From NCBI GenBank assembly GCA_025935675.1, contig JAICUU010000006.1, positions 1 through 39,058 on the forward strand: a stretch of 39,058 nt of DNA. The letters run 5' to 3'. Below are positions 1 through 39,058 of the stretch, piece by piece. The stretch's first letter is position 1. Each line of letters starts with the position of its first letter. The stretch is from Burkholderiales bacterium. Its GTDB lineage: Bacteria > Pseudomonadota > Gammaproteobacteria > Burkholderiales > Casimicrobiaceae. A model generated the notes under the pieces. The model had not been told where the DNA came from and ran no database searches. It worked only from the letters and a program-made list of their open reading frames with translations. Made by a program: the position numbers and the translations under genes.

Positions 1-258
1 ATGGGCTACTGGAGCCAGATGTTCGACCTGATCGTCGAGATCCAGAAGCGCCTGTTCGCGCTGATCGAGGCGCAGGTCGGCGACGTGCCTGGCGTCAAGG
101 AGGCGCGCGCGGCGATGGCGATGATGCCCGACATGTCGCAGGCGCAGAACGTGATCCGCGCGCTGCAGGGCGTGGTCAGCTCGTCGAGCGGCGCGGTCGA
201 GTCGATGCAGAAGGTGATCGCCGATCTGGCGCGGATGGGCGGGTTGCGGAGGGTCTAG
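1..258 (+). CDS. Helical protein of unknown function, possibly phasin-like, at window edge
   Basis: The reading frame is open from base 1, so the ATG there may be internal and the protein may extend upstream of the window. The visible 85 residues are predicted to be almost wholly helical, rich in Ala, Met, Gln and Val, with an SSSS patch near residue 57. There is no signal peptide or membrane segment. The amphipathic helical character resembles the C-terminal part of polyhydroxyalkanoate granule phasins, but no diagnostic motif is visible, so this is only a suggestion. It ends 38 bases before the 3' end of the convergent tRNA gene. Confidence 0.55.
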   Translation: MGYWSQMFDLIVEIQKRLFALIEAQVGDVPGVKEARAAMAMMPDMSQAQNVIRALQGVVSSSSGAVESMQKVIADLARMGGLRRV

Positions 259-296
259 CGCGCGACGGCGGCGACGCCGGCGTCGACGTTCGAGGG

Positions 297-380
297 TGCC
301 CGGGGCCGGGATCGAACCGGCACGGCCTCGCGGCCGAGGGGTTTTAAGCCCCTTGTGTCTACCAGTTTCACCACCCGGGC
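297..380 (-). tRNA. tRNA-Leu (anticodon UAA)
   Basis: The minus strand folds as a class II tRNA. A 7-bp acceptor stem GCCCGGG/CCCGGGC is followed by discriminator A. The D-arm contains GGTAGAC. The anticodon stem AGGGG/CCCCT closes the loop CTTAAAA, giving anticodon TAA. There is a long variable arm (GGCC..GGCC), and a T-arm CCGG-TTCGATC-CCGG. The genome continues with CCC rather than CCA after the discriminator, so the CCA end must be added after transcription. The long variable arm and anticodon agree on leucine. Confidence 0.95.
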
Positions 381-390
381 GGTGCGCCCG

Positions 391-396
391 ATTCTA
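391..396 (-). promoter_or_regulatory. Candidate -10 element of the tRNA-Leu gene
   Basis: On the minus strand TAGAAT (5 of 6 match to TATAAT) lies 10 bases before the mature tRNA 5' end and is followed by a GC-rich discriminator, typical of stable-RNA promoters. No convincing -35 hexamer is visible at 16-18 bases, so support is moderate. Confidence 0.4.
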
Positions 397-515
397 GCAA
401 TGCGGGCCCGGTCTCGCGGGGTTACGCGGGCGGCAGGGCGCGGCCCGGGCGGAACGGTGGCGAAGCGTCATACGCGCGCGGTACGATACCGTCCGATCTG
501 CCCACCGGCGCCGTC

Positions 516-1382
516 ATGGACACGCCCGCCCGCCGAAGCTACGGCTTCTACCGCCTGCTCGCGAGCTTCCCGCTGTTGTCGTCGTACCGCGCGAAATGCA
601 CCGCGGTCGTCGTCGCGGCGTTCGCCGTGCCGCTCGTCGTCGCGTGGCTCGTCATCGTCTATGGCGCCGGGCGGCTGTCGGTGATGGCGCTCGCGCTGGC
701 GTTCACGCTGGCGATCGTCGCGGGCTGCGTGCTTGCGCTCTACGGCATGGCGCGCCTCGTCGCACCGCTCGACGGCGCGCTCGACGTGATCGAGGCGTAC
801 GTCGACGGCGCGCCGCTGCCGCGCGTCGACCTGCGCGGCGAGGACGCGGTGGCGCAGATCGTGCGCGGCGTCACTTCGCTCGCCAAGCGCGCGCGCACGC
901 ACGACGAGGCGAAGCGCAAGGAAGGCGAGCGCGATGCGCTCACCGGCCTGTGGAACCGGATGGCCGGCCGCAAGGAGGCAAAGGCGTACATGGACGACGC
1001 GTTCAAGCGCGGGCGCGCGGTGCGCATCCTCGTCGCCGACATCGACCGCTTCGCCGAGCTCAACGCCGAGCAGGGCCTGATCGCCTGCGACCTCGTGCTG
1101 AAGACGTACGGCACGCGCCTCGCCAAAGGCGCGGGCGAGGACAGCGTCGCGATCCGCTGGGACGGCGATCGCTTCGCCGTCGTGCAGTCGGCGATCGACG
1201 CGGCGTTCGTCGACGTCGACGAGGTCGTCGCGCGCGCGATCGTCGTCAAGGGCCAGGCGACGCCGGTGATGCTGTCGATCGGCACCGCGCAGTCGACCGA
1301 CGAGATATCCTTCGACGCGCTGCTCGGCCAGGCCGAAGCCGCGTTGCGCGCGGAACGCGGCGCCGCGTACCAGGGCGCGTAG
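516..1382 (+). CDS. Membrane-anchored protein with degenerate GGDEF domain
   Basis: The protein has 288 residues. Two hydrophobic segments (about 29-49 and 55-77) form a hairpin with almost no periplasmic loop. A HAMP-like linker (80-135) and a GGDEF-fold domain from about 138 follow. The domain opens with the family signature RDALTGLWNR, and DID at 175-177 keeps the metal-binding aspartate. The active-site signature GG(D/E)EF is replaced by DGDRF at 216-220. No EAL, HD-GYP or clear I-site is present. Diguanylate cyclases need the GG pair and the acidic pair for catalysis, so this copy is probably inactive and may bind GTP or c-di-GMP or act as a scaffold. That role is inference. Confidence 0.85.
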   Translation: MDTPARRSYGFYRLLASFPLLSSYRAKCTAVVVAAFAVPLVVAWLVIVYGAGRLSVMALALAFTLAIVAGCVLALYGMARLVAPLDGALDVIEAYVDGAPLPRVDLRGEDAVAQIVRGVTSLAKRARTHDEAKRKEGERDALTGLWNRMAGRKEAKAYMDDAFKRGRAVRILVADIDRFAELNAEQGLIACDLVLKTYGTRLAKGAGEDSVAIRWDGDRFAVVQSAIDAAFVDVDEVVARAIVVKGQATPVMLSIGTAQSTDEISFDALLGQAEAALRAERGAAYQGA

Positions 1383-1488
1383 CACCGCGGGCGAGAGCGA
1401 CCGAACGGCGCCCTCCGGGGTGCCGGCGCGAACGAGCTTGCGACCGATGCTGCACGTGACCCTGCGCGGGGCACGGCACAATGGGGCC

Positions 1489-1848
1489 ATGAGCGATCCG
1501 TCCGCCTCGAGCCCCGTCCGCGTCGCGGTGCTGTGCGCCGCCTGGTGCCGCAGCTGCGGCGAGTTCCGGCCCACGTTCGACGCGCTGGCCGCCGCACGCC
1601 CGGCGCTGCGCTTTTTGTGGATCGATATCGAGGACGACGCGGCGCTCTGCGACGACCTCGACATCGACGACTTCCCGACGCTCGCGATCGTGCGCGGCGA
1701 GGTCCCGTTGTTCTTCGGCCCGGCGCTGCCGCTCGCCAACGTGGTCGCACGGCTGGTCGACGAATTTGCCGCGCGCGAGGGCGGCGATCCCGCGGCATGG
1801 GACCCTCCGGTCCGCGCGCTGGCGAAGGCGCTCGCGGCGCGGCCGTAA
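1489..1848 (+). CDS. Thioredoxin-fold protein with CxxC motif
   Basis: The protein has 119 residues from the ATG at 1489; the frame runs further upstream, but that extension has no family character. The sequence starts with a beta strand leading to WCRSC (Cys20 and Cys23), the redox CxxC of thioredoxins, with the preceding Trp retained. The cis-proline loop is DFPTLAI (Pro63). The dipeptide between the cysteines is Arg-Ser rather than Gly-Pro, so its redox potential may differ from classical thioredoxin. There is no signal peptide, so a cytoplasmic thiol-disulfide role is expected. The C-terminal 35 residues form a helix-rich extension. Partner proteins are not evident from the neighbours. 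Confidence 0.8.
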   Translation: MSDPSASSPVRVAVLCAAWCRSCGEFRPTFDALAAARPALRFLWIDIEDDAALCDDLDIDDFPTLAIVRGEVPLFFGPALPLANVVARLVDEFAAREGGDPAAWDPPVRALAKALAARP

Positions 1849-1989
1849 CGCAGCCCGCCCGGCCAGGGGGGCCGTTCCACGCCCACCAGCCACGCCGTCG
1901 CGAACCTTGGCCCCACCGCCAGCGTGGGGAATCCGGGCCCGGGAACGTCCGCAAACGCCGGCGCATCGAATGCGTTGGAGAGGGACGAC

Positions 1990-2685
1990 ATGACGAACAC
2001 CGCCCGCAACACCGCAATCCGCGGCCACGACGAGATCGCCGCATTCGAGGCACTGATGCGCCAGCACAACCGGCGCCTCTATCGTACGGCGCGCAGCATC
2101 CTGCGCCACGACGCCGACGCCGAGGATTGCGTGCAGGAGGCGTTCCTGCATGCGTGGCGCCGCCGCGATCAGTTTCGCGGCGAGGCGGCGCCGTCGACCT
2201 GGCTCACGCGCATCGTGATCAACGAGGCACTCATGAAGCTCCGACGCAACAAGGCGACGGCCGGCACCGTGGCGATCGACAACGTCGTCGATCTCGACGC
2301 GCATGTCGAGGCATCGGTCGCCGGCGCGCAACGGCTTCCCGGGCCGGACGCCGAGACACTGCGGCACGAGCTCTGCGCGCTGCTCGAGCGCAAGATCGAC
2401 GAGCTGCCGCAGTCGTTCCGCACGGTCTTCATGCTGCGCGCGATCGAGGAGATGAGCGCCGAGGAGACTGCGCAGTGCCTCGGCATTCCCGAAGCGACGG
2501 TGCGCACGCGGCTGTTCCGTGCGCGGAGCCTGCTGCGCGAATCGATCGCGAGCGACGTCGACGTCGCGCTCGCGAGCGCCTTCGAGTTCATGGGCGAGCG
2601 CTGCGACCGAATCGTCGCCGGCGTGCTCGCCGTCATCCGCCGGGAGGGCCCGGCAAGTTCGTCGATTTCCAAGGAAACGAAATGA
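1990..2685 (+). CDS. ECF-type RNA polymerase sigma factor
   Basis: The protein has 231 residues. The ATG at 1990 follows a GGAG-type ribosome site (GTTGGAGAGGGACGAC). Region 2 is recognisable from the LMRQHNRRLYRTARSIL stretch and DAEDCVQEAF, the core-binding and -10 recognition segment. Region 4 is seen in the DELPQSFRTVFMLR and ATVRTRLFRARSLL helices, which read the -35. A tail of about 35 residues after region 4 contains ERCDRIVAGVLA, with a cysteine that could be redox sensitive (inference). The stop codon overlaps the start of the ferritin-like gene by ATGA, implying translational coupling. No anti-sigma factor lies on either side, which is unusual for an ECF sigma. Confidence 0.93.
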   Translation: MTNTARNTAIRGHDEIAAFEALMRQHNRRLYRTARSILRHDADAEDCVQEAFLHAWRRRDQFRGEAAPSTWLTRIVINEALMKLRRNKATAGTVAIDNVVDLDAHVEASVAGAQRLPGPDAETLRHELCALLERKIDELPQSFRTVFMLRAIEEMSAEETAQCLGIPEATVRTRLFRARSLLRESIASDVDVALASAFEFMGERCDRIVAGVLAVIRREGPASSSISKETK

Positions 2686-3263
2686 GCAATTATTTGCTAC
2701 AGAAGGACCCGCTCTTCAACGCCGGCCGTCGCACCTTCGTGCGCGTCTCAGGATTGACGCTTTCCGGCGCGGCAGTTGCGCTGCTGGCCGGGCGCCCGGC
2801 GCTCGCGGCCAAGGTCGCCGGCGGCTCGCATGCCGGCGACGTCGCGATCCTCAACGCCGCGCTCGGCGCCGAGCAGCAGGCGATCGCCGCGTACCAGGTG
2901 GGCGCGGAGAGCAACCTGCTGCAGAAGCCGGTGCTCGATCTCGCCGTCAAGTTCCAGTCGCAGCACAAGGCGCATGCCGACCTGCTCGCGGCGACGGTCA
3001 AGCAATTGGGCGGCACGGCGGTGTCGGCGAAGCAGCACTACGACTTCCCGGTGGCGTCGCTCAAGTCGCAGGCCGACGTGCTGCGCTTCGCCGCCGGCCT
3101 CGAGGAGGGCGCGGTGTCGGCCTACCTCGCGGCGGTGCCGAAGTTCGCGAACCGCGACCTGTCGAAGGCCGCGGCGAGCATCCTCGGCGACGAGGCGATG
3201 CACTGGGCGATCCTGCGCAACGCGCTGGGCGACGATCCCGTGCCGGCGGCATTCGTCGGCTGA
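2682..3263 (+). CDS. Tat-exported ferritin-like domain protein
   Basis: The protein has 193 residues. A twin-arginine signal (Arg16-Arg17 in NAGRRTFVRVSG), a hydrophobic stretch and ALA near 42 indicate export of a folded, perhaps metal-loaded, protein. The mature part is a four-helix bundle with ferritin-like metal ligands: Glu64 (GAEQQA), QSQHKAHAD with His95/His98, the Glu141-Glu142 pair, and an ExxH motif at 171-174 (EAMH). This is the pattern of periplasmic ferritin-like/DUF4439-type proteins, with a likely di-iron or manganese site. It is translationally coupled to the ECF sigma gene (4-base overlap), so it may be the main target or even a regulator of that sigma factor. That last step is inference. 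Confidence 0.85.
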   Translation: MSNYLLQKDPLFNAGRRTFVRVSGLTLSGAAVALLAGRPALAAKVAGGSHAGDVAILNAALGAEQQAIAAYQVGAESNLLQKPVLDLAVKFQSQHKAHADLLAATVKQLGGTAVSAKQHYDFPVASLKSQADVLRFAAGLEEGAVSAYLAAVPKFANRDLSKAAASILGDEAMHWAILRNALGDDPVPAAFVG

Positions 3264-3274
3264 CGCACTGCCAA

Positions 3275-3309
3275 GCGCCGCGCGCGCCCGTCCCCGGGGC
3301 GCGCGGCGC
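3275..3309. terminator. Strong GC hairpin between convergent genes
   Basis: GCGCCGCGCGC pairs perfectly with GCGCGCGGCGC around a 13-base loop. It lies 11 bases after the ferritin-like stop and 80 bases from the convergent FMN-reductase stop. There is no U-tract on either strand, so it may act as a weak or Rho-assisted bidirectional terminator. Confidence 0.4.
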
Positions 3310-3389
3310 ATCCATCGCAGCAAGCGCCACGCACCGGCCGCGTCACCCGCCGGAATCATCGCAGCGGCAACCATCACGCACCGGCAGCA

Positions 3390-3938
3390 TCACGAGAGCT
3401 TCTCCACCAGCGTCGCGAACCGGTCCATGTAAGCCGCGAGGAACGCGCGGCGGCTCTCGTCGAGGAAATGCCCGTCGGCGTCGACGGGCTCCGGCGTGAA
3501 CGAGATGTAGGCCTCGCCGCCCATCACCGTCATGCCCAGGATGCCGAGGATCTGGCGCAGGTGCTGCTGGCCGACGGCCGTGCCGATCGCGCCCATCGAC
3601 GTGCCGGTGATGGCGGCCGGCTTGTCGCGCCAGACGTTGCGGTCGGTCGGCTTCGAGCCCCAGTCGATCGCGTTCTTGAGGAGCGCCGTCAGCGAGCGGT
3701 TGTGCTCCGGCGACACGAACAGCAGCGCGTCGACACCGCGCACCGCGTCGGTGAAGCGGTCGACCGCGGCCGGACGATGGCCCTCGAGATCGCCGTTGTA
3801 GATCGGCAGGTCGTCGATCGCGATGAAGCGCACGTCGAAGCGATCCTCGAGGAGCCGCGCGAGCGCAAGGGCGAGACGGCGATTGATCGATGCGCGCCGG
3901 TTGCTGCCGACGATGATGCCGATCGTGTGCCTCGCCAT
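3390..3938 (-). CDS. NADPH-dependent FMN reductase family protein
   Basis: The protein has 182 residues with a flavodoxin-like fold. The N-terminal strand-loop IGIIVGSNRRASINRRLA binds the FMN phosphate. The SPEHNRSLTALLKNAIDW segment is the characteristic flavin-binding loop and helix of the SsuE/ArsH/azoreductase superfamily. The GTSMGAIGTAVGQQHLR loop is also typical. The start at 3938 is chosen because GGAG lies just upstream and the family N-terminus begins there. It follows livF by 32 bases on the same strand, so it is probably the last gene of the transporter operon. It may supply reduced flavin or reduce quinones from the imported compound (inference). Confidence 0.9.
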   Translation of the reverse strand: MARHTIGIIVGSNRRASINRRLALALARLLEDRFDVRFIAIDDLPIYNGDLEGHRPAAVDRFTDAVRGVDALLFVSPEHNRSLTALLKNAIDWGSKPTDRNVWRDKPAAITGTSMGAIGTAVGQQHLRQILGILGMTVMGGEAYISFTPEPVDADGHFLDESRRAFLAAYMDRFATLVEKLS

Positions 3939-3970
3939 GGTCGACTCCGGTCGAAAGGTGATGAGCCGCG

Positions 3971-4687
3971 TCAGCCGGCGGTCGCGGCGCCGAGATACGC
4001 GCGCCGCAGCGCCGGGTCGGCGAACACCGCCGACGGCGTGCCTTCGGCGACGATGCGGCCTTCCTCGAGCAGCCACGCATCGTCGGCGATGGCGAGCGCG
4101 GTCGCGACATTCTGCTCCACCAGCAGGATGGCAGTGCCGGCGGCGTGGACGTCGCGGATCGCGCGGAACATCGCGTCGACCATCGACGGCGCGAGCCCGA
4201 GCGACGGCTCGTCGAGCAGCAAAAGGCGCGGCGCCGCCATCAATGCGCGGCCGATCGCGACCATCTGCTGCTGGCCGCCCGACAGCGTGCCCGCGGGCGC
4301 GTCGAGCTTGCCGCGCAGTGCGGGGAAGAGCGCGAGCACGCGCTCGAGGCTCGCGGCGCGCGACGCGCGCACCGCGCGGCGGTAGCCGCCGATCTCCAGG
4401 TTCTCGCGCACGCTCATCCGCGTGAAGAGGCGCCGGCGCTCGGGCACGATGGCCACGCCGGCCGCGCAGAAGCGATGGGCGGGGAGCGCGGTCATCGCGC
4501 GGCCGTCGAGCACGATCGAGCCCGCGCGTGCGCGCAGCAAGCCCGCGAGGGCGTTGATCAGCGTCGACTTGCCGGCGCCGTTCGGCCCGACCACACAGGC
4601 GAGCGCGCGGTCGCGCACCGCGAGCGACACGCCGCAGAGCGCCGGCGCCGCGCCGTAGGCGACCTCGAGGCCGCGCACCTCAAGCAC
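3971..4687 (-). CDS. livF: HAAT-family ABC transporter ATP-binding protein (LivF-like)
   Basis: The protein has 238 residues, the usual LivF length. Walker A is GPNGAGKST at 34-42, the Q-loop region is IVPERRRLFTRMSV, the signature is LSGGQQQ from 136, and Walker B is LLLLDEPSLGLAP. LVEQNVATAL near the C-terminus is typical of LivF. It energises import together with the LivG domain encoded just upstream, whose gene overlaps this one by 8 bases. The family imports branched-chain amino acids, amides, urea or aromatic acids, so the substrate cannot be read from the ATPase. Confidence 0.95.
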   Translation of the reverse strand: MLEVRGLEVAYGAAPALCGVSLAVRDRALACVVGPNGAGKSTLINALAGLLRARAGSIVLDGRAMTALPAHRFCAAGVAIVPERRRLFTRMSVRENLEIGGYRRAVRASRAASLERVLALFPALRGKLDAPAGTLSGGQQQMVAIGRALMAAPRLLLLDEPSLGLAPSMVDAMFRAIRDVHAAGTAILLVEQNVATALAIADDAWLLEEGRIVAEGTPSAVFADPALRRAYLGAATAG

Positions 4688-6425
4688 CGGCGGCTCCGAA
4701 ATAGGCGCGCGCGACGTCGTCGCGCGCCATCACCGCGGCGGCGGGGCCTTGCGCGAGCACGCGTCCCTGGTCGAGCACGATCACGCGATCGGACAGCGCG
4801 GTGACCACGCGCATCACGTGCTCGACCAGCACGATCGTCGTGCCCTGCGCGCGAATGCGCTCGATCAGCGCGACGGCGCCGTCGATCTCGGGGGGCGCGA
4901 GGCCCGACAGCACCTCGTCGAGCATCAGCAGGCGCGGCGCCGAGGCGAGCGCGCGCGCAAGCTCGAGGAACTTGGTCTCGTGGAGGTTGAGCGCGCCGGG
5001 CCGCAGCCGCGCGCGCGCGGCGAGGCCGGTGAACGCGAGCCACTCCTGCGCCGCGGCAGTGGCGTCGGCACGGTCGAGCCCCGCCGCGCCGAACATCGCC
5101 GGCAGCGTCACGTTGTCGGCGACGCTCAACCCGGCGAACGGCCGCGGCACCTGGTAGGTGCGCGCGATGCCGGCCCGCGCGATGCGGTGCGGCGTCCGGT
5201 GCGCGATGTCGTCGCCTCGAAACTGGATGCGACCGCCATCGGCGGCGAAATGGCCGCTGACGACGTTGATCAGCGTCGACTTGCCCGAGCCGTTCGGGCC
5301 GATGACGCCGACGATCTCGCCTTCGCGGACGTCGAGGTCGACGCCGTCGAGCGCGCGCACGCCCTTGAACGACTTGGTGACGCCGCGCAGCGCCAGCAGC
5401 GGCGCGCCGCTCGCGCGCGGCGATGGCGCGGCGAAGGACGGCTCGGCGAGCGGCGAGGGCGCGGCGACGTTCGACGCACCCGCAACCCGCATCGCCGGTG
5501 TGTCGCGTCGCCGACCGAGGATCCCGTGCGGCATGAACAGCACGGCCGCCACGAGGATAGCGCCAGTCAACGCCTTGCCGACGATCGCGTGATCGGCGGC
5601 AGTCGTCGCGTAGAGCAAGAGCGTGATCACCGCCGCACCGATCATCGGGCCCGCCCAGTGCCGCGTGCCGCCGAGCACGCACATCAGGATCACGGTGAGC
5701 GGGAGCGTGACGTTGAACGTGCCGGCAGTGGTCACGTACGACACGAAGAGCGCGTGCACGCCGCCGGCCGCGCCGGCGAGCGCGCAGCCGATGCCGAACG
5801 CCGCGAGCTTGTATCGATAGGTCGGCACGCCCATCACCTCCGCCGCATCCTCGTCGTCGTGGATCGCGAAAAGGCCGAGGCCGAGCTTCGCGTCGGCGAT
5901 GGCGCGCGCGGCGAGCACGCTCGCCGTCGCCAGCGCGAGCGCGAGCAGGTAGAACGTGCCGGGCACCGTGGGCGCGAGCGACGGCACCGGCACCGACGAC
6001 AGGTAGACGCCGGGTCCGCCGTCGATCGGCGTGTTGGCGACGATCGTGGCGACGACGAACGTGACGGCGAGCGTGACGAGCGCAAACGCCTCGCCGCGCA
6101 CGCTGCGGACGCGAAACACGACCGCGCCGAGTGCCAGGCCGAGGATCGCCGCGGCGAGCGCCGCGACCGGCAGCGTCCACAGGAACGGCACGTCGAACGT
6201 GCCGGCGAGCACGGCGGTTGCGTAGACGCCGGTGCCATAGAACGCGCCGTGGCCGAACGAGATGTAGCCGGAGTAGCCGGACAGGATGTTCCACGACGTC
6301 GCGAGCACCGCCCAGTGCAGCACGAGATAGAGGAGCGACGCGTAGAACGCCGGCAAGCGCAGCCACGGCAGCGCCGCCAGCGCGAGCGCGGCAACGACGA
6401 TCGCGACGTACACGCGGGCGCCCAT
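4680..6425 (-). CDS. LivM-LivG fusion: HAAT permease plus ATPase
   Basis: The protein has 581 residues from ATG 6425. A GTG at 6455, overlapping the livH stop as GTGA, would add 10 residues. Residues 1-305 form the LivM-type permease, including the LSGYSGYISFGHGAFYG signature near 48-64. A Pro/Ala/Ser linker covers 306-342. The LivG-type ATPase (343-581) has Walker A GPNGSGKST at 376-384 and Walker B LLMLDEVLSGL. The ABC signature reads LNLHETK instead of the usual LSYG(E/Q)Q, a variant that also occurs in some HAAT LivG proteins. The permease-ATPase fusion fixes the stoichiometry of one half of the importer. It sits between livH and livF in one operon. Confidence 0.93.
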   Translation of the reverse strand: MGARVYVAIVVAALALAALPWLRLPAFYASLLYLVLHWAVLATSWNILSGYSGYISFGHGAFYGTGVYATAVLAGTFDVPFLWTLPVAALAAAILGLALGAVVFRVRSVRGEAFALVTLAVTFVVATIVANTPIDGGPGVYLSSVPVPSLAPTVPGTFYLLALALATASVLAARAIADAKLGLGLFAIHDDEDAAEVMGVPTYRYKLAAFGIGCALAGAAGGVHALFVSYVTTAGTFNVTLPLTVILMCVLGGTRHWAGPMIGAAVITLLLYATTAADHAIVGKALTGAILVAAVLFMPHGILGRRRDTPAMRVAGASNVAAPSPLAEPSFAAPSPRASGAPLLALRGVTKSFKGVRALDGVDLDVREGEIVGVIGPNGSGKSTLINVVSGHFAADGGRIQFRGDDIAHRTPHRIARAGIARTYQVPRPFAGLSVADNVTLPAMFGAAGLDRADATAAAQEWLAFTGLAARARLRPGALNLHETKFLELARALASAPRLLMLDEVLSGLAPPEIDGAVALIERIRAQGTTIVLVEHVMRVVTALSDRVIVLDQGRVLAQGPAAAVMARDDVARAYFGAAGA

Positions 6426-6451
6426 CGAACGCGGCCCGGGCGCGCGAGATG

Positions 6452-7309
6452 TCACGCGCGACCCGGGCGCGCGAGAAGGAGCGCGATGAGCAGCGTGAAC
6501 GACACGATCGGCGCCCACGACGGCGACACGAACGCGCTCGTCAGCGCCTCGCTGACGCCGATCACGATGCCGGCGGCGAGCGGGCCCAGCGGCGAGCCGA
6601 GGCCGCCCAGCATCACCGTCGCGAAGACGACGCCGATCCACGCGTACATCTGCGACGGCGTCAGCGTGAACGACAGCGCAAGGCACACGCCGGCAATGCC
6701 GGCGAGCGCACCGCACACGCCCGACAGCACGAGCGCGTGCCGCCGCGCGTCGATGCCGAACGCCGACGCGATGGGGGCGTCCTCGGCGAGCGCGCGCAGC
6801 GCGCGCCCCAGGTCGGTGAAGCGCATCGCCGCGTACACGGCGAACGACAGCCCGACGGCCGCCGCGAGCGTCACGAGCTCGGCGGCGGGCACGTAGAGCG
6901 TGCCGACCTGCCAGTGCAGCGCGGCGTAGGGCGTCTCGAGCTTGCGGAAGTCCGCCGTCCACACGCCCTGGATGCCGGCCTCGACGATCGCCGTGAGGCC
7001 GAACGTCGCGAGCAGCGAGTTGAGCGGCGACAGGTCGAAGCGCGACAGGAGCCACTGCAACGCGACGCCGAACGCGAAGCACAGCGGCACGATCAGCGCG
7101 AGCGTGGCGAACGGGTCCATGCCGCCCACGCTCGCGAGCTGGTAGCACAGGTACGCGGCGAGGAACGCGAGCGCGAAGTGCGCGAGGTTGATGACGTGGA
7201 GAAGGCCCCACGACAAGCCGAGGCCGAGCCCCATCAGGCCGTACAGGCCGCCGATGAAAAGCCCCGACAGCGCCGACTGCGCGACGAGCGTCGCGCTCGG
7301 CAGCGTCAC
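6452..7309 (-). CDS. livH: HAAT-family ABC transporter permease (LivH-like)
   Basis: The protein has 285 residues with about eight hydrophobic segments and no soluble domain. The N-terminal GLFIGGLYGLMGLGLGLSWG and HVINLAHFAL segments are classic LivH features (glycine-rich helix followed by N-x-AHG/F-like motif). The inner-membrane coupling region includes FTDLGRALRALAEDAPIASAFGID, contacting the ATPases. VMLGGLGSPLGPLAAG is the conserved late helix pair. It pairs with the LivM half of the downstream fusion protein. It begins 40 bases after the binding-protein stop. Confidence 0.94.
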   Translation of the reverse strand: MTLPSATLVAQSALSGLFIGGLYGLMGLGLGLSWGLLHVINLAHFALAFLAAYLCYQLASVGGMDPFATLALIVPLCFAFGVALQWLLSRFDLSPLNSLLATFGLTAIVEAGIQGVWTADFRKLETPYAALHWQVGTLYVPAAELVTLAAAVGLSFAVYAAMRFTDLGRALRALAEDAPIASAFGIDARRHALVLSGVCGALAGIAGVCLALSFTLTPSQMYAWIGVVFATVMLGGLGSPLGPLAAGIVIGVSEALTSAFVSPSWAPIVSFTLLIALLLARPGRA

Positions 7310-7349
7310 GGCGCGCGCCGCGGGTGCGGCCGGCGCCGCGGGCGCGACG

Positions 7350-8546
7350 TCATTGCACGCGCAGCGTCGCGCCGGGCGCGGCGTACGCCGCGGGATAGAC
7401 CGTCACCCAGTGCCCGTCCTGCACCTGCTTGACGCGCATCAGGTCATCGCCGTAGTTGTGCGGGCCGTCGAAGCGCAGCTTGCCCTGGATCGTATCGACG
7501 GGGTGCGTGTGCAGCCACGCGCCGATCGCCTTGTCGTCGAGGCTGCCTGCGCCGCGCACGCCGGCCTCGAGGATCTGCCACGCGGTGTACGACGCCGCGG
7601 CCTGCACCTCGACCGCCGTGTCGGGAATGCCCGCCTTCGCGGCGCGCGCGTGGTAGAGCTCGATGAACTCCTTCGCACCGGGTGCGCTGGTGAACGGTGG
7701 GTGCTCCTCGAACACCGTCATCGACAGCGCATTGCGGGCGAGCGCCGACTTCGACATGGGCCCGGGCGCCGGGTACATGTAGAAGTGCTCCTTCGGCGTG
7801 TAGCCGATCTTGCTCATCGCCTCGAGCAGCTGGTTGCCCTCGAGGCCGATCGCGCCGACCCACAGGAAATCGGGGTTGGCGTCCTTGATGCGCGCGGCGA
7901 TCGGCCCGTAATCGAGGTTGCCGAAGTCCCATTCGAGGAACAGCACCTCGTTGAGCCCGCGCTTTTTCGCGACGTCGCGCGCGCCGAGCGACATGAAGTG
8001 CACCGACGGGAACTTGCTGGTGACGACGGCGATCGTCTTCGGCGGCGCGGGCGAGGCCGCCAACGCATCGAACACGGTGTTGGGCACGCTCACCTCGGGC
8101 GTCGGCCCGAGCGACCATGCCGGGAACTGCATGTCGTACTTGGCCTGCGCCGGAATGCCGAACGTGTGGTGGACGAGCACCTTGTTGTAGCGTTGCGCGA
8201 CGCCCATCGCCGACAGGATCGCGCCGGTCGCGTACGGCCCCATCAGGAGGTCGACCTTGTCGACGGTGATGAGCTGCTCGTAGAGCGTGCGGGCAAGGTC
8301 GGGCTTCGACTGGTCGTCGCGGACGATCCACTCGACCGGCCGGCCGAGGAGGCCGCCGCGCCTGTTCAACTGCTCGACGTAGATCTCGCCGACGACCTTG
8401 TGCACGAGGCTCGTCGCCGCGAGCGGACCGGTGAGCGCGAGCGTGCTGCCGATGCGGATCGGCGGCTGTCCCTGTGCGAAGGCACCGGCGGCGACGAAGA
8501 TCACGAGCGCGGCGACGCCGCGCGCGACACGATGGACGAGGCTCAT
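7350..8546 (-). CDS. Periplasmic substrate-binding protein of HAAT transporter
   Basis: The protein has 398 residues from ATG 8546, chosen because GGGAGGAA lies 8 bases upstream. The frame opens 18 codons earlier without such a site. A Sec signal ends near AGAFA|QG. The mature protein begins PIRIGSTLALTGPLAA, the ligand-binding loop of type I periplasmic binding proteins (Peripla_BP_6). The long two-lobe body contains DLLMGPYATGAILSA and FLWVGAIGLEGNQLLEAM. The family binds branched-chain amino acids, amides or aromatic acids. Neighbouring dioxygenase-like and flavin reductase genes favour an aromatic or other non-amino-acid ligand, which is inference. Confidence 0.92.
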   Translation of the reverse strand: MSLVHRVARGVAALVIFVAAGAFAQGQPPIRIGSTLALTGPLAATSLVHKVVGEIYVEQLNRRGGLLGRPVEWIVRDDQSKPDLARTLYEQLITVDKVDLLMGPYATGAILSAMGVAQRYNKVLVHHTFGIPAQAKYDMQFPAWSLGPTPEVSVPNTVFDALAASPAPPKTIAVVTSKFPSVHFMSLGARDVAKKRGLNEVLFLEWDFGNLDYGPIAARIKDANPDFLWVGAIGLEGNQLLEAMSKIGYTPKEHFYMYPAPGPMSKSALARNALSMTVFEEHPPFTSAPGAKEFIELYHARAAKAGIPDTAVEVQAAASYTAWQILEAGVRGAGSLDDKAIGAWLHTHPVDTIQGKLRFDGPHNYGDDLMRVKQVQDGHWVTVYPAAYAAPGATLRVQ

Positions 8547-8600
8547 CCTGCGTTCCTCCCGGCGCGTGGCGCGCATCGCCGCGGTTGCGGCGCGCGACAC

Positions 8601-9551
8601 TCAGGCGCGTTGTTCGCGGTTGACGACGAAGTCGTCCGGCGGCGGCGGCCCCCAGACGTAGAACGAGTCCTCGACCTGGTGGTCGCCGGCCGGCCATTCG
8701 ACGTCGGCCGGCACGAAGTCGATGCCGAACGAGTATTCGGCCCAGCTTCCCCACGGGTCCTGCACGTAATAGAAATAGTTCGAGCCGATCACGTGGCGGC
8801 CGACGCCCCAGCCCTTCGCGTAGCCGGCGCCGCGCATGCGCTCGGCGCCGAGGCCGACGTCGTCGATGCTGCCGACGTCCCAGCTCGAGTGGTGGTAGCC
8901 CGGATGATCTGACTTGGCGAACGCCAGCATGTGGTGGTCGCTCGCGTGCGGGCCGTGCATGAAGGCGATGATGTCGGCCGAGCGATCGGACAGCCGGAGC
9001 CCGAGCACGTCGCGATAGAACGCGACCTGCGCATCGACGTCGGGGGTGAAGAGCAGCACGTGCGACAGGTGGCGCGGATGCACCGCCGCCGCCGCGCTCC
9101 GGCTAGGCGCCGCGCCCTTGCCGGGCGCGACGCTCGCGGCCGACATCGCCGGCGACTTCACCGACGGGGAAACCTTGGGCGCGACGACGATCTCGACCGG
9201 CGTGCCGTCGGCGTCGCGGGTCCAGACGCCGCCTTTGCCGCCGAGCGGGTGCGGCTTGGCGTCGCCGTGCTTGTGCACGCGCGCGGCGAGGGCGTCGAAG
9301 TCCTCGGCGTACGCACCGAACGACAGGTACTGCAGCGCCTTGGGCCGGCCATTCGCATGCACGCGGCCCCAGGGATGCGGATGGCCGTGCGTGCGCAATT
9401 CGAGGTCGGCGCCGTCGCGCCGGACGTCGAGGCCGAAGGTCCTGTAGAACCGCTCCGCCTCGTCGGCGTCCGGCACGCTGATCGCGAAGCGATCGAGCGA
9501 ATGCACGCCGAGTGCGTTCGGGCGTCGCGGTGGTGCTGCGGTGGGCTGCAT
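8601..9551 (-). CDS. Two-domain VOC protein, extradiol dioxygenase-like
   Basis: The protein has 316 residues. Two vicinal-oxygen-chelate modules (about 13-125 and 158-300) are joined by an Ala/Pro/Ser linker. The C-terminal module keeps a 2-His-1-Glu iron site as in type I extradiol dioxygenases: His164 (HLSHVLLFTPD), His220 or His221 (GYHHSSWDVGS) and Glu272 (GSWAEYSFG). The N-terminal module is shorter and lacks an equivalent set. This suggests ring cleavage of a catechol-type substrate, though glyoxalase-like or isomerase activity cannot be excluded. It precedes the binding-protein gene by 54 bases on the same strand and is probably part of the same uptake and degradation unit. Confidence 0.88.
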   Translation of the reverse strand: MQPTAAPPRRPNALGVHSLDRFAISVPDADEAERFYRTFGLDVRRDGADLELRTHGHPHPWGRVHANGRPKALQYLSFGAYAEDFDALAARVHKHGDAKPHPLGGKGGVWTRDADGTPVEIVVAPKVSPSVKSPAMSAASVAPGKGAAPSRSAAAAVHPRHLSHVLLFTPDVDAQVAFYRDVLGLRLSDRSADIIAFMHGPHASDHHMLAFAKSDHPGYHHSSWDVGSIDDVGLGAERMRGAGYAKGWGVGRHVIGSNYFYYVQDPWGSWAEYSFGIDFVPADVEWPAGDHQVEDSFYVWGPPPPDDFVVNREQRA

Positions 9552-9634
9552 CGGTGCTCCGGGCGACCGCGGTCGGGCGCGAGGCTGCACGATAGCAAAA
9601 AAGCCGGCGGTAGAGGAACGCGCGCGGCGCCGCG

Positions 9635-11341
9635 TCAGGCCACCGCGGCGGCCGCCGGGGCGGCGGCGCGCATCGAATCGAGCTGCGCGAGGAACTGATG
9701 GATCTCGGCGACCGCGGCGGCGCCTTCGCCGATCGCGCTGCCGACGCGCTTCACCGATCCCGAGCGCACGTCGCCGACCGCGAACACGCCGGGAATGCTC
9801 GACTCGAGCAGTGCGGGCGTGTAGGTCTTCAGCGTGCAGGTCGTCGCGCGGCCGGTGACGACGAAGCCCTTGGCGTCGTAGGCGACGCCGCAGTCGCCGA
9901 GCCAGCCGGTCTCGGGGTCGGCGCCGATGAACAGGAACACGTGGCGAATGTCGTGCCGCTCGCGCGCGCCGCTCTTCACATCGCGCCACGATACCGCGGC
10001 GAGCCCCTGCGACGGATCGCCCTCGAGCTCGACGAGCTCGGAGTTCGGGTGGATGGTGATGTTCGCGGTCGCCTGCAGGCGTTCGATCAGGTAGCGGGAC
10101 ATCGTCGCCGCAAGGCCATCGCGGCGCACCAGCACGTGCACGCGGGCGGCGTGCTGGGCGAGCAATACCGCGGCCTGCCCGGCGGAGTTGCCGCCGCCGA
10201 CCAGCACGACTTCCTCGCCCGCGCACACCTTCGCCTCGACGGCGGATGCCCAGTACGACACGCCGCGGCCCTCGAAGTCGGCGAGGCGGGCGACGTCGGG
10301 CTTGCGATAGCGCGCGCCGCTGGCGATGACGACGGTGCGCGCCTTGATGCCGCGGCCGTCGGTGAGTGTGACGTGCATCGCGCCGTCGCGGCCGTCGCGG
10401 CGGCACTCCAGCCTGGCCGCCTGCGCGGGAATGACGATCTCGGCGCCGAACTTCTGCGCCTGCACGTAGGCGCGGCCGGCCAGCGCCTGGCCCGAGATGC
10501 CGGTCGGGAAGCCGAGGTAGTTCTCGATGCGCGAGCTCGCACCGGCCTGGCCGCCGAACGCGCGGCAATCGAGCACGACGACGCGCAGGCCTTCGGACGC
10601 CGCGTAGACGGCGGTGGCGAGGCCCGCGGGACCCGCGCCGACGATGGCGACGTCGAACACCTGCGCGTACTCGGTCATCGTCAGCATGCCGAGGCAGCGC
10701 GCCAGCGTCATCTCGTCGGGATCGTGCAGCACCGAGCCGTCGGGGCACAGCACCAGCACCTCGCCGCGTGCCGCGCCGAACTGCTCGAGGAGCACGACGG
10801 CATCGGCGTTGGCGGCCGTGTCGAGCACCTGGTGCGGATGGCCGTTGCGCTGCAGGAAATTGCGCAGCCGGCCGAGGTGCGGCGATTGCGCGGCGCCGAC
10901 CAGCACCGGCCCGCCGACACCGGCCTCGATCAGCGCGACCCGGCGCAGGATGAGCGCGCGCGTGATGCGCTCGCCGAGATCCGCCTCCGCGATGATCAGC
11001 GCGCGCAGGCGGCCGGGCGCAATGTCGAGCACCTCGGTGTCCTCGGCCGCGTCGGCGTCGACGAGTGCTGCGCGCCCGGACAGCGATGCGATCTCGGCGA
11101 GGAACTCGCCCGGACCCTCGCTCACGAGCGCGACGCCGACGCCGAGCGCGTCGCGGCGGCGCACGTCGATGCGGCCGGACAGCACGACCAGCATGCCGTG
11201 GCCGGCCTCGCCGACGCGCAGGATCGATTCGCCGCGCGCGAAGCGGCGCTTCTCGCCGAAGCGCGCGATGCGCGCGATCTCGGCCGTCGTCAACACCGGG
11301 TACATCTGCCCACTGCGGGTCTTGCGGGTGTCTTCAGCCAT
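9635..11341 (-). CDS. cNMP-binding domain fused to thioredoxin-reductase-like flavoprotein
   Basis: The protein has 568 residues. Residues 15-135 form a cyclic-nucleotide-binding-type beta roll (SILRVGEAGHGMLVVLSGRIDV, then GEFLAEIASLSGRAALV). Residues 143-220 resemble a glutaredoxin-like domain whose CxxC position reads AQSPH. From 228 a thioredoxin-reductase fold follows, with FAD motif GAGPAG at 235-240, NADPH motif GGGNSAGQ at 382-389 and the C-terminal FAD motif GVFAVGDVRSGSVKRVGSA. The redox CATC is absent: ASAVEAKVC occupies that place (365-373). It cannot be a classical thioredoxin reductase and is probably an NAD(P)H oxidoreductase such as a ferredoxin/flavodoxin reductase type. It lies 24 bases after the NAT gene. 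Confidence 0.9.
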   Translation of the reverse strand: MAEDTRKTRSGQMYPVLTTAEIARIARFGEKRRFARGESILRVGEAGHGMLVVLSGRIDVRRRDALGVGVALVSEGPGEFLAEIASLSGRAALVDADAAEDTEVLDIAPGRLRALIIAEADLGERITRALILRRVALIEAGVGGPVLVGAAQSPHLGRLRNFLQRNGHPHQVLDTAANADAVVLLEQFGAARGEVLVLCPDGSVLHDPDEMTLARCLGMLTMTEYAQVFDVAIVGAGPAGLATAVYAASEGLRVVVLDCRAFGGQAGASSRIENYLGFPTGISGQALAGRAYVQAQKFGAEIVIPAQAARLECRRDGRDGAMHVTLTDGRGIKARTVVIASGARYRKPDVARLADFEGRGVSYWASAVEAKVCAGEEVVLVGGGNSAGQAAVLLAQHAARVHVLVRRDGLAATMSRYLIERLQATANITIHPNSELVELEGDPSQGLAAVSWRDVKSGARERHDIRHVFLFIGADPETGWLGDCGVAYDAKGFVVTGRATTCTLKTYTPALLESSIPGVFAVGDVRSGSVKRVGSAIGEGAAAVAEIHQFLAQLDSMRAAAPAAAAVA

Positions 11342-11365
11342 CGTGCCGCCCGTCGTCGAAAGAGG

Positions 11366-12169
11366 TCATGTCCATCCGGGCACGCTCGGCACCGCGAGCC
11401 GCTCGATGTCCGGAAGATCGAAGCCGAAATGCGCGGCGACCAGCGCGCGCAGCTCGTGGCGATCGCGCAGCTCGCGGCGCTCGATCGTGCCGTCGCGGCG
11501 AATCGTCACGTCGCGGTTCATCAGCGCGACGCGGCCATCGTCCGTCACCGCGCGCATCATCAGGCGGTTGACGAACGATGACGCGGGATGCGTCGACGTG
11601 TAGTGGTTGGCGACGATGAAGTCGACAGTCGGCACCGTGTCGAGCGCCGTGACCCAGCAGTCGATCGGCTTGCCGTCGCTCAGCGTGCAAAGCTTCCAGC
11701 CATCGCCGTCGCGCGCCATCCAGTGCACGTCGTGCCCCGATGCGACGCGCCGGCCCTCGACGAGCGGTACCGGCACGCGCGCGGCGAGCGCGCCGAAGCC
11801 CGGATCCGCGACGTGGCGCGCGCCGTCGAGCGACACGACGACGAACATGTGCGTGCGCGGCGACGCGTCGCGCGGCGACGTCAGCACGACGCGCGCGATG
11901 TGGCGCTCGATCGTGAAGCCGAGCGCCTCCAGCACCGCGGCGAACAGCGTCGCCTGCTCGAAGCAGTAGCCGCCGCGCCGCGCGTGCACGAGCTTGGCCT
12001 CGAGCGCCGGCAGGTCGAGCGCGATCCCGCGGCCGAGCAGCACGTCGAGGTTCTCGAAGGGAATGGCGCGCGTGTGCGCGGCCAGCACGGCCTCGAGCGT
12101 GGCGAGATCGGCGCGCGCGGGACCGTGCCAGCCGATGCGGTCGCGGTAGGCGGCGAGGTCGACGCTCAT
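11366..12169 (-). CDS. nat: Arylamine N-acetyltransferase
   Basis: The protein has 267 residues. The full catalytic triad is present at the canonical spacing: Cys69 in RGGYCFEQ, His107 in RTHMFVVV and Asp122 in VADPGFG. The N-terminal AIPFENLDVLLGR is a NAT hallmark. The enzyme transfers acetyl from acetyl-CoA to arylamines or arylhydrazines in the cytoplasm. The start at 12169 gives the usual family N-terminus, since the upstream extension of the frame is unlike NAT. It is the first gene of the minus-strand run, facing the divergent exported repeat protein across a 137-base gap that holds a perfect inverted repeat. Confidence 0.95.
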   Translation of the reverse strand: MSVDLAAYRDRIGWHGPARADLATLEAVLAAHTRAIPFENLDVLLGRGIALDLPALEAKLVHARRGGYCFEQATLFAAVLEALGFTIERHIARVVLTSPRDASPRTHMFVVVSLDGARHVADPGFGALAARVPVPLVEGRRVASGHDVHWMARDGDGWKLCTLSDGKPIDCWVTALDTVPTVDFIVANHYTSTHPASSFVNRLMMRAVTDDGRVALMNRDVTIRRDGTIERRELRDRHELRALVAAHFGFDLPDIERLAVPSVPGWT

Positions 12170-12205
12170 CGGGGCGACGGCCCGGCATCGCCCGGGAGCG
12201 CAAAT

Positions 12206-12220
12206 GTTTCGGCGCGAAAC
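12206..12220. promoter_or_regulatory. Perfect inverted repeat in divergent intergenic region
   Basis: GTTTCG-GCG-CGAAAC is a perfect 6-3-6 inverted repeat between the divergent nat gene (start 12169) and the exported repeat protein (start 12307). The setting suits an operator, but no regulator is adjacent. Confidence 0.35.
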
Positions 12221-12306
12221 GTTGCGATACATCCCCGCGTCGGCGCCGCACGCCGCGCAGCCGTTCTCGCGGGGCCGGCACGCCGCCGGCTCACCGGGAG
12301 ACTCGC

Positions 12307-12882
12307 ATGATACGAACGACGACACTCTGGGCGTGGGTGTGCGCCGCGGCGCTGGCCACGCCGGCGCTGGCGCAGACCGCCACCACGGAGGCGGCGCGCG
12401 ACGCCGCGCAGCAGCAGCGAATCGAGGGCGGCCTCCAGTCGGGGGCGTTGTCGACGCGCGAGGCCGGGCGCCTCGAGCGCGAGCAGGCGGGCGTTGCGCA
12501 CCTGCAGGCGCACGCCAATGCCGACGGCACGCTCACGTCGGCCGAGAGCGCGAGGATCAAGGCCGCGCAGGATCGCGCCAGCCGCTCGATCGCCACGCAG
12601 AAGCACGACGCGCAAACCGGCAATCCCGCCTCGGCGTCGTCGCGGCGGATGCAGGCGGACGTCGCGCGCAACCGCAATCAGCAGGCGCGCATCGCGCAGG
12701 GAACGAAGAGCGGATCGCTCGACAGCACCGAGATGGCGACACTCGAGCGCGCCCAGTCGCGCACCGACCGCGCCGAGGCGCGTGCCGCGAGCGACGGTCA
12801 CGTGGGCGCGGTCGGCCAGGCGCGGATCCAGGGCCGCGACGACGTGCAGAGCGCGCGCATCCACAAGCACAAGCACGACTAG
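12307..12882 (+). CDS. Exported protein with two internal repeats, unknown function
   Basis: The protein has 191 residues. A clean Sec signal peptide ends at TPALA|QT (residue 22). The mature protein is Gln/Arg/Ala-rich, highly charged and predicted helical. It consists of two diverged copies of a unit of about 66 residues (36-101 and 125-191). The shared skeleton is Q-x-RI, SG-x-L, LER-x-Q, A-x-x-DG, ARI and a terminal KHD. The first copy contains NADGTLTSAE, reminiscent of a calcium-loop but too incomplete to call an EF-hand. The final HKHKHD tail could bind metal (inference). A periplasmic location is expected. Confidence 0.8.
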   Translation: MIRTTTLWAWVCAAALATPALAQTATTEAARDAAQQQRIEGGLQSGALSTREAGRLEREQAGVAHLQAHANADGTLTSAESARIKAAQDRASRSIATQKHDAQTGNPASASSRRMQADVARNRNQQARIAQGTKSGSLDSTEMATLERAQSRTDRAEARAASDGHVGAVGQARIQGRDDVQSARIHKHKHD

Positions 12883-12893
12883 ATGCGCTGGGA

Positions 12894-12941
12894 CGTTGCG
12901 CGCGGAGGCGCCGCCGGTGGCCGCATCGGCCGTGCGCAACG
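12894..12941. terminator. Hairpin between convergent genes
   Basis: CGTTGCGC and GCGCAACG form an 8-bp perfect stem. A nested GGCCG/CGGCC hairpin lies inside. It sits in the 74-base gap between the convergent repeat-protein and aldehyde dehydrogenase genes. No U-tract is present. Confidence 0.35.
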
Positions 12942-12956
12942 CCCTCGCGCGTCGTT

Positions 12957-14393
12957 TCAAGGCAGCGTGTAGGCGGTCTTGACCGTCGTGTAGAACTCGA
13001 CGGCGTACCGACCCTGCTCGCGCGCGCCGTAGCTCGAGCCCTTGCGGCCACCGAACGGCACGTGATAGTCGACGCCCGCGGTCGGCAGGTTGACCATCAC
13101 GAGGCCGGCCTCGGCGTTGCGCTTGAAATGCGACGCGAGCTTGAGGCTCGTCGTGCAGATGCCCGAGGCGAGCCCGAACGGCGTGTCGTTGGCCGCGGCG
13201 AGCGCGGCCTCGTAGTCGCGCACGCGCAGCACCGCGGCGACGGGGCCGAAGATCTCCTCGCGCGCGATGCGCATCGCCGGCTCGACGTCGGTGAAGAGCG
13301 CCGGCGCGAGGTAATGCCCGGGCGTGCCGCGCACGAGTCGCTCGCCGCCGAATGCGAGCGTCGCGCCCTCGTCGCGACCGATCCTGATATAGGACTCGTC
13401 CTGCGCGAGCTGGCTTTCGTCGACGACGGGGCCGATCTGCGTGGCGGCGTCGAGCGCGTCGCCGATGTTGAGCTTCTTCATCCGCTCGATCACGGCGGCC
13501 ACGAAGCGATCGTGGATCCCTTCGGTGACGATGAGCCGCGACGACGCCGTGCAGCGCTGGCCGGTCGAGTAGAACGCGCCGTTGACCGCGCACTCGACGG
13601 CCACGCCGAGGTCCGCGTCGTCGACGACGACCAGCGGGTTCTTGCCGCCCATCTCGAGCTGGAATTTCTTCATCTTCGCGACACAGGCAGCGGCGACCAT
13701 CTGCCCGGTCGGCACCGAGCCCGTGAAGCTCACGGCGTCGACGCCGGGATGGTCGAGGATCGCCTGGCCGACCACCGAGCCGCGGCCCATCACGAGGTTG
13801 AAAACGCCGGCCGGAAAGCCGGCGCGCGCGATGATGTCGGCGAGCGCGTGCGCCATTGCCGGCACCGCGTCGGCGGGCTTGAATACGACGGTGTTGCCAT
13901 ACGCGAGCGCGGGCGCGACCTTCCACGCGGGAATCGCAATCGGGAAATTCCACGGCGCGATGATGCCGACCACGCCGACCGGCTCGCGAGTGACCTCGAC
14001 GTCGAGGCCGGGTCGCACCGAGGCGATCTTCTCGCCCGCGATGCGCAGGCACTCGCCGGCGAAGAACAGGAAGATCTGGCCGGCGCGCGCGGTTTCGCCG
14101 ATGCCTTCGGCGAGCGTCTTGCCTTCCTCGCGCGCGAGCAGGCGCCCGAGCTCGTCCTTGCGCGCGAGGACCTCGTCGCCGACCTTCTTCAACGCATCGT
14201 GGCGCTGCTGGATGCCGCTGCGCGACCACGTCGGCAGCGCGGCGCGCGCCGCGGCGATGGCGCGCGCGGCGTCGTCCGCGCTCGCGCGCGTGAACGCGCC
14301 AACGATGTCGCCGGTGTTCGACGGATTGACGCTCTCGGTGGCGTCGGCGCCGCCGACCCAGTCGCCGGCGATGTAGTTGGGATGCGGTTTCAT
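12957..14393 (-). CDS. NAD(P)+-dependent aldehyde dehydrogenase
   Basis: The protein has 478 residues, normal for the family. Catalytic residues are all present: Asn149 (APWNFP), Lys172 (FKPAD), general base Glu247 (LEMGGKNP) and nucleophile Cys281 (STGQRCTAS). FTGS near 223 marks the cofactor fold, and VPFGGRKGSSYG is the C-terminal motif. The start at 14393 is preceded by AAGGA. The sequence is close in style to alpha-ketoglutaric semialdehyde dehydrogenases of sugar-acid catabolism, but substrate assignment from sequence alone is unsafe. It is separated from the nat operon by a plus-strand gene, so it is its own unit. Confidence 0.93.
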   Translation of the reverse strand: MKPHPNYIAGDWVGGADATESVNPSNTGDIVGAFTRASADDAARAIAAARAALPTWSRSGIQQRHDALKKVGDEVLARKDELGRLLAREEGKTLAEGIGETARAGQIFLFFAGECLRIAGEKIASVRPGLDVEVTREPVGVVGIIAPWNFPIAIPAWKVAPALAYGNTVVFKPADAVPAMAHALADIIARAGFPAGVFNLVMGRGSVVGQAILDHPGVDAVSFTGSVPTGQMVAAACVAKMKKFQLEMGGKNPLVVVDDADLGVAVECAVNGAFYSTGQRCTASSRLIVTEGIHDRFVAAVIERMKKLNIGDALDAATQIGPVVDESQLAQDESYIRIGRDEGATLAFGGERLVRGTPGHYLAPALFTDVEPAMRIAREEIFGPVAAVLRVRDYEAALAAANDTPFGLASGICTTSLKLASHFKRNAEAGLVMVNLPTAGVDYHVPFGGRKGSSYGAREQGRYAVEFYTTVKTAYTLP

Positions 14394-14487
14394 GACGAAG
14401 GGGTCCTTGTGTCGATCGGGGCGTAGCGGGTAACCGTTGAGCATACCGGGCGCGCATCGCGTGCCGACGCGTGCGCTTTGCGAAGCG

Positions 14488-14733
14488 TCAGCCGCGGTAG
14501 TTCTCGACGGTGCCGGCGGGACGCAGCGCTGCCGCGTCGGGGTCGTGGCCCGTCTCGCGCGCGGCGCGGCGCTGGCGCAGCAGGTCCCAGTAGCGATCGA
14601 GCTCGACGCCGACCGCGGCGAGGCGTGCCGAATCGGCTTCGTCGAGCGCGCCCTTGGCAAAAAGCCGATGCTCCTCGGCCACCAGCGTCTCGATATGCGC
14701 CATTACCTGGGTTTCGCGTTCGGGCTGTTTCAT
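14488..14733 (-). CDS. DUF2630 family small protein
   Basis: The protein has 81 residues from ATG 14733; an ATG at 14766 would add 11. The family pattern is clear: an N-terminal AHIETLVAEEHRLF helix, then LDRYWDLLRQRRAARETG and the closing ALRPAGTVENY. Function is unknown. These are small soluble helical-hairpin proteins, common in actinobacteria and seen in some proteobacteria. It is divergent from marR, with 99 bases between the starts that include the marR promoter. Confidence 0.85.
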   Translation of the reverse strand: MKQPERETQVMAHIETLVAEEHRLFAKGALDEADSARLAAVGVELDRYWDLLRQRRAARETGHDPDAAALRPAGTVENYRG

Positions 14734-14796
14734 CGGGGTCTTTCGAGGGAGGAGGACGCCTGTCATCTTGCGCCGAGGCGGGGCGATACAACAGCC

Positions 14797-14824
14797 TTGA
14801 CAATGATTGCCTAGGCCATATACT
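14797..14824 (+). promoter_or_regulatory. Sigma-70 promoter of marR
   Basis: TTGACA (14797-14802, perfect consensus) and TATACT (14819-14824, 5 of 6) are separated by 16 bases. Expected initiation near 14831 is only about two bases before the marR ATG at 14833. The transcript should therefore be leaderless or nearly so. The GCCTAGGC palindrome fills the spacer. Confidence 0.7.
14806..14819. promoter_or_regulatory. Probable MarR operator inside the marR promoter
   Basis: ATtGCCTAGGCcAT is an imperfect 14-bp palindrome with a perfect GCCTAGGC core (14809-14816). It lies between -35 and -10, where binding would block RNA polymerase. The same core recurs before nodT, supporting autoregulation. 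Confidence 0.6.
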
Positions 14825-14832
14825 GTCGCTTC

Positions 14833-15282
14833 ATGGGTGCCTTCCTCACCGACGCCGATTTCGCGATCGACAGCCCGCGCAACATCCCGCGGCTTTTGAC
14901 GCGCGTGCGGTTCGCCGTCCTGGAAGCGCTCGACCGTGAGCTCGCACCCTTCGACATCTCGGCGGCGCAGCTGATCGTCCTCGCGCTGGTCGCCAATGGC
15001 GAGGCGACGTCGGCCTCGAGCCTCTGCAAGGGCATTTCGTACGATCCCGGGGCCATGACGCGGATGCTCGACCGGCTGGAGCAGAAGGGCCTGATCCGGC
15101 GACGCCCCGATCCGGACGACCGCCGCACGATCAAGCTCGAGCTGACCGACGAGGGGCGCGAGCTGTACCCCAAGCTCGCCGCCACGAAATTCAAGATCCA
15201 GCGGCAGTTCCTGAACGGATTCAGCGAGGCGGAGGTCGATACACTTTCGCGGCTCCTCAATCGAATGTACGACAACCGCTAG
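14833..15282 (+). CDS. MarR-family transcriptional regulator
   Basis: The protein has 149 residues, typical MarR length. Winged-helix features are present: ISAAQLIVLALVANG (helix 2-3), the SLCKGISYDPGAMTRMLDRLEQKGLI recognition helix region, and the wing RRRPDPDDRRTIKLELTDEGREL with the conserved DDRR. It is expected to bind a palindrome as a dimer and release it on binding a phenolic or drug-like ligand. It is followed after 63 bases by the efflux genes it probably represses. The two GCCTAGGC palindromes are its likely sites. A half site, CTAGGCAT, overlaps its own stop codon (15279-15286). Confidence 0.93.
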   Translation: MGAFLTDADFAIDSPRNIPRLLTRVRFAVLEALDRELAPFDISAAQLIVLALVANGEATSASSLCKGISYDPGAMTRMLDRLEQKGLIRRRPDPDDRRTIKLELTDEGRELYPKLAATKFKIQRQFLNGFSEAEVDTLSRLLNRMYDNR

Positions 15283-15311
15283 GCATATTCCGGGGCATTT
15301 TTTGGGCCAGA

Positions 15312-15329
15312 TTGTTGCCTAGGCATCAA
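15312..15329. promoter_or_regulatory. Probable MarR operator upstream of the efflux operon
   Basis: TTGtTGCCTAGGCAtCAA is an 18-bp palindrome with one mismatched pair, centred 25 bases before the nodT start. It shares the TTGCCTAGGC string with the site in the marR promoter. It lies in an AT-richer stretch suited to promoter activity, though no clear -35/-10 pair could be assigned. Confidence 0.6.
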
Positions 15330-15345
15330 CAGCTACAGCAATTAT

Positions 15346-16890
15346 ATGAATGATAACGAAATTTCACGATCACGCCGCTGCCGTCATACCGGGGCGGTCG
15401 CGCTGGGTGCGCTGCTGCTTGCGGGCTGCGCCAGCATGCATGGTCTCGCCCCGACCGGGGTCGCGCACGACGCCAGCAAACTCGCCGCGACGAAATCGCT
15501 GTCGGCGGTGCCCGTGAATACCGTGTGGCCGGCGAGCGACTGGTGGAAGCGCTACGGCGACCCGCAGCTCGACGCGCTGATGGACGAGGCGCTGCGCACC
15601 AGCCCGACGCTCGAGATCGCGGCGGCGCGCACGCGCCAGGCGCTCGCCGCCGCGCAGGTCACCGACGCCGGCCGCTTTCCTCGCGTCGACGCCAGCGCGT
15701 CGCTGACGCACGAGCGCTTTTCCGAGCGCGGCCTCGTGCCGCCGCCCTATGCGGGCTCGTGGCAGACCGACGGCGAGCTCGCCGTCACGCTGTCGTGGGA
15801 GCTCGACATCTGGGGCGTGCATCGCGAGGCCTATGCGAGCGCGATCGGCGCCGAGCGCGCCGCGGAAGTCGATGCCGAGGCCGCCAAGCTCGCGCTGGCG
15901 ACGTCGATCGCGGAAGCCTATGCCGAGATGCAGCACGCGTTCGCCAAGCGCGATGTCGCCAACAAGACCCTCGCCGACCGCGAGGCGATCCTCAAGCTCA
16001 CGCGCGACCGGCAGGCCGCCGGCCTCGACTCGCGCGTCGAGCTGAAGCAGGCCGAATCGGCGCTGCCGGCGACGCGCGAGGAAATCATCGCGTACGACGA
16101 GCGCATCGCGCACTTGCGCAATGCCATCGCCGCGCTGCTGGGCGAAGGCCCCGACCGCGGGCTCGCGATCGCGCGGCCGAAGGCGGCACTCGTGCCGTTC
16201 GCGCTGCCGTCGTCGCTGCCGGCCGATCTCGTCGGTCGCCGTCCCGACGTCGTCGCGCAGCGTTGGCGCATCGAGTCGGCGTCGCACGCGATCGACTCCG
16301 CGAAGGGGGAGTTCTATCCGAACGTGAACCTCGCGGCGTTCGTCGGGCTGTCGGGCATCGGCGCCGGCAACATCCTCACGCTGGCGAGCCGTACCGCCGG
16401 CGTCACCCCCGCGCTGTCGCTGCCGATCTTCGACGCGGGCAGGCTGCGCGGCAACCTCGCCGGCCGCGACGCCGACTTCGACGTCGCGGTCGCCCAATAC
16501 AACCGCATCGTTGTCGACGCCGTGCGCGATGTCGTCGACGAGGTTGCGGCATGGCGCGGCGTCGAGGCCGAGCGCGCGGAGCAGCGTGCCGCGCTCGCGA
16601 CCGCGCGCGAAGCGTACGAGCTCGCGCTCTTGCGCTACCGGGAGGGCCTCGGCAACTACCTGCAGGTGCTGTCGGTCGAGCAGCCGATGCTCGTCCAGCA
16701 AGGCCTCGAGGCCGACCTCGACGCGCGCGAGCTCGCGCTGTCGGTCCGGCTCGTGCGCGCGCTCGGCGGAGGCTTTGCGCCGCCGCCCGCGCTCGCGCTC
16801 AATTGCGCGGCCGGCACCACCGGCGGCGACCATCACGACGGCGCGGCGGGTTGCCGCGGCGCCGGTGCCACGAAGGAAGGAACGCGATGA
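15346..16890 (+). CDS. Outer-membrane efflux lipoprotein, NodT/OprM family
   Basis: The protein has 514 residues. A lipoprotein signal ends at the lipobox LLAGC (Cys28). Two OEP-type repeats follow, the first with TLEIAAARTRQALAAAQ and the second with GRRPDVVAQRWRIESASHAIDSAKGEFYPNVNL, both standard for TolC-like channel proteins. SLPIFDAGRLRGNLAGRDADFDVA and LLRYREGLGNYLQVLSVEQ are family hallmarks. It would form the trimeric outer-membrane duct for the EmrA/EmrB-like pump encoded next. The ATG at 15346 lacks an obvious ribosome site but is the only start giving a complete signal peptide. The last 30 residues are a Gly/His/Cys-rich tail. It overlaps the next gene by ATGA. Confidence 0.93.
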   Translation: MNDNEISRSRRCRHTGAVALGALLLAGCASMHGLAPTGVAHDASKLAATKSLSAVPVNTVWPASDWWKRYGDPQLDALMDEALRTSPTLEIAAARTRQALAAAQVTDAGRFPRVDASASLTHERFSERGLVPPPYAGSWQTDGELAVTLSWELDIWGVHREAYASAIGAERAAEVDAEAAKLALATSIAEAYAEMQHAFAKRDVANKTLADREAILKLTRDRQAAGLDSRVELKQAESALPATREEIIAYDERIAHLRNAIAALLGEGPDRGLAIARPKAALVPFALPSSLPADLVGRRPDVVAQRWRIESASHAIDSAKGEFYPNVNLAAFVGLSGIGAGNILTLASRTAGVTPALSLPIFDAGRLRGNLAGRDADFDVAVAQYNRIVVDAVRDVVDEVAAWRGVEAERAEQRAALATAREAYELALLRYREGLGNYLQVLSVEQPMLVQQGLEADLDARELALSVRLVRALGGGFAPPPALALNCAAGTTGGDHHDGAAGCRGAGATKEGTR

Positions 16891-18146
16891 ACGAAGCCAC
16901 GAGCACTGTCACCAACATGCGCGCCCGCAAGCGCTGGATCGCGATCATCGGCGGCGTCGTCCTGCTGTCTCTCGCCGCGTACGGCGTCTGGTGGTCGACG
17001 GTGCTGCGCTACCGGGAGACCACCGACGACGCCTACGTCGCCGGCAACGTCGTGCAGGTGACACCGCAGATCGCCGGCACGGTCGTCTCGATCGGCGCCG
17101 ACGACACCCAGTTCGTCAAGGCCGGCCAGACGCTCGTGCAGCTCGATCCCGCCGATGCGCGGATCGGCCTCGAGCAGGCCGACGCGAAGCTCGGGCGCAC
17201 GGTGCGCGAGGTGCGCGGCCTGTTCGCGACGACCGCGCAGCTCAACGCCAACGTGCAGTTGCGCGAGGCCGACGTCGCGCGCGCGTCCGACGACCTCGCG
17301 CGCCGCGAGCGCCTGGCCGGTTCGGGAGCGGTGTCGGGCGAGGAGCTCGCGCATGCTCGCGACGCGCTGTCCGCTGCCAAGGCGTCGCTCGGCGCGGCAC
17401 GCCAGGAGCTCGCCGCGAATCGCGCACGCACCGACCATACCAACGTCGCCGACCATCCAGACGTGCTCGCGGCCTCTGCCGCGGTGCACGACGCGTACCT
17501 CGACCTTGCGCGCACCACGTTGCCGGCGCCGGTGTCGGGTTTCGTCGCGCGACGCAGCGTGCAGCTCGGCCAGCGCGTCGCGCCCGGCGCGCCGCTGATG
17601 GCGATCGTGCCGCTCGACGACGTATGGGTCGACGCCAATTTCAAGGAGTCGCAGCTCGCGTCGATGCGCGTCGGCCAGCCGGTGGATCTCACCGCCGACC
17701 TGTACGGGCGCAAGATCGACTATCACGGCACGATCGCGGGCTTCGGCGCGGGCACCGGGTCGGCGTTCGCGCTGCTGCCGGCGCAGAACGCCACCGGCAA
17801 CTGGATCAAGGTCGTGCAGCGCGTGCCGGTGCGCATCGCGCTCGACCCGGGCGAGCTCGCCGCGCATCCGCTGCAGGTGGGATTGTCGATGCAGGTCGAC
17901 GTTGACACGCATCGCCGTGACGGCGCGCGCTTGCCGAAGGTCGCGCACGGTCCGGCGACGTACGACACGACGGTGTTCGACTCGGTCGAGCCGTCGGCGG
18001 ATGCGCGCGTCAAGGCGATCATCGCCGCCAACGCGAGCGGCGCGCAGCGCCCGGCCGTGCCGGCCGCGGCCATGCGCCCGGTCGCGCATGAAACGGGCGA
18101 CGCGCCGCTGCGCGCGCTTCGTGCGGCGAACGACAGGACGCCGTGA
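16887..18146 (+). CDS. emrA: HlyD/EmrA-type membrane fusion protein
   Basis: The protein has 419 residues. A short cytoplasmic N-terminus and one transmembrane helix (about 17-38) lead to the EmrA signature TTDDAYVAGNVVQVTPQIAGTV and a biotinyl-lipoyl-like half (FVKAGQTLVQLDP). A coiled-coil hairpin covers about 95-210. The second lipoyl half is PVSGFVARRSVQLGQRVAPG, and a beta-barrel region contains VDANFKESQLASMRVGQPV. The C-terminal 60 residues are an unusual Ala/Pro-rich extension. It is the periplasmic adaptor between the NodT-like channel and EmrB. Ribosome site AAGGA precedes the start, and it overlaps both neighbours by 4 bases. Confidence 0.94.
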   Translation: MNEATSTVTNMRARKRWIAIIGGVVLLSLAAYGVWWSTVLRYRETTDDAYVAGNVVQVTPQIAGTVVSIGADDTQFVKAGQTLVQLDPADARIGLEQADAKLGRTVREVRGLFATTAQLNANVQLREADVARASDDLARRERLAGSGAVSGEELAHARDALSAAKASLGAARQELAANRARTDHTNVADHPDVLAASAAVHDAYLDLARTTLPAPVSGFVARRSVQLGQRVAPGAPLMAIVPLDDVWVDANFKESQLASMRVGQPVDLTADLYGRKIDYHGTIAGFGAGTGSAFALLPAQNATGNWIKVVQRVPVRIALDPGELAAHPLQVGLSMQVDVDTHRRDGARLPKVAHGPATYDTTVFDSVEPSADARVKAIIAANASGAQRPAVPAAAMRPVAHETGDAPLRALRAANDRTP

Positions 18147-19696
18147 CCACACCCGCGGCTGACGGTCCCGCGCCGCTGACCGGCGGCACGCTCGTCGTCG
18201 CGACGCTTGCGCTGTCGCTGGCGACGTTCATGAACGTGCTCGACACGTCGATCGCCAACGTGTCGATACCGGCCATCGCCGGCGACCTCGGCGTGTCGCC
18301 GAGCCAGGGCACATGGGTCATCACGTCGTTCGCCGTCGCCAACGCGATCTCGCTGCCGCTCACGGGCTGGCTGTCGCAACGCTACGGCCAGGTGCGCCTC
18401 TTCGTCGCGTCGGTGCTGCTGTTCGTGCTGGCGTCGTTCCTGTGCGGCCTCGCGCCGTCGCTCGAGCTCCTGATCGCGTTCCGCGTGCTGCAGGGCGCGG
18501 TCGCCGGGCCGATGATCCCGCTGTCGCAGTCGATCCTGCTGTCGAGCTATCCCAAGGCGAAGGCGGGCAGCGCGCTCGCGATCTGGGCGATCACCACGCT
18601 CGTCGCGCCGGTGGTCGGTCCGCTCCTCGGCGGCTGGATCACCGACAACGTCGCGTGGCCGTGGATCTTCTACATCAACGTGCCTGTCGGTCTCGCCGCC
18701 GCGGCGATCACGTGGAGCGTCTACCGCAAGCGCGACACGCCGACGGCGCGCAAGCCGATCGACGCCGTGGGCCTCGGCCTCCTCGTGCTGTGGGTGGGCG
18801 CGCTGCAGGTGATGCTCGACAAGGGGAAAGAGCTCGACTGGTTCGCGTCGGGCGCGATCGTCGGGCTCGCGATCGCCGCGGCAATCGGCTTCGCGCTGTT
18901 CATCGTCTGGGAGCTTACCGACGCGCATCCGGTCGTCGACCTGCGGCTTTTCGCCCGGCGCAACTTCTGGACGAGCACGCTGGCGATGTCGCTGGCCTAC
19001 GGCGTGTTCTTCGGCAACGTCGTGCTGCTGCCGCTGTGGCTGCAGCAGTACATGGGCTACACGGCGACCGCCGCGGGCATGGTGCTCGCACCTGTGGGCG
19101 TGCTGGCGATCCTGCTGACGCCCATGGTGGGACGCACGGTGAACAAGGTCGACCCGCGCATCTTCGCGACCGCGGCGTTCGCGATCTTCGGGCTCGTGAT
19201 GTTGATGCGCTCGCACTTCACCACCGGCGCCGACTTCGACACGCTGATGGTGCCGACGATCATCCAGGGCGCGGCGATGGCGGTGTTCTTCATCCCGCTC
19301 GTCACGCTGTCGCTGTCGGGGCTCGAGCCGTCGCGGATTCCGTCGGCGTCGGGGCTCTTCAACTTCGCGCGGATCACCGCGGGCGCGTTCGGCACGTCGA
19401 TCGCGACGACGACGTGGGACCAGCGCGCGAGCCTCCACCACGCGCAGCTCGTCGAGCGCTTGAGCCAAAGCGACCCGGCGACGTCGCATGCGCTGTCGAC
19501 ACTCTCGGCGGCGGGCGCCGACCCGTCGACGGCGATGGCGCTTTTGAACCGGCTCGTCGACCAGCAGGCGTTCATGCTCGGGGTCAACGACATCTTCTAC
19601 GTGTCGGCGCTGCTGTTCGTCGCGCTGATCGGCGTGGTCTGGCTGGCGAGACCCGCGCGCGGCGGGGCGGGCGCGCCGGTCGTCATGGGCGACTGA
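18143..19696 (+). CDS. emrB: DHA2-family drug:H+ antiporter (EmrB-like)
   Basis: The protein has 517 residues from a GTG at 18143 that overlaps the emrA stop as GTGA. There are about fourteen hydrophobic segments. Helix 1 has the DHA2 motif LDTSIANVSIPAIAGDLG and then SQGTWVITSF. The loop 2-3 motif reads GWLSQRYGQVRLF, and motif C is seen as APVVGPLLGGWITDN. It exports hydrophobic compounds or weak acids through EmrA and NodT. The MarR control suggests an aromatic or phenolic inducer (inference). It is the last gene of the operon. Confidence 0.94.
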   Translation: MTTPAADGPAPLTGGTLVVATLALSLATFMNVLDTSIANVSIPAIAGDLGVSPSQGTWVITSFAVANAISLPLTGWLSQRYGQVRLFVASVLLFVLASFLCGLAPSLELLIAFRVLQGAVAGPMIPLSQSILLSSYPKAKAGSALAIWAITTLVAPVVGPLLGGWITDNVAWPWIFYINVPVGLAAAAITWSVYRKRDTPTARKPIDAVGLGLLVLWVGALQVMLDKGKELDWFASGAIVGLAIAAAIGFALFIVWELTDAHPVVDLRLFARRNFWTSTLAMSLAYGVFFGNVVLLPLWLQQYMGYTATAAGMVLAPVGVLAILLTPMVGRTVNKVDPRIFATAAFAIFGLVMLMRSHFTTGADFDTLMVPTIIQGAAMAVFFIPLVTLSLSGLEPSRIPSASGLFNFARITAGAFGTSIATTTWDQRASLHHAQLVERLSQSDPATSHALSTLSAAGADPSTAMALLNRLVDQQAFMLGVNDIFYVSALLFVALIGVVWLARPARGGAGAPVVMGD

Positions 19697-19927
19697 CGCT
19701 ACGGCGCGCGGACGCCGGCTGCGAGGGCCGACCCGGGGCGCGGGGCGGGCGATTCCGGGCGGCGGGTGCGAGGCGGGGCGGGCGAGTCCAGGCGGACGGG
19801 TGCGCGGGGCCGGCGCGGACCGGCGCAGGGAGGGCGGTTTTCGGTGAACGGGCGCGGGGCGGCCCGCCCGCTGTCATCGCCTGCAGCGCTCGCGCGTTGA
19901 AAGTGGCAAGGACCCGACGTCGCCGCT
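19697..19927. other. Intergenic stretch after emrB
   Basis: This 231-base, strongly G-rich stretch contains short repeats such as CCGGCGC twice (about 19810-19826) and a weak GCGGG/CCCGC hairpin near 19854-19867. No gene was recognised in it. It presumably holds the end of the efflux transcript and the SGNH hydrolase promoter. Confidence 0.4.
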
Positions 19928-20758
19928 ATGATGGCGCCCGCGATGCCCGAGCCAATGCCGACCCGCCGCTCCCTTCGCCACGCCGTCGCCACCATCGCGA
20001 TCACGTCGCTTTGCGCACCGCTCGGGCTCGCGGCGCCGCTGCCGGCCGCCGCCGATGCACCGCGCGACGTGGCGCCACCCACGTTGTCCGGGACCGTGGA
20101 CGCGCTCGGCGCGCCCGGCCCGGTCGCGACGCCGACGCTGGCGTCGATCGCCCCTGCATCGCGGTGGGACGACGCCTTCGCCCGTTTTGACGCGGCCGAC
20201 CGTGCCGCGCCGCCGCCGGAGGGCGCGATCCTGTTCGTCGGCAGCTCGTCGATCCGGCTGTGGGACGGCCTCGAGGGTGATTTCGGCGTCCGCAGGGTGG
20301 TGCTGAAGCGCGGCTTCGGCGGCTCGAAGCTCTCCGATTGCGTGCAGAACCTCGGGCGGCTCGTCGTCCGCTACAAGCCGTCGCTGGTGCTGGTCTACGC
20401 CGGCGACAACGACATCGCCGCCGGCAGCCGCCCCGACGAGGTGCTGCGCCGCTTCGCGGCGTTCGTCGAAGGCGTGCATCGCGCGCTGCCGGCGACGCGC
20501 ATCGACTACATCTCGATCAAGCCGAGCCCGTTGCGCGCCGCGCTGCTGCCCGAGATCCGCGCGACCAACGCGCTGATCCGCGACTACATCGCCACGGTGC
20601 CGGGCGTTTCGTACATCGACGTGTTCTCGTCGATGGTCGATGCCGGCGGCCACCCGCGCGGCGAGCTCTTCGCCGCCGACCGGCTGCACCTCAATCGCGA
20701 CGGCTACGCGCTGTGGACGTCGCTCATCGGCCCGTATCTGCACGAGGTGGCGCGCTGA
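19928..20758 (+). CDS. Exported SGNH/GDSL-family hydrolase
   Basis: The protein has 276 residues from ATG 19928; ATGs at 19931, 19943 and 19955 are in frame, and 19955 (MPTRRSLRHAV) gives the neatest signal peptide. An export signal ends near PAAADA, followed by a low-complexity Pro/Ala segment. SGNH blocks are seen: block I ILFVGSSSIRLW with nucleophile about Ser107, block II RGFGGSKL, block III YAGDNDI with Asn161, and block V DRLHLN with Asp251 and His254. It probably removes acyl groups from a periplasmic glycan or lipid, a reading favoured by the acyltransferase next door (inference). Its 3' end overlaps the convergent opgC-like gene by 35 bases. Confidence 0.88.
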   Translation: MMAPAMPEPMPTRRSLRHAVATIAITSLCAPLGLAAPLPAAADAPRDVAPPTLSGTVDALGAPGPVATPTLASIAPASRWDDAFARFDAADRAAPPPEGAILFVGSSSIRLWDGLEGDFGVRRVVLKRGFGGSKLSDCVQNLGRLVVRYKPSLVLVYAGDNDIAAGSRPDEVLRRFAAFVEGVHRALPATRIDYISIKPSPLRAALLPEIRATNALIRDYIATVPGVSYIDVFSSMVDAGGHPRGELFAADRLHLNRDGYALWTSLIGPYLHEVAR

Positions 20759-21866
20759 GCGCGGGCCACGCACGCCGGCCTTCGGTCGCGATCCACGCCA
20801 CCCCGTAGAGCGCCGCCAGCGTCGCCAGCAGCAGCGCGGTGTCGCGCCAGCTCAAGTGCGCCGGCGCGGGATCGGCGACGAACGCCAGCACGACGAGGCA
20901 GATCGCCGCGTGCGCGGCGAACACCGTCAGCGACACCCGGCCCATCCGCGCGACCATCGACGACTCGGCGATGCGCGCAATGGCGGGCCGCACGGCGAGC
21001 ACCAGCGTCACCAGCGCGGCGAAGTCCACAATGCGCAGCGCGCCGAGGTGCCACTTGTCGAGCAGCAGGTCGACGATCGGCGGCGACGACGGCACCTGCC
21101 CCGCGAGATGGCGCCACGCGAAGAACGCGAGCGCGACCACTGCGGCAATGCCGATCGCGCGCCGCGACGCGAGCCTGGGCAGCGGATTGCCGTCGAGGCT
21201 GCGCGAGCCGGCCCAGATGCCCGCGGTCCACACCGCCTGCCATGCGAAGTACGAGAACGCGCCGGTCTCGCGGTAGGGCACGACCTCCGGCCAATGCGTC
21301 GTCACCATCGCGTAGACGTCGCGGCCGAGGCCAACCTGCGCGCCGAGCCACAGCAGCGCGCTCGCCACGCCGATCGCGCGCCAGCCATGCCGCTCGCCGG
21401 ACTCGATCATGAAAGGCGCGGCGAGCATGAACACGACATACATCGGCAGGATGTCGAGCAGCGGCGGGTTGTAGACCAGCGCGAGGCCGGCGAGCAGCGC
21501 GAACACGGGATGCGCGAGGTCGAACGAGGCGAGGTCGGTGATCGGGTGCGCGCCGCGCGCGACGGCGATGGGCAGCACGACGAACAACAGGAACAGCAGC
21601 ACTGCGGCATGCGCCGCGTAGATGACGCCGGCGCGCCGCCAGACACGGCGGCGCATCGTCGCGAACCCTTCCTCGCGTGCGACGCGCGTGTACACGGCGC
21701 CGACGAGGAAGCCCGACAGGAAGACGAAGCCTTCGGCGGCGGAGACGTAGCCGAACGGCTGTCCCATTGCCGCGCTGTACCACGTGGGCAGATGGGTCAT
21801 GGTCATCAGGACCAGCATCAGGCCTCGCAACCAGTCGAGCTCGGCTTGTCGGTGCGCGATCGGCAC
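20724..21866 (-). CDS. OpgC-family membrane acyltransferase
   Basis: The protein has 380 residues from a GTG at 21866. That start is preferred because AAGGA lies 6 bases upstream and the family N-terminus (HRQAELDWLRGLMLVLMTMTHLP) follows at once. An ATG 16 codons upstream (21914) would add residues unlike the family. There are about ten hydrophobic segments. The conserved His in MTMTHLP, the GFVFLSGFLVGAVY motif and the PPLLDILPMYVVFMLAAP stretch identify OpgC/acyltransferase-3-like proteins, which add succinyl groups to osmoregulated periplasmic glucans. No opgG or opgH is in the window, so another glycan may be the target. Confidence 0.88.
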   Translation of the reverse strand: MPIAHRQAELDWLRGLMLVLMTMTHLPTWYSAAMGQPFGYVSAAEGFVFLSGFLVGAVYTRVAREEGFATMRRRVWRRAGVIYAAHAAVLLFLLFVVLPIAVARGAHPITDLASFDLAHPVFALLAGLALVYNPPLLDILPMYVVFMLAAPFMIESGERHGWRAIGVASALLWLGAQVGLGRDVYAMVTTHWPEVVPYRETGAFSYFAWQAVWTAGIWAGSRSLDGNPLPRLASRRAIGIAAVVALAFFAWRHLAGQVPSSPPIVDLLLDKWHLGALRIVDFAALVTLVLAVRPAIARIAESSMVARMGRVSLTVFAAHAAICLVVLAFVADPAPAHLSWRDTALLLATLAALYGVAWIATEGRRAWPALSAPPRADTGR

Positions 21867-22129
21867 GATGGATCCTTCGTGACAGCGGCGAGCCGGGCGC
21901 GCTGCGCTCGCCATGGCCGCGTGTGACACGCGGAGGTCCCGAATCGTTCCATCGTAGACCACAAATCCGCCCGCCGCTAAGGTAGGTCGGCGAAGGTCTT
22001 GTATCCTTGGGGTTTTCGGATGCGCGGCCGGCGTCGCCGAGGCATCCTCGCCATGCGTTCCAGGACCTTCGCAATCCCGATGACAACCCTCGCGTCCCGC
22101 GCGCGGTGGTCGCGCGCGGCACCGCAGCG
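21867..22129. other. Divergent intergenic region opgC-like / multidomain transferase
   Basis: The 263 bases separate two divergent starts. The central part (about 21940-22020) is less GC-rich and contains ACCACAAATCC and TTGTATCCTTGGGGTTTTC, so promoters for both directions probably lie here. No hexamer pair or repeat is convincing enough to call. The transferase frame stays open back to 22007, but that extension lacks homologous character. Confidence 0.4.
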
Positions 22130-25100
22130 ATGAGCCGCAACGATCTGTGCGCCTGCGGCAGCGGCAAGCGCTTCAAGCATTGCCATGGACGGGTCGACGC
22201 CGGCGGCAACGGCGGTGGTGTGTCGCCGCCGCGGCTCGAGGCGCTCAACGCGCATCGCGCCGGCTCGCTCGGCCGCGCCGAGGCCCTTTATCGCGAGGCG
22301 CTGGCCGCCAATCCCGCCGACACCGACACGCTGCACATGCTCGGCGTCGTGCAGTTCGAGCGGATGCGCTATCGCGAGGCGCTCGAGCTTCTGTGGGACG
22401 CGGCCGAGCGCACCGGCTGGTCGATCGACGACGTCCGCCACAACGTCGGCCTCGCCGTCGCCAAGCTGATGTCGACGCGCGCCAACGCGCGGCAGGAAGC
22501 GCTGCTCGCGGCGTTCGTCGCGTGGCAGCGCGCGCGCGAGTCGACACCGCCGACGACGCCGCGCGTCAGCGTGGTGCTGCCCTTGTTCAACCATGCGCGC
22601 GTCGTCGCCGAGGCGATCGCCTCGGTCGGGGAGCAGACATATCGCGATCTCGAGCTCGTCGTCGTCGACGACGGGTCCACCGACGACAGTGCCGGCGTGG
22701 CGGCCGCGGCGCTGGCGACCCTCGCGATCCCGACGCAGCTCCTGCGGCGTGGCCACGAAGGCGCGGCCGCCGCCGCAAATGCCGGCTCCGCCGCGGCGAG
22801 CGGAGAGTACCTCGCCTTCCTCGGCGCCGACGACCGGTTTGTCGCGGCGCGCATCGAGCGACTTGTCGCGGAGATCGCGCGCGGCGACCCGCGATGGGGC
22901 TTCTCACGCGTTGTGGAGTTCGGCGACGACGGCCGCGACATCGACGCGGGCGCCGCGGCGATGCGGCCGCCCAATTTCCTCGGCATCGAGCCCGCGAGCT
23001 TCTCGCTGCTCGGCGCGGACGTCACGCGCTCGTCGGGCAATCTGTTCGTCCAGCGCGCGCTGTTCCTGCGACTCGGCGGCTTTCGCGAGGACGCGGGCCA
23101 TCGCGGCTGGGATTTCGCCTGGCGTGCCGCCGAGGCAGTCGAGCCCGTGGTCGTCGAGGCGCCGCTGTACCGGCACCGGCTGCACGCGGGCAATCGCTCG
23201 CGCATCGGCGCGACGCCGGCGACAGGCGCGCTCGATCGCACCGCCAAGGCGCGTCTCGAGGACGCCTTCACGCACGAGCGCACGGTGGCGAACGAGCTCT
23301 CACCGCAATTCCCCGGCAATCGCGAGCTGCTGCTGCGCGCGGAGCTGCGTGCCGGGCATGGCGACCGGGTCCCGGTGCCGGTGCTGCGCGCGGCCGCGGC
23401 GCGCTGGCGTGCCGAAGGGGCGCGGGCGCCGGCCGGCGCCGCTGCCGGCAAGCAGGGCGGCGCGGGTCGCAAGACCGCGCTTGTCGTGCTCGGCGTGCAT
23501 CGCAGCGGCACGTCGGCGCTCGCGCGCGTGCTCAACCTCTGCGGCGCGTACCTGCCCGAGCGCGTGATGCCGGCAAAGCTCGACATCAACCCGAAAGGCT
23601 TCTGGGAGACCGAATCCGTCAACGACCTCGATGCGCGCCTCCTGCATCATCTCGGCGGCGAGTGGAATCGCGTCGATTTCGAGTTGCCGCGCGAAGGCCC
23701 GCTCGTCGACGAGTTCCTCGACGACGCCGAGGCGCTCCTGCGCAGCGAATACGGCGACGAGCCGTTCATCCTGATCAAGGACCCCCGTGTGTGCGTGCTG
23801 GCGCCGCTGTGGCAGCGCGCGCTGGTGCGCGCCGGCTACCGGCCCGCGTACGTCGTGCCGCTGCGCAATCCGCTCGAGGTCGCGCAATCGCTCGAATCGC
23901 GCGGCGACATGCCGGTCGCGCAGGGATTGCTGCTGTGGCTCGCGTACATGGTGCGCGTCGAGGCGTTCGTCGTTGCCGGTGGCGCCGACTTCGTCCACGT
24001 GCGCTACACCGACCTCCTGCGCGACTGGCGCGGCGTAGTCGGCACCGTGGCACGCGCGCTCGACGTGCCGCTCGACGTCGCGCGCGATCCGGCGGGGGTC
24101 GACGCGTTTCTCGAGGACAGCCTGCGCAACCACGCGGCCGACGACGCCGCGCTCGACGCGCACCTCGCCGGCGAGAGCGGCGCAGCGATTCGCGGGGTCT
24201 ACACGCGCTTCCTCGCGCGTGCCGACGGCGATGCCGCGGCGGTGGCGGCGATGCCGGACATCCGCATCGTCGACGACACGCCCGCGCGCGCGGCGACGGC
24301 AAGCTTCGTGCTTTGCATCGAGCAGAATCCCATCCGCGAGCAGGCGCTGCTCCTGTGCGAGAGCATTCGCCGCTTCGGCGGGCGTCATCGCGACGCCGAG
24401 ATCATCGCGTACGCGCCGCGCCCGGGTCTCGGCGTCGACGTGGAAACGCAGCGTGCGCTCGCCGGCATGGGGGTGGCCTACGTCGACGCGCCGCTCAACG
24501 TCGAGTGCCGCGCGTACGGCTCCGCCAACCGGGTCGCCGCGGCCGCGCACGCCGAGCGTCATGCGCGCGGCGAGTTCATCGTCGTGCTCGACAGCGATAC
24601 GGTGATCCTCGAAGAGCCGGCGATGCCGGTCGATGCCGACGTCGCGGCGCGTCCCGTCGACGACAAGGGCAGCGCCACGCGCGGCGAGGGCGATCCATTC
24701 GATGCGTACTGGCGCGCGCTCGCCGAGCTCTGCGGCGTGCCGCTCGAGCGCCTGCCGTGGATCCGCACGACGCTCGGCCACGAGCGCGTGCGGGCGTCGT
24801 ACAACGGCGGTCTCGTCGTCGCGCGCCGCGCATCAGGCGTGCTCGGGCGCTGGTCCGACTTCTTCTTCCGCTCGGCGCGGGCCGGTTTGAAGCCGTACCA
24901 GGGCAGCGGCGTCGAGATCGTCGCGTCGGTGGGCGCGGTGGGTCGCGAAGCGAGCGAGTTCTGGGGCTCGAACCAGGCGGCGCTCGCGCTGGCGATGTGG
25001 CGGGGCGATGCGCGCGTCGCGCACTATCCGGACCGCTACAACGTGCCGCTGCACCTCATCGCGCGCGACGGCGAGATCGATCCTCGCTGGTCGGCGGCGG

Positions 25101-25270
25101 CGCCGGTGCACGTGCACTACCACGGTCTCTTCGCCGGCCGTCATCACGAGATCGCGCTCGATCTCCTCGCGCGCCTCGGCGTTCCCGTCGACCGCCTCGA
25201 TTGGCTGCGGTCGCGCCTGCCGCTCGTGCCGCGTGCGCTCGCCGGCGCCGGCGCGCGCGCGATCGCCTGA
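22130..25270 (+). CDS. SEC-C / TPR / GT2 / sulfotransferase / GT-A multidomain protein
   Basis: The protein has 1046 residues from the ATG at 22130, where the SEC-C motif begins. Domains in order: SEC-C zinc motif NDLCACGSGKRFKHCHG (Cys7, Cys9, Cys18, His19); TPR-like helices about 34-95; GT2 domain 145-345 with VVVDDGSTDDS and LGADD as the metal-binding acidic motif; P-loop sulfotransferase-like domain about 448-700 with 5'-phosphosulfate loop GVHRSGTSAL (455-464) and 3'-phosphate segment PLRNPLEVAQSLESR (577-591); C-terminal GT-A-like domain 725-1005 with VVLDSDT (DxD at 821-823) and HVHYHG. No signal or membrane segment is seen. It could build and sulfate a glycan in the cytoplasm. The acceptor is unknown. 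The next gene is another sulfotransferase 15 bases on. Confidence 0.88.
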   Translation: MSRNDLCACGSGKRFKHCHGRVDAGGNGGGVSPPRLEALNAHRAGSLGRAEALYREALAANPADTDTLHMLGVVQFERMRYREALELLWDAAERTGWSIDDVRHNVGLAVAKLMSTRANARQEALLAAFVAWQRARESTPPTTPRVSVVLPLFNHARVVAEAIASVGEQTYRDLELVVVDDGSTDDSAGVAAAALATLAIPTQLLRRGHEGAAAAANAGSAAASGEYLAFLGADDRFVAARIERLVAEIARGDPRWGFSRVVEFGDDGRDIDAGAAAMRPPNFLGIEPASFSLLGADVTRSSGNLFVQRALFLRLGGFREDAGHRGWDFAWRAAEAVEPVVVEAPLYRHRLHAGNRSRIGATPATGALDRTAKARLEDAFTHERTVANELSPQFPGNRELLLRAELRAGHGDRVPVPVLRAAAARWRAEGARAPAGAAAGKQGGAGRKTALVVLGVHRSGTSALARVLNLCGAYLPERVMPAKLDINPKGFWETESVNDLDARLLHHLGGEWNRVDFELPREGPLVDEFLDDAEALLRSEYGDEPFILIKDPRVCVLAPLWQRALVRAGYRPAYVVPLRNPLEVAQSLESRGDMPVAQGLLLWLAYMVRVEAFVVAGGADFVHVRYTDLLRDWRGVVGTVARALDVPLDVARDPAGVDAFLEDSLRNHAADDAALDAHLAGESGAAIRGVYTRFLARADGDAAAVAAMPDIRIVDDTPARAATASFVLCIEQNPIREQALLLCESIRRFGGRHRDAEIIAYAPRPGLGVDVETQRALAGMGVAYVDAPLNVECRAYGSANRVAAAAHAERHARGEFIVVLDSDTVILEEPAMPVDADVAARPVDDKGSATRGEGDPFDAYWRALAELCGVPLERLPWIRTTLGHERVRASYNGGLVVARRASGVLGRWSDFFFRSARAGLKPYQGSGVEIVASVGAVGREASEFWGSNQAALALAMWRGDARVAHYPDRYNVPLHLIARDGEIDPRWSAAAPVHVHYHGLFAGRHHEIALDLLARLGVPVDRLDWLRSRLPLVPRALAGAGARAIA

Positions 25271-25285
25271 CGGTGCGCTGAAATC

Positions 25286-25876
25286 ATGGTCGTCTCCGAG
25301 CGTTTGCGATGCATCTTCGTCCATGTGCAGAAGACCGGCGGCTCGTCGATCGAGGTGGCGTTGCGCCAGCACGATCCGTCGATTCCCGAGAAGCCGCACA
25401 ACGCCCGCCGGCACCTGGGCGCGCGCGACGTGCGCGAGCTCGTCGGCCACGCGGCGTGGGACGCGAGCTTCAAGTTCGGCTTCGTGCGCAACCCGTGGGA
25501 CCGGCTCGTGTCGTGGCACAGCATGTGCGTGCAGGCGCCCACGCCCAACGCGTTCGGACGCCACGTCAAGGACCATTTCGCGTCGTTCGAGGATTTCGTG
25601 ATGAAGCCCGACGCGATGCTCGCGCGCACTACGGTGCCACAGGTCGACTATCTCGCCGGACCGGACGGCGTGCCGATCGTCGACTTCATCGGACGCTACG
25701 AGGCGCTGCATCAGGATTACGCGGAGGTCGGCCGGCGGCTCGGCATCGACGGCGCGTTGCCGCACGCCAATCGCTCCGCGCATCGCGGCTACCGCGACTA
25801 TTTCAGCGACGCGATGCGCGACACCGTCGCCGCGCGCTTCGCGCGCGACATCGAGCGCTTCGGCTACACGTTCTGA
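25286..25876 (+). CDS. Sulfotransferase family 2-like protein
   Basis: The protein has 196 residues. The N-terminal strand and 5'-phosphosulfate loop read FVHVQKTGGSSIE (loop 15-21), followed by the conserved RRHLGARDVRELVG region. The 3'-phosphate motif is FVRNPWDRLVSWH (66-77). These are the two PAPS contacts of Sulfotransfer_2 proteins, which sulfate carbohydrates. It is shorter than most members, mainly through a short C-terminal region, but ends with the usual RFARDIERFGY pattern. It is probably co-transcribed with the multidomain transferase 15 bases upstream. The convergent APS kinase gene, which would make its donor PAPS, ends 5 bases away. Confidence 0.9.
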   Translation: MVVSERLRCIFVHVQKTGGSSIEVALRQHDPSIPEKPHNARRHLGARDVRELVGHAAWDASFKFGFVRNPWDRLVSWHSMCVQAPTPNAFGRHVKDHFASFEDFVMKPDAMLARTTVPQVDYLAGPDGVPIVDFIGRYEALHQDYAEVGRRLGIDGALPHANRSAHRGYRDYFSDAMRDTVAARFARDIERFGYTF

Positions 25877-25881
25877 CGCGC

Positions 25882-27402
25882 TTAGGTCGTCAGGAACCCC
25901 CGCCGCCGCAGCTCGTCGACGATGCGCTCGGCGGCCGCTTCCGGGCTCTCCGTCGTGCTGTCGATCCGGAGCTCGGGCGAGAGCGGCGGCTCGTACGGCG
26001 AATCGATGCCGGTGAAGTTGGCGAGCTCGCCGCGACGCGCCTTGCGATAGAGGCCCTTGACGTCGCGCGCTTCGGCGAGCGCGAGCGGCGTGTCGACGAA
26101 CACCTCGACGAACTCGCCTTCGGCAAGCCGGGCGCGCGCCATCGCGCGCTCGTCTCGGAACGGCGAGATGAACGCGGTCAGCACGATGAGGCCGGCGTCG
26201 GCCATCAGGGCCGCGACCTCGGCGATGCGCCGGATGTTCTCGACGCGATCGGCAGCCGTGAAGCCCAGGTCCTTGTTGAGTCCCTTGCGCACGTTGTCGC
26301 CGTCGAGCACGTAGGTGTGGCGGCCCTCGGCGTTGAGCTTGCGGTCGACGAGGTTGGCGATCGTCGACTTGCCGGCGCCGGACAGGCCGGTGAACCACAA
26401 CACGCAGGGCCGCTGCGCCTTCTGTGACGCACGCAAGCGCCGGTCGACGTCGAACGCCTGCCAGTGGAGGTTGGAGGCACGGCGCAGCACGAAGCGGATG
26501 AGGCCGATGCCCACGGTCTCGCTCGTCATCCGGTCGATCAGCGCGAAGCGGCCGAGGTCGTGGTTCTCCGCGTACGGCGCGAAGGGCACCGGCCGATCGA
26601 GCTCGATGTCGCAGACGCCGATGTCGTCGCGGTCGAGCTTGCCTGCGGCGACGTGCTCGAGCGTGTTGACGTTGACCCGGTACTTGATCGGCGCGACCGT
26701 CGCGTTCGCGGTGTGCGCGCCGATCTTCATCCGGTAGCTGCGACCGCGCAGCAGCGGCGCCGCGTCCACCCAGACGATCGTCGCTTCGAACTGATCCGCG
26801 CTGGCCGACGGTGCCGCGGTTTTGGCAGCCTCCGCGCCCGCACGATCGGCGTTCGCCGACTCGAGGCATTCGATCAGCGAGGGACCGGTGTACCACGCCA
26901 TGCGCCCGCTTCGCGTGGCGATGTTGTCGCCGCGCGTGGAGGAAACCGGGATCTCGACGATGTCGGCGATGCCGAGGTCGATCGCGAACGCGCGAAAATC
27001 GTCGACGATTGCATCGAACGGCGCTTCGGCACCGTCGACGAGATCCATGCCGTCGACGGCGAGGACGACGTGCCGGATGCCGAGCAGCGACAGGAGATGC
27101 GCATCGCGGCGGGTGGACTCGATGACGCCCTTGCGCGCGTCGACGCGCAGGATCGCGAGGTCGGCGCCCGCGGCGCCGTCGATCATGGGGGCGGTCACGT
27201 GCGCGGCCGACGCATCGACGACGGTGATACGCCGCGCCGTGGAAATCGAGCGGCCGCCGCCATCGTCCGTGCCACCGCCGTGGCCGGCGGCGACAGCCTC
27301 CGGCATGAGCGGGCCCAGCAGCGGGCCCGCGTCATCGCCGCCTCCGCAGACGACGACTCGCAACGGCGGTCGAGCCTGGTCTGCGATGTCGGACGACGGC
27401 AT
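25882..27402 (-). CDS. APS kinase fused to degenerate CysN-like domain
   Basis: The protein has 506 residues. The C-terminal half (about 330-506) is an intact adenylylsulfate kinase: P-loop GLSGAGKST 339-347, [37 protein letters not shown] with Ser413, and [16 protein letters not shown]. It phosphorylates APS to PAPS. The N-terminal half aligns with CysN, the GTPase subunit of ATP sulfurylase, but is crippled. The GTP P-loop GSVDDGKST becomes GGGDDAGPL (20-28). The switch I segment is missing, DTPGH becomes DASAA (63-67) and NKMD becomes DGMD (117-120). Beta-barrel domain II is deleted near 187-204, while domain III (205-305) survives. No cysD is nearby. The stop of the M1-peptidase fusion gene is 25 bases upstream on the same strand. 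Confidence 0.92.
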
Positions 27403-27427
27403 GGCGACGATGCGGCAGCGAAGCGCG

Positions 27428-30400
27428 CTACTCGATCGACACGGCGATCGTGTTGTCGCGCGGTGTGCGGTCGATCAGCTCGTTCATCGGGTCGATGCCG
27501 GCGCGCGCGGGCCTCGCGGCGACGTCGAAGGTGAACGTCGCGTCCGTGGCGTCGAAGGACCTCTTCTCGAGGTAGAGCGGCTTGCCGTCGGCATCGAGCA
27601 CGCCGACGTCGATCCAGTCGTGCAGCGGCGCGTCCTTCTCGTTGCCGAGGCCGTCCGCCTTGCGCTTGTGCGCGGCGACCTTCAGCGTGACGGCGTAGTG
27701 ACCGTTCGCCAGCGCCCTGGCAGTCGCCGAGACCGCGCGGTTGTCGTAGAGCGTGATCGTCTCGAACATGTCCTCGATCAGGTACTGGTACTTGCCCGGC
27801 GTCACCTCGCGCAGGTCGCGCAGGAACTCGGTCGTGTTGGGGTAGGGCGGGCCCTTGAACGCGTGGTCGTCGCGGAATTTGCGCAGTGCGCGGTCGACGT
27901 TGTCCTCGCCGATGTAGTCGGCCAGCGCGTACATGACGAGGCTGCCCTTCCGGTAGTGAATGTAGTCCTGGTTCTCGACGCGCGCGAGCGGCTGCTCCTT
28001 CTTCTGCTCGGTGGCGCGACCCAGCAGGTAGCGGTCGAGCTCGTACGCGAGGAAGCGCTGCATCTTCGCGGCACCATACTTTTTCTTCATCACCATCAGC
28101 GCCGAGTACTGCGAGAAGGTCTCCGACAGCATCGCCACGCCCTGCACGTCGCCGCCGATCACCTGGTGCGCCCACCATTGGTGCGCGACCTCGTGCGCGG
28201 TGACGTAGTACGGGTAATCGATGTCGTCCTTCGCGTCCTCGCGCACGCGGGCGATGAAGCCGATGCCCTCCGAGTAGGGCACGGTGTTGGGGAACGACTG
28301 CGCGAACGTCGCGTAGCGCGGGAACTCGATGATCCGGAACTGGCGATACTGGTACGGCCCGAAGTTCGTCGAGTAGTAGTCCAGCGACGCCTTGGTCGCG
28401 TCGAGCATCCGCGCTATGTTGTACTCGTGGCCGGGCTGGTACCAGACCTCGAGCGGGACGTCGTGCCAGCGGTCCTTGCGCACCGCGTAGCGTCCCGACT
28501 GCACGGCGAAGAAGTCGAGGATCGGCACGTCCATCCTGTACAGGAAGTGGCGGCGGCCACCGTCCTCCCATTCGCGGTCCAGGTAGCCCGGCGCGATCGC
28601 AAGCTGGTCGGGATCGGTGCTGACCTCGGCCTCGAAGCTCACCCAGTCGGCGTAGGGCGTGAGGCCGTTCGCCGCGAGCCCGGCCGGATCGTCGCGATCG
28701 CGCATCCGCTCCTTGGGCGCGAGCCCGAACTTCTTGCGATCGCGGTCGCTCAGCAGCTCGACGCGCTCGTCGTAGCCGATCACGGGCAGCGCGAAGAGGC
28801 CGTTGACGAAGCTGCCGTTGTAGACGACCGCGGTGTTGCTGCCTCGATTCTTGAACCCGTGCGTCGCCACTTCGATGTCGAACGTCATCGTCAGCGCCGC
28901 GCCCGGCGCGAGCGGCGTCGCCAGCCGGTAGCTGCGCACGCCGGTCAGCTTGTCGTCGTCGGCGAGCGTCGCCGGCACGCCGAAGTCGATCGTGCGGATG
29001 TCGACGTCGTCGCCTTGCAGCCAGCCGAGGTGGATCGTGTCGACCGCGGCGGCGTTGCGATTGACGAGACCGAGCGTGCCGTGCATCCGCACGCGCTGCT
29101 CGCGCGGAAAGAGGTCGATCGCGACCTTGACCGCGGAGACCTTGGGCTGCGGGTCGGCGGCCGTGCGACGGTACTTCTTCTCGTAGTCGGCCTGCCGCGC
29201 CTGCATGTCGTGGCCGGTGACGTAACGGTTGAGGATGTTGGTGTTGTAGAAGATGAAACCGCCGAGCGCGGCGGTGGCGAGCGCGCCGATGCCGGCAAAT
29301 GCTGCAACACGCGGCGTCAGGCGCGCGCGCGCCTGCACGAGACGGCCGCGCCAGCCGGTCGGCGTGCCACGCGCCCATGCGAGGTAGGCGGTGATGGCGA
29401 GCAGCAGCGCCCAGCCCGCGTAATAGGCGTTGAACGCGCGAAGGCGCGGCAGGAAGTGACCGTAGCCGTTCATGTCCGAGTACGTGTACTCGGCCTCGTT
29501 GCCATAGAGGTAGAGGTTGTGCTCGAAGCCCAGCGGCACGGCGAAGGTCACCAGCAGGAAGTACACGATCATCAGGAAATGACCGAGGTACTTGTGGCCG
29601 ACGAGCGATTGCAGCGTGATCGCGAGCACGCAGACGAGCCAGTACTGGACGAGGCCGATGCCGAAGAGCTCGTGCAGGTAGAGGAGCGGCTCGTAGTGGT
29701 GGTAGCCCTTGACGGTCTGGATCGCCATGCCGCACAGCATCAGCACCGCCTGCAGCACGACGGGCACGAGCATCAGCGCGAAGAGCTTGGCGAGGAACGG
29801 CAGCCACGTCGGGATCGGCAGCGCGTCGTGGATCTGGTCGAGGCGGTTGTCGCGCTCGCGCCATACGAGCTCGCCCGCGTAGAACGTGATGATGACGAGC
29901 ATGAACACGCCGAACGAGCCCGCGACCAGCCCGGTCATCTGGTAGGTCACCGGCCACGTCGACGTGCCGAAGATGCTGCCGAGCGTGGTGCTGGCGAACA
30001 CGATGAAGGCGATGCCGGCGAGCGCGAACACGGCGAAGTAGATGTTCTTCACGGTCTCGCGGAAATAGAGCCACGTCATCCGCGGCAGCAAACCGAGCGC
30101 GCCGAAGCGCCCCGGCGCGGGCGCGGTCGCGCGGAACGGCACCACCGGCGGCTCGGCGACGGCGCCGGCGACGCGCGGCGCGCGCGTGCCGCTGGCCGGC
30201 CACGCGAAGCGAAAGCGCCAGTAGCAGAACGCCATGATCGCGGCGCCGATGCCGATCCACAGAGCGCGGTTGGCGGCGAGCACGCCGTCGAGCGGCACCA
30301 GCGCCGCGTTGCGGTCGGCGATCGTCCAGTAGCGCGTCAGCACGGCGGCGGCGGTGACGCCGAAGGGATCGATCAGCGCCGCGATCGTCTTGTTATCGAC

Positions 30401-31015
30401 GTCGCGCAACAGCGAGCGCGCGATCAGGTAGCCGATCAGCGCGAGCACGCTGCCGAGGTAGACCGGCAACATCCGCCGCGACAGCGCGGCGACGCAGAAG
30501 AACACGCCGCCCAGCCAGATCAGGTTGGGCAGCAGCATCGTCGCGTACGGCAGCACGTAGGGCAGCAGTCGCCGCGGGCCGAGCCGGTCGGGATCGATGC
30601 CGGGGAGGAACGTGCCGAGGAACGCGCCGATCGAGAGGCTCGACAACACGACCAGCATCACGACGAGCGCCCCGGCGAAACGGCCGCCGAGGTAATGCCA
30701 TTTGGCGATCGGCGCGGTGAAGAAGAAATTCTCGGTGCGGTTCTCGAAATCCTGCTGGACCGCGCGGCCGGCGATCGCCGCGATCACGGTCAGCGCGGCG
30801 AGGCCGAGGAATGCGATCGTCTGCTGGATCGCGTAGGGCGAGTTGATCCAGACCTTGCTGCTGTCGAACACCACCGCCGCATCGGCGAACACGCCGCCGG
30901 CCGCCGCGGTCCACAGCAACGCCAGCGCGCCGAACACGATGAAGTACACCCACGTCGACAGCCGCCGCAGCCTCGTGGAGACCTCGAAGCCCGCGATCGC
31001 GAGAAGATTGCCCAT
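27428..31015 (-). CDS. ABC-2 permease fused to M1-like metallopeptidase
   Basis: The protein has 1195 residues. Residues 1-270 and 310-600 hold about twelve transmembrane helices in two ABC-2-type sets, with the typical [17 protein letters not shown] and [19 protein letters not shown] coupling segments. From about 620 to the end lies an M1 aminopeptidase-like ectodomain. Zinc site HEVAHQWW (941-948) with Glu965 as third ligand gives HExxH-x19-E, one residue longer than classical M1 enzymes. The GxMEN exopeptidase motif is not seen, and FPNTVPYSE stands in its place. It probably couples transport across the inner membrane with periplasmic proteolysis. The partner ATPase gene ends 9 bases upstream. 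Confidence 0.92.
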
Positions 31016-31024
31016 GCGGGGGTC

Positions 31025-31927
31025 CTAGGCGGCTTGCGCGACCGGCTCGAGCCGCCCGCCGATCGCTGCGAAGTAGACGTCCTCGAGTGTCGCCTCGACC
31101 GGCACGAAGCCGACGCCCGGCGAGGCGTCGGCGACGACGTTGACGAGCGTCCGCCCGGCGACGAGGCGCGTCGAGATCACCGGCAGCGCGGCGCGCGTCG
31201 CCTCGAGGTCGGTGCGGGCGATCGCGCGCTGCCACACGCGGCCGACGAGACCGCGGGTCAGCGTCTCGGGTTGCCCGGTGAGCCGCACGCGTCCCCGGTC
31301 GATGATCGCCATGTTCGCGCAGAGGTCCGAGACGTCGGAGACGATGTGCGTCGACAGGATGACGATGACGTTCTCGCCGATTTCGGCAAGCAGGTTGTGG
31401 AAGCGCACGCGCTCCTCGGGATCGAGCCCCGCGGTCGGCTCGTCGACGATGACGAGCCGCGGGTTGCCAAGCAGCGCCTGCGCGATGCCGAAGCGCTGGC
31501 GCATGCCGCCCGAGTAGCCGCCGAGCGCCTTCTTGCGCACGTCCCACAGGTTCACCTGGCGCAGCAGCGAATCGACGACGTCGCGCCGCGTGCCGCGCAC
31601 GGCGATGCCCTTGAGCCGCGCGAGATGGTCGAGCATGTCTTCGGCGGATACCTTCGGGTAGACGCCGAAATCCTGCGGCAGGTAGCCGAGGATGCGGCGC
31701 ACCGCGTCCTTGTCGCGCAGCACGTCGATGTCGCCGAGTCGCGCCGATCCCGCGTCGGCGTCCTGCAGCGTCGCGAGCGTGCGCATCAGCGTCGACTTGC
31801 CGGCGCCGTTCGGCCCGAGCAGGCCGAACATGCCATTCGGCACGTCGAGCGAGACGTCGTCGAGCGCGCGCACGCCGTTGGGATAGGTCTTGCAGAGTCC
31901 GGAGATGGACAGGATCGAGGAGGTCAC
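31025..31927 (-). CDS. ABC transporter ATP-binding protein, partner of the peptidase-permease
   Basis: The protein has 300 residues from a GTG at 31927 with AAGGG 5 bases upstream. Walker A is GPNGAGKST (38-46), the Q-loop is LPQDFGVYPKVS, the signature is YSGGMRQR (138-145), and Walker B is LVIVDEPTAGLDP with the H-loop STHIV. The C-terminal 80 residues are the accessory region typical of ABC-2 exporters. It is followed 9 bases later by the permease-M1 fusion and 25 bases after that by the APS kinase fusion, suggesting one three-gene operon. Confidence 0.94.
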   Translation of the reverse strand: MTSSILSISGLCKTYPNGVRALDDVSLDVPNGMFGLLGPNGAGKSTLMRTLATLQDADAGSARLGDIDVLRDKDAVRRILGYLPQDFGVYPKVSAEDMLDHLARLKGIAVRGTRRDVVDSLLRQVNLWDVRKKALGGYSGGMRQRFGIAQALLGNPRLVIVDEPTAGLDPEERVRFHNLLAEIGENVIVILSTHIVSDVSDLCANMAIIDRGRVRLTGQPETLTRGLVGRVWQRAIARTDLEATRAALPVISTRLVAGRTLVNVVADASPGVGFVPVEATLEDVYFAAIGGRLEPVAQAA

Positions 31928-32264
31928 GGCGGCCCTTGGGCGTCGACGATGCCGCGGATTATGAGGGTGCGCGGGGACGCCGGACAACGACGCGGTACGG
32001 GCGGCGTCGGCGGGCGACGAACAGGCGCCGGCGGCGACGAAGCCCCGGCGCCGACGCGCTATGCCCGCCATTGCCGATGCACGGCACGGGAACCGTTTCC
32101 CCCGGCGGTGTTCAGAGGTGCAATGGCCCCGCGGCCGGCAATCGCGCCACCGGACGTGGGCGCTGGACGACCTGCGCGGGACATGCGAACGTTGCAAGGT
32201 TCTGCGCCGATCCGCGACCCATTGTCACGCGCGCCCTTCGGCGCGACGCATCGAGGAGCTCACC
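31928..32264. other. Divergent intergenic region ABC ATPase / msrA
   Basis: These 337 bases separate divergent genes. On the minus strand there is a promoter candidate (listed separately). A GGAAC-CG-TTTCC near-palindrome is visible at about 32088. On the plus strand TTGCAAGG (about 32189) could be part of an msrA promoter, but no matching -10 is seen. Frames running through the region have no recognisable protein character. Confidence 0.4.
31958..31987 (-). promoter_or_regulatory. Candidate promoter of the ABC ATPase operon
   Basis: On the minus strand TTGTCC (31987-31982) and CATAAT (31963-31958, 5 of 6 match) are 18 bases apart. Initiation would fall near 31951, about 24 bases before the GTG start. 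Confidence 0.35.
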
Positions 32265-32939
32265 ATGTTCGATCGATTTCACCAGCGCGCCGTCGCCCTG
32301 GCGGGCGCGGGCCTCGTCTTCGTGTTGCAGGGCTGCGGGGCGACGCAGGCCGCCGTGACGCTGCCGCCCCCCGCGCAGGATGTCGCCGCCTCCAGCAAGG
32401 CGCCGCAGACCGCCGTGTTCGCCGGCGGCTGCTTCTGGGGCGTCGAGGCGGTCTTTCGCCACGTCAAGGGCGTGAAGAGCGCGGTCTCCGGCTACGCCGG
32501 CGGCACGGTCAAGGCGCCGAGCTACGAGCTCGTCAGCACCGGCCGGACCGGCCACGCCGAATCGGTGGAGGTCGTCTTCGATCCGGCGCAGGTGTCCTAC
32601 GGCCAGCTGCTGCGCGTGTTCTTCTCGGTGGCGCACGATCCGACCGAGCTCAACCGGCAGGGGCCGGACCACGGCACGCAGTACCGCTCGGCGATCTTCA
32701 CGACGAACGACGAGCAGGCCAAGGTGGCGCGCGCGTACATCGCGCAGCTCGACGCGGCGAAGGCGTTCCCGGGCCCGATCGTGACGCAGGTGACGCCGCT
32801 GCCGGCGTTCTACGAAGCGGAGGCGTACCACCAGAATTACGCGGCGCTGCACCCGACGCAGCCGTACATCGCGTTCAACGACCTGCCGAAGGTCGACCAC
32901 CTGCGCGAGCAGTTTCCCTCGCTCTACCGCAACCCCTAG
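32265..32939 (+). CDS. msrA: Lipoprotein peptide-methionine (S)-S-oxide reductase MsrA
   Basis: The protein has 224 residues. The ATG at 32265 follows the strong ribosome site GAGGAG. A lipoprotein signal with lipobox VLQGC (Cys24) targets it to the envelope, where it repairs oxidised methionines. The active site is AGGCFWG (Cys56), followed by SGYAGG, GHAESVEVVFDP, DPTELNRQGPDHGTQYRS and AYHQNY, all MsrA hallmarks. Cys56 is the only cysteine in the mature protein besides the acylated one. There is no resolving cysteine, so it is a one-Cys MsrA that needs an external reductant. It stands alone, convergent with lon. Confidence 0.94.
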   Translation: MFDRFHQRAVALAGAGLVFVLQGCGATQAAVTLPPPAQDVAASSKAPQTAVFAGGCFWGVEAVFRHVKGVKSAVSGYAGGTVKAPSYELVSTGRTGHAESVEVVFDPAQVSYGQLLRVFFSVAHDPTELNRQGPDHGTQYRSAIFTTNDEQAKVARAYIAQLDAAKAFPGPIVTQVTPLPAFYEAEAYHQNYAALHPTQPYIAFNDLPKVDHLREQFPSLYRNP

Positions 32940-33005
32940 CAGGCGGTACACGGCCATCGCGCGCCCGGCGGGGCGAACCGCGCCGCGGGCGGCGCCGGCC
33001 GAACC

Positions 33006-35461
<2,456 letters not shown>

Positions 35462-35465
<4 letters not shown>

Positions 35466-35881
35466 CGCGGCGTTCCGTTCTTGGCGAGGCGCAGCACGAG
35501 GCAGCCCTGCACGAGCTCGGGTTTGCCGACCTCGAACCGACCGGGGGGCAGGGCGATGCGACGTTCGAACGCGCCGTAGGGAATCTCGAGCTGGCGCACC
35601 GCGTGGCGTGAGCCGGCCAGGGGCAACGGCCGCGTGCCGCGCACGATCAGTGCTGCGGGCTCCTGCACGACCTCGACGGCGTCGGCCGGCACGCCGGGCA
35701 TCGCGACGACGATCACCACCTCGCGTTCATCCTCGAACACGTCGAGCGGCGGCTGCCACGTCATTCGCGCGCGCGACGATGTCGTCAGCCGGAAGAACTG
35801 GCGATGCATGCGCTCGGCCTCGTCCATGAGGTCGAGGGCCTGCGACCACATCCAGGCGGTGGGATGGTGGCGGCTGGTCAT
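35462..35881 (-). CDS. Hsp20/alpha-crystallin small heat-shock protein
   Basis: The protein has 139 residues. A short N-terminal arm (1-42) is followed by the alpha-crystallin domain. PPLDVFEDEREVVIVVAMPGVPADAV is its start, and GAFERRIALPPG and LVQGCLVLRLAK are its closing strands. The conserved A-x-x-x-n-G-v-L segment is present as ELVQGCLVL. No C-terminal IxI/V motif follows, since the protein stops at KNGTPR, so oligomer assembly may differ from typical members. It would hold unfolding proteins for the Lon protease, whose gene it overlaps by 4 bases. Confidence 0.93.
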
Positions 35882-35924
35882 GGCTTACCGGGAGAGGCGC
35901 GGAAAGGTCGGCACCGAATCATTG

Positions 35925-35949
35925 TGAGGGCGCGCGACCGCACTTCAAT
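35925..35949 (-). promoter_or_regulatory. Candidate sigma-32 promoter of hsp20-lon
   Basis: On the minus strand ATTGAA (35949-35944) and CCCTCA (35930-35925) are 13 bases apart. This resembles the heat-shock consensus CTTGAA / CCCCAT. Initiation would be about 35-40 bases before the hsp20 ATG. The fit is partial, but the downstream genes are classic heat-shock targets. Confidence 0.35.
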
Positions 35950-36070
35950 CGCACCGGTTGCAGGTGTCGAATTTATTGACGGTTGCGCAGGTGAAGCCGC
36001 AGCTGGATCGCGCAACCCGTTGTTATTGAACAATTGTGTGAAATGGAATGCTTCGTGCATGTGTGCTACA

Positions 36071-36178
36071 CGTGGAAGTTCACACGATCTTTTCCGAGCC
36101 CTCGACGCTGGTCCTCGCGGTCACCGCGCTCGTCGTCTGCGTGGTGATGCGCGTCGTCGCCCGTCGTCGACGCAAGTA
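36071..36178 (+). CDS. Possible small single-span membrane peptide
   Basis: A GTG-initiated frame encodes 35 residues. A short polar start is followed by a hydrophobic stretch (STLVLAVTALVVCVVM) and a strongly basic tail (RVVARRRRK), the arrangement of small single-pass membrane proteins. GTG codons at 36062 and 36038 could extend it. No good ribosome site is visible before any of these starts, and no family was recognised, so it may be chance. Its position in the AT-richer island and its TM-plus-basic layout are the only support. Confidence 0.25.
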
Positions 36179-36218
36179 GCCGCGGCGTCTCGCCGTGTGA
36201 TGCGACCTGCCGGCGCCG

Positions 36219-36908
36219 TTACGCGACGCGCCGGTAGCCGGTGACGACGAACGACGCGCGAGGCTCGAAGCCCAGCGATCCGTAGAACGCGATTACCGGC
36301 GCCTTGGTCGCTTCGACGTGCAGGAACGGCACCTGGCCGGCATCGAGCATCCGGTCGATGACCTCGGCCATCAGCGCGCGCGCAATCCCCCGACCCTGCG
36401 CATCCGGGTGCGTGCAGACACCGCTGACCTCGCGGTGGTCGTCGATCCACATCCGCTCGCCGGCCATCGCCACGATGCGGCCGGCCTCGCGCACCCCGAC
36501 GAAGCGGCCGAGGTCGATCGTGCGGCGGCAGAACGGCCCGGGCCGCGTGAGCTCGACGAGCGCGAGCATTGCATCGACATCGTCATCCCCGAGCTCGTCG
36601 AATGCGATCGCCGGCGGCGGCAGCGGCGCGCGATCGCGACGGATCATCTGCAGGATGCCCATCTGGCGGAAAATCTCGAAGCCCGCGGGCGTGGCCGGCA
36701 TCTGCGGCCCGAACACGGCGATCTCGTCGCCGACGCCGGTCATCGCCACCATCGCGTCGGCGCAGGCCTGCGTCGGCGCGGCGAGCGCGCACAGCGGCGA
36801 GACGTCGCGCGGATAACGGCGGGCGAGGTCGCCGCCTTCGGCGATCGGCGCGTGGCGCGAATTGAGCGACGCCCAGACCGGATTGTCGAGCGCGCGCTCG
36901 GCGATCAT
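36219..36908 (-). CDS. GNAT-family N-acetyltransferase
   Basis: The protein has 229 residues. The C-terminal GNAT core is clear: FVGVREAGRIVAMAGERM is strand 2-3, VSGVCTHPDAQGRGIARALM is motif A with the acetyl-CoA pyrophosphate loop QGRGIA (171-176), and VPFLHVEATKAPVIAFYGSLGF is motif B. The N-terminal 100 residues are a diverged region as in FR47-like proteins. Its ATG overlaps the stop of the hydroxylase-sulfotransferase gene by ATGA, so the two are translationally coupled. It may acetylate the same or a related product (inference). The frame extends upstream of 36908, but only as a shadow of the overlapping gene. Confidence 0.9.
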   Translation of the reverse strand: MIAERALDNPVWASLNSRHAPIAEGGDLARRYPRDVSPLCALAAPTQACADAMVAMTGVGDEIAVFGPQMPATPAGFEIFRQMGILQMIRRDRAPLPPPAIAFDELGDDDVDAMLALVELTRPGPFCRRTIDLGRFVGVREAGRIVAMAGERMWIDDHREVSGVCTHPDAQGRGIARALMAEVIDRMLDAGQVPFLHVEATKAPVIAFYGSLGFEPRASFVVTGYRRVA

Positions 36909-38965
36909 CCGCCCGACGTCGCCGTGGCCGGCGTGGCGCCCGCCTGCGCGCGCGCGACGAACGCCTTCGCGCGCTCGCCGACCCGCGCGAGCGCGGCGCG
37001 GTGCGGCGCGATCGCGGCTTCGCGGCGACGCCATTTCTCCGGAGCGGGTGGCGTCAGCGTATGGCGCGACAGCGGCAGCGTCGCCGGCAGCGCCCGGTCC
37101 CAGTCGAGCGCGGCGAAGCGACAGATCGCGCGCACGCAATCCGTCGGGCTCGCCAGGAACTCGCGATAGGTGAGCGCGTGGACGCGCTCGCGCGGCAGCT
37201 TGTCGAGGTCGTCGAGCAGCACCGATTGCGTGCGCAGCCATTGCGTCGCCGCGATCGTCGCCACGTCGGCGCCGATCAGGTCCTGCCATCCGGGCACCAG
37301 CAGGAACGACCAGGGCAGCCCTTTCCAGCCCGGCAGGTTCGCGTACATCACGAAGCGTCCGGATTCCCAGCCGTCCATCATGCTGGCGACGTTTTCGTCG
37401 AAGTCGCGATACAGGTAGACGAAGCGCGCATCCGGGAACGCGGCGTCGAGGAACGGCACGCGCAGCGCGTTCTTCGGCGTCTTCTCGAGGAGCCGCGGCG
37501 CGCCGTCACCGGGCGCGCGACCGTCGCGATCCCGCAGCGCCTTGCGGAAGCGCTCGTGAAGCTCGGCGACGACCGCCGGTGTCGCAGCCGTCGCATCGGC
37601 GCGGTTGGATTGCGGGCCGTTGATCGACGGCCGCAGCGCGGCGATCGATTCGAGCTGGTCGTGGCTCTCGCCGCCGACCGTGTAGAGGCCCGGCGCGTCG
37701 GCCAGCGTCTCGAACAGCAGCGTGCTGCCGGAGCGCGGCGCCGCGACGATGATCAGCGGTCGCGTGAGGCGCGCTTGCGGTGGCGATGCTTCCTTGCGGA
37801 CGAAATTCGGCAGGCCCCATTGCACGGTGAGCTTCGGCATGATGGAGAGGGGCGAGGTCGCTGCAGCGGCGGCAGCGTCATCGGCACCCGCGGCAGTGAC
37901 CGCTGAAGGCGGCGCCGGCGGCGTCACGGTGCGAAGGCCCGGCCTCGCCGCGACCGGCTGCGCAGCCTGGCCGAGCTCGGGCACCTGCGTCGCGGTGGCC
38001 GGCATCGCGACAGGTGCCGCACGCGCGGTCGATGCGGCGGCGGCAAGCTCGGGGCTCATCAGCGCCGGCGCGAGCGACACCTTGAGCAACGCGGCGAGGT
38101 CCATCCTGTTGGGCAGCACGATGCGGCCGGCATGCGCGTCACCGAGCGCGGCGATGCGGTCGCGCAACGCCGCGAAATGCGCGAAGCCTTCGGCGCGATC
38201 GCCGAACTCGGCCCACGCCGCTCGCCAATCGCCGAACACCGCTTCGACGGCCGCCTCGAGGGGCGCGAGCGACGCTGCCGCCGTGCCGCCGGCACGCGCG
38301 TCGGCGACCCAGCGGCTCCACAGGCTCGCCATTTCGGCGGGCGCCATCACGATCGGATAGTTGTTCGACTCGAAGCGCAGCGACGGCGCTGCACCCGGCT
38401 GATACGGCACGTCGACGGCCGCGCCGCCCGCTTCGACGCGCTGCCAGAAGCTCGCGCTGCCGACGGTGTCGATGACGAGGTGAATCCGCTGCGCGTTCGC
38501 CGGGTTGAGCACGTTGTGCACGCGCCAGGTGTCGAAGATCCAGCAGTCGCCGGCGGCCATGTGCGTCGACGCGTCGCCGCACAGGAACGTGACGTCGGGA
38601 AAGGTAATCACCGGGATGTGCACCCGCACGCGCTGCTGCCAGTAGTAGCTCAGGTCGACGTGCGGCGTCGCCTCGGCGCGCGCGTCGAGGCGCATCAGAC
38701 GGCTGCGGCCGAGCGTGACGTCGAGCGCGCCCATTGCCTGCATCAGGTACGGACACCGGGCGAGATGCGGCGTGGGGCGCATCGGGCCGGCGACACCATC
38801 GTCGAGCGGGTTGCCGTGGCGGGCGATGTACGGCAGCGCCGAATTGCCGGGATGGCCCTGCGGATGCGGGCGCCATTCGGCCTCGGTGAATTGCGCGACC
38901 TCCGCCGCGAGGCGTGTCGCATCGAAGCGCAGCGGAAGCTTGAAAAAGGGCGCGGAAAGTTGCAT
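36905..38965 (-). CDS. Asp/Asn beta-hydroxylase-like domain fused to sulfotransferase
   Basis: The protein has 686 residues. Residues 1-185 resemble Asp/Asn beta-hydroxylases, which are Fe(II)/2-oxoglutarate oxygenases. Iron ligands are His102 (PHVDLSYYW, with Asp104 possibly a third) and His150 (TWRVHNVLN), and Arg160 (QRIHLVIDT) would bind 2-oxoglutarate. A helical region 205-305 and an Ala/Pro linker 310-375 follow. Residues 400-670 are a sulfotransferase with 5'-phosphosulfate loop APRSGSTLLF (409-418), LLEKTPKNALRVPFL, and 3'-phosphate segment VYLYRDFDENVASM (516-529). The fusion suggests hydroxylation followed by O-sulfation of the same substrate (inference). No signal peptide is seen. 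The gene overlaps the GNAT gene. Confidence 0.9.
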   Translation of the reverse strand: MQLSAPFFKLPLRFDATRLAAEVAQFTEAEWRPHPQGHPGNSALPYIARHGNPLDDGVAGPMRPTPHLARCPYLMQAMGALDVTLGRSRLMRLDARAEATPHVDLSYYWQQRVRVHIPVITFPDVTFLCGDASTHMAAGDCWIFDTWRVHNVLNPANAQRIHLVIDTVGSASFWQRVEAGGAAVDVPYQPGAAPSLRFESNNYPIVMAPAEMASLWSRWVADARAGGTAAASLAPLEAAVEAVFGDWRAAWAEFGDRAEGFAHFAALRDRIAALGDAHAGRIVLPNRMDLAALLKVSLAPALMSPELAAAASTARAAPVAMPATATQVPELGQAAQPVAARPGLRTVTPPAPPSAVTAAGADDAAAAAATSPLSIMPKLTVQWGLPNFVRKEASPPQARLTRPLIIVAAPRSGSTLLFETLADAPGLYTVGGESHDQLESIAALRPSINGPQSNRADATAATPAVVAELHERFRKALRDRDGRAPGDGAPRLLEKTPKNALRVPFLDAAFPDARFVYLYRDFDENVASMMDGWESGRFVMYANLPGWKGLPWSFLLVPGWQDLIGADVATIAATQWLRTQSVLLDDLDKLPRERVHALTYREFLASPTDCVRAICRFAALDWDRALPATLPLSRHTLTPPAPEKWRRREAAIAPHRAALARVGERAKAFVARAQAGATPATATSGG

Positions 38966-39058
38966 GCGAAGCGAAAAAAAGGAGGCCGGTCAGCGCCGTC
39001 AGCGCCATTCTAGCGCCGGGCGTCGCGCCGGCGGCCATATCGGGGCGATCAGCCGAGG

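Follow-up and report, generated by a model that had tools for sequence, protein, structure and literature searches.

The closest described relatives of the protein reported here are the bifunctional CysNC proteins, or NodQ (PRK05506), for whose CysN part chain B of structure 1ZUN serves as the reference; as the available excerpt of PMC5770160 describes this structure, CysN contacts CysD around switch I and switch II. Dead domains retained on live enzymes of sulfate activation are described in the accessible part of PMC13213808. The APS kinases of Entamoeba histolytica and T. denitrificans (3cr8) carry a dead ATP-sulfurylase-like domain at their N termini, and deletion of this domain from the Entamoeba enzyme was reported to cause aggregation and a kcat about a hundredfold lower, with the authors' own caution that destabilisation may account for part of the deletion effect. 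The filamentous-fungal ATP sulfurylase is presented in the same text as carrying a dead, allosteric APS kinase domain. Outside the pathway, septin pseudoGTPases have lost GTPase activity repeatedly with the G-domain fold kept (PMC10731463, in the part available). No dead form of CysN appears in the accessible parts of the CysN/NodQ surveys PMC1780047 and PMC4342817, and no GTP-dead CysN fused to an APS kinase was found in the open-access literature among the matches listed, at the level of titles and abstract openings.

The gene analysed here lies in a window of 39,058 nucleotides, by which we mean the whole stretch of DNA that was examined. Its product shares with CysNC a colinear descent, domain III, the linker, CysC and the predicted fold of domains I and III, but it is without the GTP motifs, domain II and a CysD partner, and it scores 572.7 bits against PRK05506, for which the cut-off is 715 bits. 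The arrangement of a dead N-terminal sulfate-activation domain before a predicted live APS kinase is also that of the T. denitrificans and Entamoeba enzymes; their dead domain, however, is of the Sat type, whereas that of the window protein is of the CysN/EF-1alpha G-protein type. As in the fungal ATP sulfurylase, a dead partner domain is kept on a putatively live pathway enzyme, but with the roles reversed. The septins, by contrast, belong to an unrelated pathway, being eukaryotic filament proteins in which the fold is kept for assembly interfaces according to the excerpt of PMC10731463.

The CysN-CysC gene and its degenerate GTP site

The open reading frame 25882-27402 on the minus strand has exact bounds, starts with ATG and encodes 506 amino acids. 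Its parts are as follows.

25882..27402, minus strand: entire gene, a pseudo-CysN with domains I and III followed by a predicted APS kinase, 506 aa (ORF, Pfam and alignment)
26848..27363, minus strand: G-domain remnant, residues 14-185 (Pfam GTP_EFTU at residues 57-162; AlphaFold2 pLDDT)
27322..27345, minus strand: degenerate P-loop (G1), residues 20-27, GGGDDAGP (alignment)
27202..27216, minus strand: degenerate G3, residues 63-67, DASAA for DTPGH (alignment)
27043..27054, minus strand: degenerate G4, residues 117-120, DGMD for NKMD (alignment)
26800..26850, minus strand: linker at the site of the missing domain II, residues 185-201 (none of the 35 conserved domain II positions)
26485..26799, minus strand: domain III beta barrel, residues 202-306 (Pfam PF22594; pLDDT about 90 or more over residues 201-300)
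25960..26412, minus strand: predicted APS kinase domain with its catalytic motifs preserved, residues 331-481 (PF01583, TIGR00455 and invariant columns)

The Pfam GTP_EFTU match (31.1 bits) pairs residues 57-162 with profile positions 69-176 only, leaving the start of the profile unmatched, and domain III is recognised by GTP-eEF1A_C at residues 204-302 (91.1 bits). PF01747, the Sat-type model, is absent among the matches of the N half, which are GTP_EFTU and GTP-eEF1A_C. The C half matches APS_kinase PF01583 over residues 331-481 with 227.7 bits (cut-off 21.1), and TIGR00455 (CysC, NCBIfam) with 246.5 bits, above the curated cut-off of 138.7 that defines the APS kinase family. Both CysN models fall short (TIGR02034, 227 against 336.1 bits; PRK05124, 212.9 against 590 bits), as does the CysNC model cited above. 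Of the features of CysN, the protein has the predicted fold of domains I and III and is without G1, G3, G4, domain II and a CysD partner. By the tests made, the window protein is an APS kinase and neither a CysN nor a working CysNC.

To gauge the losses position by position, we took 30 CysNC proteins with intact motifs as a yardstick and scored every position that at least 80% of them conserve. The P-loop keeps 3 of 9 conserved positions (GSVDDGKST has become GGGDDA-GP) and its lysine is gone. The switch I region keeps 8 of 37, with 19 falling in gaps, and the G3/switch II region 4 of 14, where DASAA stands in the DTPGH region and the G3 glycine is missing. In G4, DGMD replaces NKMD, with loss of the asparagine-lysine pair. 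Domain II retains none of its 35 conserved positions. The remainder of the protein is well kept: domain III retains 41 of 49 positions and the CysC half 95 of 101, and K345, S346 and D367-N370 of the latter are invariant across 50 aligned rows. The original prediction had described the gene as a GTP-dead CysN remnant on an APS kinase in an open frame, and the alignment to intact CysNC bears out every observed element of that description: the loss of the nucleotide motifs in G1, switch I, G3 and G4, the excision of domain II, and a kinase half that appears intact both by conserved positions and by the family cut-offs.

An AlphaFold2 model of the window protein was built from 50 aligned rows, intact CysNC among them. 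The mean pLDDT was 85.2, with values of about 90 or more for residues 81-180 and 201-300 and mixed or low confidence for residues 1-80; the pTM of 0.59 leaves the packing between domains uncertain. The best solved match of the modelled N half was 1zun_B, the CysN of the P. syringae CysDN complex (Z 32.2, 290 residues, 3.3 A), and those of the modelled C half were APS kinases (Arabidopsis 3uie, Z 30.6). A CysN-like fold of the dead half is thus predicted, and it is partly inherited from the intact CysNC proteins, because these stood in the input alignment. L123, modelled from its single sequence, gave a mean pLDDT of 37.1 and a model without use.

Homologues of the compact layout and states of erosion

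The compact layout, consisting of domains I and III and CysC without domain II, was found in at least ten distinct proteins, that of the window included; nine are complete and one (G273) is split over two contigs. Three belong to the window's genus (the window protein, G350 and G338) and seven to a Sulfuricellaceae-type clade (G014, G243, G273, Sulfurimicrobium L038 and L040, Sulfuricella L039 and the Nitrosomonadales bacterium L042). Ten is a lower bound, since one set of relatives consisted of the best 80 of 416. Among the matches listed from 300 genomes of the order, G014 and G243 were compact besides the window protein; in 64 genomes of the window's family, the congeners G350 and G338 showed the same layout with a GTP site even more reduced. 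No more compact forms were present among the matches listed from a profile search of 369 class and 398 phylum genomes, two partly overlapping sets that both include the window's own genome. The loss of the GTP site differs by group: the Sulfuricellaceae type keeps NKMD and the P-loop lysine and is without the whole G3 segment, whereas the window protein keeps the G3 strand and has lost the P-loop, switch I and G4.

Several other candidates were rejected. G069 and G566 have ordinary CysN with intact motifs and an adjacent CysD, L114 (Granulosicoccaceae) possesses domain II despite a compact-looking match, and L041 (Woeseiaceae) is an ordinary CysNC. A viral origin was likewise discarded, as a scan of viral contigs returned no relative. 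In Phenylobacterium sp. J426 (L109), CysNC occupies two overlapping frames with CysC divided between them, owing to a frameshift or a sequencing error.

The window's genome is a metagenome-type draft in 410 contigs, 95.66% complete, and an assembly or frameshift artefact of this one genome might be suspected. However, the frame is open, the coding GC pattern by triplet continues through the dead half (GC3 0.86 vs. 0.93), and the layout is repeated in nine other distinct proteins. An artefact is therefore highly improbable, and refuted in substance, because the homologues share the layout. Nor did the search yield intact-motif homologues from which the window protein would differ by sequencing error only: the eight complete homologues of the same layout also have broken motifs. 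The dead version without cysD had been called unusual; such forms are not unique, since at least ten distinct compact proteins exist.

On the best tree, compactness needs three changes, and the compact groups were joined in none of the 200 bootstrap trees examined (of 1000), a count that left out the solo kinases, G348, L114 and L126. No joint clade, on the other hand, is rejected by AU tests: p is 0.13-0.24, and it is 0.49 for a joint clade of the Sulfuricellaceae type with G350, G338 and the solo kinase G347. Domain II may have been lost once or several times.

Within the window's family, the related genes occur in four states. In G336, G337 and G316 (the last from another genus of the family), divergent CysNC proteins have intact motifs and an adjacent CysD. 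In G342, G341, G353 and G335, domain II is kept and G1, G3 or G4 is broken to varying degree; these genomes have Sat and no CysD. In the window protein, G338 and G350, domain II and the motifs are both gone, and in G347 (84% complete) the CysN part is absent altogether and the APS kinase is preceded by a short stub of linker. These forms are a series of states and not a line of descent, because at least two CysNC lineages are present on the tree. The intact proteins (L149, L150 and L159) form another, divergent lineage of CysNC whose P-loop, GHVDHGKS, resembles that of EF1A, and the CysD proteins adjoining them reach only 169-183 bits against TIGR02039 in their best stretch. In the kinase-only gene (L151/L130), the stub preceding the kinase is that of the domain III linker, WQHVDIDK, and the CysN half seems to have been lost entirely.

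Absence of CysD and presence of Sat

The original prediction that the gene stands without cysD is borne out genome-wide. No match to PF01507 (the CysD/CysH family) was found in the window's genome, and the same search was positive in 14 of 14 control genomes; TIGR02039 (CysD) also gave no match in that genome. The genome encodes a complete Sat, the unrelated ATP sulfurylase, which matches above the curated cut-offs and contains the QTRNP and GRDHAG motifs. The sat gene is on a different contig from the CysN-CysC gene; a search of the genome with the CysN-CysC protein, up to an E value of 10, gave no second match. The suggestion that the dead half docks to CysD is left unsupported: we reject it because no CysD was found in the genome, and the lost switch I and switch II are the CysD contact regions given in the excerpt of PMC5770160.

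Across 22 genomes of the genus, the window's own included, 16 have Sat only, three CysD only, three neither and none both; the threshold for CysD was E 1e-5, and of the three CysD proteins two score below the family cut-off. Simple arithmetic, which ignores relatedness, puts the chance of this exclusion at about 0.013. PF01507 was also absent from 10 of 10 further genomes of the genus. Elsewhere in the family, CysD and Sat do co-occur (G301, G083 and, as fragments, G323). Among the Sulfuricellaceae-type genomes, G014 has no PF01507 match and the match in G273 is recognised by none of the CysD and CysH models, and a Sat-type protein is present in G014, G243 and G273. The sole PF01507 match in G243 (L215) is DndC, a DNA phosphorothioation sulfurtransferase (587.9 bits against a cut-off of 290.4). 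G014 further encodes a bifunctional Sat-CysC (L217; PRK05537, 813.4 bits, above cut-off) beside the pseudo-CysN-CysC, and therefore has a second APS kinase; G273 (L121) has a comparable ORF of 582 aa, in which PF01747 is accompanied by a CysC-like part.

The status of cysD could be scored together with the motifs for 40 of the 57 tree rows, the others lacking a usable N part or an established cysD status or consisting of solo kinases; for L038-L040 and L042, absence of cysD covers the available stretch of sequence and not the genome. cysD is missing from all 13 rows with broken motifs or without domain II and present in 25 of the 27 intact ones (Fisher p 9e-9, relatedness ignored). The two exceptions, G340 and G344, have intact patterns and no CysD match, in draft genomes with contamination of 9% and 6%. 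A relatedness-aware independent-pairs test was not significant (3 pairs, p 0.5), and the association between motif loss and cysD loss rests on few independent events because only three independent pairs are available. The two exceptional proteins (L147 and L148, respectively) are CysNC that keep the G1/G3/G4 patterns, although searches of their genomes gave no match to CysD or to Sat.

The same two proteins, with G1/G3/G4 patterns kept and no CysD found, might speak for a still-working GTP-dependent ATP sulfurylase subunit served by an unrecognised CysD. For the window protein this is scarcely conceivable, as such a subunit would have to work without the P-loop lysine, most of switch I, the G3 glycine, the G4 asparagine-lysine pair and domain II, in a genome in which no PF01507 match was found by a search that was positive in every control. 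We regard it as likely that Sat, standing in place of CysD, was the cause of the death of the G half.

Constraint on the dead half and its possible role

The relatives of the window protein are too distant for dN/dS with it, and selection on the dead half is therefore read from comparisons among those relatives. For six of the seven Sulfuricellaceae-type compact forms (the split G273 was left out), pairwise dN/dS with codon bootstrap was 0.37 (0.29-0.47) for the G domain, 0.28 for domain III and 0.063 for CysC. For the congeners G350 and G338, the values were 0.59 (0.41-0.86), 0.32 and 0.094; the upper bound of 0.86 is near neutrality, and this alignment is less sure because the G domains are only 44% identical. 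For three congeners with broken motifs and domain II kept, they were 0.67 (0.52-0.91), 0.55 and 0.16. The ratio of G domain to CysC was 5.8-6.3 in the compact forms, against 0.8-2.3 in three sets of intact CysNC, and in neutral simulations the mean dN/dS was 0.76-1.29 and the lower 2.5% limit did not fall below 0.47. The dead half of the relatives is constrained, though about sixfold relaxed compared with the kinase, and is not neutral debris. The claim that the CysN fragment is retained accordingly stands as to purifying selection in relatives, and is weakened by the sixfold relaxation and by the kinase of G347, which has no dead half.

The main rival to a structural role is a passenger in slow decay, in which the dead half has no positive role and the constraint reflects the harm that a badly folded extension would do to the kinase. 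The relaxation, the graded erosion by which a single genus contains intact, motif-broken and domain II-less forms, and the kinase with only a linker stub in G347 all speak for it. However, the dN/dS of the Sulfuricellaceae type is lower than the range simulated under neutrality, domains I and III both persist in ten distinct proteins of two groups, and domain III of the window protein is well kept at its conserved positions. We hold the passenger explanation to be possible but rather doubtful.

Among those ORFs of the window that were scanned for Pfam domains, three have sulfotransferase matches, one of them weak. These and the ORF upstream of the CysN-CysC gene are listed below.

25286..25876, plus strand: sulfotransferase (Sulfotransfer_2), convergent neighbour, possible PAPS user (Pfam)
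22007..25270, plus strand: 1087-aa glycosyltransferase 2 protein with a SEC-C motif and a weak Sulfotransfer_3 match at residues 639-690, below the Pfam cut-off (Pfam)
36905-38965, minus strand: aspartyl/asparaginyl hydroxylase and a strong Sulfotransfer_3 match in one gene, which may be a PAPS user (Pfam)
27428-31015, minus strand: one ORF that combines parts of an ABC-2 permease with an M1 peptidase domain (Pfam)

The CysN-CysC gene lies end to end with the convergent sulfotransferase gene 25286-25876 and starts 25 bases downstream of the ABC-permease/M1-peptidase gene on the same strand. In the Sulfuricellaceae type, a 612-aa ORF precedes the gene in all five loci with enough flank (L033, L034, L039, L040 and L042). 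In L039 this ORF is an asparagine synthase (Pfam), and the series there runs sugar transferase, histidine kinase, sigma-54 regulator, asparagine synthase and then pseudo-CysN-CysC.

On balance, we think it probable that the gene descends from a bifunctional CysNC whose G half died where CysD was lost and Sat makes APS, and that the dead half is kept as a structural extension. Sat would make APS, the CysC half would phosphorylate it to PAPS, and the PAPS would feed sulfotransferases; in the window's genome PAPS most likely serves sulfation, because no PF01507-type PAPS/APS reductase was found. By analogy with the Entamoeba enzyme, and as the least certain step, the dead G core and domain III may persist because they improve the folding, assembly or turnover of the kinase. 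A structural extension of a sulfotransferase-supplying APS kinase is the most likely functional reading of the dead half. It is limited by G340 and G344, which keep the motif patterns although no CysD was found, and by G347, where the dead half is dispensable because the kinase lacks it.

The dead half might instead act as a docking or regulatory module that binds Sat for APS channelling, a sulfotransferase or a ligand, and so controls PAPS output. Dead sulfate-activation domains do regulate elsewhere, as described for fungal ATP sulfurylase and Entamoeba APS kinase in the accessible part of PMC13213808, and the pseudo-G core is predicted to fold; but sat is on another contig than the CysN-CysC gene, and a fast-evolving G half is a poor fit for a specific interface. 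We consider such a module quite unlikely.

If the structural-extension reading is carried further, repeated displacement of CysD by Sat would turn CysNC into a new class, pseudoGTPase-APS kinases, whose trimmed G core and domain III would serve as a scaffold that promotes activity or docks Sat. Excision of domain II would have led to it more than once, and it would be the CysN counterpart of what dead Sat-type domains do for other APS kinases; we put this forward as a tentative and rather unlikely extension. The genus and family provide a natural set in which a G protein is dying stepwise where its catalytic partner was replaced, and its states allow a direct test of what use a fused enzyme still has for a translational-type GTPase half once GTP plays no part. 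For annotation, the finding is a caution that the label "CysNC" or "sulfate adenylyltransferase subunit 1" is not equivalent to ATP sulfurylase activity or to assimilatory sulfate reduction.
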